From Bacillota bacterium (GTDB lineage Bacteria; Bacillota; Dethiobacteria; DTU022; PWGO01), in NCBI GenBank assembly GCA_012518215.1, contig JAAYSV010000043.1, positions 1 to 58,353 on the forward strand: a DNA stretch of 58,353 nucleotides. Direction: 5' to 3'. The notes beneath the pieces are model-generated. The model was given only the letters and a program-made list of their open reading frames with translations, made no database searches and was not told the DNA's origin. How positions within the stretch are numbered: the first letter of the stretch is position 1; the number at the start of each line of letters is the position of its first letter. The translations under genes were made by a program, and so were the position numbers. Positions 1-58,353 of this stretch are shown piece by piece.

Positions 1-526
1 CACCGAGTGTCAGCATGGATAAACCAAGCCCCGTGTACGGAGAGAGGTAAATAGCACTCAATTTCAAGAGAATCATCAGGATATTGGTATAGATTAGCCC
101 CACGGCGGCAGTTTTCACACGTTCGTTTCTGGGTGTACCACTTCTGAAGTAATAACCCCATCCGGCAACAAAGGCGCTGCTTGAAAAAGCGCTTAGAGCC
201 AGAGCAATGGCCCACAGTGGAGAAGGTGGATAAAAGAAAACGGCGGAACCAATGATGCAAACAGCCATCGAAATCAGCATCAAACGCTTCGCTATTTTCT
301 TGCTCTTGATCAGAAAACCCCAGAAAAGCAAGCCTGCCACCGTGGCAGCCACTGCAGCGAGAGTCATTTGTTGGGGGTTGATACCGAACATTTCAGCAAT
401 TTCGAGAAATATCTGCCCTTGAAAGGGCAATGACAACATCCACGAAGAAAAAAGAACCAGAACAATGATGGAAAGACTACGTTCACCTGTAATGGGGTAA
501 TTTCCATGGACTTTTTTTTCTGTCAT
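1..526 (-). CDS. MFS-like multi-pass membrane protein (C-terminus beyond window edge)
   Basis: This reading frame begins at ATG 526 behind a purine-rich ribosome site (GAGGGGGG, about 7 nt upstream) and runs off the left edge without a stop, so only about 175 N-terminal residues are visible. They form five to six hydrophobic helices separated by short basic loops such as KSKKIAKR and RSGTPRNERVK. That alternation resembles one half of a major-facilitator-type transporter. No substrate signature is visible. The assignment rests on membrane topology and loop charge only; another polytopic family is possible. Confidence 0.55.
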   Translation of the reverse strand, partial: MTEKKVHGNYPITGERSLSIIVLVLFSSWMLSLPFQGQIFLEIAEMFGINPQQMTLAAVAATVAGLLFWGFLIKSKKIAKRLMLISMAVCIIGSAVFFYPPSPLWAIALALSAFSSSAFVAGWGYYFRSGTPRNERVKTAAVGLIYTNILMILLKLSAIYLSPYTGLGLSMLTLG

Positions 527-589
527 TCCCACAGCCCCCCTCTTCAGATCCAGGGAATATCCCCCGATAAATAACGTAACTTCGGTTTG

Positions 590-620
590 ATTATAATGCA
601 TTATCTTACCATATTGTCAT
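590..620 (-). promoter_or_regulatory. Candidate promoter of the truncated membrane-protein gene
   Basis: On the minus strand a consensus TATAAT (590-595) lies 17 nt downstream of GACAAT (613-618), or 19 nt from ATGACA. A perfect 12-bp palindrome (ATAATGCATTAT, 593-604) overlaps the -10 box and could be an operator. The -35 match is weak. Confidence 0.3.
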
Positions 621-707
621 AAAAATTTTTTATTTTCCCCCGAAGCTGCCGGATAAAACAACTGACAATTGCGACCGGTAACAGTCGGTACAAACCCCCG
701 TTGCGGA

Positions 708-1319
708 TTATGAACCGCTCAGCAGTATCGCTTCTACAAACGCGGCTACAATCAATAGCAAGATACTGGTCACGGCAACAATCGTTTCAGGCGTGTCAAA
801 TTTGATTTCTTTCAATTTTCTGGTCTCCGCCCACCGCCTGGCCGGGAAGGTGCTGGCAATATATAGTGATTTCGTGAGTGTTACGGCGCATGCCAGTGCA
901 TAGGCCGTCGTCTCCCACAGGCCTACTTTCAAATATTGAATATTTGCCTCGTGGACATCCACAAAGGGAAATTCAAAAGAATTGGATCCTGCTACAATTC
1001 CTGTAACGATACCTTGAACAAGCAGAATCAATAACCCGGGCGTGAATACACCGAACCTGACAAAAATATTGCCCCCTGCGATGAGCAACAGAAGGATCAG
1101 GTTATTGCCTGAAATGGCCAAAAAAGTTTTGAAACACCCCCCCGATCCCCTGTCCATATACCCTGTTTCAGGAGCACCCATCCAGGCATCGGGGTTGTAA
1201 AAATAGTTGATAGCAAACACTATCCACATTACCGCCTGGAATGCAACCCAGATAATTATGACTCTTCTGTACACGTTAGCCCGGTACAAACCCAGTATCC
1301 TGTCCTTGATTGTTTTCAA
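708..1319 (-). CDS. SpoIIM-like (stage II sporulation protein M family) membrane protein
   Basis: A 203-residue protein with about five hydrophobic segments: residues 17-38, 70-90, 95-112, 130-150 and a C-terminal helix at 181-200. The middle section, with ISGNN, a GIVTGIV turn and a GLWETTAYALA helix, resembles the conserved core of SpoIIM/DUF95 proteins, which have paired helices around N-N and G-x-x-G motifs followed by a helix with an acidic residue. In sporulators SpoIIM works with SpoIID and SpoIIP in engulfment; more distant members have unknown roles. The likely start is TTG at 1319 behind AAAGGAG. The gene stands alone between a transporter fragment and a divergent glucosidase. The coding call is firm; the family call is a moderate inference from memory. 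Confidence 0.6.
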   Translation of the reverse strand: MKTIKDRILGLYRANVYRRVIIIWVAFQAVMWIVFAINYFYNPDAWMGAPETGYMDRGSGGCFKTFLAISGNNLILLLLIAGGNIFVRFGVFTPGLLILLVQGIVTGIVAGSNSFEFPFVDVHEANIQYLKVGLWETTAYALACAVTLTKSLYIASTFPARRWAETRKLKEIKFDTPETIVAVTSILLLIVAAFVEAILLSGS

Positions 1320-1405
1320 GTTTCATCCGCTCCTTTTGAAATCATCCCCGATCCACCATCAGGAACCTGGCAAATCAAAACCATCCGTGCAGGGCAGACC
1401 CCATG

Positions 1406-1435
1406 ATTATACATATCAAGAAAGAAAACAATCAA
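1406..1435 (-). promoter_or_regulatory. Candidate promoter for the SpoIIM-like gene
   Basis: On the minus strand TTGATT (1430-1435) and a perfect TATAAT (1406-1411) are 18 nt apart, giving a leader of roughly 80 nt before the TTG start at 1319. Confidence 0.4.
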
Positions 1436-1564
1436 CAAGATAAAAATGGGTGTATTCTGCCAATGGGGATGTAGGCAGCCCGGCTAGCAGGAGCAAGGTA
1501 TAATTCATTCCATACCCCGGTACCTGTCAGGTCCCGAATATGACGGATTGGCACGGCCAGATTA

Positions 1565-1594
1565 TTGACACTCCGCACAAATATTTGTTATTCT
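1565..1594 (+). promoter_or_regulatory. Candidate promoter of the GH3 beta-glucosidase gene
   Basis: A perfect -35 box TTGACA (1565-1570) is followed after 18 nt by TATTCT (1589-1594, four of six consensus bases). The gene starts about 37 nt downstream behind GGGAGG. Confidence 0.45.
1577..1588. promoter_or_regulatory. 12-bp palindromic operator candidate inside the glucosidase promoter
   Basis: ACAAATATTTGT is a perfect 12-bp palindrome lying wholly in the spacer between the -35 and -10 boxes. A dimeric repressor bound there would block RNA polymerase. It does not have the CG centre usual for LacI-family or CcpA sites, so the regulator cannot be named. Confidence 0.35.
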
Positions 1595-1631
1595 TGATCT
1601 GGTCAGAAAATATACTATCGGGAGGTTCACA

Positions 1632-4097
1632 ATGTCAACAAAAATAAATCAAATATTGGCCAAACTTACCCTGGAAGAGAAAGCCGCTCTGTGCTCGGGA
1701 ATAAATAACTGGGAGACTACCCCGATAAAAAGGCTGGAAATACCCGCCGTGATGGTGGCTGATGGCCCCCACGGCCTTCGCAAAGAGGTCGAATCGGCAG
1801 CCGTCACCAATGTATTCAAAGACACCGTTCCGGCAACCTGTTTCCCTCCCGCGGTTACCCTGGCCAGCACCTGGGATACCGATCTGGCCCGGGAGGTTGG
1901 CAATGCCATTGCTTCTGAAAGCCTTGATCAGGGGGTATCAACAGTACTTGGACCGGGGATAAACATCAAAAGAAGCCCCCTGTGCGGACGCAACTTCGAA
2001 TATTTCAGCGAGGATCCCTACCTCACCGGTGAACTGGCTGCCGCCTACATCCAGGGGGTGCAGGAAAACGGTATCGGCACGTCGTTGAAACATTATGCCG
2101 TCAACTCGCAGGAATACCGCAGATTGACCATCAGCGCCGAAGTTGACGAACGGGCCCTGAGGGAAATCTATCTCAAAGCCTTCGAGATAGCCGTCAAGAA
2201 GTCACAGCCCTACACCATCATGTGCAGTTACAACCTCATCAACGGGGTACATGCCAGTGACAACCGGAAATTGCTGGGGGATATATTGAGGAAGGAATGG
2301 GGATTTGAAGGCATGGTCGTCTCCGACTGGGGTGCGGTCAATGACCGGGTCAAAGGCATCGTGGCCGGACTGGACCTGGAGATGCCTTCATCCAATGGTA
2401 TCCTGGACCGGGAAATCATCGAAGCAGTCAGATCGGGGCGCCTGGATGTCAAGGACCTCGATATTGTCGTTGGAAGAATTCTGCAATTTGTATTCAGATG
2501 TGCCTCCACCAGGGAAAAAACGGCCACATTCAAAGCGGATTACGATAAAAACCATCTTCTGGCCCGGAAAGCCGCTGCAAGCGGTGCTGTCCTGCTCAAA
2601 AATGAAGACGGCATCTTGCCTTTTCCGGATGGTGCAGACCTGGCCGTGATCGGTCAGTTGGCCCGAAATCCCCGCTACCAGGGCAGCGGAAGCAGCAGGA
2701 TAAACCCCAGAAAACTGGTCAGTTTCTGCGACCATATGGACGCGCTCAATGCTCGTTTTTCCTACGCCCCGGGATATACCCTGCAGGGAGATGGATATGA
2801 CAAAAAATACATCGACGATGCCGTTGCACTGGCCAGGAACAAAGAATACGTTCTCGTCTTCATTGGTTTGACCGATGAATATGAATCCGAAAGTTTTGAC
2901 CGTACCCATCTGGAGATGCCCCGGGGCCATAATGAACTTGTCCGCAAACTATGTGAAGTGTCGGACCGCGTGGTCGTTGCTCTGAATTGCGGTTCACCGG
3001 TGAATATGCCCTGGCTGGACAGGGTGGCTGCCGTTCTCAATCTCTATCTGGGTGGGGAAGCAGGAGGGGAAGCAGCCCATGATCTGCTCTTCGGGATGGT
3101 CAACCCTTCCGGGAAACTGGCTGAAACATTTCCTCTGCGCCTGGAAGATGGGCTTTCTTCCGGATATTTTGGCATGGGGCCCAGGAGAATTGAATACAGA
3201 GAGAGTATTTTTGTAGGGTACAGGGATTACGATACCGGAAAAAAAGAAGTCCTCTTCCCCTTCGGTTACGGTCTTTCCTACACGAATTTTTCCTATGCGA
3301 ATCTTGAACTCGGCGCCGATAAAATCAACGAAAACGATACCTTGACCGTCAGTTTTGAACTGAAAAACACGGGCAAACATGATGGCGCGGAGGTAGCCCA
3401 GATCTACATCCGCGATACTGATTCCACCGTTTTCAAAGCCGATAAAGAACTCAAAGGTTTCAAGAAGGTATTTTTGAAAAAGGGTGAAACCCGAACGGCC
3501 ACCATTGATCTGGACAGGGATGCTTTCGCTTTTTACAATACAAAGATCGGCGATTGGTGTGTGGAAAGTGGCGACTACGAGATCCTGGTCGGTTCATCTT
3601 CCAGGGATATACGGCTGCAAGCAACCGTCAAGATAGATGCCGTCAAAAAGGAAATGCCCGACCTGAGACACATCACCCCTTTCTATTACGATTTTCATGG
3701 TGCAGTGGAGGTCCCGTTGAAACAATTTGAAGCCCTGATCGGCAGGGAAATGCCACCCGATACCCCCGTGAAAAGAGGGGAGGTCGACTTCAACAGCACC
3801 ATTGGCGATATCGGTATCACCATCTTTGGAAAGATCTTCAAATGGGCCATCCACAGATTCTCCACCATAGTGTTGCCCAAAGATGCCGAGGAATTTGAAA
3901 AGATCATGGTCAGAAAGGGTGCCATGTCCCTTCCCTTGCGCAGTATCTTCGCCATGACAGACGGAGCCGTAACCTACGATGCCACCCGGGGGCTTCTTGT
4001 GGCCTTCAACGGACAAACATGCAAAGGTTTGTTCCATTTTGCCAGGGCCATGCTCGCCAAAAAACCGCCCCGGAAAACCGAAATATACGTTAAATGA
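1632..4097 (+). CDS. Glycoside hydrolase family 3 beta-glucosidase
   Basis: An 821-residue protein without a signal peptide, so probably cytoplasmic. The N-terminal (beta/alpha)8 domain (about 1-285) carries the GH3 landmarks: DGPHGLR, the K-H-Y motif of the substrate site, and VVSDWGA with Asp232 as the expected nucleophile. The alpha/beta sandwich domain follows (about 300-560). A fibronectin type III-like domain (about 575-650) precedes an extra C-terminal region of about 150 residues, which I have seen in clostridial GH3 enzymes but cannot assign a role. The enzyme should release glucose or a related sugar from the non-reducing end of beta-glucosides; the exact substrate cannot be read from sequence. 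ATG 1632 follows GGGAGG at a good distance. The gene is monocistronic with its own promoter. Confidence 0.92.
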   Translation: MSTKINQILAKLTLEEKAALCSGINNWETTPIKRLEIPAVMVADGPHGLRKEVESAAVTNVFKDTVPATCFPPAVTLASTWDTDLAREVGNAIASESLDQGVSTVLGPGINIKRSPLCGRNFEYFSEDPYLTGELAAAYIQGVQENGIGTSLKHYAVNSQEYRRLTISAEVDERALREIYLKAFEIAVKKSQPYTIMCSYNLINGVHASDNRKLLGDILRKEWGFEGMVVSDWGAVNDRVKGIVAGLDLEMPSSNGILDREIIEAVRSGRLDVKDLDIVVGRILQFVFRCASTREKTATFKADYDKNHLLARKAAASGAVLLKNEDGILPFPDGADLAVIGQLARNPRYQGSGSSRINPRKLVSFCDHMDALNARFSYAPGYTLQGDGYDKKYIDDAVALARNKEYVLVFIGLTDEYESESFDRTHLEMPRGHNELVRKLCEVSDRVVVALNCGSPVNMPWLDRVAAVLNLYLGGEAGGEAAHDLLFGMVNPSGKLAETFPLRLEDGLSSGYFGMGPRRIEYRESIFVGYRDYDTGKKEVLFPFGYGLSYTNFSYANLELGADKINENDTLTVSFELKNTGKHDGAEVAQIYIRDTDSTVFKADKELKGFKKVFLKKGETRTATIDLDRDAFAFYNTKIGDWCVESGDYEILVGSSSRDIRLQATVKIDAVKKEMPDLRHITPFYYDFHGAVEVPLKQFEALIGREMPPDTPVKRGEVDFNSTIGDIGITIFGKIFKWAIHRFSTIVLPKDAEEFEKIMVRKGAMSLPLRSIFAMTDGAVTYDATRGLLVAFNGQTCKGLFHFARAMLAKKPPRKTEIYVK

Positions 4098-4516
4098 CAC
4101 AACCCCGGGGAATGCTGCAGTCAACTTTTTCTTCCGTGTCACATTTCCCCCCTGACCCAATATGCCACTACCGCCCGATCACCTGCATGCCTATCCGACC
4201 TGACAGCCAGATACCCCTGTTACCCATGAAAAAATTTGTCAACATTGTCTGAACACGCATTCATTCAAAGAAATATGCCGGGGGCATCGCGGCCTTCAAT
4301 TGCCGAAGACAGGATTGGCGGTAAAACAACGGGAACAGGAGAAAAATGCGCTGCAAGAACAGGTGTCAAAGCTAGCACTTTTTTGAAATAGCCGATGACA
4401 CCATGCCATTCCGGAATTACCCCGGCTGGCAGGAAATCAAACCGTACTGATGGTATTATATATACAAGTCAATGATCGCTGTGTACTTTTGAAAGGGAGC
4501 CCTGAAGAGCAAAACC
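4098..4516. other. Intergenic region, 419 bp, nothing recognised
   Basis: I see no convincing reading frame, structured RNA or rho-independent terminator between the glucosidase and the acetyltransferase. Confidence 0.5.
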
Positions 4517-5155
4517 ATGATAAACTACCAGATCGCCGGTATGGAACCCCGGGACAGATCAGCAATCAGGAAGATATGTTGTGATACAGGGTACGTCGGT
4601 CAGGACATCAGGCCGTACATCGATGATGAGGAATTATTTGCTGATTTCTGGACTCTCTACTATACCGATTTCGAACCACAATCCACCTTTGTAGCCAGGG
4701 TTGGCGACCTGACCATAGGATACCTCAACGGATGCCTGAATACCCAGCGCTACAATCGCACACTGGCAGTGAGGATAATTCCCCGCCTTCTTTTCGGGGC
4801 AGCCCGGAAACAATATCACATCGGTAAAAAAACAAAAAAATATATACGGGACATGTTTTCGGGAATTTCTGCGGGAAACCCATACCCCCCGCTCGGGCTT
4901 TACCCCGCCCACCTGCATATAAATATCGACAGGGACTACAGGCGAAAAGGGATCGGGGAAGCATTGATGAACCGTTTTTTTACACACCTTCAGGCGCATG
5001 GTATAAAAGGAGTGCACCTGGGTACAACTTCATTGAACAGAAGCGCCGTGCCATTTTACGAAAAAATGGGATTCAAACTTTATTCCAGGGTGAAAAATGA
5101 TTCCTTTGAAGGCCAGAAAGCTTTCTCCCTGACCTACGTCAAATCTTTTCATTGA
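4517..5155 (+). CDS. GNAT-family N-acetyltransferase
   Basis: A 212-residue protein. The C-terminal half has the GNAT acetyl-CoA binding core: a beta-strand with LHINIDRDYRRKGIG, the R/Q-x-x-G-x-G/A pyrophosphate loop, followed by a helix and then the N-R-S-A-V-P-F-Y-E-K-M-G-F motif typical of beta-5/alpha-4. The first 100 residues are less conserved and probably shape the acceptor site. The acceptor (amine, amino acid, peptide or drug) cannot be deduced. The start follows GAAAGGGAG in the leader. The gene stands alone and converges on the partner-protein gene at 5206. Confidence 0.85.
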   Translation: MINYQIAGMEPRDRSAIRKICCDTGYVGQDIRPYIDDEELFADFWTLYYTDFEPQSTFVARVGDLTIGYLNGCLNTQRYNRTLAVRIIPRLLFGAARKQYHIGKKTKKYIRDMFSGISAGNPYPPLGLYPAHLHINIDRDYRRKGIGEALMNRFFTHLQAHGIKGVHLGTTSLNRSAVPFYEKMGFKLYSRVKNDSFEGQKAFSLTYVKSFH

Positions 5156-5205
5156 ATTTGAATCCGCCAAAAGCCATCGAGCTGCCCGGCGTCATTTGTT
5201 GTCGG

Positions 5206-7275
5206 TTACAACAGGTGCATCAGAAGGGTCAAAGATGAGCCGACAAAGGCAAATAAATTCACAATGCGTTCCCACAGGCCCACCTGCCTTCTCTCGGGTG
5301 CAGCCCCACCCTCTTTTTTATCGCTCTTTTCTTCTTCCTTTTCCACTTTCTTCGTCTGCAACAGAAATTGCACATTGCTGTTTATATTTCTTTCATCCAT
5401 GAATGACCTGTAACCGTTGGCCAATTCCTCCATCCTGTCCACCTTGGCCTGGCCAAATCTCATCTCATCTATCCCCTCGATCAATCCTTTCTCGATCTCC
5501 ACGATCCCACGATCATGAATTTCCTTGATGCCATCGGCTAGCAGACGCGGGGCATTTACCAGCTGATCCAGAGCTTCCGGAAGGTCGGCCAAATGATCAT
5601 CCATCTCATTTTCAAGTCGGTTCAGATTGTGCCTGACCTGATCAAAATCAACCCGGTTCAGTTGATCCCGGACAGATTCCAAAGCATCCCCAAACTGTTC
5701 TTCCCTATCCGTTCTCCCATCATCGGTAGCCGGTGGAAGATCTTCATCCAATTTTTCTTCATCGCCATTGCCTGGTGGAAGATCCCCTTCTTCCGGCCCG
5801 GCATTTGCGGGATCGTCAACCGCATCCCCGGCTCCTCCATCCTCTACAAATATCTCTTCCGGCAAGCCGTCTGAATTCTGTTCATCATCACTATTTGCAG
5901 CAGCGTCCATGCCGGTTTTGTTATCTGCCGCTTCTGCAGCCCCCGATCCTTCCGGACCTGCAACAGCCATACCCGAAACAGAAGGCCCGGTCCCGGCTGT
6001 TTCAGCGGGCAATCCCTCGATCCCATCAAGCAAATCAGACCACCTGTCGGAAAAATCGGGATTTTCATCGGTAAGGTCTGGCCACTCATCAGGCCATTCA
6101 TCGGGCAAGTCAGGCCATTCATCGGGCAAGTCAGGCCATTCATCGGGTAGATTGTCAATGACATCTTCCAATTCATCAGTTATATCCGGCAAATCCTGGA
6201 TCCTGTCCAGCAACTCTTCAAGATCATCCCTGCTGGTATTGTCCAGCAGATCTTCAATGGCTTTTACCAGTTCTTCGTTATCTTCAAAGAATGTTTTCAA
6301 CCCTTCCGTTATCTCCAGGGCCATGACCCGAAAACTCTCGAATTCCTCGATCATCACGTTCAGAGCATCATAAAGTTGCATCAATCCCGACCCGATCTGG
6401 GTCACGCCATCGAGCATCTGTACAAAATCATCTTCGAGGTCGATGTCCGGAATGGGCGGCATCTGGGGCATTATGGTCAAGGTGATGGGGTTAAGCTCGA
6501 TATCTACAGCCTGCATATCAATTTCTATCTCTGCATCCGGCAAGGGAAAAGTCATGAATCCCAGATTTATCGTTTCACCTACCACCACCTGGGAACCGTT
6601 GGTTGCACGTATATCCGAAAACTTCTTGCTGTCAACGGTGCAGGTACCCTGAACGACCATGGGAACGCAATTCTCGTCTTCCCTGGCCACACGCCCACCC
6701 TCATAACTATCATAGTAGATCAATCCGTTTTCTTTCAGTTTGTTTTCAAGATTGATGATTATTTTCAGATGGCCGCTGCGGCCTGCCACCTCGGCGGCAC
6801 TCAGCTCCTTTCCGTCGAGCCGGTAGGTGATTCCAATGTCCACGGGCAGTTCCTGCAAGGTGGTTCCCTCGTAGAATATATCACCTTCATCGAGGCTTTC
6901 CTGATCCCACACCACATGGTCATCATTCAGCATCGGAATTTTCTCCGATTTCATGTTATTGACGGAAGTGTAACGTCCGTAATCAACGATGTTATCCAGG
7001 GATCTGTTGTCCATATCGTAAATCCAATTTACCACCTTCAGATCGGCTACCGTCCCATCGGCATTCAACACCACATAAACGGTTTCATTTTTGCAGGCAG
7101 ATGCCCCCGGCCCATCCCCAACGGCGATCTTCTGATCCACCTCTTCCGGTCTGGTGTCTGCCGCTATATCCCCGTTGATCTTGATCAGATCATGCCCCGG
7201 CATGAAAATCAGGGCCGACACCACCAGTGCCACCGAAACTGCAAGATAAGCAATCTTGGTCAAATGTTTTCTCAT
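5206..7275 (-). CDS. Membrane-anchored partner protein of the MMPL exporter, with acidic repeat region
   Basis: A 689-residue protein starting at ATG 7275 behind GGGAGGGA; an in-frame TTG six codons upstream lies within that ribosome site and is less likely. Residues 5-25 form a signal anchor. A beta-rich extracytoplasmic domain (about 30-270) follows, then a long helical region with regularly spaced hydrophobics. In the middle are D-E-W-P-D-L-P repeats and a very acidic, low-complexity Asp/Glu/Gly-rich stretch. A final hydrophobic helix lies at the extreme C-terminus after a Lys/Glu-rich linker, so both ends may be membrane-inserted. The gene follows the MMPL gene by 39 bp in the same orientation, which suggests one transcript and a shared export function. 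I do not recognise a named family; it is reminiscent of YhgE/Pip-type proteins that accompany MMPL transporters. Confidence 0.8.
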   Translation of the reverse strand: MRKHLTKIAYLAVSVALVVSALIFMPGHDLIKINGDIAADTRPEEVDQKIAVGDGPGASACKNETVYVVLNADGTVADLKVVNWIYDMDNRSLDNIVDYGRYTSVNNMKSEKIPMLNDDHVVWDQESLDEGDIFYEGTTLQELPVDIGITYRLDGKELSAAEVAGRSGHLKIIINLENKLKENGLIYYDSYEGGRVAREDENCVPMVVQGTCTVDSKKFSDIRATNGSQVVVGETINLGFMTFPLPDAEIEIDMQAVDIELNPITLTIMPQMPPIPDIDLEDDFVQMLDGVTQIGSGLMQLYDALNVMIEEFESFRVMALEITEGLKTFFEDNEELVKAIEDLLDNTSRDDLEELLDRIQDLPDITDELEDVIDNLPDEWPDLPDEWPDLPDEWPDEWPDLTDENPDFSDRWSDLLDGIEGLPAETAGTGPSVSGMAVAGPEGSGAAEAADNKTGMDAAANSDDEQNSDGLPEEIFVEDGGAGDAVDDPANAGPEEGDLPPGNGDEEKLDEDLPPATDDGRTDREEQFGDALESVRDQLNRVDFDQVRHNLNRLENEMDDHLADLPEALDQLVNAPRLLADGIKEIHDRGIVEIEKGLIEGIDEMRFGQAKVDRMEELANGYRSFMDERNINSNVQFLLQTKKVEKEEEKSDKKEGGAAPERRQVGLWERIVNLFAFVGSSLTLLMHLL
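6091..6153 (-). repeat. Tandem 21-bp coding repeat (three units)
   Basis: Two identical 21-bp units (6091-6111 and 6112-6132) and a third diverged unit (6133-6153) lie head to tail. A partial unit precedes them. They encode the P-D-E-W-P-D-L heptad in the partner protein. Because the unit is a multiple of three, copy-number change would alter protein length without frameshift. Confidence 0.9.
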
Positions 7276-7314
7276 TTCGAAACTCCCTCCCAAGGGTTCT
7301 ATTATTGGAATTTA

Positions 7315-9411
7315 TCAATCCAAAGGCAAAACGGTCTCCTTTGCTTTGGTAATCATCGTGGGCCAGCCCTTTGTAGTCAACTGGAGCGGTTTTTCCATGA
7401 TCAACATCATCGCGGGCAACCCAATAAATATGACGATCATGCTGATAATCGCACCTCTACCTATCATTTTGGTCATCTCTCCCGTCGTTTTGATACTGGC
7501 AATCAGGGAGATACCAAACGTGGCTCCAAACATGGTCAGAGCACTGGTCAAAATTGAACGCCCCGTATCCTCGATTGTCTGCCTCATCGCGTCTATCCTG
7601 CGGGAAAAATTGAAGATATTTTCCTGGTATCTCGAGGCAAACAGAATGGCATAATCTACAGTAGCACCCAGCTGGATCGCCCCTATGATCATCGGTGTCA
7701 GCGAGCTGACCTGCTGACCCTGCAAATAGGGAAAACTGACATTGATCCAGATGGCAATCTGAATCGCCAGAATGAGGATAAAGGGTATGGCGATAGATCT
7801 GAAGCTTATGGCAATGATCAGGAATATAAGAACCACCGAGATATAAAGTACATTGCGGGCATCGGTATCAACCAGTGAGGCCATGTCACGGGTCAATGCC
7901 GAATTCCCTGTAACATAATATTCATCATGCAATGTGGAAGCGTGACTCCGGATATCATCGATAGTGATGAACACATCAGTTTCATGATCGAATTTTTCCA
8001 AAAATATGAGAAAATAGCGATAATCTTCAGCCACAAAATTTTCGATCACATCCTCGGGGATGAACACCTCCGGTATAGCCATGTCCACCTGTTCTGAAAT
8101 CCCCAGCACCGAATCAACGCCTTTGACCGTTTTGATCCTGTCCACCAGTTCTTTCTCCTTGACCCGCCCTTCGTTGCGGGTAATCAGATAGGCCATGTCC
8201 ATGGCCCCGAAGCTGTCCATGATATCGTTTGTTGCCTGCACCGAGCGGGCATGAGCAGGCAGATAATTTTCATTGGAATAATAGTAATCAGCCTTGCTCT
8301 GGGCCAGATAGGCGGGGACCGCCAGGGCAAGCAGGATGATCACAAAAACCCAGCGCCCCTTGATGATCCATCGGGCAATCGACTTGAAGGAGGGCAGCAA
8401 TATCCTGTGCCTGAATCTGCTGGTGAAGTTGTAAGCAACCAGGATCAAACTGGGTAAAAAGGTCAGGTTGACGATCAGGCTGATGATGATCCCTTTCCCC
8501 AGCACCAGACCCATATCCCTTCCTATGCCATTTTGCATCACTGTCAGGGCAAAAAACCCGCCAATGGTGGTCAAGGCACTCGAGGCTATTGTCATCGCCG
8601 TCTTGGATACCGCCGTTTCCATGGCCTTCAAAACGGAAGGATATTTTTCTTTTTCTTCTTCAAAGCGGTGCAGCAAAAATATGGAGAAATCCATCGATAT
8701 ACCCAGTTGCATCACGGCAGCGATGGAAGCAGTCATGAATGATATCTCGCCCATGAAGATGTTTGTGCCCATGTTGATGATGACCGCCACTCCCACCGAG
8801 ATCAGGAAAAGGAGGGGCTCTATATATGAAGAAACGGAGAGGGCCAGGATCAGATAGATCGTTGCCACGGCAATGATCATGTAGATTACCATATCCTTCT
8901 CGGTAATCACCTGCAATTCATTGATGATCGCCGGTTCTCCGCCAAAAACGGTATCATCATCAATCAGATCCTCTATTTCACGGGACGCCAGATTGGTCTG
9001 CAACGAACGGGCATTTTCCTCGAACAACACTTGAAGCAAAACCGAATCTCCGGAAATAAACTGTGTTCTTATATCTTCTTCTATAAACTCTATGGGAACG
9101 AATATATCGGTGTAATCATCAACCCACATGACAGAATCTACGCCTTCAACTTCCTCGATCCTTTTCTTCAGATTCTGCACTTCCCACAATTCTTTGCCCC
9201 GGACCATGATAATACCCACACCGGAAAGGCCAAATTCCTCTTCCAGCAACTGTTCCCCCTGTTTGGAATTCATATCATCGGGCATGTAGGACAGAATGTC
9301 GTAGTTGTTGGGAGTTAAAAAATATCCAATAGCCGCAGGAATCAGAAGAATGACGTAGACTACAATAATGGGGATTCTATATTTTACCGCAAAAACACCC
9401 AGTTTTTTCAC
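7315..9411 (-). CDS. MMPL/RND-type exporter (YdfJ-like)
   Basis: A 698-residue polytopic protein built as two similar halves. Each half begins with a single helix followed by an extracytoplasmic domain of about 130 residues, then five to six helices. The halves carry the MMPL landmarks, for example LGISMDFSIFLLHRFEEE in the first and LGATVDYAILFASRYQEN in the second, whose intramembrane Asp residues fit proton-driven transport. The size matches small MMPL transporters (about 700 residues) of Gram-positive bacteria, which export lipids, siderophores or amphipathic compounds. A TetR gene lies upstream and the anchored partner protein downstream, so this is probably a regulated efflux unit. The substrate is unknown. 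Confidence 0.92.
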   Translation of the reverse strand: MKKLGVFAVKYRIPIIVVYVILLIPAAIGYFLTPNNYDILSYMPDDMNSKQGEQLLEEEFGLSGVGIIMVRGKELWEVQNLKKRIEEVEGVDSVMWVDDYTDIFVPIEFIEEDIRTQFISGDSVLLQVLFEENARSLQTNLASREIEDLIDDDTVFGGEPAIINELQVITEKDMVIYMIIAVATIYLILALSVSSYIEPLLFLISVGVAVIINMGTNIFMGEISFMTASIAAVMQLGISMDFSIFLLHRFEEEKEKYPSVLKAMETAVSKTAMTIASSALTTIGGFFALTVMQNGIGRDMGLVLGKGIIISLIVNLTFLPSLILVAYNFTSRFRHRILLPSFKSIARWIIKGRWVFVIILLALAVPAYLAQSKADYYYSNENYLPAHARSVQATNDIMDSFGAMDMAYLITRNEGRVKEKELVDRIKTVKGVDSVLGISEQVDMAIPEVFIPEDVIENFVAEDYRYFLIFLEKFDHETDVFITIDDIRSHASTLHDEYYVTGNSALTRDMASLVDTDARNVLYISVVLIFLIIAISFRSIAIPFILILAIQIAIWINVSFPYLQGQQVSSLTPMIIGAIQLGATVDYAILFASRYQENIFNFSRRIDAMRQTIEDTGRSILTSALTMFGATFGISLIASIKTTGEMTKMIGRGAIISMIVIFIGLPAMMLIMEKPLQLTTKGWPTMITKAKETVLPLD

Positions 9412-9430
9412 CGATGGCGACGCTCCATTT

Positions 9431-9442
9431 AAACATATGTTT
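9431..9442. promoter_or_regulatory. Palindromic operator candidate downstream of the MMPL promoter
   Basis: AAACATATGTTT is a perfect 12-bp palindrome placed about 10-20 nt after the predicted transcription start. A related TTAAAC element lies next to it. The TGTTTAA/TTAAACA half-sites recur at the TetR gene's own promoter (10188-10198), so the TetR protein is the obvious candidate to bind both. Confidence 0.45.
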
Positions 9443-9456
9443 TAATCGTTTGTTTA

Positions 9457-9485
9457 ATACTACTATGCAACAACAATTTTGTCAA
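9457..9485 (-). promoter_or_regulatory. Promoter of the MMPL operon
   Basis: A perfect TTGACA (9480-9485) and TAGTAT (9457-9462) are separated by 17 nt on the minus strand, about 45 nt upstream of the MMPL start. Confidence 0.6.
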
Positions 9486-9528
9486 CACCAGACAAATAAA
9501 TAATGCGATTTCAATTTTTGTGCGGAAT

Positions 9529-10119
9529 TCATGAACCTAGCACACAAGATAGCAATTGATCAATAAGTTTTTTTCGTACCTTTGCATCACTGATGTCGGC
9601 CTTGGGCATTTTCCCCGAACCATGATACAACAATACGGGATTGATAATCCCCGACATCAGCAGCATCACACCAATGGCTATTTTCTGTCCATCGGTCTCT
9701 CCGGTGGCCTCCCTGATGACCAGTTCCAGGTTTGCTTCCGAATAATCGATAAGTTCGATGATGCCGGAACTTTCCTGGCCACTGCTTACGATCCTGTCGG
9801 CCAGCATGAACAGGACCCCCGGGTAATCGATCAGATGTTTCATCATCCTGTCAGCCCATTCATGAAGTCTTTCCTCCAGCGTCTTTCCCGCATCGTACAA
9901 TATCCTGTAGATAGCCTCGGTCTCCCGGGAAAAGTGCGCCTCCAGTTCTGATTGCAAATTGTCTTTGCTGCGAAAATAATAATTTATGGAAGCAAGGTTC
10001 ACATCCGCCCTTCCGGCTATATCCCGAACGGTGGCATTGATATTGCCCTCCCGACCCATCATCTCAATAGCCGCCGCAATTATTCTGGACTTGGTGTTCT
10101 GTTTGCTCATGAACTTCAT
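9529..10119 (-). CDS. TetR-family transcriptional regulator
   Basis: About 196 residues. The N-terminal 50 residues form a TetR helix-turn-helix: T-K-S-R-I-I-A-A-A-I-E-M-M, then TVRDIAGRADVNLASINYYF with the typical Y-Y-F end of the recognition helix. The remaining helical domain is the variable ligand-binding and dimerisation region. Several starts are possible. ATG 10119 gives the usual short arm before the helix-turn-helix, while ATG 10140 has a well-placed GGGGAG and would add seven residues. The gene lies directly upstream of the MMPL exporter gene in the same direction, and palindromes at both promoters suggest that it represses itself and the exporter. The inducer is unknown. Confidence 0.9.
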   Translation of the reverse strand: MKFMSKQNTKSRIIAAAIEMMGREGNINATVRDIAGRADVNLASINYYFRSKDNLQSELEAHFSRETEAIYRILYDAGKTLEERLHEWADRMMKHLIDYPGVLFMLADRIVSSGQESSGIIELIDYSEANLELVIREATGETDGQKIAIGVMLLMSGIINPVLLYHGSGKMPKADISDAKVRKKLIDQLLSCVLGS

Positions 10120-10187
10120 CACCCGCCTTTCCTCTATCATGGATGGCATCTCCCCGGGAGAACCAACCCGTCATGATTTCATACTGG

Positions 10188-10227
10188 TGTTTAAAACAAT
10201 TATATAAATCTTTGGCGGCCTTGGCAA
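10188..10227 (-). promoter_or_regulatory. Promoter and near-palindromic operator of the TetR gene
   Basis: TTGCCA (10222-10227) and a perfect TATAAT (10199-10204) have a 17-nt spacer on the minus strand. Immediately downstream of the -10 box is TGTTTTAAACA (10188-10198), an almost perfect palindrome covering the expected start site. This fits autorepression. Confidence 0.55.
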
Positions 10228-10402
10228 CCCATGATGCAATGTTTCTCCATCTTTGCAAGAAAGTTTCTTCTGGACACTGCCTGTCTGCAATGAATTGACA
10301 TCGGGCAAGATCTCTCACCTGTACAAAAGAAGGATTACAGTGTCCAATCGTAGTAATATTTTATAAGGAGCATGAGGAACATTTTTCGGAGGTATTTGAA
10401 GA

Positions 10403-11419
10403 ATGCAGTACAGAATACTTGGCAAAACCGGCCTGAAAGTATCGGAAATAGGGTTCGGGGGGATCCCCATCCAGCGGGCCACCATGTCCGAAGCGAAAAA
10501 AGTGATCCTGAAGTCACTTGATCGGGGGATAAATTTCCTGGACACAGCCAGGGCTTATACAGACAGTGAAGAAAAAATAGGGGCTGCCCTGGCCGGATCT
10601 GGCATCCCCAGAGACAATGTGATCATCGCTTCAAAATCAATGAATCGTGATAAAAAAGGGTTCAAGGAAGATGTGGATTTGAGCCTCCGGCTTTTAAGAA
10701 CAGATTATCTAGATCTTTATCAGATCCACAACGTCAGCAATGAAAAACAGTTGAATGCGGTATTGCAACCCGGTGGAGCACTTGATGGAATCAAGGAAGC
10801 CCAACGTGAAGGCAAAGTTCGTTTCATCGGCCTGACATCGCATCTTCCCACGCTGGCAGTCAAAGCCCTGAAAACGGAAAATTTCGATACAATTCAGTTC
10901 CCCTTCAATATCGTTGAACAGGAAGCAAATGATCTCCTTCTTCCCCTGTCCCGCAAAAAAGAAATCGGAACCATCATCATGAAGCCCCTCTGTGGCGGCG
11001 CATTGACCTTGAAAAAAACTGCACTTCAGTATCTACTCGGTTTTCCCGTATCGGTGGTAATCCCGGGAATGCAATCGATCGATGAAGTCATCGAGAATAC
11101 TTCCATATCGGGCTTGCCCCCCGACAAAGAGGCACTGGACAGATTGCGGGAAGAAGCAAATAAGCTTGGCAGCCGCTTCTGCCGCCGCTGCGAATACTGC
11201 CTGCCCTGTCCGCAGGGTGTCAATATTTCTTTCATCTTCCTCATGTTCGGCTACTGGAAAAGATATGGCCTCAAGGAATGGGCCCGGAACCGTTATGACA
11301 GCCTCTCTGTAAAAGCATCGGACTGCATCGAATGTGGAGAATGCGAAGAAAAATGCCCCTACAACCTACCCATCCGTGAGATGCTCAAGGAGTGCCGGGA
11401 GGCCCTGGAAAATAAATGA
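10403..11419 (+). CDS. Aldo-keto reductase with C-terminal ferredoxin-like Fe-S domain
   Basis: A 338-residue protein. The first 245 residues form an AKR barrel with the expected catalytic tetrad Asp47, Tyr52, Lys78 and His109. A cysteine cluster C-R-R-C-E-Y-C-L-P-C-P-Q-G follows, then a 4Fe-4S motif C-I-E-C-G-E-C-E-E-K-C-P near residue 320. Such AKR-ferredoxin fusions are common in anaerobes and are thought to couple NAD(P)H-dependent carbonyl reduction to an electron-transfer cluster; the physiological substrate is generally not known. ATG 10403 is preceded by CGGAGG. It is transcribed away from the TetR gene and ends 46 bp before the convergent MORN gene. Confidence 0.93.
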   Translation: MQYRILGKTGLKVSEIGFGGIPIQRATMSEAKKVILKSLDRGINFLDTARAYTDSEEKIGAALAGSGIPRDNVIIASKSMNRDKKGFKEDVDLSLRLLRTDYLDLYQIHNVSNEKQLNAVLQPGGALDGIKEAQREGKVRFIGLTSHLPTLAVKALKTENFDTIQFPFNIVEQEANDLLLPLSRKKEIGTIIMKPLCGGALTLKKTALQYLLGFPVSVVIPGMQSIDEVIENTSISGLPPDKEALDRLREEANKLGSRFCRRCEYCLPCPQGVNISFIFLMFGYWKRYGLKEWARNRYDSLSVKASDCIECGECEEKCPYNLPIREMLKECREALENK

Positions 11420-11464
11420 CCAATTTCGCTACCATGTAGTTTCCATACCTGCAACCGGGCCAAC

Positions 11465-11893
11465 TCAACCGCGCCTCCGCCTGCCCCTGAATCGATCTTT
11501 CCTCCATTTACCGCTGAGTACCTCTCCGTCCGGTAGTGTCATCGTACCTTCTCCATGAAACAGCCCATCCTTGAATCCCCCGATGTACCTGTAACCTTCC
11601 GGCAGAAAGAAAATCCCTTCTCCATGAAATCTGTCTTTCCTCCACTGCCCGATATACGATTGACCGGTAGAAGTTCCAAGCGTTCCATACCCATTTGCCT
11701 CGTTTCCTTTCCATTCCCCTGCCAGGTACGATCCATGCCCCCAATAAAATACACCCTGCCCATGCATCTGCCCATCCTCCCAGTCCCCCGAATAAACGCT
11801 TCCATTTTCAAAAGTGATGGTCCCTTTACCATGGGGCACCCCATTCCGCAATTCACCCCTGTATTCTGCTTTGCCCACCAATATATCAATCAT
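11465..11893 (-). CDS. MORN-repeat protein
   Basis: A 142-residue protein made almost wholly of five to six MORN repeats of about 23 residues, each with a Y/F-x-G-x-W/F ... G-x-G pattern (for example Y-S-G-D-W-E-D-G-Q-M-H-G-Q-G). There is no signal peptide or extra domain. It ends in an arginine-rich tail. MORN repeats form a flat beta-ladder and usually mediate membrane-lipid or protein contacts; the bacterial role is mostly unknown. The gene is monocistronic and convergent with the aldo-keto reductase. Confidence 0.85.
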   Translation of the reverse strand: MIDILVGKAEYRGELRNGVPHGKGTITFENGSVYSGDWEDGQMHGQGVFYWGHGSYLAGEWKGNEANGYGTLGTSTGQSYIGQWRKDRFHGEGIFFLPEGYRYIGGFKDGLFHGEGTMTLPDGEVLSGKWRKDRFRGRRRRG

Positions 11894-12084
11894 TTTTGCA
11901 CCACCCCTGCATATTTACCTGTTGCCACTGCGCCCTTATTCATTGATACGAAAATATCATTATCATTATGCCATGATTCGTTGACTGTCCATGTATAATA
12001 CAAAGTTCTGATGAATCACCATTCAATCAAGAACAAGTAGTGTTCCGTTGACCCTCTTTCCTTTCCACGGCGGTGATCTTTTAT

Positions 12085-12120
12085 AAAAAAAGCCCCTCCC
12101 GGAGAAAAAAAAGGGAGGGG
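12085..12120 (-). terminator. Rho-independent terminator of the candidate small RNA
   Basis: An 8-bp G/C stem (CCCCTCCC with GGGAGGGG, 12093-12100 and 12113-12120) with a T-rich loop is followed on the minus strand by C and seven T residues (12085-12092). Confidence 0.8.
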
Positions 12121-12174
12121 ATTAGAGGGTTTGCAAGGTAGGAAATTGTAAAAAAGGGGGAAAATCCTACCTTG
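12085..12174 (-). ncRNA. Candidate small RNA of about 90 nt with a pyrimidine-rich loop
   Basis: The minus strand shows a complete transcription unit with no reading frame. A promoter at 12180-12209 places the start at about 12174. There a perfect 10-bp stem begins (CAAGGTAGGA with TCCTACCTTG, 12134-12143 and 12165-12174) closing a 21-nt loop with the run TTTTCCCCCTTTTTT. A 14-nt C-rich linker leads to the intrinsic terminator at 12085-12120. The C-rich loop could pair with G-rich Shine-Dalgarno sequences, as in known UCCC-loop small RNAs of Gram-positives; that is inference. It matches no RNA family I recognise, and 90 nt is too short for 6S RNA or tmRNA. Confidence 0.5.
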
Positions 12175-12179
12175 AATTC

Positions 12180-12209
12180 ATTATAGTGACAATCTTCCAT
12201 CATTCACAA
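12180..12209 (-). promoter_or_regulatory. Promoter of the candidate small RNA
   Basis: TTGTGA (12204-12209) and a perfect TATAAT (12180-12185) are separated by 18 nt on the minus strand. The predicted start falls at the first base of the hairpin stem. Confidence 0.5.
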
Positions 12210-12425
12210 CCCCTTAAAAGAAGCTTCGTGACAGCATGTTGTCAGTATGTTATGCTGAAAATTTTATAATATCCTGGAATCTGTAAAACCTGCAAGATGC
12301 CATTCAAGGGAAAAGGAAATTGTTTGCCGGGGTATTTCACTGTGACACCATAATTGCCATATGTCACATTCGCTTGTACCATGGCTTGCACGTGAAATAT
12401 ACGAGCTGAAAGCAAGAATATCGTG
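12210..12425. other. Intergenic stretch downstream of the CPBP protease gene
   Basis: Besides the small-RNA unit to its left, I see no gene or terminator here. The protease transcript may read into the small-RNA terminator about 300 nt downstream. Confidence 0.4.
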
Positions 12426-13244
12426 TTAGAAGGTCAAAGAAGTTGCTGTCATATTCCTGTGAATATAGTTGAAGGTTATCAGAGCAAGGACAACAACCCC
12501 CATAGCCCCCAGGGTCAGCCAGGCAGGTTGAAACAGAGCCCCGTCATTGAACCCGGGGATACAAAAAAAATGATTGCCCAGAACAGCCGTGGCATTGTTG
12601 ACTGCGTGAGCAAAGATGACCGCCATCAGGGATCCTGTCCTGTAAAATATATATCCCAGAAGAAGCCCGGCAAAGAAAGCAGGAATCATCTGCCAGACAT
12701 TGATGTGCATGGCCGCAAAGAGAAGTGATGATAGGATGATGGAGGCCCATGGAGTATAGCGCTTCAGGAATCCCCGCAGGATGATACCCCGAAAAACTAT
12801 CTCTTCCAGAATCGGAGGGATAACCGCGACCCCCGGCAAGATAATCCAGATATCGGCCAGGTATATGCTGGAGAACACCTCTTCCCACATATCTGTTACC
12901 GGATAAACAAACCTGACACAGTTGTCGATCTCCGAAAGTACAAAAGACAATCCCACGAACATGGGGATAAACAGCGGATACAAAAACCATGCGGTTCTCC
13001 CCGGGCCCCGAAGACCCTTGCAACTGTAACCGGAACGCCAGCAGTAAAAGGAGATGATTATCAGCCCCACGCCGGAGGGCAGGAGAAATAAATTTAAAAA
13101 CAACATGGAAGATGAACTTTGGTTCACACCCATGTATGCTCCCCAGAAACCAACAAGCAATCCCCCTAGCGATTGGAGAATGACCAGAAAGATACTGATA
13201 CCAACACCCTGAAGAAAAGACGGGTAAGCAGTCTGCTTTACCAT
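12426..13244 (-). CDS. CPBP-family intramembrane metalloprotease (CAAX protease-like)
   Basis: A polytopic protein of 272 residues from ATG 13244; a TTG at 13337 overlapping the upstream stop would extend it to 303. It carries the three CPBP signatures in order: EEIVFRG, F-x-x-x-H in FAAMH, and H-A-V-N-N, whose Glu and His residues form the metalloprotease site within the membrane. Bacterial members include bacteriocin self-immunity proteins and processing proteases, so a precise substrate cannot be assigned. It follows the Tic20-like membrane-protein gene in the same direction, probably as one transcript. Confidence 0.85.
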   Translation of the reverse strand: MVKQTAYPSFLQGVGISIFLVILQSLGGLLVGFWGAYMGVNQSSSSMLFLNLFLLPSGVGLIIISFYCWRSGYSCKGLRGPGRTAWFLYPLFIPMFVGLSFVLSEIDNCVRFVYPVTDMWEEVFSSIYLADIWIILPGVAVIPPILEEIVFRGIILRGFLKRYTPWASIILSSLLFAAMHINVWQMIPAFFAGLLLGYIFYRTGSLMAVIFAHAVNNATAVLGNHFFCIPGFNDGALFQPAWLTLGAMGVVVLALITFNYIHRNMTATSLTF

Positions 13245-13333
13245 CGGAAGATCTGTCCCCCTCACTGTTGTTACCCTGGAACGCATTTCATGACAAAGGT
13301 GGAAAAGGCGACCCTGAAGTGAATTGAAGGCGG

Positions 13334-13765
13334 TCAATCTTTGGATCGGAATTTCTGGGAAATCACCCGTTCTTCGGCCAGATCGCCGATGATGGGCAGT
13401 TTAAATGCTTCCCCCTGGCCAGCCTTGAAAACAAAGATAACCAGGACCAACAATGCCAGATAGAAAAGGATAATAAGCAGCCAATCAAGAAATTTCAAGA
13501 GGATCAGGAACCCCGCGTAATTCCACAATTCCAGAGCCACTGTCAAATGGTCTATACCGGCCAGGATCAAAAATAGGACAGTGAAGGTTCCAAATGTCAT
13601 TACCGACTGCATGGCATGGAATCGAATAAATTTGTTTTTCTTCTCCACAAGAAGAATTATGGCCCCGGAGATCCAGCCAAGCAAATAACTGACTACCCCC
13701 CAGAAGCGCTCCCTGGAACCGATTTTTTCCGCCTGATCATTGCCTTGCATCAATAAAATGTTCAC
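13334..13765 (-). CDS. DUF4870/Tic20-like small membrane protein
   Basis: A 143-residue protein with three to four hydrophobic segments. The N-terminal part contains the family landmark S-Y-L-L-G-W-I-S-G followed by V-E-K-K-N-K-F-I-R-F-H-A-M-Q-S, typical of DUF4870 proteins related to the Tic20 fold. The function of the bacterial family is unknown. The start is GTG 13765, close behind AAAGGGCGG. It precedes the CPBP protease gene with essentially no gap. Confidence 0.8.
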   Translation of the reverse strand: MNILLMQGNDQAEKIGSRERFWGVVSYLLGWISGAIILLVEKKNKFIRFHAMQSVMTFGTFTVLFLILAGIDHLTVALELWNYAGFLILLKFLDWLLIILFYLALLVLVIFVFKAGQGEAFKLPIIGDLAEERVISQKFRSKD

Positions 13766-13791
13766 CCGCCCTTTCGTTGAGCATCATCATC

Positions 13792-13820
13792 ATTATAATT
13801 AAATAAGTTATGCAAAACAA
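13792..13820 (-). promoter_or_regulatory. Promoter of the Tic20-like / CPBP protease unit
   Basis: TTGTTT (13815-13820) and a perfect TATAAT (13792-13797) have 17-nt spacing on the minus strand, about 27 nt before the GTG start. Confidence 0.5.
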
Positions 13821-13870
13821 GGAGTATCGGCAAATAAAAAGCTCCCGGGGCCCACATTTCATGCCATTGT

Positions 13871-14005
13871 TCACATCAGTTTCCATATCATCCATGCAAA
13901 CGCAGCCAGCAAACAGAGTGCCACCGCCAAAAATGTGAAAGTTCCCGGGTTACCCTTCTGCTTCGGCCCACACCATGGGAACCCATAAAAATCTTTCTGC
14001 CTCAA
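13871..14005 (-). CDS. Possible 44-residue single-helix membrane peptide
   Basis: A short frame begins at a TTG that overlaps the stop codon of the lipoprotein gene (ATTGA). It encodes a polar N-terminus with W-C-G-P-K-Q-K-G followed by one 20-residue hydrophobic helix and a short basic end. The overlap suggests translational coupling. There is no strong ribosome site and no homologue I recognise, so it could be chance. Confidence 0.3.
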   Translation of the reverse strand: MRQKDFYGFPWCGPKQKGNPGTFTFLAVALCLLAAFAWMIWKLM

Positions 14006-14652
14006 TATCGCAGGTCAGGGATCCTTTCCAACAGTTCTTCAATCCTTGCTCTGCTTTCTTCCTGGCCCATATCAAGTTCGTTTCCACTTAAATCAACATA
14101 TTCCAGCAGGGGGAATATGTTTGTTGCAAGAACAGAAATGTCTGCAATTTCATTGCTCGACAGATCCACCCATCGCAGCGATTTGTTGTTGCTCAAAAGC
14201 GAAATGTCAACGATGTTGTTACCATCAAGTTTCAGATCTTCAAGATATGGCAAACTGCTCAGCGGAGTAATATCGATGATGTTGTTGTTTGAAAGGTGCA
14301 ATCTGTACACGGCCGTCAGATTGCCAAGGGGTACAAGGTCAGTGATCCGGTTACTGCAAAGACGCAGATCAACCAGATTCACGGCATACTCCAACCCCCT
14401 GAGATCTTCAATTCCCTTGTTCTCCGCAATCAGGTCAACCAGCTGTTCCATGTCGGCGACGGTAAGTAGTTCACCATGGCTCTTCCCGAGTTCTTCCCGG
14501 ATAGCGGCCTCCAGATTGATGTCGGGAATATAGAAATCGGCGGCCGGGAGCCGCCTGTCATGCACCTCTGTATGCTCGGGGCTGCACCCGTACAGGCAGT
14601 AGCCAGCCATCAGCAATGAAAACAGACAGATACAGGCAGTCGCTTTTTTCAT
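14002..14652 (-). CDS. Leucine-rich-repeat lipoprotein
   Basis: A 216-residue protein with a lipoprotein signal: MKKA, a hydrophobic core and the lipobox L-Y-G-C, predicting lipidation near Cys23. A short linker leads to a helical cap with D-I-N-L-E-A-A-I-R-E-E-L, then about five 22-residue leucine-rich repeats of the SDS22/internalin type (L-x-x-L-x-L-x-x-N-x-I-x-D-I). These proteins sit on the outer face of the membrane and bind proteins. The partner here is unknown. The start follows a long G-run ribosome site (GGAAGGGGGG). Confidence 0.9.
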   Translation of the reverse strand: MKKATACICLFSLLMAGYCLYGCSPEHTEVHDRRLPAADFYIPDINLEAAIREELGKSHGELLTVADMEQLVDLIAENKGIEDLRGLEYAVNLVDLRLCSNRITDLVPLGNLTAVYRLHLSNNNIIDITPLSSLPYLEDLKLDGNNIVDISLLSNNKSLRWVDLSSNEIADISVLATNIFPLLEYVDLSGNELDMGQEESRARIEELLERIPDLRY

Positions 14653-14741
14653 GGTCCATCGCCCCCCTTCCCAGGTTTACAGATATATATTCCCCAACCT
14701 TGTTGTTCTATGTCTACAAGCAGAGAATGCCCCTGGAAAAG

Positions 14742-14781
14742 GCCCCGCCACTTTTCAATGCAACATGAAAAGTGGCGGGGC
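14742..14781 (-). terminator. Strong hairpin terminator after the beta-galactosidase gene
   Basis: A perfect 16-bp inverted repeat (14742-14757 with 14766-14781) encloses an 8-nt loop, just beyond the lacZ-type stop codon. The T-tract on the minus strand is short (TTTT), so termination may be partial. Confidence 0.65.
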
Positions 14782-14804
14782 TTGAAACATGAAACCGGAA
14801 ATAT

Positions 14805-18050
<3,246 letters not shown>

Positions 18051-18126
18051 CTATGTTTTTACAACGTTGCCGGTGGAAATGATAGAGAAGTACCGGGCGG
18101 AACGAATGCCAAACATCGGCCCTGAC

Positions 18127-18852
18127 TCATAGAAGTGAAGCAGCTTCACGGTCCAGAACAAGAACACATCTTCTGTGAAGCTGCAACAGTGAAGCAGGAA
18201 CTGCAGTGGTGATTGGCCCGTTAACGGTCCGTTCTATCGCCCTGGCCTTGTTTTCGCCGCTGGCCAGAAGCATGATTGTCCGGGCGTGCATGATCGAACC
18301 CACCCCCATGGTGATTGCCCGGCGGGGCACTTCATCCATGGAATCAAAAAAACGGCTGTTGGCCTTGATCGTTTCCGCGGAAAGATCCACCAGATGCGTT
18401 TCAGCCTTCAGTTCTCCGGCCGGTTCATTGAACCCGATATGGCCGTTAACACCGATCCCCAGGATTTGCAGATCGATTCCTCCGGCCGCTTTGATTTCAA
18501 GTTCGTAATTCCGGCAAGTCCTTTCGTGATCTTCTTCGAGGCCCGCGGGAATATTTATCTGCTCGGGCGTGATGTTGACATGTCCGAACAGATGGCGATG
18601 CATGTAATAATGGTAACTCTGTGGATGGCCAGGCCCAAGGCCGATGTATTCATCCAGGTTGAAAGTAGTAACATTCTCGAAACCAATCATGCCCCCGTCA
18701 TTTGCCTTCACCAGCTCGCGGTACAACCCTTCGACCGTGGAACCGGTCGCCAGCCCCAGTACAGTATCCTTTTTGCGACTGAGCTGGTCAGCCACGATAC
18801 GAGCGGCTTCCACACTCATCCCCTGGTAATCATCTACAATATTAATCTTCAT
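18127..18852 (-). CDS. nagB: Glucosamine-6-phosphate deaminase
   Basis: A 241-residue protein starting at ATG 18852, six nt after GGAGG. It shows the NagB signatures: L-A-T-G-S-T near residue 36, F-N-L-D-E-Y with the active-site Asp, and [12 protein letters not shown] with the catalytic His and Glu. It converts glucosamine-6-phosphate to fructose-6-phosphate and ammonia, the reverse of GlmS chemistry, in the cytoplasm. It lies just downstream of glmM, the enzyme that diverts the same hexosamine pool toward UDP-GlcNAc. Supply and drainage of glucosamine phosphates are thus placed on one transcript. Confidence 0.95.
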
Positions 18853-18884
18853 CAAGATCCTCCCCCGGACAATGTCATGTTATT

Positions 18885-20225
18885 TCAACTGTTCAGTTCT
18901 TTGACAAGGATAGATACCAGTTCGGTAGCCAGGTTATGCAAAATGGATTCATCCTTTTCGCCTTCGACCATGATACGCATCATCGGTTCCGTCCCCGAAG
19001 GACGGACGAGGATCCTCCCGTAAGGGCCAACCCTGTCATGGGCATCTTTCAGCGCCTGTTTGAAAACAGGACTGTCTTCCCATCCATCCTTGCGGCTTAC
19101 CCTGCAATTCACCAGCACCTGCGGCAAACGGGAAAGCATCGTCCGGTAGGAAGACAGTTCACGGCCTTCCTCCTTGATGATCCGGGCCAGTTGCAACCCC
19201 GTCAGAATGCCGTCACCGGTGGTAACGTAATCGGAAAATATGATATGCCCGGATTGTTCCCCTCCCAGGTTGAAACCGCCCTCGACCATCTTTTCCAGAA
19301 CATAGCGGTCACCCACAGCCGTTCTCACTACCTTGAAACCGTTTTGTTCCGCCGCGATATCCAGTCCGCCATTGCTCATCACGGTAGCCACCAGCGTATT
19401 TTTCTTCAAACGGTGTTTTTTTCGCAGATATGACGAAAAAATGAGCATCAGCAGATCTCCATCCACGACCTCACCATTTTCATCAACAGCGATCAGCCTG
19501 TCGGCATCCCCGTCAAAAGCAAGCCCCATCATGGCCCCGGTTTCCCTGACCGTTTCCTGCAGAAGACGGGGATTGGTTGAACCGCAACCGACATTTATAT
19601 TCGTACCATCGGGAGCATCGTTCAAAGTCGTTATCCTGGCACCCAGGGCAGAAAACAGTTCCGGGGCCAATTTGTAGGCTGCCCCATGGGCACAATCGAT
19701 AACCACGTGCATCCCGCTCAGGTCCGAGCAGATTTCTTTCAAAAAACGACCATAAATATTGATGGCATCGTGGTCTGTCTCCACCTTGCCTACGTCTTTT
19801 CCCCGAGGGCGGGGCAGGTGGTCTTCACTGAAATAGAGTCTTTCCAGTTCCATTTCCATGTCATCGGACAGCTTGAAACCCGATGCGTCAAATATTTTCA
19901 AACCATTATCTTCGATAGGGTTATGCGAGGCAGAGATCATTATCCCGGCCACCGCTCCCCGTTCCCGGGTCAGATATGCCAATGCCGGTGTGGGAAGTAT
20001 CCCCACATCGAGCACATCCATACCCGAAGAACAGATGCCGGCGTTAATAGCCGATTCCAGCATATCACCGGATTTGCGCGTGTCCTTGCCCACCACAATA
20101 AAGGATGATGCACGGTCCTCCTTCAGAAGGAAAGCACAGATGCGTCCGATACGATAGGCCATTTCCGGGGTCAGTTCCCGGTTGGCTACCCCCCTTATTC
20201 CATCGGTACCAAACAATTTTTTCAA
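18885..20225 (-). CDS. glmM: Phosphoglucosamine mutase
   Basis: A 446-residue enzyme that interconverts glucosamine-6-phosphate and glucosamine-1-phosphate for UDP-GlcNAc and peptidoglycan synthesis. The catalytic phosphoserine is Ser100 in I-S-A-S-H-N-P, and magnesium is held by D238-G-D-A-D-R. The C-terminal phosphate loop R-P-S-G-T-E-P is present. The start is TTG 20225: GGAGG lies 8 nt upstream and the protein then begins at the conserved L-K-K-L-F-G-T-D-G-I-R-G. Upstream in-frame ATGs overlap that ribosome site. It follows cdaA and cdaR in the classic Gram-positive cdaA-cdaR-glmM arrangement, where GlmM is known to interact with and modulate CdaA. Confidence 0.97.
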   Translation of the reverse strand: MKKLFGTDGIRGVANRELTPEMAYRIGRICAFLLKEDRASSFIVVGKDTRKSGDMLESAINAGICSSGMDVLDVGILPTPALAYLTRERGAVAGIMISASHNPIEDNGLKIFDASGFKLSDDMEMELERLYFSEDHLPRPRGKDVGKVETDHDAINIYGRFLKEICSDLSGMHVVIDCAHGAAYKLAPELFSALGARITTLNDAPDGTNINVGCGSTNPRLLQETVRETGAMMGLAFDGDADRLIAVDENGEVVDGDLLMLIFSSYLRKKHRLKKNTLVATVMSNGGLDIAAEQNGFKVVRTAVGDRYVLEKMVEGGFNLGGEQSGHIIFSDYVTTGDGILTGLQLARIIKEEGRELSSYRTMLSRLPQVLVNCRVSRKDGWEDSPVFKQALKDAHDRVGPYGRILVRPSGTEPMMRIMVEGEKDESILHNLATELVSILVKELNS

Positions 20226-20298
20226 ACAAAAAACCTCCATATCCATATTCAATATATATTATGGAACAATAATGCGATCGCTACCGGGGGCACCCGTT

Positions 20299-20706
20299 TT
20301 ACTTTTGTTGCCGGATCTTCACCTCTGCACTGACCGGCAAGAAAGAAACGATGGAAAGCCCCTCGGGCGGATTTATTTTTATGTCAACTTTATGATCGCC
20401 GTTTCCGATATCCTTCAGATCAACAAATGCCACCATGCTTTCCGGGCCTTTGTCCTGGAGATTTTCCGGCAACCCTTCCAGAACAACACTCACACTTTCA
20501 GGCATTTCCGATACTTCCAGGCTTTCCTCAAGATTGACGTAGACAAGCGGGACATCCTCCAGGATCTTTCTTTTGGGAAGAACCTGGAACAATGTATCAC
20601 CGACCACGAATAGCCAGAGAATCACGGCCAGAAATACCGATAATAAAATGATGGTGAGGTGTTTCTTGTTAAAATATTTTGCCAGTAGCATCAGGAAAAC
20701 CTCCAT
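20299..20706 (-). CDS. cdaR: Short CdaR-like YbbR-domain regulator of the c-di-AMP cyclase
   Basis: A 135-residue protein with an N-terminal membrane helix (about residues 17-36) and one extracytoplasmic YbbR-like domain ending near the C-terminus. CdaR proteins bind and regulate the diadenylate cyclase CdaA, but usually carry three or four YbbR domains and exceed 300 residues; this one seems to have one. The gene overlaps the end of cdaA by 16 bp and precedes glmM, which secures the assignment. The track to glmM shows no remnant of further YbbR domains, so it is probably a genuine short form. Confidence 0.8.
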   Translation of the reverse strand: MEVFLMLLAKYFNKKHLTIILLSVFLAVILWLFVVGDTLFQVLPKRKILEDVPLVYVNLEESLEVSEMPESVSVVLEGLPENLQDKGPESMVAFVDLKDIGNGDHKVDIKINPPEGLSIVSFLPVSAEVKIRQQK

Positions 20707-21518
20707 GGCCAGATGTTATTGTTGCCATTTATGCTGCGCGGTGCGCAGAGTTCTTCCAGCAGGTTGCGCAGTGATTTCTCGTCGAGATAGCGGGTCAGCC
20801 TCCCCGCATAGGCCAGAGAAACGACCCCCGTTTCTTCCGAAACGATGATCACCACGGCATCCGTTTCCTCGGTAACGCCGATCGCTGCCCGATGCCTGGT
20901 TCCCAGTTCCTTGCTCAGGTTCGGCCTCTCGGTAAGGGGAAGATAGCATCCGGCGGCGACAACCTGATTCCCCCTGATGATTACCGCGCCATCGTGCAGC
21001 GGGCTCCGGGGGAAAAATATGTTGATCAGCAATTCTGCCGAAATGGTTCCTTCAACGCTTATGCCCGTCTCGATGTATTCCTTGAGCCCGGTTTCCATCT
21101 CCACCACTATCAACGCCCCGAAACGTTTTTTTACCAACACCGGAATGGCCTTTACAATCTCATTCAAGAAATGATCGAATTCCTTGGGCCCCCACGGAGA
21201 ACGTTGAAAAATCTTGCCACGTCCCAGTTGCTCCAGAGCCCTTCTCAACTCCGGTTGAAAGACAATGGGAATAGCGATCAGGCCAACGGTCATGGCCTGA
21301 CGGAGAATCCAGTTCAAAGTGTTCAATCCAAGTTTATCACTGAATACAGTGGCCAGGAGGAGCAACACCAATCCCTTTACAAGCTGTTCTGCCCTGGTAC
21401 CTTTGATCAGAAGGATGAGGCGGTAAAAAATGACAGTAATGATGAGTATATCAATGATATCCCGCCAGCCAAGATTAATTTGTTGCAATCCAGCAATGAT
21501 TCGTTCCAGTATCCACAA
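20691..21518 (-). CDS. cdaA: Diadenylate cyclase (c-di-AMP synthase) CdaA
   Basis: A 275-residue protein with three N-terminal membrane helices (about 15-100) and a cytoplasmic DAC domain. The catalytic motifs D176-G-A and R208-H-R are intact, so it should condense two ATP into c-di-AMP. This messenger controls potassium and osmolyte transport and cell-wall homeostasis. The start is TTG 21518, 8 nt after GAGGGG; no better start is in frame. It is the first gene of cdaA-cdaR-glmM-nagB and has its own strong promoter. Confidence 0.96.
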   Translation of the reverse strand: MWILERIIAGLQQINLGWRDIIDILIITVIFYRLILLIKGTRAEQLVKGLVLLLLATVFSDKLGLNTLNWILRQAMTVGLIAIPIVFQPELRRALEQLGRGKIFQRSPWGPKEFDHFLNEIVKAIPVLVKKRFGALIVVEMETGLKEYIETGISVEGTISAELLINIFFPRSPLHDGAVIIRGNQVVAAGCYLPLTERPNLSKELGTRHRAAIGVTEETDAVVIIVSEETGVVSLAYAGRLTRYLDEKSLRNLLEELCAPRSINGNNNIWPWRFS

Positions 21519-21555
21519 AAGAATGACCCCTCATCTATTTATCCCTCAATATTAG

Positions 21556-21584
21556 AATATAAAATGAAATATGCAATTTTGCAA
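21556..21584 (-). promoter_or_regulatory. Promoter of the cdaA-cdaR-glmM unit
   Basis: TTGCAA (21579-21584) and TATATT (21556-21561) are separated by 17 nt on the minus strand, with a leader of about 30 nt. Confidence 0.6.
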
Positions 21585-21703
21585 ACCCTATTTTTATCCC
21601 CGGGACAACAATATATTCGATATGTAAAATAAGTGTCTACAGTATGGATAGTTCTATTTTTTTCAATGAATACCTGCCCATCATTGCAAAGTCAACACAG
21701 GTA

Positions 21704-23071
21704 TCATTTATTGTTTTTCCAGAAGTCACGGGTCAACTTCATTATCAAGCCACCGAGAGAAATTACCCCGATCAGGTTGGGGATCGCCATGAACAGATTG
21801 AGGGTGTCGGCAGCAGCCCAGACGGATCGAAGCCCCCCCACGGAACCAATTACGATAAAAATTATCCATAGAAGCCGATAATAGAACTGGCCCCCCTTGA
21901 ACAGGTACTGGAAGCACTTTTCCCCGTAATAGGACCAGGAGACAAGGGTGGAAAAAGCAAAGAAAATCAATCCTATCGTTACAAGGGCACCTCCCCCGGG
22001 GATACCGCGGTTGAAGGCTTCCACAGTCATCGAAGCCCCTTCATGCGACGTGGTCCAGGCCCCGGTGACCAACAGGGCCAGCGCGGTGAAGGTGCAGACA
22101 ATGTGCGTATCGATGATCACTTCGATGATGCCCCACAACCCCTGCCTGGCCGGGTGGTCGGTAACCGCGGCCGCGTGAGCAATGGAAGCGCTCCCCAGTC
22201 CGGCCTCGTTGGTGAACACCCCCCTGGAGACACCGTAGCGCAGGGCATGCATTACTCCGGCGCCGGCAAATCCCCCCAGAGCGGCAGTACCAGTGAATGC
22301 ACCGCGAAAGATCAGGGAAAAAGCAGCGGGAATCTGGCGATAAAATACAGCCATGATTGCCAGGATGCTGCCAACATATAAAACCGACATGATGGGAACC
22401 AACCCGGCTGTGAAGGATCCGATTCTTCTGATGCCGCCGATGATTACCAGGGCAGTGATGACGGCCAGGACAACCCCGGAAACAATGGGCGGAACACCCG
22501 CTGTCGTCTCCAGAGCATCGGCCATCGAATTGACCTGGACCATGTTGCCGATGCCAAAGGCAGCGAGGGAACCGGCCAATGCAAACAAATAGGCCAGAAA
22601 ACGATTGTTGAGCCCGTGATCGAGCACATACATGGGGCCCCCGGAAATAGACCCCTGGCCGTCTCTATCCTCTTGCCGGTAATGTACAGCCAGGACAATC
22701 TCGGCATATTTGGTTATCGCACCCAGAAAACCGGAAAGCCACAACCAGAAGATGGCTCCCGGGCCGCCCATCGCGATTGCCGTGGCCACGCCGGCAATGT
22801 TTCCCGTGCCCACCGTGGCCGCAAGAGCCGTGGTCAGCGCCTGATAGGGGGGGATGTCCCCTTTCCCGTCGTATACCTTGCGCTCTCGCCTGGAGAAAAC
22901 TCTGTAAATGATGGCCGGCAGATAAATGATCTGAAAGAATCTGCTTCTGATGGTCAGATACAGGCCCGTGGCCAGAATGACCACGGCCAGGGGTATACCG
23001 CCGATCCATTTCAAGAAAATGCCTATATATTCAATCACCAGAAAAAACATATTATCACCCAGAACGATCAT
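21704..23071 (-). CDS. Sodium:alanine/glycine symporter (AGCS family)
   Basis: A 455-residue membrane protein with about eleven helices. It carries the AGCS signature V-G-T-G-N-I-A-G-V-A-T-A-I-A-M-G-G-P-G-A near residue 95, the F-T-N-E-A-G-L-G-S-A motif in the middle, and H-E-G-A-S late in the protein. The family takes up alanine or glycine with sodium. ATG 23071 and ATG 23050 are both possible starts; the first has GGAG unusually close. It appears monocistronic. An 11-bp palindrome (TACTATTAGTA, 23087-23097) just upstream could be regulatory. A hairpin with an imperfect ATACCTG stem follows the stop but lacks a T-run. Confidence 0.93.
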   Translation of the reverse strand: MIVLGDNMFFLVIEYIGIFLKWIGGIPLAVVILATGLYLTIRSRFFQIIYLPAIIYRVFSRRERKVYDGKGDIPPYQALTTALAATVGTGNIAGVATAIAMGGPGAIFWLWLSGFLGAITKYAEIVLAVHYRQEDRDGQGSISGGPMYVLDHGLNNRFLAYLFALAGSLAAFGIGNMVQVNSMADALETTAGVPPIVSGVVLAVITALVIIGGIRRIGSFTAGLVPIMSVLYVGSILAIMAVFYRQIPAAFSLIFRGAFTGTAALGGFAGAGVMHALRYGVSRGVFTNEAGLGSASIAHAAAVTDHPARQGLWGIIEVIIDTHIVCTFTALALLVTGAWTTSHEGASMTVEAFNRGIPGGGALVTIGLIFFAFSTLVSWSYYGEKCFQYLFKGGQFYYRLLWIIFIVIGSVGGLRSVWAAADTLNLFMAIPNLIGVISLGGLIMKLTRDFWKNNK

Positions 23072-23136
23072 CGCTCCTTGATCCAGTACTATTAGTATTG
23101 ATAACAGGCGATTAATAATTCCCTCCGGGGGAAATG

Positions 23137-24153
23137 TCAGGCGGAGTTTTTCCCGTAAAGAGGTAGATGCAGTCCGCAGTTATTGCATCTTTCTTCATCC
23201 ATGCCCACCAGCAAGGTACGATAGCCTCTTCGTCTGATAAGAAGGTTTTGACAGCGCGGACAGATAGTGTCGGAATACCCATCGCTTTCCGGGACATTGC
23301 CGACGTAAACATAGTTCAATTTCTCCCGTGCCAGATTTCTGGCCTGCTCCAGGGTTTCCAGCGGCGTCGGTGGAAGCGGCAATTGATAATGCGGAAAATA
23401 TCTGGAAAGATGAAGGGGGATGTCGGGATCGAGCCCGGCCAACCAGGAAGCCAATGATACCATCTCGTCCGCTGTATCATTGAGAGTGGGGATAATCAGG
23501 GTCGTAACCTCCAGATGAAAGCGGGAAACAGAGTATTCGATGGTCTTCTTCACCGCCTCCAGTGAGCCATCACAGTAACGTCGATAAAAATCATCGTTGA
23601 AGCTCTTCAAATCGATATTCAAGGCGTCGATAAAAGGAGATAATTCCTTCAAAGCTTCGTGGGAGATAAAACCGTTTGTAACCAGCACGTTTCTGAAACC
23701 ATGATCTTTGATTATTTTGGCAGTATCATGAACATACTCGTACCAGATCGTGGGTTCGTTGTAGGTATAGGCCACCCCTATGGAATCCTTGAAGTCTTTG
23801 TTGAGGTGATCGAGGATATCCGCAGGTTTCAAAATATCGGCGCCACCCCCGGAAACATCCCCATGCGCCAGAGTCCAGTTCTGACAGAAACGACAGCGGA
23901 AATTGCATCCCCATGTACCTATGGAAAGAATTTTCCGCCCGGGATAGAAATGATAGAGCGGTTTCTTTTCAATGGGATCATCAGCAATGGAAGCACAGAG
24001 CCCGTAGTTGAGAGTGTAAAGTTCCCCTTCCATTACCTGCCGCACGCCGCAGATCCCCTTTTTACCCTCCTTGATCAGACAACCATGGGGGCAGAGGCGG
24101 CAACGGACATGATCCCCCTGACGTGTATAAAATCGCGCTCTTTCAAGTTTCAG
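23137..24153 (-). CDS. AmmeMemoRadiSam-type radical SAM enzyme (non-standard start codon)
   Basis: The radical SAM cluster motif is C-N-F-R-C-R-F-C (Cys83, Cys87, Cys90 in the extended frame). The family's N-terminal cysteine region C-R-L-C-P-H-G-C ... G-I-C-G-V-R and a C-terminal zinc-ribbon-like pair C-P-R-C / C-N-N-C are also present. The first standard start (GTG 24045) would cut off the conserved N-terminus. Reading upstream in frame gives a clean family-like beginning from CTG 24151-24153, with AAAGGGG about 10 nt before it, and no ATG, GTG or TTG is available. The protein is then 338 residues. It belongs to the PflA-like branch that co-occurs with AMMECR1 and MEMO-like proteins; the reaction is unknown. 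The AMMECR1 fusion gene lies immediately upstream on the same strand. Confidence 0.88.
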   Translation of the reverse strand: MKLERARFYTRQGDHVRCRLCPHGCLIKEGKKGICGVRQVMEGELYTLNYGLCASIADDPIEKKPLYHFYPGRKILSIGTWGCNFRCRFCQNWTLAHGDVSGGGADILKPADILDHLNKDFKDSIGVAYTYNEPTIWYEYVHDTAKIIKDHGFRNVLVTNGFISHEALKELSPFIDALNIDLKSFNDDFYRRYCDGSLEAVKKTIEYSVSRFHLEVTTLIIPTLNDTADEMVSLASWLAGLDPDIPLHLSRYFPHYQLPLPPTPLETLEQARNLAREKLNYVYVGNVPESDGYSDTICPRCQNLLIRRRGYRTLLVGMDEERCNNCGLHLPLYGKNSA

Positions 24154-24270
24154 TGTTGTTATGCCCCTTTCCCTTTTTTTACATCAAAACTGACGGTTCA
24201 CGGCCCAAATAGCCCTGCATGGGCAAACCTGTGGACTCCCGAACGGAACATTGACGGAAAGCCCAAACCT

Positions 24271-25623
24271 TTACTCCGGATAGCGGGTAACCGTGAAGCG
24301 AAAGATTTCATAAGGTTGTTTTGGCGATATCCTTGCTTTCTGCAAAGCGATGTTGAGCTGGTCCTGAACGGTATTTACCCCTTCAAGGTCCGGCAGGAGC
24401 AATCCGCTCCGGGGGCCATGACGCACCACAACCCCGTATTTTCGGGGATCAAGTTCCGACGGATCGCTCACCGGTTCCAGCATGGAAAGCACATCAACCG
24501 AAATATCGATTTCCTTCAGTTCACGGGGATGAAGCTGCGGGAAACGCGGATCCTTGAAACCGGCGCTGATGGCATTGTTGATCGTCTCCCCGGCAATGTT
24601 TTCATGTGTCGGTTCGATGGTCCCTATACATCCACGCAACTGCCCCCTCCTTTTCAAAGTAACAAAAACACCACCGGCAAATTCCACCAACTCAGGAGGG
24701 AGGTCCTCATCGGGAACGATCACTTCTCCCCGCTCCAGGAAACCCTCGATGCTCCGGCGGGCCAGGGAAGTGATTGCTTTGCGGACACCATCCGGGTCCC
24801 TTTCCGGGTTGAGCGAAGCCACCATGTATCCCACTCCGAATGGGCCTTCATATGATAATATTTCCGGAGCAATATCCAGGCCGTAAAGAAACCCAAGGGA
24901 CATGACTATGGAACGCAAAGCACACTCGCCTGCATCCTCCACCAGTGTCTGGTCCATATTCAATATCTCATCGATCCGGTTATCAGAAAGAAGCTTGATC
25001 AGAAGATCGTCGTATTCCTGTCCTCGCGGGCTGTACCCGGCCGGTGCACCCCGGAGCAGGCGGTGAGAAAGGTCGCCACTGGCAACAATCGCCGTCTTCA
25101 AACCCCGGCGGGCGGCCGCCCTGCGTATGACCTTTCCAAAAGCATACGTTTTTTCATAGGGAAGCAATCCGTAAGTGATGATCAAACCGGGTAGATCCAC
25201 CCCCTGCTTTTCAAAATAGTGCAGGGGAACGGCAGCCCCGTGATCCAGTTCGGAAACAACAACTTCCAACGGAATATTGGCCTTCTGCGCCCCTTCTTCC
25301 AGATAGCTGCGCAATTCAACATCATTGCGAAAGGTCAGCTTGACATCCCCGGCACCGAATTTCCCAAAATCACCCGTTACAACATCCCCGCCGCTCACGG
25401 ATATCGCATCCCTGAAAAGTGGCCCATGCGGGGTAATAATGATCAGCAGTTCGGCGCCCGAGTTGGCCAGGCGATAACCAAGCTCCCTCATGGCCCCTGA
25501 CGTCTTCACCACCTTGACCAGTTCACCTTTCCCCACTTCCGGAACAAGAAGCGGAGGATGTGGCACGATACCTCCAAATACTACCCCATGGGATCCCTCC
25601 TCGTTTTCTCGCGTTGACATCAT
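24271..25623 (-). CDS. Fusion of MEMO/LigB-type dioxygenase-like domain and AMMECR1 domain
   Basis: About 450 residues in two domains. Residues 15-260 match the class III extradiol dioxygenase / MEMO-like fold, with G-I-V-P-H-P-P-L-L-V-P-E and a later S-E-L-D-H-G-A motif holding metal-binding His positions. Residues about 275-450 are an AMMECR1 domain with the hallmark L-R-G-C-I-G-T-I-E-P. The radical SAM partner lies just downstream. Together they form an AmmeMemoRadiSam set, widespread in anaerobes and archaea and of unknown function, proposed to modify a protein or small molecule. ATG 25623 is chosen over the TTG four codons upstream. The ribosome site is weak. Confidence 0.9.
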   Translation of the reverse strand: MMSTRENEEGSHGVVFGGIVPHPPLLVPEVGKGELVKVVKTSGAMRELGYRLANSGAELLIIITPHGPLFRDAISVSGGDVVTGDFGKFGAGDVKLTFRNDVELRSYLEEGAQKANIPLEVVVSELDHGAAVPLHYFEKQGVDLPGLIITYGLLPYEKTYAFGKVIRRAAARRGLKTAIVASGDLSHRLLRGAPAGYSPRGQEYDDLLIKLLSDNRIDEILNMDQTLVEDAGECALRSIVMSLGFLYGLDIAPEILSYEGPFGVGYMVASLNPERDPDGVRKAITSLARRSIEGFLERGEVIVPDEDLPPELVEFAGGVFVTLKRRGQLRGCIGTIEPTHENIAGETINNAISAGFKDPRFPQLHPRELKEIDISVDVLSMLEPVSDPSELDPRKYGVVVRHGPRSGLLLPDLEGVNTVQDQLNIALQKARISPKQPYEIFRFTVTRYPE

Positions 25624-25734
25624 TGCATCTTGCAACCAGTTGCGCTTTCTCGAAACACCCCGTGTACTCCATCAAAACAGAAAACGCAGCCTGGCAACAT
25701 GAAAAGCCATTCTATATTCTTCCATGTTGCTTTT

Positions 25735-25762
25735 ATTCTATCATCTGCGGCTTTTTTTTCAA
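25735..25762 (-). promoter_or_regulatory. Candidate promoter of the AmmeMemoRadiSam genes
   Basis: TTGAAA (25757-25762) and TAGAAT (25735-25740) are 16 nt apart on the minus strand. The roughly 100-nt leader then contains an 8-bp hairpin (25694-25701 with 25723-25730). Confidence 0.4.
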
Positions 25763-25822
25763 CCATTGCCCCGGGGAGGATGGCAAAACCTATCAACTCC
25801 TTGCTTTTATTCATGATGGGGC

Positions 25823-25847
25823 CGGATACGGGTGGTATCCGTTTTTT
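25823..25847 (+). terminator. Terminator-like hairpin on the plus strand with no obvious gene
   Basis: A perfect 7-bp stem CGGATAC/GTATCCG (25823-25829, 25835-25841) with a 5-nt loop is followed by six T residues. No plus-strand gene precedes it. It may end an unannotated short or antisense transcript, or be fortuitous. Confidence 0.4.
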
Positions 25848-26050
25848 CCCGGATGCTTCTGCTGTATCCTGACAAAACACTCTTTCAATGATGGAAAACG
25901 AGGCATATCCTGGGCTTTCGTTGGGGAAATGAAGTGGAAAAATAAACTGCAGGGGCATTTCAGGTTCATCGCTGTCATTTTCAGAACCACATCGCTCCGG
26001 GGGTTCCGGCCCTTGCCCGGGAGGCCAAAGTGAGGGCATTGGCACCGGGG

Positions 26051-26755
26051 TCACTTCTCCTTGAAGTAACGAAATACCCCTTTGGAGATGGCCAGAGCCA
26101 CTTTTTTCTGATACTCCGGATCCAGAAGAAGTTTGATTTCTTCCGGGTTGGAAATGAAACCCACCTCGATGATAACTGCAGGAACGGGGGAACGTTCCAG
26201 GATAAAATATGCCCCCTCATGCGCCTCACGGTCGGTATTCTGCAACCCGGCAACCAGTTCTTCCTGTATCACCTCTGCCAGGCGTTTACTTTCTTCATCA
26301 TTCTTGTAAAAAGTCTGACTTCCCGACCACACCGGTGACTCCATCCAGTTTGCGTGGATACTGATCAAGATATCGGCATCCGATCTGGCAATGATTTTCA
26401 ACCGATTGGACAATTCTCTTCTCTTTCTTGAATCGGCGGGAAGTTCAAGCAGATCCTCATCGTCTTCCCTGGTCATCACCACTTTGGCCCCTTTTTTACC
26501 CAGTATCAGCTCGATATGACGCGATATCTCCAGCACGATATCTTTTTCGTAGATGTCACCTCTTGTGGCTCCGGGATCGTACCCCCCATGTCCCGGGTCT
26601 ATAACCACGCCGTACCCGAGCAGGGGAAAAGAAAAAACAGTCTCCCGTGATGTATACAGGTAAGTGGAATAGATGATGGCCCCGATAAGGATCAACGTCA
26701 GTACTGTTGACACTGTTATGATCCTGATGTCGCGCCGACAATAAAAAATATGCAT
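26051..26755 (-). CDS. cwlD: N-acetylmuramoyl-L-alanine amidase, CwlD-like
   Basis: A 234-residue protein with an N-terminal membrane anchor (about residues 11-32) followed by one amidase_3 domain. The zinc site is visible: D-P-G-H-G-G-Y-D with His56, Glu70, and S-I-H-A-N; the catalytic Glu lies in E-V-G-F-I-S-N. The length and lack of cell-wall-binding repeats match CwlD. With PdaA, CwlD makes muramic-delta-lactam in the spore cortex, so this is evidence for a sporulating host. In Bacillus cwlD lies near rplM-rpsI; here it is about 13 kb away, with addAB and the McrBC islet in between. Confidence 0.88.
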   Translation of the reverse strand: MHIFYCRRDIRIITVSTVLTLILIGAIIYSTYLYTSRETVFSFPLLGYGVVIDPGHGGYDPGATRGDIYEKDIVLEISRHIELILGKKGAKVVMTREDDEDLLELPADSRKRRELSNRLKIIARSDADILISIHANWMESPVWSGSQTFYKNDEESKRLAEVIQEELVAGLQNTDREAHEGAYFILERSPVPAVIIEVGFISNPEEIKLLLDPEYQKKVALAISKGVFRYFKEK

Positions 26756-26860
26756 ATATCCTCGTTCTCCTTTACCATATTAAAAAAATATGGCAGTTGA
26801 ACAGGGAATATGCCATCAGCAAAATTTTTAATGATGATCTTCACCATGGAATACGCTTTC

Positions 26861-26889
26861 TTGTTAGGCCACACGAATTCAGATACAAT
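26861..26889 (+). promoter_or_regulatory. Promoter of the chromate-type transporter genes
   Basis: TTGTTA (26861-26866) and TACAAT (26884-26889) have 17-nt spacing, giving a leader of about 37 nt before ATG 26933. Confidence 0.55.
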
Positions 26890-26932
26890 CATTATGGCAA
26901 TCTTTTTGAAATCTGTGATCAGGGGTCCGAAC

Positions 26933-27511
26933 ATGGAAAACAATCATTCCCTTTCCGAAGAAGAACGGGTTACTTACTTGAAGATATTCATGGTGTTTTT
27001 GAAAATCGGGGCATTAACATTCGGCGGCGGATATGTAATGATACCTTTGATCCGGGAAGAGCTGGTCATCAGAAGGTCCTGGCTGAAGCCCCGGGAATTT
27101 TACGATATCATGGCCCTGATCCAGGGACTTCCCGGCCCACTGGCCTTGAATACGGCCATAACAGCCGGAAAGAAATTGGCCGGCAACAAAGGCAGCCTTC
27201 TGGCCTCGGCGGGAGTGATACTGCCCTCGTTTTTGCTTATCTTGCTCATCGCCGCTTATTTCATGCCCCTGATACAGAACACTCACCATGCAACGGCTGC
27301 TTTTTATGGAATCAGACCGGCGGTAACGGCCCTCATTGTCACGGCATGCATCAATATTGGCCGGGACATGCTCCGTGGCAAGGCAGCATTTGTCATTCTG
27401 GCAGCCCTTCTGGTCATGGGGTTGTGGCTACACCTGCACCCCCTTGCCCTCCTCCTGATCGGTGGCCTGAGTGGATGGCTCCACTATAAAAAGAAAGGAG
27501 AACCATCATAA
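26933..27511 (+). CDS. Chromate-transporter (CHR) family protein, first half
   Basis: A 192-residue membrane protein starting at ATG 26933, 7 nt after AGGGG; longer upstream frames lack a ribosome site. It has the CHR motif F-L-K-I-G-A-L-T-F-G-G-G-Y-V-M-I-P and the Q-G-L-P-G-P-L-A-L-N-T-A segment. It is a short CHR protein, one six-helix half. Such halves work as pairs in Gram-positive bacteria. The second half lies 2 nt downstream. Whether the pair exports chromate or another anion is unknown. Confidence 0.9.
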   Translation: MENNHSLSEEERVTYLKIFMVFLKIGALTFGGGYVMIPLIREELVIRRSWLKPREFYDIMALIQGLPGPLALNTAITAGKKLAGNKGSLLASAGVILPSFLLILLIAAYFMPLIQNTHHATAAFYGIRPAVTALIVTACINIGRDMLRGKAAFVILAALLVMGLWLHLHPLALLLIGGLSGWLHYKKKGEPS

Positions 27512-27512
27512 C

Positions 27513-28043
27513 ATGCCCTGGGAAACAATCCCCCGGCTTCTCTGGTCCTTCATCAAAATCGGCCTCTTCAGTTTTGGAGGGGGCTATGCCATGCTGCCCC
27601 TCGTGGAAATGGAGGTGATTGAAAAAGGTTGGCTGTCGGCACAGGAATTCGTTGATATAATTGCCATTGCGGAGATGACCCCGGGCACCATAGCCATAAA
27701 CACGGCCACCTTTACCGGCTATCGTATAGCCGGTTTACCCGGCGCTATCACGGCCACCATCGGGGTGATCCTCCCCTCGTTGATAATCGGTTTTATCTTT
27801 GCAGACCTGCTTTTGAAGTTCAGGGACAATCCCACAAGTGTTTCCATATTCAAAGGATTGAGGCCGGCATTCATCGCCCTCATCATCATGGCATCATTGT
27901 TCATTGCCAGAAACTCCCTGGTGGATATGACCACTGTTATGATTTTTGCTGTTCTGCTCGGGGTGGGCCTTCTGCGCAGAACGAATCCTTTTTACATCAT
28001 CATTATCGGGGCAATCCTGGGGTTGATCCTGTACCCATCGTAG
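27513..28043 (+). CDS. Chromate-transporter (CHR) family protein, second half
   Basis: A 176-residue partner of the preceding gene, starting at ATG 27513 about 11 nt after AGGAG at the end of the first gene. It repeats the CHR features: F-I-K-I-G-L-F-S-F-G-G-G-Y-A-M-L-P and the E-M-T-P-G-T-I-A-I-N-T-A-T-F segment. The two halves face opposite ways in characterised pairs, so both are needed for one transporter. This arrangement is standard for short CHR proteins and is not a split gene. Confidence 0.9.
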   Translation: MPWETIPRLLWSFIKIGLFSFGGGYAMLPLVEMEVIEKGWLSAQEFVDIIAIAEMTPGTIAINTATFTGYRIAGLPGAITATIGVILPSLIIGFIFADLLLKFRDNPTSVSIFKGLRPAFIALIIMASLFIARNSLVDMTTVMIFAVLLGVGLLRRTNPFYIIIIGAILGLILYPS

Positions 28044-28093
28044 TATTGATTCGTACCGCTACCCGGGGCATATATATTATCTTGCAGTTCCGA

Positions 28094-28828
28094 TTATTCT
28101 TTCAATGCACTCAATATCGAGCGCAGCCTTTCGCGATAACCCGCATTTTCAATGATTGTTCCTGTAACCACTATATCCGCTCCTGCCTGTCGCATTCTCC
28201 GTGCATCAATGGCCGTACGTACCCCCCCGCCAACAATGAGGGGAACCCTTATTTCTCTCTTGACTGCCCTGATCATATTGGCGGGAATCGGTTGTGAAGC
28301 CCCGTTACCGGCCTCCAGGAAAACATATCTCATCCCCATGTACTCGGCGGTGAGGGCGTAATCGATTGCTCTCCAGCGGTTGTCACGCGGGACCAGTTCC
28401 GCCTCTCCGATCTCTCCGGTTTTCATACCTGGTTCGATAACAATGTAACCTACAGGTATTACCTCCATATCCATCTTCTTCAGCAAAAAAGAAGCTTTGG
28501 TGTGGGCACCGGTGATAAAATATGGATTGCGGGAATTTATCATGCTAAGAAAAAGGATAGCATCAAAGCCAAAACCCAACGCTTCCGATCCGGAAGGAAA
28601 ATAGACAACCGGTATCTTCACTTTTTGCTTTATGGCCGCGGTGGTTTCCACCAGGCTTCGTTGGGTTACCCCCTTGCTACCTGCCACGAAGATCAGATCG
28701 CTGCCTACCTCCTGAGCAGTATAAGCCAGCCGGGCAGCCACTTCCGAAACCTGCCGCAGGGGATCGATCAAGGTAATATGCACGGTCCCCTTATCCAGTT
28801 TCTTGCTTACATAATCGTCAATAGTCAT
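28094..28828 (-). CDS. Geranylgeranylglyceryl phosphate synthase family protein (group II)
   Basis: A 244-residue TIM-barrel protein. H-I-T-L-I-D-P at the start, the V-A-G-S-K-G-V-T loop, S-M-I-N-S-R-N-P-Y, V-F-L-E-A-G-N-G-A-S-Q-P and V-G-G-G-V-R at the phosphate site all match the GGGP synthase family. The pattern is closer to the archaeal and Bacteroidetes group II enzymes than to PcrB of Bacillus. The enzyme joins a polyprenyl diphosphate to sn-glycerol-1-phosphate, the first ether-lipid step. No glycerol-1-phosphate dehydrogenase is nearby. The gene is monocistronic with its own promoter and converges on the transporter pair. The product chain length cannot be inferred. Confidence 0.88.
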   Translation of the reverse strand: MTIDDYVSKKLDKGTVHITLIDPLRQVSEVAARLAYTAQEVGSDLIFVAGSKGVTQRSLVETTAAIKQKVKIPVVYFPSGSEALGFGFDAILFLSMINSRNPYFITGAHTKASFLLKKMDMEVIPVGYIVIEPGMKTGEIGEAELVPRDNRWRAIDYALTAEYMGMRYVFLEAGNGASQPIPANMIRAVKREIRVPLIVGGGVRTAIDARRMRQAGADIVVTGTIIENAGYRERLRSILSALKE

Positions 28829-28882
28829 GTGAATATCCCACTTTTAAATTGATAGTTCAAAAAATGGCGGTTGCTAATTTTT

Positions 28883-28911
28883 ATTATAGTCAAGAAACAT
28901 GCGTTTGACAA
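28883..28911 (-). promoter_or_regulatory. Promoter of the GGGP synthase gene
   Basis: TTGTCA (28906-28911) and a perfect TATAAT (28883-28888) have 17-nt spacing on the minus strand, about 50 nt before the start codon. Confidence 0.6.
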
Positions 28912-29059
28912 CTGCTAACATTTCCCTTATTTAAATATTTCAAAACAATTCAAAGCTCCCACAAGAGTCAATCAAGTGTGACAAGCCCATGGGTACCTGC
29001 AAAATAACATTATGCCGGGGGATGTTTTAATAGAACGTTGGACAAATACCCAATTTGCA

Positions 29060-32000
29060 TTATTTTTCGCGGACATTCCCCAGTTTCTCCTTCAGTACAT
29101 TCAGATGTTCCGGTTTTTTCAATGGGAAATGCAAGGAACGGGTCTCTCCGGGACGTGCAAAAAGAAAAATTACCTCCTTGATCTCCCGGGCAGTTGCTTT
29201 TTCCAGAGCATGGGCATAGAACAGCCCCTGCAAGCGGTATCTTTGAAAACGCTCTTCCAATCCCTTTCCGGAAACATTGTCAGTTTTGTAATCAACGATG
29301 ACCAGCCCCCCGGGTTCTTCAAAGACCAGGTCTATAAAGCCTTCATGAATTTTCTCGTTGAAACCAAGGGCAAACGGAACTTCCCGGTAAACAGCCGCAC
29401 TGCGATTTGCCCTTTCTATCACCGGACTCTTGCAGGTCTTTCTGACCATGGCCAGAAGCATCTCCTGCTCCTGTTGGTTCAATCCCCAGAATCCTGACGC
29501 CTCCTGTGTATGGTGAAACAGATCTTCTTCCGTAGCGTTGTGCAAGTCGATTCTTTCCATCACCATGTGAAAGGCAGAACCATAACTGACACCTCCGGAA
29601 TCCATACCACCCGCCCTGCTGTATTCCATCTCACCCTGGTTTTCCAGATCACCCATCAGTGCACTTGCACTGACGACCTTCGGCTCCTGCACCCCCCGGG
29701 AAATTATGCCTCGCAGGTTGCTTTCCCATTCGACACGAAGATCCGGCAGGGATAATTCCTTATCCTCCCCTGTTTTTGCACGATCCCGGTTCACATCCGT
29801 CAGCGGAGCAGTTTTCCGTGCGAAAAATTCCTCATCAGGCTCAACAATTCGACACATTTCCCGGGAAATGGCGCCTTTCTCCCTGATCGTGTTGATATAT
29901 CCAAGATAGCCGGAACTTTTTTCACATTTTTCCGTCAGCGGGAGAACGAGGTAATCGCGCGCCCTGGTAGCCGCTACATAGAAGAGCCTCCTTTGCTCGG
30001 CTTCCAGACGATTTGTTTCCTCTTCCTTGAGTTCATCAAAACCATAGGAGGAGAAACCCGAAGGACCCCCCTTTATCTCGAATCGGCTTTCGAGCCGGTC
30101 GGCCACAAATTTTACTTTTCCCGACTGGGAAACGCCAAAAAGGTTGACCAGGACAACCATGTTGAATTCCAGGCCCTTGGAACGGTGGATGGTGATCAGT
30201 TGAAGTGCACGCGTGTCTTTCTCGGTGAGGATGGATTCCGTTTCTTCCTTTCCGGAATCGATCTTCTGTTTCAGCCAGGAGTTAAACCGACGCAATGTAA
30301 ACACATCGCTATCTTCCAATGAACGTGATATTTCCAGAACCTTCGCCAGATTGGAGAAAGCCTGCTCCCCGTGATACTGCAAGGATAACCGGCTGCAAGC
30401 ACCGGTCAGATACAATACTTTTTGCAGATAGGCGGACAGGCCCCCTTCCAGTTTCTGCCGATGAAGATCGTGCATGACGGTGAAAGCTTCCTTGATCCCC
30501 TTGAATCGTGAAGGGACCGATTCACTGGCAAGGTAATTCAGGCGGCCGCCGTTTTTGATATACAGTAACAATTCCTCATCGGAGATGCCAAAAAAATATT
30601 TCAGTGCAGCTACCAATGCCACGCCGTGGAAAGGGTTATCCAGAGAAACAAGCAAATTGATAAAACTTATGACCTCATAACGCTGGTAGAACAACTTCCC
30701 CCCTTCCAGATGGTAAGGGATCGATTCCTTCTTCAATGCCTGCAGGTAGATATCCAACCCGGTCGTGGCAGGAAAAAGAATCCCGATATCTTCCCACGAA
30801 AGCGGCCTGTCATTCTCCTTCCCCCCGACAGGCATCCTGTTTTCGACAGCTCCCTTGATGAAAGATGCCACGAGGGCGGCCTCCGCCTTGCGTTTCTCTT
30901 CGGAGCTGAATTCCCCCACTTCCTCGGGCAACTCAAGCACGATGACTCCCCTGTCAACCCCGGGCAGCCGATCGCGGTAAGAATGCAAATCTTCATAATG
31001 AGGCTGATAGTGTTTCCCCGGAACAGGGATGATCAACTCCGAAAAAGAACGGTTAACCCAGTCTATGATAGAAGGCACCGTCCGGAAGTTCTGAACTATT
31101 TTGATTACTTCCCCCTGATCCAGGACCAGCCTTTTGGCTTCCTCGTAAATTTCAATATCGGCCCTCCGGAAACGGTAGATGGCCTGTTTGGGGTCGCCAA
31201 CGATGAATAGCTTGCCGGGAATCATCTTCACCTCGTTCCAGTTGACGGCCAGAGGTTCTTCTTCCGCCAGAAAGAAAATGATTTCCGCCTGCAGAGGATC
31301 GGTGTCCTGGAATTCATCGATCAGAAGATGGGAATAACGTTTCTGGAAGTAACGCCGGATCTCGACATTATCCTTGACCAGATCACGTGCTTTGATCAGC
31401 AGGTCGTTGAAATCCAGCACGCCTGCCTCCTTCTTTTTTTCCTCCACATATCTTAGATAACCTTTCAGCCAATCGATGATCTCATCGATGATGGATGAAG
31501 TTATGACGCTTCTGATTCTTCTTTGAGCGCCCTGTATGTTCACGGAGATCTTTTTCTGAGCGGTGCAATTATCCGGGGGAGACCAGTTTTTCTTGTTGCC
31601 CTTTTTCCCAACCGCCGGCATCTGGAACAGAATCGACTTCAAAAGGTCATCATTCTTCAACATGCGGCTGGAATTCAACCAATCCGCCAGTGCCATATAC
31701 TGTTGATACCCCGCATCATCCCTGTCGACACAACTTTCCGCCAGGTCTGCAACAAGCTGAAACTCATTCTCCAACGAGGCCATGAAACTCTCCCCCGTCA
31801 GCGGGGGAGAAACCCTGCTGCTACCTTCCTGTACCATATCCCGATGATTGTAAAGCAACAGTGACAGTTCCCGCAGATGACTTTCGCTGAACTTGAAGTC
31901 AAGGGCACGCTCCAGAGCGGCGCGGTTGGCATCCAATTCTTTCAGGAACCAGTCATCCCATGCCCCGCTGCAAAGTGAATCTGTTTCTTCCGCATCAAGA

Positions 32001-32395
32001 ACCCGGAAAAGAGGATCGATTCCCGCCTCGACGGGCCGCTCACGGAGCAGGGATGTGGCAAAAGAATGGATCGTCTTGATAGGGGCATACTCGATCTCCC
32101 CGAGCGCTCTGATGATCCTGTCCCGCTGTCGATCGGGCAAATCTGTCATCAGTTCACGCTCAAACCCTTCACGCAACCTCTCTTTGATTTCTGCAGCTGC
32201 CTTCTCTGTGAAGGTTACCGCCACGATACGATCAAGATGGGCCCCCTCGACCGTAACAAGATTTATCAGGCGCCTGATAAGCAAACTGGTCTTTCCCGTG
32301 CCCGCCCCGGCCTCGACCCAGAATGTAGTGGAAAAATCACGGGAAATTTTCTCGCGATCATCCCTGTCAACTGGCACCCGTTCTTTCCTGCCCAT
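29060..32395 (-). CDS. addA: ATP-dependent helicase/nuclease subunit A (AddA-like)
   Basis: A 1111-residue UvrD/RecB-family protein. The Walker A motif G-A-G-T-G-K-T lies at residues 30-36, and the helicase motif D-E-F-Q-D-T-D-P-L-Q and G-D-P-K-Q-A-I-Y-R-F-R-R-A-D follow near residues 360-400. The C-terminal RecB-type nuclease has V-D-Y-K-T-D near residue 1034. With AddB it resects double-strand breaks for RecA loading and destroys linear foreign DNA. The N-terminal motif reads V-E-A-G-A-G-T-G-K-T, slightly more RecB-like than typical Bacillus AddA. It lies 26 bp downstream of addB. Confidence 0.94.
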   Translation of the reverse strand: MGRKERVPVDRDDREKISRDFSTTFWVEAGAGTGKTSLLIRRLINLVTVEGAHLDRIVAVTFTEKAAAEIKERLREGFERELMTDLPDRQRDRIIRALGEIEYAPIKTIHSFATSLLRERPVEAGIDPLFRVLDAEETDSLCSGAWDDWFLKELDANRAALERALDFKFSESHLRELSLLLYNHRDMVQEGSSRVSPPLTGESFMASLENEFQLVADLAESCVDRDDAGYQQYMALADWLNSSRMLKNDDLLKSILFQMPAVGKKGNKKNWSPPDNCTAQKKISVNIQGAQRRIRSVITSSIIDEIIDWLKGYLRYVEEKKKEAGVLDFNDLLIKARDLVKDNVEIRRYFQKRYSHLLIDEFQDTDPLQAEIIFFLAEEEPLAVNWNEVKMIPGKLFIVGDPKQAIYRFRRADIEIYEEAKRLVLDQGEVIKIVQNFRTVPSIIDWVNRSFSELIIPVPGKHYQPHYEDLHSYRDRLPGVDRGVIVLELPEEVGEFSSEEKRKAEAALVASFIKGAVENRMPVGGKENDRPLSWEDIGILFPATTGLDIYLQALKKESIPYHLEGGKLFYQRYEVISFINLLVSLDNPFHGVALVAALKYFFGISDEELLLYIKNGGRLNYLASESVPSRFKGIKEAFTVMHDLHRQKLEGGLSAYLQKVLYLTGACSRLSLQYHGEQAFSNLAKVLEISRSLEDSDVFTLRRFNSWLKQKIDSGKEETESILTEKDTRALQLITIHRSKGLEFNMVVLVNLFGVSQSGKVKFVADRLESRFEIKGGPSGFSSYGFDELKEEETNRLEAEQRRLFYVAATRARDYLVLPLTEKCEKSSGYLGYINTIREKGAISREMCRIVEPDEEFFARKTAPLTDVNRDRAKTGEDKELSLPDLRVEWESNLRGIISRGVQEPKVVSASALMGDLENQGEMEYSRAGGMDSGGVSYGSAFHMVMERIDLHNATEEDLFHHTQEASGFWGLNQQEQEMLLAMVRKTCKSPVIERANRSAAVYREVPFALGFNEKIHEGFIDLVFEEPGGLVIVDYKTDNVSGKGLEERFQRYRLQGLFYAHALEKATAREIKEVIFLFARPGETRSLHFPLKKPEHLNVLKEKLGNVREK

Positions 32396-32421
32396 CTACC
32401 TCTTTGCTCCTTTCAGCCCCA

Positions 32422-35400
32422 TCATAAAACAAACTCAACGATATCCCTGAAACTTTTTATCCGGGGGTCTTCTTCTTTTCGTTGATAAACTTGTTTGATA
32501 TCACGGCCGCAGATATCGTGATAATCACAAAAAGAACATGAGATTGCCGAGGATGGATAGGGAAAAAACATGCCTCCCGAAATACCATCCATAACCACGG
32601 TTAACACCTGTTCAAACAACGGCATTTTTTTTACCATCGTTGTACCGGGGAAATCCACTTTTTTGAAAGCGGCATCCCGCGATACATAGTAAAATGAAGC
32701 TGTTATATTGTCGTAGCTGTCCATACGGCATATTTCCCTGGCCGCCAATATATAAACTGCCAGCTGCAACATGAGGCCCTCCTGCATCTTTTTTCTGGTA
32801 TATGACAGCGGTCTCCCCGTCTTGTAATCGATGATATTTATTTTTTCTTCCGATCTGTCCAGGCGGTCGATCCTGCCTCTGAAGCGGACAGCCCGGCCAT
32901 CTTCCGGCTTGACAGCAACATCAAAGGGTATCTCGAAATCGGAGGGAACCCCGGGATGGCCAAGCCTTGCTTCATGCCGCAGCAGCTCCAGCATATCATC
33001 CCTGATATTCTTCCGGTCAGTTTTCCAGAGAAGCTGATGCCCCGTCTCCCCCCTTCTCTCCGCCTGGCTGAAACAATCCTCCAGCACCTCCTCCATTATT
33101 GACGAGGCTTCTGCCAAGCTCTTCCCGTCAAGAGGCAGGATTCGCTCCCTGTTCGCCCGCTGATAGAACCTCTCCAGTATTTCATGGACCAGGGAACCCT
33201 TCGCCAGGGGTTCGATACGCATCGGACCTTCCGCCTCCCCCGGAAGCCCCAGGCCGATCAGATTCTTGAGGAAGAAACAGTAGGGACATCTCAGATAGTC
33301 GGCCATGAAGCTAACCGACAGGTGCCTTTTGTATGGATCGTAGTTTTCAATGACATACTCTATCCCTTCTTCCCCCATCATCCCTTCGTACGCGGTGAAG
33401 GTAGGCTTCTGGCGTTGCTTATGCGCCCGCCGAGCATCCGCAAACCAGGGATAATTTGCGGCAAAATATTCATCCAACTTGCCCCCCGGCACCCCCGACC
33501 GGATCAGACTGCGTTCGAACTCCTCGGGAAAGATGGTTTCCCGGGGACGGAGAATATGATTGGAAGCGATATGCCTGTAGCCGGGGAAAGAGGGGATGTT
33601 CTCGGCCGTGCAAAAACTGCCCATGACCGCCTCTACCGCTCTCAAAAGATACCGGGACGGCATCTGCTCATCCCCGCTTATGCTGTTGAAGCGTGGAAAG
33701 GACAGGATCAGCCGCTCCCCGGCGCTGCTGATTGCACCCGCGAAGGAGAGGGCTTCATATGCCGATGCTTCCCTTCGTAGAGCAAGCCTGCTGCCCAGCT
33801 GTTTTCTTTCTTCATCGGGAATGAGGGGATCCTGGCGCACCGCCCCCGGAAACATTCCACTCCTCATTCCCGGTATAAATACAATCTTGAATCTGAGGCT
33901 CTGTGCCCTGTCAAGAGAGCATACCGTTACCCCCTGCTGGAAACTTCCGTGGGGAATATACGTTTCCTTCAATATGTCCAGAACGATCTCCCTCACATCC
34001 CGGAAGCTTACCTCTCCTTCCTCGATCATATCGAGCCCCTTCAGAAGCAGAATCACCTTGAGGATCTCGTTGTACCCCCTCCCCTCAAGAAAAAAATCCT
34101 GTATGAACTTTTCCAGCGCGCCGACGATATCCGTCCATCTACCACTATCGGGAATCCCCGCCAGTGCAGTCTGAATATGTTTGACAAACAGGCGGAACAA
34201 TTTCAGTTGTGACAGCTGCTCCCCCTTTTCTTCCCGATCATTCTCTTCTGTTTCCATATCGCTCTTCATCTTTTCGTACAGCCGGCCCAACCCCTGTTCC
34301 CAATTATCGATTCCTTCGGTTATACCGGCCATCACCGAAAAGTGGTCCCAGAGCGGTACGGAGGGTGCCGTTGCGGTCCCCAGAACACGGGCATAGTCGA
34401 AGGGAGCAATGTCCAGCAACTCCATCACCTCTTTGCGCTCCCACATCCCCCCGCATAGCTGCAAGGACATTATCAGGGCCATGCCTGCACGGGTGGCGTG
34501 CAGCCTGCGTCCCATGGGCATATAATACGGCAATCCCAGGCCCTCGAAAATCCCCGCCAGCAGAGGATAATATTGGGCGTCTCTAACCAGCACAGCCATA
34601 TCATTGAAAGAATACCCCTCCGCGACAAAGCCCATGATCCGGCGGCAGATCTCCTCCGCTTCCTTTACTTCCCCGGGCGCCGACCAGACTTGAAAGGAGT
34701 GATCATCACCCTTGGGTTCATAGCCACTACCGGGCGTTATCGCGGAAAACAGGCGATCCTGCAACCTTGAAATCCCATCGCCAACAACCGGGGCTGTGCC
34801 ATCTTCTTTCTTCTCCACTTCAAAACCTTTCATCTCAAACCATGACAGGAACTCGTGTCCATGGGTATGACTGCTCACAGAACGGGGCAGGAAAAAAGTC
34901 ATATCGGTGATGGAAGCCAGCTCGGCAAGCCATTCTTTCTGCCTGCTGTTAAAGCGATACAAACCGTAGACCATTATTCCAGGCAGCGACCGGCCCGCCA
35001 ACTCGAGACGGGGCAGATCCTTGATGGACAGAGGCGAGGCGGAAAACCGATCAAGGATATGATTGTAATCCCGGTACAGCTGTTGCAAGATGCGATTCTT
35101 CGGCGTATCGGCTTCTATAGCATCGATCCCTGCTTCTTGCAACTCCTGAAATGTCCTTCGCAGAGCTTTGGAAAAACCGGCAAACTCCTGCACCGGTTCG
35201 AAATACGAGCCCGGAGGTATCCCCCGGGCCAGAATACGGCAGATCCTCTCCTCCCCATGATAGGGGAGCGCTCTTTTTCTATCCTGCCCGTAACGCTCAG
35301 CCAGTTCCCTGGTCAGATCGGCCAGCGTGCAGAAATGCACATTGGCATGATCCAGGCCCTTCAATACCAGCATGCGGCGAAGGTAAACCCCTGCCAGGTT

Positions 35401-35589
35401 GGAGTTCACCACGACCTTGATCGGCATCATGGGATCCCTGCTTTTCAGAGATGAAATTTCCTCGAAAAGTTTTGCCTCCAGTTGTTCCAGACTTCCCAGG
35501 CAGACCCTGTTTCCGTTACTTGAATGGTCCATGGCCAATTGCGGATCCGGGCACCGGCCCGAAACCAACCTCACCTTCCGTACCTTCAT
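32422..35589 (-). CDS. addB: ATP-dependent helicase/nuclease subunit B (AddB-like)
   Basis: A 1055-residue partner of AddA. The N-terminal helicase-like region lacks a clear Walker A motif, unlike AddB of Bacillus, and may be inactive for ATP hydrolysis. The C-terminal nuclease has I-I-D-Y-K-T-G near residue 919. The four cysteines of the AddB iron-sulfur cluster are visible: one in L-R-C-P-Y-C-F-F before the nuclease, and three in C-S-F-C-D-Y-H-D-I-C after it. ATG 35589 has only a weak ribosome site. It is the first gene of addB-addA and ends the ordinary-composition region left of the AT-rich islet. Confidence 0.93.
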   Translation of the reverse strand: MKVRKVRLVSGRCPDPQLAMDHSSNGNRVCLGSLEQLEAKLFEEISSLKSRDPMMPIKVVVNSNLAGVYLRRMLVLKGLDHANVHFCTLADLTRELAERYGQDRKRALPYHGEERICRILARGIPPGSYFEPVQEFAGFSKALRRTFQELQEAGIDAIEADTPKNRILQQLYRDYNHILDRFSASPLSIKDLPRLELAGRSLPGIMVYGLYRFNSRQKEWLAELASITDMTFFLPRSVSSHTHGHEFLSWFEMKGFEVEKKEDGTAPVVGDGISRLQDRLFSAITPGSGYEPKGDDHSFQVWSAPGEVKEAEEICRRIMGFVAEGYSFNDMAVLVRDAQYYPLLAGIFEGLGLPYYMPMGRRLHATRAGMALIMSLQLCGGMWERKEVMELLDIAPFDYARVLGTATAPSVPLWDHFSVMAGITEGIDNWEQGLGRLYEKMKSDMETEENDREEKGEQLSQLKLFRLFVKHIQTALAGIPDSGRWTDIVGALEKFIQDFFLEGRGYNEILKVILLLKGLDMIEEGEVSFRDVREIVLDILKETYIPHGSFQQGVTVCSLDRAQSLRFKIVFIPGMRSGMFPGAVRQDPLIPDEERKQLGSRLALRREASAYEALSFAGAISSAGERLILSFPRFNSISGDEQMPSRYLLRAVEAVMGSFCTAENIPSFPGYRHIASNHILRPRETIFPEEFERSLIRSGVPGGKLDEYFAANYPWFADARRAHKQRQKPTFTAYEGMMGEEGIEYVIENYDPYKRHLSVSFMADYLRCPYCFFLKNLIGLGLPGEAEGPMRIEPLAKGSLVHEILERFYQRANRERILPLDGKSLAEASSIMEEVLEDCFSQAERRGETGHQLLWKTDRKNIRDDMLELLRHEARLGHPGVPSDFEIPFDVAVKPEDGRAVRFRGRIDRLDRSEEKINIIDYKTGRPLSYTRKKMQEGLMLQLAVYILAAREICRMDSYDNITASFYYVSRDAAFKKVDFPGTTMVKKMPLFEQVLTVVMDGISGGMFFPYPSSAISCSFCDYHDICGRDIKQVYQRKEEDPRIKSFRDIVEFVL

Positions 35590-35663
35590 ATTTTTGCTTT
35601 ATTATCCTAGATTATTTGTTCGCTCCGGGGGACCTTATTTCCTTGAAAAAGTGGAAAATAAAT

Positions 35664-35698
35664 AAAGCACCCGCGAAATAAAGGAGTGCTTTTCTTTT
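35664..35698. terminator. GCAC-stem terminator beside the left rpsI-end copy
   Basis: AAAGCAC (35664-35670) pairs with GTGCTTT (35686-35692), with T-rich sequence on both sides. It lies 33 nt from the left copy of the rpsI 3' end, much as the rpsI terminator (39223-39249) lies 25 nt from the right copy. It may therefore be the original rpsI terminator displaced by the islet. Confidence 0.6.
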
Positions 35699-35724
35699 TC
35701 TGATGGTGAATGATATAGATATTA

Positions 35725-35742
35725 CTTTATCTTTTTGAGAAC
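35725..35742. repeat. Left attachment-like repeat (copy of the rpsI 3' end)
   Basis: The 18-bp sequence CTTTATCTTTTTGAGAAC matches 39274-39291 at 16 of 18 positions. Both mismatches are at third codon positions and silent when read as S9 C-terminus on the minus strand. Confidence 0.65.
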
Positions 35743-35751
35743 CGGGGTACG

Positions 35752-35760
35752 TGCTATAAT
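35752..35760 (+). promoter_or_regulatory. Extended -10 promoter candidate for the mcrBC transcript
   Basis: TGC-TATAAT is an extended -10 element with a perfect hexamer (35755-35760), immediately inside the left repeat. No good -35 box is at 17 nt. The leader to mcrB would be about 350 nt. Confidence 0.4.
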
Positions 35761-35912
35761 ATGATTAAAATTATTAAATAATTGAGGGAAAGGGGAGGGT
35801 AAAAGGCAGCATCCCCAACTTGCAATATTTAGACCACCAAACTCTCGGAAACATTCCTAATTAAATTGTGAAAAGTAATGGTATATAACAACTATATGAA
35901 ATGAGGGAGAAA

Positions 35913-36038
35913 ATGAATAATATTTTTTCATTTTCAACTATTGAATTATCAAACGTTTTTGTTAATAGAGGATTTTTTGGGCGATTAAGCCAATTAACGC
36001 TCCAGCATATAAATGCATCTTGTTTTTGCGCAGTGTAA
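35913..36038 (+). CDS. Possible 41-residue leader-region peptide upstream of mcrB
   Basis: ATG 35913 follows GAGGGAGAAA at good spacing and opens a frame of 41 codons rich in Phe, Leu and Asn, ending with C-F-C-A-V. It lies within the mcrB leader and ends 78 nt before mcrB. I recognise no family. It may be a leader peptide, a gene remnant or chance in AT-rich DNA. Confidence 0.25.
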   Translation: MNNIFSFSTIELSNVFVNRGFFGRLSQLTLQHINASCFCAV

Positions 36039-36116
36039 AGCAATTGGCAAAGGCGAGAGAAAATTATAGAGGGACCTTCCTCTGTCTTTGGCATTTTGAA
36101 TAGGAGGAATCAACTA

Positions 36117-37725
36117 ATGAAAGATATTATGGAAGCTCTTATGAAAAAGGAGGAACTAATACCTGACGAGCACGATGGGAGTTATGAATTGGTCAGGGAA
36201 ACAGTAAAAGCATTGTCAACTGTAACTGTTGATAATTTAAAAGTCGAAGATTTGAATTTACTATATTTTTCCACAGTAGGAACTTTCCGCAGGTCTTATA
36301 AGCATAAGAAGTTATGTATAAATAACAGCAGTTTAAGTACCTTTGAAAAAGAAAGACTTCATGGGATACTAAAAAGAATTAGGGAAAAAGCAAATAATGG
36401 TGACTATAGTAGTCACGGCAAATCAGATCACATGGGCATGTTCGGCACAGGTATAGGCAAATTACGAGTAAGCGAAGAAAATAGCAAAAAGTTTATCAAA
36501 CTATGTATTGATATTTTGGCTATGGATGATGAAGATAGTATAATAAACACTGCTGAACCTCTTCTGAAAAGTTATATGAAGGGATTGGGCGTTGCATCCA
36601 TAAGCCAGATATTACATTGCTTGAAACCGTATGTATTCCCTATTCTAAATAATGGAACAGGTTGGGGCATAGAAGCATATAAAAACTTAGGTATCAAATT
36701 GATTAAACCCAAGGAAACGATTCATTACATAGAGAATACCAAGAGAATAAAAAAGTTTAGAGATGAAAACTTTAAATTTAAAAACTATAGAATATTTGAT
36801 ATGTTTTTTGATAATTATTCCCCCCCTCCCCCCCCTCTACCAGTTAAGGGAAAAGACCCTTACACAAAGGAGATGTTTCTGGAAGAAGCTTTTATTGATA
36901 AGAGAAAATGTGAAGAGATTCGATACAGCCTAGATGCAAAGAAAAATATAATCTTGCAAGGACCACCTGGAACAGGAAAAACATTTGTTGCAAAAAGAAT
37001 AGCCTATTTATCTATGGGATGTAAAGATAACGATAAAATTGAAATGGTACAATTCCATCAAAGTTATTCTTATGAAGATTTTGTGCAAGGGGTCAGACTT
37101 GCAGAAAATGGATCATTTGAGCTTAAGAATGGTATTTTTTATAATTTTTGCAAAAAAGCAAAAGAAGATCATAAATCAAATTATTTCTTTATAATTGATG
37201 AAATCAATAGGGGAAATTTGAGTAAGATTTTTGGGCGAATTGTTGATGCTACTCGAATCAGACAAAAGAGGTGAAGAATACGGGATGCCATTGATTTATT
37301 CAAGGGAAGAAAGATTTTATATTCCTGAAAATGTTTTTTTAATAGGGACAATGAATACTGCTGACAGATCTTTGGCGATGGTAGATTACGCTCTCAGAAG
37401 AAGATTTAGATTTATCTATATGGAACCCGCATTTAACTCGGAAAAATTTAAAAAACACTTGAACAACAATAACATTGAAGAAGGGATTATTGATAAAATT
37501 GTTACGGGATTCAATAGGCTTAACACCAAGATAAAAGATGACTCAAAAGATTTGGGGAAAGGTTATGAGATTGGACATAGTTATTTTTGCACCGAACGTT
37601 TACCTGATGAAAGCTCCGAAGATTGGTATAAACGGATCATATACCTAGAGATAAAACCTTTGCTTCACGAGTATTGGTTTGATGATGAAGAAACTGCAGA
37701 AAATGAAACAGAAAATCTATTATGA
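36117..37725 (+). pseudogene. mcrB: McrB-like AAA+ GTPase subunit of a type IV restriction system, split by a frameshift
   Basis: ATG 36117 follows AGGAGG. The first frame runs to a stop at 37274; the second, from about 37231 to 37725, continues the same protein. Joined they give about 536 residues: an N-terminal region of about 245 residues of unknown recognition specificity, a proline-rich linker, then the McrB AAA+ domain with G-P-P-G-T-G-K-T, Walker B F-F-I-I-D-E-I-N-R-G-N, the G-T-M-N-T-A-D-R-S motif and an arginine finger R-R-R-F-R-F. The break is in T5-G3-C at 37228-37236, where one extra base separates S-K-I-F-G from E-L-L-M-L-L-E. McrB uses GTP to move on DNA and activates the McrC nuclease at modified cytosines. 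The stop overlaps mcrC. It could be a true mutation, a sequencing error, or programmed. Confidence 0.85.
36820..36835 (+). repeat. C7-T-C8 homopolymer tract within mcrB
   Basis: Sixteen bases, all C but one, lie in otherwise AT-rich coding sequence and encode a Pro-rich linker between the N-terminal region and the AAA+ domain. Such tracts slip during replication and are typical of phase-variable genes. Confidence 0.85.
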
Positions 37726-38771
37726 GAAGTGATGGTATGGTAAATTTTATACCAATACAAAATATTTACTATATGCTGTGCTATGCTTGGAATGTATTGA
37801 AATATCAAGACATTGTTGAAGTTGATTCTTTGTATAGCAATAAAATAATGGATTTATTTGCTTTGATCCTAGAAAATGGTGTTAGTTACCTGATAAGAAG
37901 AGGGCTTTACAGGCAATATATAACTTTTGAGGAAGAAGAAAATATTATAAGAGGCAAGATTAATATCAATAAGTCCTTTAAAAGAAATTTATGGATAAAG
38001 AGAAAAATGTTTTGCGAATATGATGAACTAAACCACAATATCCTTCATAATAGAATTATAAAAACAACAATAAATTATTTATTATTATATGAAGATTTAG
38101 ATACAGGTTTAAAAAATGATTTAAAAAAAGTTCATAAATACTTTGAAGCCATAGACACGATAAAACTCAATAAAAGAATATTTAGAGAAGTACAAATCCA
38201 TAGGAATAATCGTTACTATTCTTTTATATTGGATATTTGTGAGCTTATATTCAATAACTTATTGGTTGATGAAAAATCTGGTACTGTAAAATTTAAAGAT
38301 TTTATTCGTGATGAAAGACAAATGAGATATTTGTTTGAAAACTTCGTTCGGAATTTTTATAAAAAAGAATTGGCGAATGTAAGGATTTACAGGGAAAATA
38401 TAAAGTGGGATGTAAAAGATGGTGCAGGGATGGAATATTTGCCTATAATGCAGACGGACATTTCTTTAGAAATCAAAGATAAAAAACTTATAATTGATAC
38501 AAAATATAAAATATCTGCATTTTCCTATAATTATAATGCAAAAAAGCTTCATTCAGAAAACTTATATCAACTTTTTTCTTATATAAAAAATATTCAAGGA
38601 AAAGGTGGCATAGACGAAAAGTGTATTGGTATTTTGCTTTATCCTAGGACAGGCGAAGATTTAGACTTAGAATACTTGATTCAAGGACAAATTATTAGAA
38701 TCAAAACTATTAATCTAGGCCTTGAATGGAGACAAATTCATAAAAGACTAACAGAGATTGCTATGGAATAA
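37722..38771 (+). CDS. mcrC: McrC-like nuclease subunit of a type IV restriction system
   Basis: A 349-residue protein starting at ATG 37722 in an ATGA overlap with the end of mcrB, which implies coupled translation. The N-terminal part has the McrC family I-P-I-Q-N-I-Y-Y-M-L-C-Y-A-W-N motif. The C-terminal PD-(D/E)xK nuclease is visible as M-Q-T-D-I-S-L, then L-I-I-D-T-K-Y-K. It also has the conserved D-E-R-Q-M-R-Y-L-F-E-N-F-V segment. McrC cuts DNA when bound to a GTP-charged McrB ring. The frame is intact, although its partner is broken. No methyltransferase is near, as expected for a type IV system that attacks modified DNA. Confidence 0.9.
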   Translation: MRSDGMVNFIPIQNIYYMLCYAWNVLKYQDIVEVDSLYSNKIMDLFALILENGVSYLIRRGLYRQYITFEEEENIIRGKININKSFKRNLWIKRKMFCEYDELNHNILHNRIIKTTINYLLLYEDLDTGLKNDLKKVHKYFEAIDTIKLNKRIFREVQIHRNNRYYSFILDICELIFNNLLVDEKSGTVKFKDFIRDERQMRYLFENFVRNFYKKELANVRIYRENIKWDVKDGAGMEYLPIMQTDISLEIKDKKLIIDTKYKISAFSYNYNAKKLHSENLYQLFSYIKNIQGKGGIDEKCIGILLYPRTGEDLDLEYLIQGQIIRIKTINLGLEWRQIHKRLTEIAME

Positions 38772-38837
38772 CATAGAATTGGTTCTTAAAAATGATTTAT
38801 TTACAAAAAGTTTTCTATTAAACTGGGCCTTCACCAG

Positions 38838-38972
38838 CTAGAATAATGCCATGTCTAGCACACCTCGAAAAAAAGCAGTGTCCGGTATACCGGTGTAATA
38901 CTGATGATAATATCCAATAATATTACTTTTCAAAAATTCATTAGTTTTAATCGTAAATCTCATGTTATTCAT
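38838..38972 (-). CDS. Possible 44-residue peptide or gene remnant at the right end of the islet
   Basis: ATG 38972 follows AAAGGAG at good spacing. The frame gives 44 residues, M-N-N-M-R-F-T-I-K-T-N-E-F, then a Tyr-rich middle, and stops at 38838. It runs opposite to mcrBC. Upstream on the same strand (about 38990-39095) is a Lys/Gln-rich stretch without a start codon. Together these may be the decayed end of a larger gene lost from the islet. I recognise no family. Confidence 0.3.
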   Translation of the reverse strand: MNNMRFTIKTNEFLKSNIIGYYHQYYTGIPDTAFFRGVLDMALF

Positions 38973-39222
38973 GGTACTCCTTTCAAATTTCTCTTGCCTC
39001 TTGCGCTCCCCTTCTTGTTTCCCTTTAGTGCTGCTATTTGCTCTTGTCGATTCCCTTCTTTCTGCTCCTTCTTAATACATTGATAAGACCTCCTTAATTT
39101 ATATTATATATTCCAAATTACATCGATTGACTATTCTGCCTCCGGGGTAAAAAATCAAAATCAACTTAATATTTTTCTCTATAGTGCCTTCCCCATATTT
39201 TGCCAATCCTTTACAAAACAAA
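38973..39222. other. AT-rich spacer at the right end of the islet
   Basis: Besides the short Lys/Gln-rich open stretch on the minus strand (about 38990-39095), I see no gene, recombinase or repeat here. Confidence 0.4.
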
Positions 39223-39249
39223 AAAGCACCAGACTGAATCCGGTGCTTT
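39223..39249 (-). terminator. Rho-independent terminator of rplM-rpsI
   Basis: AAAGCACC (39223-39230) pairs with GGTGCTTT (39242-39249). On the minus strand the hairpin is followed by TTTTTTGTTTTG. It lies 27 nt beyond the rpsI stop codon. Confidence 0.85.
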
Positions 39250-39273
39250 GATTGTAAACTTGTATATGTTTTG

Positions 39274-39291
39274 CTTTATCTCTTCGAGAAC
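39274..39291. repeat. Right attachment-like repeat (true 3' end of rpsI)
   Basis: The sequence CTTTATCTCTTCGAGAAC spans the last codons and stop of rpsI and matches the left copy at 35725-35742 in 16 of 18 positions. Confidence 0.65.
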
Positions 39292-39668
39292 TGTGGCGCG
39301 CGGCGGGCACCTTTGAGGCCGTATTTCTTGCGTTCTTTCATCCGCGGATCACGGGTAAGAAAGCCGCCTTTCTTCAACACATGCCGTAATTCGGGATTGC
39401 TCTGCAGCAAAGCTCGGGCTATCCCGTGGCGGACGGCTCCGGCCTGCCCTGTCAATCCCCCGCCTTCCACCTTGGCAATAACATTGTATTTGCCTTCAAC
39501 ACCGGTGGAAACCAGAGGATGGCGAACCATCAACCTGAGCGCTTCCATTTCAAAATATTCGTCCATGGGCCTTTTGTTGATGATTATCTCACCGTTACCC
39601 GGCAGAAGCCGAACGCGGGCTATGGCAACTTTTCTCCGCCCTGTTCCCTGGTATTGAACCTGAGCCAA
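39276..39668 (-). CDS. rpsI: 30S ribosomal protein S9
   Basis: 130 residues, the usual length for S9. It begins [13 protein letters not shown] and ends with the universal A-P-Q-F-S-K-R tail that reaches the P-site tRNA. It follows rplM by 3 bp in the conserved L13-S9 pair. Its 3' end is the site at which the McrBC islet appears to have inserted, without loss of any C-terminal residue. Confidence 0.98.
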
Positions 39669-39671
39669 TCT

Positions 39672-40127
39672 CTACCCCTCCTTTTCCTCTCCCGCCCCGT
39701 TCCAGATCTGCGGGTTCTGGGCCTCGTGCGGATGTTCATTGCCCCTGTATACTTTCATCTTCTTGAGCATGGCTCTTCCAAGACGATTGTGGGGCAACAT
39801 GCCCTTGACCGCCAGATAGATGACCCGTTCGGGTTTTCGTTTCATCAAATCTGCAAAACTGGTTGTTTTCAGTCCCCCTGTATATCCGGAATGTCGGTAA
39901 TATACTTTCTGAACGGCCTTTTTGCCGGACAGGGCGACTTTATCGGCGTTGATGACGATGATATAATCTCCGGTATCCACGTGTGGAGTATAGATGGCTT
40001 TATGTTTTCCTCTGAGAATATGCGCTATCTGGGATGCCACCCTGCCCAGAGGTTTTCCGGCCACATCGATGATGTACCATTTCTGATCAACTTCACCCGG
40101 TTTTGCCATGTAAGTCTTGGCATTCAT
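39672..40127 (-). CDS. rplM: 50S ribosomal protein L13
   Basis: 151 residues, a few more than usual owing to a short C-terminal G-A-G-E-E-K-E-G tail. It contains [17 protein letters not shown] and [13 protein letters not shown]13 binds 23S rRNA early in assembly. ATG 40127 follows AGGAGG. It heads a separate rplM-rpsI transcript with a strong promoter and leader. Confidence 0.98.
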
Positions 40128-40232
40128 TTTTATCCTCCTGTACTATCATCTACCCCGTTGAAAACGGTAACTGTATTGCAAGCGGCGTACACTCACGAGG
40201 TAGATTGTATTATACCATCCTGCGCCTGTCAA
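40128..40232 (-). promoter_or_regulatory. rplM-rpsI promoter and structured leader
   Basis: TTGACA (40227-40232) and TACAAT (40204-40209) with a 17-nt spacer form a near-consensus promoter, with the start near 40197. The roughly 70-nt leader contains a CCGTT-loop-AACGG hairpin (40155-40167) shortly before the ribosome site. Firmicute rplM genes often carry an autoregulatory L13 leader, and this may be one, but I could not match the consensus by eye. Confidence 0.55.
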
Positions 40233-40243
40233 GGGAGGCTATG

Positions 40244-40999
40244 CTATTTTTTGTTCCCGTAGTTTACTTTTTCCAGGCAGACTCCTCTGGCCGGAAGTGC
40301 CGGTCCGAGGCGCGAGTGCAGGGAGGGATTTTCAAGTGCCTCACCGAGCACAGCAGCGCCCAGATCACCCTTTCCCATCTCCACAAGGGCGCCGGCCAGA
40401 AAGCGCACCATCTTGTAAAGGAAACCATCGCCTTCCAGAAGAATGCGGATGATCTGCCGCTCCCTGTCTTCTCTTGTCCGGGCATGGTAAATGATGCGCC
40501 GCGTGTCCTTGACCTTGCCGCCCGCAGCCTGAAATAGTCTGAAATCATGCCGCCCTTCTATGATGCGGCAACCTTCTTCCATGCGTTGCAAATCCAGTTT
40601 TGCCGGGCAATGCCATGCATATCTTCGCTCCATCACTTGGATAAATTCAGCAGTATCGATGGTGTAGCTGTATACCTTGCTTACCGCATCGTGACCGGCA
40701 TGAAAACCCTCCCCGACCACTTCCGCTTTCCAGACGACGATCTCCCGGGGCAGTTTTGTATTCAATGCCCAGGGTATGCGATCCACCGGAACAAGCGGTT
40801 CCGCCTCGTAGTTGACTGCCTGCCCACGCGCATGAACCCCGGCATCGGTGCGTCCCGCACATTTTATCCTGATCGGCACACCATATATCTGCAAGAGTGC
40901 TTCTTCCAGTTTTTCCTGAATGGTAACAGCATTTCTTTGCAGTTGAAATCCCCCGTATTCTGTCCCATCGTAGGATACCCGCAACAGTATGTTTTCCAT
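40244..40999 (-). CDS. truA: tRNA pseudouridine(38-40) synthase TruA
   Basis: 251 residues. The catalytic Asp52 lies in G-R-T-D-A-G-V-H-A-R-G-Q, and the N-terminal Y-D-G-T-E-Y-G-G-F-Q motif is typical. It makes pseudouridine at positions 38-40 of many tRNA anticodon arms. ATG 40999 follows GGGGAG. It is the last gene of the long superoperon, 21 bp after ecfT. Confidence 0.96.
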   Translation of the reverse strand: MENILLRVSYDGTEYGGFQLQRNAVTIQEKLEEALLQIYGVPIRIKCAGRTDAGVHARGQAVNYEAEPLVPVDRIPWALNTKLPREIVVWKAEVVGEGFHAGHDAVSKVYSYTIDTAEFIQVMERRYAWHCPAKLDLQRMEEGCRIIEGRHDFRLFQAAGGKVKDTRRIIYHARTREDRERQIIRILLEGDGFLYKMVRFLAGALVEMGKGDLGAAVLGEALENPSLHSRLGPALPARGVCLEKVNYGNKK

Positions 41000-41020
41000 G
41001 CAATCTCCCCGTGATAAATT

Positions 41021-41839
41021 TTATGACCAGAACGCAGGCATACGGCTTGAAACGGTGACCGCCACTACCAGTGCCGACATGACGATAACGACATAGTCGT
41101 TCCGCCCGAAGTTCTGTTCATGAAGGCTGCTTCTTGTTCCACCGACTCTGTAACAGCGTGCTTCCATCGCTACGGCCAGTTCGTCGGCACGCCGGAAGGC
41201 GCTGACAAAAAGAGGTATCATCACCGGAACAAGGAACCGTATCCTTTTTAAAATATGACCCTCCTTGAAATTTGCTCCCCTGGCTGTCTGGGCCCGTATT
41301 ATACGTTCACTTTCTTCCATCAAAACAGGAATGAAGCGCAGGGCAATGGTCAGGATCATGGCTATTTCAGCCACGGGGATTTTAAGGTATTTCAAGGGGC
41401 GGAGAAAATATTCCATTCCCCCGGTAAGGGCCAGAGGCGTTGTCGTGAGGGTTACCAGCATGGTGAACAAAATAAGCAGGATGAGGCGAAAAACCGTAAA
41501 CAGCCCCATTTCCACCCCCACGGATTCGATGGTGACCGGGCCGTAGCGAAACAGCACCCGCCCCCCGCGTGTAAAGAAAACGTGGAGAAAAAGCGTCAAC
41601 GCGATGATATAGATGATCGGCTTCAGGCCACGCACCATGAATCTGAAGGGGATACGCGATCCGGCATGGAGCAGCACCGCCAGCAGAAAAAAAGGAATCA
41701 ACAACAACAGTTTGTTGACCATGAAGATAGCTACAATGAACATCAGCAACGCCAGAAGTTTGCATCTGGGGTCCAGGCGGTGCATGAAGGTATCACCGGG
41801 GATATATTGTCCGATGGTGATGCTATTGCTGATAGTCAA
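41021..41839 (-). CDS. ecfT: ECF transporter transmembrane subunit EcfT
   Basis: 272 residues with five to six membrane helices and long cytoplasmic coupling helices. The first coupling motif reads Q-T-A-R-G-A-N; the second, normally A-R-G-Y-like, appears as E-A-R-C-Y-R-V-G. EcfT links the two ATPases to interchangeable vitamin- or metal-binding S-components. No S-component is in the window, so this is a group II shared module. It overlaps ecfA2 by 4 bp. Confidence 0.95.
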   Translation of the reverse strand: MTISNSITIGQYIPGDTFMHRLDPRCKLLALLMFIVAIFMVNKLLLLIPFFLLAVLLHAGSRIPFRFMVRGLKPIIYIIALTLFLHVFFTRGGRVLFRYGPVTIESVGVEMGLFTVFRLILLILFTMLVTLTTTPLALTGGMEYFLRPLKYLKIPVAEIAMILTIALRFIPVLMEESERIIRAQTARGANFKEGHILKRIRFLVPVMIPLFVSAFRRADELAVAMEARCYRVGGTRSSLHEQNFGRNDYVVIVMSALVVAVTVSSRMPAFWS

Positions 41840-42696
41840 TCCCCGCCGCCTCCCTTCAATTTGGCCTCGATCTCCCTGCAGGCATCCTCAAGGGAGAAGA
41901 TATCCGTTCTGACATCCCGCCCCCCGTCCCGGAGCTGATGCATCAACAGGGTCACCGGGGGCAGATCCAATCCGTAGTTTTTCAGGCACGAGCGGTCGGC
42001 AAAGACCTTCTCCCGCTCCCCATGCAAAACCAGTTTCCCCTCATGCAAAACAAAGATCTTCCGTGCATGATCGACGATATCTTCGAGACGATGTGAAACC
42101 ATTATCACGGTCATTCCCTGCCGATGAAGGTTTTCGATGTAGCCCAGCAATTCTTTCCGCCCACGGGGATCAAGGCCGGCGGTCGGTTCATCCAGTATCA
42201 AGGCTTCCGGCCCCATGGCCATGATTCCGGCCAGGGCAACCCGGCGCATCTCCCCCCCGCTCAACCTGAAAGGCGACTGGTCCCCGATCCGGTTATAATC
42301 CAGCCCGACCTGCTCCAGCGCTTTTCTTACCCGGGTGCCAACTTCTTCCCGGGGCAGTCCCATATTCATTGGGCCGAAAGATACATCCTGAAAAACTGTT
42401 TCGGCAAAAAGTTGCTGTTCGGGATGTTGAAACATTATCCCCAGGCGCTTGCGCAATGCATTCATTGATGAAGCATCATCATCCGTGGGCAATCCATCGA
42501 TGATCACCTGCCCCGCGGAAGGAAACAGCAATCCGGATAGAAGCTGCAGCAGCGTTGTCTTGCCGGCTCCCGAAGAACCGATTATTCCGGCAAACTCGCC
42601 GCGCGCCACGGAGAGAGTGATTCCTTTCAAGGCATGAACCTCTAACGGTGTGCCTGGCATGTATTTGAAGTGCAGATCGGTTGCTTTCAAGAACAT
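41836..42696 (-). CDS. ecfA2: ECF transporter ATPase EcfA2
   Basis: 286 residues with all ABC ATPase motifs: Walker A G-S-S-G-A-G-K-T-T, Q-loop F-Q-H-P-E-Q-Q-L-F-A-E-T-V, signature L-S-G-G-E-M-R-R-V-A-L-A, Walker B L-I-L-D-E-P-T-A-G-L-D and the switch His. The E-Q-Q-L-F after the Q-loop is typical of EcfA2. It pairs with EcfA1 to drive uptake through EcfT. It overlaps both neighbours by a few bases. Confidence 0.96.
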   Translation of the reverse strand: MFLKATDLHFKYMPGTPLEVHALKGITLSVARGEFAGIIGSSGAGKTTLLQLLSGLLFPSAGQVIIDGLPTDDDASSMNALRKRLGIMFQHPEQQLFAETVFQDVSFGPMNMGLPREEVGTRVRKALEQVGLDYNRIGDQSPFRLSGGEMRRVALAGIMAMGPEALILDEPTAGLDPRGRKELLGYIENLHRQGMTVIMVSHRLEDIVDHARKIFVLHEGKLVLHGEREKVFADRSCLKNYGLDLPPVTLLMHQLRDGGRDVRTDIFSLEDACREIEAKLKGGGGD

Positions 42697-43517
42697 AAGA
42701 ATTCCACCAGCTGGTCGTTGCGTATTACCCCGGAAGGCACTTCAAATCCTGCAGATCGGAGCCGTTGCGCCATGGTGGCCGCGACCGGGGCTTCAAGCCC
42801 CCACCCTTTCAAACGATCAGACATTCCCAGGACCTCCCCCGGAGGACCTTCCTGCACGATCAGGCCATCAAACATCACCATGACACGGGCGGCTTCGGCC
42901 GCCTCCTCCATCGAATGGGTGACATGGATGATGGTCATATTTTTTTCTTCGTTCAACCTGGCCAGAAGGCCCATGATTTCCCGTTGCCCCCGGGGGTCCA
43001 GGAGCGATGTCGGTTCATCAAGAAGAAGACATGAAGGGCGCATGGCCAGGGCTCCTGCAATGGCAACGCGCTGTTTCTCTCCCCCCGAAAGAAGATGCGG
43101 CGCCAGTTTCGCAAGGTGGGCAATGCCCGCCGCAGACATGGCTTCCTTTACTCTTTCCCGGATTTCCGATGAGGGAATGCCCAGGTTTTCGGGGCCGAAA
43201 GCAACGTCTTCTTCCACGGTTGTGGCGACAATCTGGTTATCAGGATTTTGAAATACCATTCCGCAATTCTTCCTGATGAGCTGTACATCATTGCCGTTTT
43301 CCACAGAAAAATCCCCTACACGGACTTTCCCGCCGGTAGGGGTCAGCAAAGCATTGAAATGTTTGATAAGCGTTGACTTGCCGGAACCGTTGGGCCCGAT
43401 AATGGCCACATATTCGCCCCTGTGGATCTCAACATCTATCCCTTTCAAAGCATTTACGATTCCGGACGAGGTCTCGTAATCGAATACGAGCCCTTCAGCA
43501 GCAATTATTGAAACCAA
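42687..43517 (-). CDS. ecfA1: ECF transporter ATPase EcfA1
   Basis: 276 residues. Walker A is G-P-N-G-S-G-K-S-T, the Q-loop reads F-Q-N-P-D-N-Q-I-V-A-T-T-V as is usual for EcfA1, the signature is L-S-G-G-E-K-Q-R-V-A-I-A and Walker B is L-L-L-D-E-P-T-S-L-L-D. It follows rplQ by 37 bp, the common Firmicute arrangement rplQ-ecfA1-ecfA2-ecfT-truA. Confidence 0.96.
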   Translation of the reverse strand: MVSIIAAEGLVFDYETSSGIVNALKGIDVEIHRGEYVAIIGPNGSGKSTLIKHFNALLTPTGGKVRVGDFSVENGNDVQLIRKNCGMVFQNPDNQIVATTVEEDVAFGPENLGIPSSEIRERVKEAMSAAGIAHLAKLAPHLLSGGEKQRVAIAGALAMRPSCLLLDEPTSLLDPRGQREIMGLLARLNEEKNMTIIHVTHSMEEAAEAARVMVMFDGLIVQEGPPGEVLGMSDRLKGWGLEAPVAATMAQRLRSAGFEVPSGVIRNDQLVEFLCS

Positions 43518-43554
43518 GAGATAAACTCCTTACTGTTGATACTGCCAAAAATCA

Positions 43555-43899
43555 TTAACTGGTCAGCTCCAACAAAACCATTGAAGCCCCGTCGCCGCGA
43601 CGATAATATAATTTGGTCATCCTGGTATAGCCGCCGTTTCTCTCCTCCATGCGAGGGCCGATTTTTTCAAAAAGTTTGGTCACTACATCCTCATCCATAA
43701 GAAAAGCAAGCGCCTGTCTGCGGGCATGAAGATCCCCGCGTTTGGCCAGGGTAATCATCCTGTCGGTCAACCGTTTTACTTCCCGGGCCTTGGCTTCTGT
43801 TGTTTCCATTCTTTCGATTTTCAACAAAGAAGTAACCTGATTCCTCAACAGGGCTCGGCGCGGGCCGATCTTTCTCCCCATTTTTCGCTTCCGTGGCAT
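43555..43899 (-). CDS. rplQ: 50S ribosomal protein L17
   Basis: 114 residues, the short bacterial L17 form, with [16 protein letters not shown] at the N-terminus and the Y-T-R-M-T-K-L motif near the end. It follows rpoA by 27 bp as in nearly all bacteria. Confidence 0.98.
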
Positions 43900-43926
43900 G
43901 ACTAAGCCCCCTCCTCCCCATTTGCT

Positions 43927-44892
43927 CTAACTCTCGTCTTCTTCCTTCTCCCGCAGGGCAAGATCATACTCGGCCAATTTGTTGGTGATCTCTTCCAGAG
44001 ATTTCTTGCCCAGGTTGCGGACTTTCATCAAATCATCCTCGGTTTTTTCTATAAGCTCCCCGACTACATTGATACCCGCCCTCTTGAGGCAGTTAAATGA
44101 GCGAACCGAAAGATCAAGTTCCTCGATTGTCAGCCCCAGATCCTTATCTTTCCCTTCTTCTTCCTCATCGGCAATGATTTCCACTTCATCGGTTTTTTCG
44201 GTCAGATTGATAAAGATGTTCAGGTGCGTATTAAGTATTTTTGCCGCCAGGCTGATCGATTCTTCCGCGCTGACGCTTCCATCCGTCCATACTTCCAGGG
44301 TCAGCCGATCGTAATCCGTCTTCTGCCCGACCCGCGTATCCTCGACAGCGTAATTTACTTTACGGATGGGCGAAAAGAAAGAATCCAACGGTATAACACC
44401 TATGGGTTGCTGCGGGTGCTTGTTCTGATCCGCGGGTACATAACCGCGGCCATTGGCCACATTTATTTCCATGTTGAGTTCAGCCCCCTTGGAAAGAGTG
44501 GCAATCAACATCTCCGGATTCAATATCTCCACGTCGGACGGAACGGTTATGTCACCGGCCCTGATCTCCTTGGGACCAGTCTCCTCGATCATCAGCACCT
44601 GCGGTTCGTCTGAAGAGACTTTCATACACAGATCCTTCAAGCGAAGGACAATCTCCACCGTATCTTCCACAACACCCTCTATCGTTGAAAATTCGTGGAG
44701 GACATTGTCTATCTTGATACTGGTGACGGCGGCCCCTTTCAGGGATGAAAGCAGTATCCTCCTCAAAGCAACCCCCAAGGTGGTCCCATAACCTCTTTCC
44801 AGCGGTTCAATGATAAACTTGCCATAGTTACCATTGTCTTCATCCTTGACTTCAACCAGGTCAATCTTTGCTTTCTGCTCGATCTCAATCAT
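43927..44892 (-). CDS. rpoA: DNA-directed RNA polymerase subunit alpha
   Basis: 321 residues: an N-terminal assembly domain with [22 protein letters not shown], an acidic linker (E-E-E-E-G-K-D-K-D), and the C-terminal domain with [14 protein letters not shown] and [12 protein letters not shown]. It nucleates polymerase assembly and contacts UP elements and activators. It lies 79 bp after rpsD. Confidence 0.98.
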
Positions 44893-44971
44893 GTTTTACT
44901 GAAAACCCCCTTCTGTTCAGGGTAACATTCATTTGATGGGGCTTCGATCACCCATTCAATGATATCTTACT

Positions 44972-45601
44972 TTACAACCTGGAATACATCTCCACTATCA
45001 AGTGTTCGGAAATAGGAATATCTATCTCGTCACGGGCAGGAACCCGCAGTACTTTCCCCCGCAAATTTTCAATATCAGCTTCAAGCCATTCGACTATCCC
45101 TACCTGCTCGCCGACTTCCTTGATATACTGAAAAATTTTCTTGCCCTTGCTTTTTTCCCGGACGGCAATCTCATCCCCGGCCTTGGTCTGATAGGACGGT
45201 ATATCAACTTTGCGGCCATTCACCTCAAAGTGGCCATGCCTGACCAGCTGCCTTGCTTCGGAACGCGATCTGGCCAGCCCCATGCGAAAGACGGTATTAT
45301 CAAGGCGGCTCTCCAAAATTTGCAATAATATCTCGCCGGTAACCCCTCTTCTCCGGTCTGCCTCGGCAAAGTACCTTCTGAATTGACCCTCAAGAACACC
45401 ATAGATACGCCGGGCTTTCTGCTTCTCCCTCAACTGCAATCCGTATTCGGATACCTTTCCCCTCCCCTGCCCGTGCTGTCCGGGCGGGTAAGCATGCCTG
45501 GTAAAGGCACATTTGTCCGTGTAACAACGCTCTCCCTTTAAAAATAATTTTACGCCTTCCCTGCGGCATAGCCGGCAAACAGACTGAGTGTATCGTGCCA
45601 T
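44972..45601 (-). CDS. rpsD: 30S ribosomal protein S4, zinc-binding form
   Basis: 209 residues. The N-terminus carries four cysteines (Cys9, Cys12, Cys26, Cys31), the zinc-binding C+ form. The S4 RNA-binding domain has [22 protein letters not shown]4 nucleates 30S assembly and in many bacteria represses its own operon; no leader pseudoknot could be confirmed here. Confidence 0.98.
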
Positions 45602-45638
45602 GATTTGTAATTATTCACCTCCGATATAAGAATTGGAT

Positions 45639-46031
45639 TTAAACCCTTCGTCTTTTGGGCGGGCGGCATCCGTTATGGGGTATAGGTGTACAATCTTTGA
45701 TTACATTTACCTCCAACCCCGCTGCCTGGAGAGAACGGATCGCTGCTTCCCTGCCGGAACCAGGGCCCTTGACATATACCTCGATATGTTTCATACCATG
45801 TTCCATGGCTTCCCTGGCCGCTGCATCCGCGGCAACCTGTGCCGCAAAAGGCGTCGATTTGCGAGATCCCTTGAATCCCGAATTGCCGGCACTGGACCAG
45901 CAGATACAATTGCCCTGCATATCGCTTATGGATATGATTGTATTGTTGAACGTTGATTTTATGTGAGCAATACCGCGTTCTACATTTTTTCTCTCTTTCC
46001 GTCTAACGCGGGCTCCCCTTGTTCGCTTCAA
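45639..46031 (-). CDS. rpsK: 30S ribosomal protein S11
   Basis: 130 residues, with the conserved [16 protein letters not shown] and the C-terminal [19 protein letters not shown]11 forms part of the 30S platform near the E site. It lies between rpsM and rpsD as usual. Confidence 0.98.
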
Positions 46032-46059
46032 GTCTGTCCTCCTCCCTTCCGATCAAAAT

Positions 46060-46428
46060 TTACCTGCGGTGAACACCTACCGTTCTCCGCGGGCCTTTAC
46101 GTGTACGCGCATTGTTTTTTGTTGTCTGCCCCCTGACCGGCAACCCCCGGCGATGACGGATTCCCCGGTAACAATTGATCTCTACAAGTCTTTTGATGTT
46201 CATGGAGACTACACGACGCAGATCACCCTCAACCTGGTAATTCTTGCCGATATAATCCCGCAGGCGGTTTGCCTCCTCCTCCGTCAGATCCCTGACCCGT
46301 TTCTGTAGATCGATATTTGATTCCTGAACCGCTTCAAGAGCTCTGTTTCTACCTATACCGTATATATGAGTCAAGGCGATACAAACTCTCTTGTCTCGCG
46401 GCAAATCTACCCCTGCTATCCTGGCCAA
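46060..46428 (-). CDS. rpsM: 30S ribosomal protein S13
   Basis: 122 residues from TTG 46428. That codon follows GGAGGT at 6 nt and gives the family N-terminus (M)-A-R-I-A-G-V-D-L-P; the longer upstream frame has no ribosome site and no conserved sequence. The C-terminal [16 protein letters not shown] motif is intact. S13 contacts the P-site tRNA and bridges to the 50S. Confidence 0.97.
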
Positions 46429-46541
46429 TACAACACCTCCTCCCCAAAATTCTTGGCAATCAGATCCTGATAATAACAAACAACATCTAGGGTATTATTT
46501 CCAATTCTGGCATCATGTATCCGGACCCGGCCGATATTCGG

Positions 46542-46576
46542 AACAATATTGTTTCTGCCGGTAGATCACCACCGGC
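46542..46576 (-). other. Hairpin and palindrome between rpmJ and rpsM
   Basis: A GCCGGT/ACCGGC stem with an 8-nt loop (46557-46562, 46571-46576) abuts a perfect 12-bp palindrome AACAATATTGTT (46542-46553). There is no T-run, so it is not a standard terminator. The rpmJ-rpsM gap of about 150 nt is unusually long for this operon and may hold an attenuator or RNA-processing site. Confidence 0.35.
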
Positions 46577-46581
46577 ATGGC

Positions 46582-46934
<353 letters not shown>

Positions 46935-46954
46935 AAAATCACTCGACCTCCTTT

Positions 46955-47230
46955 TTACTCTTCCTTTCCTGCGATTGCTTCTTTGAGATAACGGCTGATC
47001 AGACTGTCGGTTATTTTCCCCGAGTTGATTCCCTCTACAAAAGCTGACGAAACAAAATTATGCTTCTGCAAATGAATCAGGTTCTTTTTCTTGGCCGAAC
47101 TCAGGGTCTTGCCCCGGCCGTCAACAACCAGCACATATCTGCTATCAACCCTTCTCCACACAAAATAATATTTGCCCCGATCCCTCCCGGCCAATGAACA
47201 TACCAGTTGCCCCGGCCTTATCTCCCCCAC
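46955..47230 (-). CDS. KOW-domain RNA-binding protein (L14e-like)
   Basis: 91 residues. The first 55 form a KOW/SH3-like barrel with [19 protein letters not shown]; the rest is helical and charged. Proteins of this kind, resembling archaeal ribosomal L14e, sit between map and infA in many Clostridia and are presumed to bind rRNA, but have no proven function. The start is GTG 47230. The location supports a ribosome-linked role. Confidence 0.88.
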
Positions 47231-47248
47231 TATTAGCCCCTCTCCTCA

Positions 47249-47995
47249 CTAAAGCAAAGTTAAAATTTCCGGGCCGGCGGAGGTGATAGCAACCGAATGC
47301 TCGAAATGAGCACACAGGCTACGGTCCGCTGTTACTACCGTCCATTGGTCGGCAAGTACCTCCACCTCCCAGGAACCGATGTTGACCATCGGTTCAATGG
47401 CCAGAACCATCCCTTCCCTCAGCCGGGGGCCCCTGCCCGGAAGTCCGAAATTGGGCACCTCCGGTGGCTCATGCATCCGGGTACCGATTCCATGACCGAC
47501 ATAATTCCTCACCACCGAGAATCCGAAACTTTCCACATAGGATTGGATGGCATGAGAAACATCCGATAGATGGTTTCCAATGCGCATCTGCTCGATAGCT
47601 TTTTCAAGTGCCCCCTCGGTTACCCTGACCAGGCGGCGGGCAGCCTTGTTTATTTTTCCCACGGGAAGGGTAACCGCCGCATCACCATGGTAACCCCGAA
47701 ATCTTGCCCCGGCATCGACACTTAAAATATCGCCTTCTTTCAATTTCCTGGTTCCGGGAATCCCATGTACCAACTCCTCGTTGATGCTGGTACAGATACT
47801 GGCCGGAAACCCCCTGTAACCCAGAAATGCCGGTTCTGCTCCCGCTTCCTTGATGATTTCCCGGGCCCGCTGATCCAATTCAGCCGTCTCCACACCGGGA
47901 ACTGCCATTGCTTTCATGGCTTGCAGAACCCGGGCCACGATCCTCCCGGCTTCACGCATTATGTCCAGTTCTTCCCTGGTTTTACTGATAATCAT
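47249..47995 (-). CDS. map: Methionine aminopeptidase, type I
   Basis: 248 residues with the pita-bread fold and the five metal ligands in D-A-G-A (preceded by S-V), G-D-A-A-V-T, H-G-I-G, E-P and a late Glu in H-S-V-A-I-T context. It removes the initiator Met from nascent proteins. It directly follows secY by 10 bp; the adk gene that usually separates them is absent. Confidence 0.97.
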   Translation of the reverse strand: MIISKTREELDIMREAGRIVARVLQAMKAMAVPGVETAELDQRAREIIKEAGAEPAFLGYRGFPASICTSINEELVHGIPGTRKLKEGDILSVDAGARFRGYHGDAAVTLPVGKINKAARRLVRVTEGALEKAIEQMRIGNHLSDVSHAIQSYVESFGFSVVRNYVGHGIGTRMHEPPEVPNFGLPGRGPRLREGMVLAIEPMVNIGSWEVEVLADQWTVVTADRSLCAHFEHSVAITSAGPEILTLL

Positions 47996-48005
47996 TTGAC
48001 ACCCA

Positions 48006-49262
48006 CTATTTCATGAATCCCTTGTAACTGCGCATCAACAGATGCCCTTCAACCTGTTTCATCGTCTCCAGGGTAACCCCGACGACGATGATCAGTCCGG
48101 TTCCCGTAAAGACAACGCGCAACTGGGTAATCCCTTCAAGCAAGATGGGAAATATTGATATAAAAGCAAGAGAAATAGCACCCACGGTTGTCAAACGGGT
48201 AATTATCCGGGAAAGGTATTCCGCAGTCGGCCTTCCCGGTCGCAACCCCGGAACAAAACCCCCATATTTTCTTATGTTTCCGGCGATCTGGTTGGGATCA
48301 AACTGTATGGCCGTGTAAAAATATGAAAAAGCGATGATCAGAAAAACATACAGAACAAGATTTACCGGTTTGCCCCAGCTCAAAGCCGTCGTTATTTTTT
48401 TGGCAAATGGATGGTCGATAAACTGTACTATCGTTGCAGGAAACATCAGCAACACCGATGCAAATATCACCGGTATAACCCCGGAAGGGTTTACCTTCAT
48501 GGGGATGTGCGTCGATTGTCCCCCGTACATCTTGCGCCCCTTGATCCGCTTGCTGTAATTGACCGGAATACGGCGCTGTCCCTGATCAAGGGCAATGATA
48601 CCCAACATGAGCAGAAGCATCAATACCAACACGATGATAACGGCCAGTACCTTTATCTCACCCAACCTGAACAGTTCTATATTCATGCTGACCCCTTGCG
48701 GGAACCCGGCAATGATGCCGGCAAAAATGATCAGAGAGATACCGTTGCCGATCCCTTTTTCGGTGATCAATTCCCCCATCCACATCAGAAATGCAGTACC
48801 CGCCGTCAATGAAATGATGATGACCAGGTAAGCGGTAAATGTTTCTTCAACTACGGCCTGGCGCGCTATGGTAAAAGACATCCCCACAGCCTGGATCAGG
48901 GCAATCACCACCGTACCGTAACGGGAAAGCTGGGCCAGTTTCTTTCTTCCCTCCGGCCCTTCCTCGCCCCACTCCTTGAACTTGGGAATGACCACCGTAA
49001 GGAGATTCATGATGATCGAAGCAGTGATATAGGGCATTATGCCCATGGCGAAAATCGAGAATTTGCTAAGAGCACCACCGCTCATCACGTTCAGGAAACC
49101 AAAAATATCATCGCCGAGGAAAAAATCGGCCAATTTTGAAGGATCAATCCCGGGAACAGGCACATGAGAACCTATTCTGAAAACCACAAACATGGCCAGG
49201 GTAAAGAACAATCTTTCCCGCAATTCCTTGATTCTCCAGATGTTTCTTATCGTCTCCAGCAT
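48006..49262 (-). CDS. secY: Protein translocase subunit SecY
   Basis: 418 residues with ten membrane helices, the plug region and the cytoplasmic loops bearing conserved Arg (for example P-G-L-R-P-G-R-P-T). It forms the SecYEG channel for export and membrane insertion. The start ATG overlaps the rplO stop (TGATG), indicating coupling. Confidence 0.98.
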   Translation of the reverse strand: MLETIRNIWRIKELRERLFFTLAMFVVFRIGSHVPVPGIDPSKLADFFLGDDIFGFLNVMSGGALSKFSIFAMGIMPYITASIIMNLLTVVIPKFKEWGEEGPEGRKKLAQLSRYGTVVIALIQAVGMSFTIARQAVVEETFTAYLVIIISLTAGTAFLMWMGELITEKGIGNGISLIIFAGIIAGFPQGVSMNIELFRLGEIKVLAVIIVLVLMLLLMLGIIALDQGQRRIPVNYSKRIKGRKMYGGQSTHIPMKVNPSGVIPVIFASVLLMFPATIVQFIDHPFAKKITTALSWGKPVNLVLYVFLIIAFSYFYTAIQFDPNQIAGNIRKYGGFVPGLRPGRPTAEYLSRIITRLTTVGAISLAFISIFPILLEGITQLRVVFTGTGLIIVVGVTLETMKQVEGHLLMRSYKGFMK

Positions 49263-49702
49263 CAGAGCACCTCCACCTTACCACCGGAAGAAACGATCTT
49301 TTCTTCCGCCGCCTTGCTGAACCTGTGGGCTTGAACCGTCAATTTTTTTTCCAGAATACCGTTGCCGAGAATCTTTATTTTGGCTTCCAGGTTTTTGACC
49401 AATCCTTTTTCTTTCAAAGATTCAGGGTTAACGATGCTGCCTTCTTCGAAATTGTTCAGATCATTTACATTTACCAATGACCATTCTTTTTTAAAAATAT
49501 TGGTAAAGCCTCTTTTGGGCAATCGCTGGGTAAGGGGTGTCTGACCTCCCTCGAACCCCCGCCTGACCTTTCCTCCTGAACGGGCTTTCTGCCCCTTGTG
49601 ACCCCGTCCGGCTGTCTTCCCCTGCCCGGCAGAGATCCCCCGCCCTTTTCTCTTCGCTTTGAACCTGGAATTGGGCGGAGGAAATATATCATGTGCTCGC
49701 AT
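49262..49702 (-). CDS. rplO: 50S ribosomal protein L15
   Basis: 146 residues with the Gly/Arg-rich N-terminus typical of L15 ([19 protein letters not shown]) and [18 protein letters not shown]. Only 55 nt separate it from rpsE, so rpmD (L30), normally in between, is missing. Confidence 0.98.
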
Positions 49703-49757
49703 ACTTGTTCACCCCCGATAACTTCGTTACTGAATAAAAGTGATGATTTCGTCACAA

Positions 49758-50246
49758 TTATTTGATCGGCACGCCCCTCAGTGCACTCACTTCTTCTTCC
49801 CTCCGCAATGAACTCAAGCCTTGTATGGTGGCCCTGACCATGTTGAGGGCATTGGATGAACCCAATGATTTGGTTAATATATCGCGGATACCGGAAAGTT
49901 CAAGCACGGCACGAACAGGGCCGCCGGCAATGATTCCCGTTCCTTCGGATGCCGGCTTCAACAGAACTCTACCTGCCCCGAAACGCCCGATAATGGGATG
50001 CGTGATCGTGGTCCCAACCATCGGTACCTCGATGAGTTCTTTTTGAGCATTGTCCACCGCTTTGCGGATAGCCTCCGGAACTCCTCCTGCCTTTCCCAGG
50101 CCCATCCCAACCCTGCCTTTGCGATCACCCACCACGACCAATGCACTGAAACTGAAGCGGCGGCCGCCTTTTACCACCTTTGCAACACGGTTCACTCTGA
50201 CGACTTTTTCTTCAAATTCGGGAACAATTTCTGGATTCTTCATCAT
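49758..50246 (-). CDS. rpsE: 30S ribosomal protein S5
   Basis: 162 residues: the N-terminal double-stranded RNA-binding-like domain with [14 protein letters not shown], then the C-terminal domain with [14 protein letters not shown]5 contributes to decoding fidelity and mRNA unwinding at the entry channel. The start follows GGAGG. Confidence 0.98.
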
Positions 50247-50258
50247 TTCCTCCCTTCC

Positions 50259-50627
50259 TTAAAATTCTATATCCTGAGCGCGGATCGCATCCGCCAGTTC
50301 CTTTACCCGTCCGTGGTATTTGTATCCCCCACGATCGAAAACTGCCCTGTCTATCTTCAATGCTTTGGCTTTTTTACCGGCAAGTTCCCCGACCAATCTG
50401 GCCGTTTCCCTGTTATTCCTTCCGACTACCTTGTCCTTCAATTCCTGATCAAGAGATGAGACACTGAGCAGAGTGTGATTATTCTCATCATCGATAAAAT
50501 TTACATACATATGTTGCAAACTGCGAAACACATTCAAACGTGGACGTTCCGCCGTTCCGAAAACTTTGTTCCGTACCCGGCGATGACGCCGTTTCCGAAC
50601 AGTGTTTTTTGATTCTTTTTTAATCAT
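50259..50627 (-). CDS. rplR: 50S ribosomal protein L18
   Basis: 122 residues with the basic start [17 protein letters not shown] and the C-terminal [18 protein letters not shown]18 binds 5S rRNA together with L5. It lies between rplF and rpsE. Confidence 0.98.
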
Positions 50628-50651
50628 ACAATGTGCCCCCTTGAACTGCCT

Positions 50652-51188
50652 CTAAGTACCGGCTTTTCCTACTTTTTTGCGGACATATTCGTTTTCGTAC
50701 TTGATCCCCTTCCCCTTGTAGGGCTCGGGTGGCGCTACACTTCTTATTCTGGCAGCAAAATTGCCAACCTGCTGTTTGTCGATACCCGAAATGATGATTT
50801 TTGCCGGTGTCGGCACCTCGACATCGAGGTTATCCTCAATTTCAAAAACAGCAGGGTGTGACAGCCCCACAGCCAGGGAAACCTTGTTTCCCTGCAAAGT
50901 TGCCCGGTATCCCACCCCTACGAGTTCCAACGTTTTTGAAAATTTTTCTGTGACCCCGCAGATCATATTATAAACCAACGTCCTCGTCAAACCTTGCAAT
51001 GATTTGTGCTTGATATTGTCCAAACTCTTTTTTACAATAATTGTCCGTTCATCCTGTTCCACACTGATACCGGATGGGATGTCATGGCCCAGTTCGCCAT
51101 GAGGGCCTTTGACCTTGATATGGTTATCTTTTATCTGAACTTCCACGCCATCGGGTATCTGGATCGGCTTCTTCCCTGTTCTCGACAT
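50652..51188 (-). CDS. rplF: 50S ribosomal protein L6
   Basis: 178 residues from ATG 51188, which follows AAGGAGG and gives the family start M-S-R-T-G-K-K-P-I; a longer frame upstream is not conserved. The C-terminal P-P-E-P-Y-K-G-K-G-I-K-Y motif is intact. L6 lies near the factor-binding site of the 50S. Confidence 0.98.
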   Translation of the reverse strand: MSRTGKKPIQIPDGVEVQIKDNHIKVKGPHGELGHDIPSGISVEQDERTIIVKKSLDNIKHKSLQGLTRTLVYNMICGVTEKFSKTLELVGVGYRATLQGNKVSLAVGLSHPAVFEIEDNLDVEVPTPAKIIISGIDKQQVGNFAARIRSVAPPEPYKGKGIKYENEYVRKKVGKAGT

Positions 51189-51210
51189 CGAAGTACCTCC
51201 TTTTTGAGCC

Positions 51211-51606
51211 CTACCACACGTAGCAAAGAACCTCGCCGCCGATACCTTCACGGCGAGCATCCTTGTCCGTCAACAAACCTCTCGAGGTAGAAATGATAGC
51301 AATTCCCAATCCCCCCAGCACCTTGGGCAGATTATCTTTCCGCGCATATACTCTCAGGCCGGGCTTGCTGATCCTCTTGAGCCCGGTTATAACCCGTCTC
51401 GAATCCTGGCCATATTTCAAAGTAATCTTTAAAATTCCCTGTTTATGGTCATTGATATATTGATAATCCCTGATAAAACCCTCTTCTTTCAGAATCTCGG
51501 CGATGGCTTTTTTTACATTTGAAGCCGCGATCTCCACCGTGTCGTGTTGTGCCATATTGGCATTACGGATACGGGTAAGCAGATCGGCAATAGGGTCAGT
51601 CATCAT
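51211..51606 (-). CDS. rpsH: 30S ribosomal protein S8
   Basis: 131 residues: [16 protein letters not shown], ending with [22 protein letters not shown]8 binds helix 21 of 16S rRNA and in E. coli represses the spc operon by binding a mimic on the mRNA; no such mimic was identified here. Confidence 0.98.
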
Positions 51607-51633
51607 CGCGTAACCCCTCCTTTACTCAAACTT

Positions 51634-51819
51634 TTACCAGCTGGCTTTTCTTACACCAGGAATCTTGCCCTCATTTGCCAGTTTGCGAAAACACAACCGG
51701 CACATGCCAAATTTGCGCAAGTAAGCTCGTGGCCTGCCACATATCTGACATCTGTTGTAAGCTCTTACAGCATATTTCGGCTTCCGCTTGGCACTGGCTA
51801 TCAACGATTTCTTGGCCAT
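51634..51819 (-). CDS. rpsN: 30S ribosomal protein S14, type Z
   Basis: 61 residues from ATG 51819 behind GGGGAGG. It is the short zinc-binding form with Cys24, Cys27, Cys40 and Cys43, as in Gram-positive spc operons. The frame upstream of that Met is not conserved. Confidence 0.98.
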
Positions 51820-51836
51820 ATCTATCCTCCCCTGTA

Positions 51837-52379
51837 TCAAGCAGCCCGGAAGGGCATCCCCATGAGACGAAGTAGCTCCCGGGCCTCCTCGTCAGTTCTA
51901 GCCGTGGTTACAATTGTTATATCCATTCCCCTGATCTTCTCAACCTGGCTGTAATCTATTTCCGGAAACACCAGCTGCTCCTTGATCCCCAGTGAAAAAT
52001 TGCCGCGTCCGTCAAGAGAACGGGGCGAAATACCCCTGAAATCCCTGACCCGGGGTAGAGCTACGTTGAACAGTTTGTCTACAAAATGATACATCCTGTC
52101 CCCACGAAGGGTTACCATGCAACCGATGGCCATCCCCTCACGGACTTTGAAACTGGCGACAGATTTCTTTGCTCTGGTAATGATCGGTTTCTGGCCGGTA
52201 ATCAGGGACAGGTCATGGGCAGCCGCATCCAACAGCCTGGCATTTTCCTTGGCCTCGCCAACCCCCATGTTTACAACCACCTTTTCCAGTCTGGGAACCT
52301 CCATGATGTTCCGGTATTGAAAAATCTTCATCATCTCGTTTCGGACATCGCCGAGGTATTTTTCTTTTAAACGATTCAA
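51837..52379 (-). CDS. rplE: 50S ribosomal protein L5
   Basis: 180 residues with [10 protein letters not shown], the [10 protein letters not shown] loop and a C-terminal [17 protein letters not shown]5 anchors 5S rRNA and touches the P-site tRNA. Confidence 0.98.
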
Positions 52380-52395
52380 GGCTCACATTCCCCCT

Positions 52396-52722
52396 TCATT
52401 TATCCAAAGATTCCCCACACTTTTTACACACTCTGATCAGCCGTTCACCGATATCTTTTCGGCCTACCCGCGTTGTTTTGCCACAGGCCGGGCATAGAAT
52501 CATTACCTTGGATATGTGCATGGGAGCTTCCATCTCCCTGATGCCCCCCTGCGGGACTTTCTGGGTTGGTTTGGCATGTTTTTTGATGATATTGATCCCT
52601 TCCACCTTGACCAACCTCTCCCGGGGATAGGCAGCGATAACCTTACCCTTCTTTCCCTTATCTTTACCGGAGAGCACTTGAACATTGTCTCCCGTTTTGA
52701 TTTTCAGTTTTACAGAAGCCAT
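52396..52722 (-). CDS. rplX: 50S ribosomal protein L24
   Basis: 108 residues with an N-terminal KOW motif, G-D-N-V-Q-V-L-S-G-K-D-K-G-K-K-G-K-V, and a C-terminal zinc-ribbon-like C-P-A-C ... C-K-K-C. L24 is an assembly initiator near the exit tunnel. Confidence 0.97.
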   Translation of the reverse strand: MASVKLKIKTGDNVQVLSGKDKGKKGKVIAAYPRERLVKVEGINIIKKHAKPTQKVPQGGIREMEAPMHISKVMILCPACGKTTRVGRKDIGERLIRVCKKCGESLDK

Positions 52723-52747
52723 TCAACATCCCTCCTCATCCACATAT

Positions 52748-53116
52748 CTAGATCGCTTCCGGAGCCAGTGATACTATTTTCATGAAATCTTTTTCTCGCA
52801 ATTCCCTTGCCACCGGCCCAAAAATGCGCGTGCCACGGGGATTGTTCTGCTCATTGATGATCACAGCTGCATTGTCGTCGAAGGAGATGTGAGATCCATC
52901 CCTGCGATGCATCCCGCTCTTCGTTCTGACGATAACGGCCCGGACCACCTCGCCTTTTTTGACAACACCGCCCGGTGCAGCCTCTTTGACAGTGGCTACT
53001 ATGATATCGCCGATATTCCCCGACTTGCGCCCCGATCCCCCAAGAACCTTGATACAAAGAAGTTTTCTGGCCCCGGTATTATCGGCAACACTCAACCTCG
53101 TTTCGCTCTGAATCAC
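52748..53116 (-). CDS. rplN: 50S ribosomal protein L14
   Basis: 122 residues beginning [17 protein letters not shown], with [13 protein letters not shown] near the end. L14 lies at the subunit interface and is the docking site for the silencing factor RsfS. Confidence 0.98.
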
Positions 53117-53154
53117 CTTCCATGCACCCCCTAGTACAGACCAGCCTCGAAACC

Positions 53155-53412
53155 CTAAAGTTTTGATTTTTCAACAATCTCTATCAGCCGCCACCTTTTG
53201 TCCTTGCTCAAGGGCCTGGTTTCCATTATCCTTACCAGATCCCCATGATGAGATTGATTGTCTTCATCATGAAACTTGTATTTTTTGGTGCGCCGAATAA
53301 TCTTCCCGTAAAGCGGATGTCTGGCGGTTCTATCCACCGCAACGACCCGTGTTTTTTCCATCTTGTCGCTCACCACCCGGCCGGTAAGTGTTTTTCGCCT
53401 TCCACGTTCCAA
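53155..53412 (-). CDS. rpsQ: 30S ribosomal protein S17
   Basis: 85 residues, an OB fold with [16 protein letters not shown] and [11 protein letters not shown]. It is a primary 16S rRNA binder and lies between rpmC and rplN. Confidence 0.97.
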
Positions 53413-53457
53413 CAGATTGTCCCCTCCTTTTAGCGCATACGGCTGCTATTTGCTTTT

Positions 53458-53646
53458 CTAAAGAGCTCTTTCCGTCATCACCGTTTTGACCCTGGCGATA
53501 CCCCGGCGTACATCCTTGATACGCATGTGGTTTTCAAGTTGCCCGGTAGCCAGCTGAAAACGCAGGTTGAAAAGCTCCTCCTTGAATTCAATCAATTTCT
53601 CATTCAATTCCTGATCGGAAAGTTCCCTGATATCCTTGATCTTCAT
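53458..53646 (-). CDS. rpmC: 50S ribosomal protein L29
   Basis: 62 residues, two helices with [14 protein letters not shown] and [16 protein letters not shown] 53646 overlaps the last base of the rplP stop (TGATG), so translation is coupled. L29 lies at the exit tunnel and helps bind trigger factor. Confidence 0.97.
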
Positions 53647-54071
53647 CAACCTTCACCACCCACCTTGTCAATCTTGACAAATTTGGTTTTGATAGGCAGT
53701 TTGCTTGCCGCAAGACGCAAGGCTGCACGAGCCACGTCTTCCCTTACTCCGGCCAGTTCAAACATTATTCTCCCGGGCTTTACCACTGCCACCCAGTATT
53801 CCGGAGTACCTTTGCCTTTACCCATACGTGTTTCAGCAGGTTTTTCCGTAACCGGTTTGTCCGGAAAAATACGAATCCAAACCTTTCCGCCCCTCTTGAT
53901 ATGGCGGGTCATCGCAATACGGGCAGCCTCTATCTGCTGGCTGGTGATCCACGAAGGCTCCAGCGCCTGTAGACCGTACTCGCCAAACTCTATGGACGTG
54001 CCCCCCTTGGACATACCCTTCATGCGTCCGCGGTGATGGCGCCTGAATTTAACCCGTTTGGGCATCAACAT
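53646..54071 (-). CDS. rplP: 50S ribosomal protein L16
   Basis: 141 residues starting [11 protein letters not shown] behind GGAGG. It has the conserved [11 protein letters not shown] loop that contacts the A-site tRNA. The start lies inside the end of rpsC (23-bp overlap). Confidence 0.98.
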
Positions 54072-54732
54072 TCCGATCGCCTCCTTCCGGGATTGTTTTC
54101 TCCTTCTGGGGAAGAATTTCTCCCTTGAAAATCCATACCTTCACGCCTATGCGCCCGTAAGTCGTATGCGCTTCTGCAAAGCCGTAGTCGATATCAGCAC
54201 GCAAGGTCTGCAGGGGAACTGTTCCTTCCATATAGCTTTCAGTGCGGGCCATATCGTTTCCGCCCAGGCGCCCGGAACAAAGAACTTTGATCCCCCTGGC
54301 ACCTTCCTTGATGGTACGGAATATGGCCTGTTTCATGGCCCTTCTGAAAGCTATGCGGCGGACAAGCTGCGAAGCGATACTCTCCGCCACAAGGTAAGCA
54401 TCCAGTTCCGGCGTTTTGATCTGGAATATATTGATCTGCAAATTTCTCCCCGTCATTTTTTCCAGATCTTTTTTCAATCGATCCACTTCTGTTCCGCCCC
54501 TGCCGATAACCATTCCGGGCTTGGCTGTATGGATGTTAAGTTTCAGATTATTGCTGACCCGTTCGATCTCGATCCTGGATATTCCGGCATTGGCAAGCTT
54601 CTGTTGGATATAATCACGCACCCGGATATCTTCATGAAGTAGCCGGGCATAATCTTTCTCCGCATACCACGTTGCATCCCAATTACGGATTATTCCGATA
54701 CGAAATCCCACGGGACTGACTTTTTGCCCCAT
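54049..54732 (-). CDS. rpsC: 30S ribosomal protein S3
   Basis: 227 residues with a KH domain ([14 protein letters not shown]) and the C-terminal S3 domain ([13 protein letters not shown]). S3 lines the mRNA entry channel. It begins 3 nt after rplV. Confidence 0.98.
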
Positions 54733-54735
54733 CTT

Positions 54736-55077
54736 CTATACCTCCTTTCCTTCTTTTAATACCAACGTTATATGGCTCGATCTTTTTCGAATAAGATAAC
54801 GCCGCCCTCTTGCTCTTGGCCGGACTCGTTTCATGATCGGCCCTTCATTCACATAGGCCTCGGCCACGTAAAGATCATGCTGGTTCATTTCAAAATTGTT
54901 TTCTGCATTGGCTATGGCGGAGTTGAGAATTTTATTGATTATCCTGGCCGCACGACGCTGATTGTAGCTGAGAATTGCCCTGGCCTCGTTCACCGGTTTA
55001 TTCCGGATCAGATCTATAACTTCCCGCACTTTCCGGGGGGCGATTCTAACATAATTTGCCTTGGCTTTCGCTTCCAT
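54736..55077 (-). CDS. rplV: 50S ribosomal protein L22
   Basis: 113 residues from ATG 55077, which is 8 nt after GGAGG; an upstream ATG would overlap that site. The long beta-hairpin that reaches into the exit tunnel, R-V-R-P-R-A-R-G-R, is present near the end. Confidence 0.97.
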
Positions 55078-55099
55078 TTTCTTGACCTCCATAGAAACC

Positions 55100-55384
55100 T
55101 TACTTTAATGACGTAGAGCGTTCGGTGTGGGAACCATGACCCCGGAATGTTCTGGTCGAAGCAAATTCACCCAACTTGTGCCCGACCATGTCCTCGGTAA
55201 TGTACACGGGGACATGTTTGCGGCCATCATGCACAGCAATGGTGTGCCCGACCATGTCGGGAAAAATTGTTGACCGGCGGGACCAGGTTTTGATGACTTT
55301 CTTGCCGCCCTTCTCATTCATCTGTCTAATCCTGCTTATCAGTTTTTCTTCAACATACGGACCTTTTTTTATTGAACGGGACAT
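55100..55384 (-). CDS. rpsS: 30S ribosomal protein S19
   Basis: 94 residues: [11 protein letters not shown], then [21 protein letters not shown] and [12 protein letters not shown]19 lies in the 30S head beside S13. Confidence 0.98.
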
Positions 55385-55411
55385 CTTTTTTAACTATCCT
55401 CCTCGCCATGA

Positions 55412-56242
55412 TCAATTACGCCTGGATTTGATAATATACCGATCCGATTCCTTGTTTTTCTTACGAGTTTTGTATCCCAGCGATGGCATGCCCCAGGGAG
55501 TCATTGGACTTTCCCTGCCGATGGGTGCCTTCCCCTCTCCTCCTCCATGCGGGTGGTCCACAGGGTTCATTGCTGACCCCCTGACTGCCGGCCTTCTCCC
55601 CAGCCAGCGCGACCGCCCGGCTTTGCCGATAGTTATATTTTCGTGTTCAATATTGCCCAACTGGCCCACAGTTGCTCTGCAATCCCGGGGCAGGAGACGG
55701 ACCTCCCCCGAGGGTAAGCGGATATGAACCATCTTCCCTTCCTTGGCAATCAACTGTGCGGCGCCTCCTGCAGTGCGTACCAGTTGCCCCCCCCGACCCG
55801 GCTTCATCTCGATGTTATGCACGAAGGTCCCTGCCGGTATCGCATGTAACGGCAATGCATTGCCGGGGCGTATCTCCACTTTTTCACCCGACATTATCGT
55901 CTGCCCTTCCTGTAGCCCCAGTGGAGCAAGGATATAGCGTTTTTCTCCATCTGCATAGTTCAGCAATGCTATCCTGGAGGTACGGTTGGGATCATACTCG
56001 ATTCCGGCAACCCTGGCCGGGATGTTATCCTTGTTCCGCTTGAAATCAATCAGCCGGTAGCGGCGTTTGTTACCGCCGCCCCGATGACGGACCGTTATCG
56101 TTCCCCTGAAATTCCTACCCGACCTCTTCTTGAGTGAAACAAGCAAAGATTTTTCCGGTTTATCCTTTGAAAGTTCCGCGAAATCGGAAACGTTCATGAA
56201 CCGCCTTCCTGGAGAAGTGGGGCTGAATTTTTTCATAGCCAT
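55412..56242 (-). CDS. rplB: 50S ribosomal protein L2
   Basis: 276 residues. The C-terminal [16 protein letters not shown], close to the peptidyl transferase centre, is intact, as is the central [13 protein letters not shown]2 is essential for subunit joining. Confidence 0.98.
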
Positions 56243-56285
56243 TTTTTTTCCCCCCTTACCTGCCTGTTTGTTAAATAATGTGCTA

Positions 56286-56576
56286 TCAAATAATGTCTAT
56301 CTGCTTGCTTCCTTCAGCAAGCTTCACAATCGCTTTTTTGTAACCGGGCCGCAAGCCTTCAGGGTACCTGCCCAGGCGGCGTTTTTTACCTTTAAAATTC
56401 ATGGTATAGACCGAAGCAACCTGGACCCCGAATATTTCCTCGATAGCCCTTTTGATGTCAATTTTGTTGGATTTCCTGTCAACGATAAAAGTATATTTGT
56501 TTTCCTCCATCAAGTCCGTGGTTTTTTCGGTTACCAGGGGCCTGATGATGATATCACGGGCATTTTTCAACTGCAA
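56286..56576 (-). CDS. rplW: 50S ribosomal protein L23
   Basis: 96 residues with [10 protein letters not shown] and K-G-K-K-R-R-L-G-R. The start is TTG 56576, 4 nt after GGAGG and overlapping the end of rplD by 10 bp. L23 docks trigger factor and SRP at the tunnel exit. Confidence 0.97.
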
Positions 56577-57196
56577 AACACCTCCTCGGTCCGCTGCAAT
56601 GCCTTCCTGGTCATGATCAGATAATCATGATTCAAAAGATCGAGCACATTGAGCTGTTCGGCAGTGATCACTTTTACCCCCTGGAGATTCCGCGCCGATT
56701 TGATAATGTTCAAATCCGGCCGATCCGTAACCAGAAGAACACGGGGTTGTGCTTTCAATTTTTCCAGAATCCCTTTCATCCTTCTGGTCCTGGGTTCGTC
56801 CATGCTCAGTTCCTCGATCACCAGAAACTTGTTATCATGGACCTTGGTGCTCAACGCCGACTGCAATGCAATCCGTTTGACCTTCCTGGGAACTTTGCGT
56901 GTATACTTCCGTTCGGGCGAGGGGCCGAAGGTCACCCCGCCACCGACCCAGACGGGTGAACGGGAAGAACCATGACGGGCTCTCCCGGTTCCTTTCTGCG
57001 ACCAGGGTTTCCGCCCACCACCCCTGACTTCGCCTCTTTTCCTGGTCGAAGCGGCCCCCAGACGGCTGTTGGACATCTGTGCCACCGCCGTGTAGTAGAG
57101 AGCTCCCTTGCTTATCGGAGCGGCGAAAAGTTCCTCCTTCAAATCCACATGGCCAACTTCTTCTCCCTGAATATTCAATACTGCCAATTTGGTCAC
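56567..57196 (-). CDS. rplD: 50S ribosomal protein L4
   Basis: 209 residues, starting at GTG 57196 behind AGGAGG. The extended tunnel loop is recognisable as [20 protein letters not shown]. In E. coli L4 represses the S10 operon; no equivalent leader can be judged here. Confidence 0.98.
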
Positions 57197-57219
57197 TTCA
57201 AGCTACCTCCTTCCCGGCC

Positions 57220-57852
57220 TCAACTGGTTTTCTTTACAGCCTCTCTTACCTCAAGCAAAACCCCACGCGGACCGGGCACGGATCCCTTTACCAGTAATAT
57301 ATTTTTTGCCGGATCAACGCTGACAACCTTCAAGTTGAGAATGGTGGATCGCCTTCCGCCCATGCGCCCCGGAAGTTTTTTCCCTTTGAAAATACGGGAT
57401 AGATCCACCGAACCAAGAGACCCCGGGCCACGGTGATGATGTGATCCATGGGTACGGGGCCCCATCTTGAACCCATGCCGCTTTACACTTCCGGCAAACC
57501 CCTTCCCTTTCGATATGCCACTGATATCGACAAGATCACCCGGTGAAAATATGTCGGACTTTATTTCCGCACCCACTTCGAACTCATCGGCATTGTCCAT
57601 TCTAAATTCTTTCAACACCCGGCACGGGGGCACTTTGGCTTTCTTGTAGTGGCCCTCTTCCGGCTGATTTACCCGCGAAAGCTTCTTTTCTTCAAACCCA
57701 ACCTGGACGGCCGAGTACCCGTCCCTTTCCAGGGTCCTTTTGAATATGACCCTGCAAGGACCTGCTTTAAGTACCGTAACCGGTATAACCTTGCCGGTCT
57801 CATCATAAATCTGGGTCATACCTTCCTTCCGGGCAAGTATCGCTTTTTTCAT
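57220..57852 (-). CDS. rplC: 50S ribosomal protein L3
   Basis: 210 residues from ATG 57852, 8 nt after GGAGG; GTG 57861 and ATG 57855 are in frame but closer. Conserved G-K-G-F-A-G-S-V-K-R-H-G-F and S-H-H-H-R-G-P-G-S-L-G are present. L3 reaches the peptidyl transferase centre. Confidence 0.97.
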   Translation of the reverse strand: MKKAILARKEGMTQIYDETGKVIPVTVLKAGPCRVIFKRTLERDGYSAVQVGFEEKKLSRVNQPEEGHYKKAKVPPCRVLKEFRMDNADEFEVGAEIKSDIFSPGDLVDISGISKGKGFAGSVKRHGFKMGPRTHGSHHHRGPGSLGSVDLSRIFKGKKLPGRMGGRRSTILNLKVVSVDPAKNILLVKGSVPGPRGVLLEVREAVKKTS

Positions 57853-57875
57853 CATGAACACCTCCTGCCCTCCGC

Positions 57876-58184
57876 TTACAATTTGATCTCGATATTGACT
57901 CCCGCGGGCAAATTGATTCCCATCAAAGCTTCGACTGTTTTGGGAGTAGGCTCCAGGATATCGATCAATCGCTTATGAGTGCGAATCTCGAATTGTTCCC
58001 GCGAATCCTTGTATTTATGGGGCGCGCGTATCACCGTGTAACGGTTCCTTTCCGTCGGAAGAGGAACCGGCCCGGAGACATTGGCGCCTGTCCTCTTAAC
58101 CGCCTCCACAATCTTGCTGGAAGATTGGTCCAGCAACTTGTGATCGAAAGCTTTTAAACGAATACGTATTTTCTGGCCGGTCAC
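57876..58184 (-). CDS. rpsJ: 30S ribosomal protein S10
   Basis: 102 residues, with [14 protein letters not shown] and [14 protein letters not shown]. It heads the S10 operon, follows tuf by 45 bp, and in complex with NusB also serves in transcription antitermination. Confidence 0.98.
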
Positions 58185-58229
58185 TGTTCTGCCCTCCTCA
58201 AACCCGAATTACAAATCTATTCCCAAAAA

Positions 58230-58353
58230 CTAACTCGTCACGGCGGTTACCACTCCCGCACCGACGGTACGGCCGCCTTCACGGATAGCGAAACGGAGGC
58301 CTCCCTCGATGGCAATGGGCGTGATAAGTTCTATGTCCATGTTCACGTTATCA
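58230..58353 (-). CDS. tuf: Elongation factor Tu, C-terminal end (partial)
   Basis: Only the last 40 residues are in the window: [14 protein letters not shown], then [18 protein letters not shown]. This is the conserved domain 3 end of EF-Tu. The gene runs off the right edge and lies upstream of rpsJ, the usual order. Confidence 0.96.

Follow-up and report, generated by a model that had tools for sequence, protein, structure and literature searches.

A candidate small RNA gene with C/U-rich unpaired regions in a poorly sampled clostridial lineage

The window analyzed here, 58,353 nucleotides of DNA from a Bacillota bacterium (GCA_012518215.1), is one whole contig (C43, JAAYSV010000043.1) of the 61 that make up a 2.14-Mb genome. 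The best named match of the rpoA of this genome is a Syntrophomonadaceae metagenome-assembled genome (MAG), at 67% identity. The element under study is intergenic and lies on the minus strand between two genes of the same strand, a CPBP (Rce1-like) protease gene upstream (12426-13337) and a MORN-repeat gene downstream (11465-11893).

The element opens with a promoter-like site, TTGTGA-18-TATAAT (12180..12209, minus), with 10/12 matches (4/6 in the first hexamer and 6/6 in the second). A start placed 7 nt past the -10 hexamer and an end at the U-run give a predicted transcript of ~89 nt (12085..12173, minus). At its 5′ end is a hairpin (12134..12174, minus) with a perfect 10-bp stem, CAAGGTAGGA/TCCTACCTTG, whose arms (12174-12165 and 12143-12134) are 100% complementary (10/10 paired, with a basal C-G pair) and are separated by a 21-nt loop, UUUUCCCCCUUUUUUACAAUU, composed of 12 U, 6 C, 3 A, and zero G. 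The C-rich linker CAAACCCUCUAAU (12121..12133, minus) forms a second C/U-rich site, with a predicted pairing probability near zero, and is followed by an intrinsic terminator (12086..12120, minus) in which an 8-bp stem, CCCCUCCC-12 nt-GGGAGGGG, precedes C and U7. The terminator loop, UUUUUUUUCUCC, is the third C/U-rich site, and all three are predicted to be accessible. These ~46 unpaired bases (21, 13, and 12 nt) contain 0 G with the 10-bp stem and 1 G if the start is 12173. Read along the minus strand, the order is TTGTGA, 18 nt, TATAAT, 6 nt, then AAGGTAGGA TTTTCCCCCTTTTTTACAATT TCCTACCTT, followed by GCAAACCCTCTAAT, CCCCTCCC TTTTTTTTCTCC GGGAGGGG, C, and T7.

An initial annotation, made from the letters of the window, had described a minus-strand promoter, a perfect 10-bp hairpin, a 21-nt loop of almost only U and C, a C-rich linker, and a strong terminator, all of which are present as described. 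It put the start on the stem's first base, which is correct within 1-2 nt, the predicted position (~12173) being the second base. Its statement that no reading frame is present does not hold: an ATG open reading frame of 40 codons (12081..12203, minus), with the Shine-Dalgarno sequence AAGGGG 6 nt ahead of the ATG, spans the element, beginning ~30 nt before the predicted transcript and crossing both the hairpin and the terminator. The order and spacing of the predicted promoter, 5′ hairpin, and terminator fit a small RNA gene, and the general properties of such genes, namely a promoter of their own, a length of ~50-300 nt, an intrinsic terminator, and an intergenic position, are all predicted here.

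Taken as 92 nt, the predicted RNA folds at -30.3 kcal/mol (z -5.4); the 89-nt version, whose start at 12173 is the likelier one, folds at -27.9 kcal/mol (z -4.1); with either choice of 5′ end, none of the shuffled sequences was as stable. The first hairpin alone reaches -13.6 kcal/mol (z -4.9), and the opposite strand gives a z of just -2.4 and has no U-run.

To gauge how rare the arrangement is, both strands of 858 kb of the 2.14-Mb genome were scanned for strict promoters (at least 10/12 matches), promoter-terminator pairs spaced 40-160 nt apart, and perfect stems of at least 8 bp beginning 3-12 nt past the -10 hexamer. The scan yielded 258 promoter-like and 97 terminator-like sites. Pairs of the two occur at chance level (2 seen vs. 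1.75 expected), so the case is carried by the hairpin. The triple of promoter, early hairpin, and terminator was found once, as the element itself, against 0.008 expected, a count that was made with the element already known and is thus a measure of rarity rather than a formal test. With a loose promoter, 0.29 triples are expected in 858 kb. Contiguous 46-mers that lack G amount to 0.006% in the same 858 kb. The joint arrangement of promoter, hairpin, and terminator is well beyond chance in its host genome.

Searches for relatives recovered the element alone. In blastn searches of 100 related genomes and 16 further genomes reached via rpoA, a set that includes two genomes of the same family and none of the same genus, the only match to the element was itself, other matches being just T-run, C-run, or terminator fragments. 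The exact stem occurred only as its own copy in 200 genomes. A covariance model, R1, built from the single sequence of the element, found nothing convincing beyond the element in 98 genomes; its weaker matches, with per-genome E values from 0.006 upward, are terminators or overlap coding frames, and most of them lack the first stem. By blastn and covariance model alike, the element is single-copy in its own genome. Plasmids and phages contained no homolog, and the 31 stems of the exact pattern in viral contigs, approximately the number expected by chance, included none with a comparable U/C loop. No synteny emerged when the contigs of related genomes were scanned for the neighboring genes, which is uninformative because the best relatives of the CPBP gene are only 34-37% identical and none is close. 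Nothing in Rfam matched at the gathering threshold, including riboswitches and leaders; at a low threshold LhrC, PyrR, and others appeared, all far below the cut-off. With no homolog in ~100-215 relatives, Rfam, plasmids, or phages, there is neither covariation nor any sign that pairing is under selection, and a small RNA gene cannot be proved from sequence. Missing homologs are nevertheless expected for small RNAs at such distances and are not evidence against a gene.

Among the readings considered, the best is a single-copy, lineage-specific small RNA gene encoding an ~89-nt RNA that pairs with Shine-Dalgarno regions, to which we assign a probability of roughly one half (0.52). What the analysis shows is the sequence features, the predicted fold, the rarity of the arrangement, and an hfq gene; that the RNA is transcribed, where its ends lie, that it pairs in trans, and its targets and regulation are inferred, as follows. 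RNA polymerase would begin a minus-strand transcript near 12173 and end it at the terminator, yielding an ~89-nt RNA in which an open linker joins a 5′ hairpin of 9-10 bp to the terminator hairpin. Its three unpaired stretches (loop, linker, and terminator loop), all C/U-rich and without G, would on that account pair with the G-rich Shine-Dalgarno regions of mRNAs, blocking translation; an orphan small RNA of this composition would probably act by blocking ribosome sites. Hfq, which is encoded in the genome (111.9 bits), may assist, and the U7 tail would suit it. Such an RNA is plausibly an ordinary regulator of a known kind. Were it transcribed, this uncultured and poorly sampled clostridial lineage would gain a C-rich RNA that blocks ribosome sites, a further case of the design beyond the model Bacillota that changes no concept.

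The main rival is that the element belongs to the CPBP-protease transcript as its 3′ untranslated region, with no working promoter of its own and a hairpin that stabilizes the 3′ end or is accidental; in a variant of this explanation, a small RNA is released by processing. The element lies on the same strand ~300 nt past the CPBP stop codon, and no other terminator-like site occurs on the minus strand between 12426 and the element, so its terminator may also end the 12426-13337 gene. The chance frequency of promoter-terminator pairs at this spacing also speaks for a 3′ untranslated region, as does the estimate, from the scan counts, that ~0.2-0.6 stems of 9-10 bp are expected within 60 nt of one of the 97 terminators, which makes such a stem not very rare. 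What counts against this explanation is the perfect TATAAT -10 hexamer, which places the start on the first bases of the stem and brings the joint expectation down to 0.008 or less. A 3′ untranslated region is rated unlikely, at about half the weight of the small RNA gene.

The terminator also lies ~190 nt ahead of the MORN start codon on the same strand, and no clear promoter of its own was seen for that gene between 12085 and 11893, as would suit a MORN-repeat leader (gene at 11893-11465, minus) that works as a transcription attenuator, its terminator being opened by a signal. An attenuator requires an alternative structure, and the RNA ahead of the 3′ arm of the terminator contains just 4-5 G; the best competing helix, between the 5′ arm of the hairpin and the 5′ arm of the terminator, reaches -7.5 kcal/mol vs. 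-12.5 kcal/mol for the stem, and no convincing mutually exclusive antiterminator was found. The scarcity of G and the weakness of the competing helix make an attenuator less likely than a 3′ untranslated region, and the lack of an Rfam riboswitch or leader at the cut-off adds to its improbability. Somewhat less probable again is a chance arrangement without function, which would sit well with the element having been spotted by a reader seeking such features and with its lack of visible conservation, and less well with a joint arrangement that is unique in 858 kb, a fold z of -5.4, and a strand-asymmetric lack of G in the unpaired parts.

The 40-codon frame is probably spurious, a by-product of the pyrimidine-rich strand. 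It has no Pfam match and no convincing match in relatives, where weak ones (E 0.005 and above) fall within long frames; where such a locus was inspected, the long protein resembles, by eye, an adenine deaminase or amidohydrolase. That it encodes a real small protein, with the hairpin and terminator as by-products of its sequence, is the least probable explanation of all, since despite the AAGGGG 6 nt before its ATG and 40 open codons the frame reads through the terminator, chance stop codons are scarce in a pyrimidine-rich strand, and its only matches in relatives are those weak ones.

C-rich hairpin loops are known from small RNAs such as mycobacterial B11 and Xanthomonas sX13, which differ from the element in belonging to other phyla and to which the Rfam search gave no sequence relation. 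Within the Bacillota, the staphylococcal and bacillary RNAs RsaE/RoxS, FsrA, and IsrR, with their UCCC motifs, likewise direct unpaired C-rich motifs at Shine-Dalgarno sites (PMC4132741), although their arrangement and sequence differ from those of the element and none matched at the Rfam cut-off. The closest likeness is to LhrC of Listeria, whose proven mechanism uses three C/U-rich sites, in the loop, linker, and terminator, any one of which can bind the lapB ribosome site, itself rich in G (PMC4132741). Like LhrC, the element has a U/C-rich 5′ hairpin loop, a single-stranded C/U linker, and a C/U-rich terminator loop, as judged by sequence and predicted accessibility, and both are G-poor, LhrC blocking G-rich Shine-Dalgarno sites (PMC4132741). 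LhrC acts on lapB without needing Hfq. LhrC (RF00616) was also the best sub-threshold Rfam match on the minus strand by bits: a search of 541 bases gave it 23.5 bits (E 0.32), far from the gathering score of 110; in a whole-genome search its model did not recover the locus and scored best elsewhere, at 17.2 bits. The element is not LhrC: membership in RF00616 is rejected on the 23.5 bits vs. 110 and on its single copy, LhrC having five near-identical copies in Listeria, and sequence and host also differ. By analogy of design, it may nonetheless work as LhrC does.

Two genes, 526 and the lipoprotein gene at 14652, had been suggested as targets in the initial annotation, from G-runs before their starts. 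The runs are real (AAGAGGGGGG and AAGGGGGG, respectively), and predicted duplexes with the loop reach -17.6 kcal/mol for 526 and -18.0 kcal/mol for 14652. Neither gene is supported as a specific target: GGGGG just upstream of a start is common, occurring before 58/393 predicted genes (15%), with GGGG before 121/393; moreover, the lipoprotein gene ranks 13th among the 393 starts, and no shared function links it to 526. Target prediction with the loop, proposed in the same annotation, was run on these 393 starts, which come from a simple ORF picker and include some wrong starts, and gave 70 below -14 kcal/mol vs. 43 ± 17 for shuffled loops, ~1.6 standard deviations, with none singled out. The loop is thus weakly better than its shuffled versions at pairing with gene starts, and the modeled duplexes suggest that it can pair with many ribosome sites, with no single target standing out. 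Of the small RNA with targets that was first proposed, the small RNA gene stands as the best reading, given the joint arrangement beyond chance and the G-free, C/U-rich unpaired parts, whereas the targets are not supported as specific.

Upstream of the promoter, at positions of ~-56 to -71 relative to the predicted start, lies an imperfect palindrome, TGACAACATGCTGTCA (12229..12244, both strands), a candidate operator. The genome has one further identical copy of the 16-mer, flanked by a Cas3-like helicase gene and a PIG-L gene (C55:9640-9655), and copies with one mismatch occur at two places (C3:54863 and C8:25914); all four copies are intergenic. The palindrome may be an operator or a short repeat. 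Induction of lhrC5 requires the region upstream of -53, which parallels the position of TGACAACATGCTGTCA, a parallel and not evidence. A more ambitious proposal, that a lineage-specific RNA arrived independently at the LhrC design, with three redundant anti-Shine-Dalgarno sites, and is switched by a regulator binding TGACAACATGCTGTCA as an operator in common with the Cas3-like helicase locus, tying a global translational repressor to a defense or stress regulon, is highly improbable, ranking between a chance arrangement and a small protein. The palindrome is also overlapped by a plus-strand promoter-like site (12228-12256), GTGACA-17-TATGCT, whose second hexamer is preceded by TG; transcription from this site would run antisense into the CPBP gene.

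Elsewhere in the window, a McrB-like AAA gene is seemingly split (36096-37725, plus): the frame 36096-37274 breaks off mid-domain, the rest of the domain is read in a different frame at 37231-37725, and McrC comes next at 37722-38771, so that the split gene is either frameshifted or mis-assembled. Just past a beta-galactosidase gene, at 14700-14770 on the minus strand, a long G+C-rich hairpin, CCCCGCCACTTTTCA...TGAAAAGTGGCGGGG, is followed by CC and four T and is an ordinary strong terminator.
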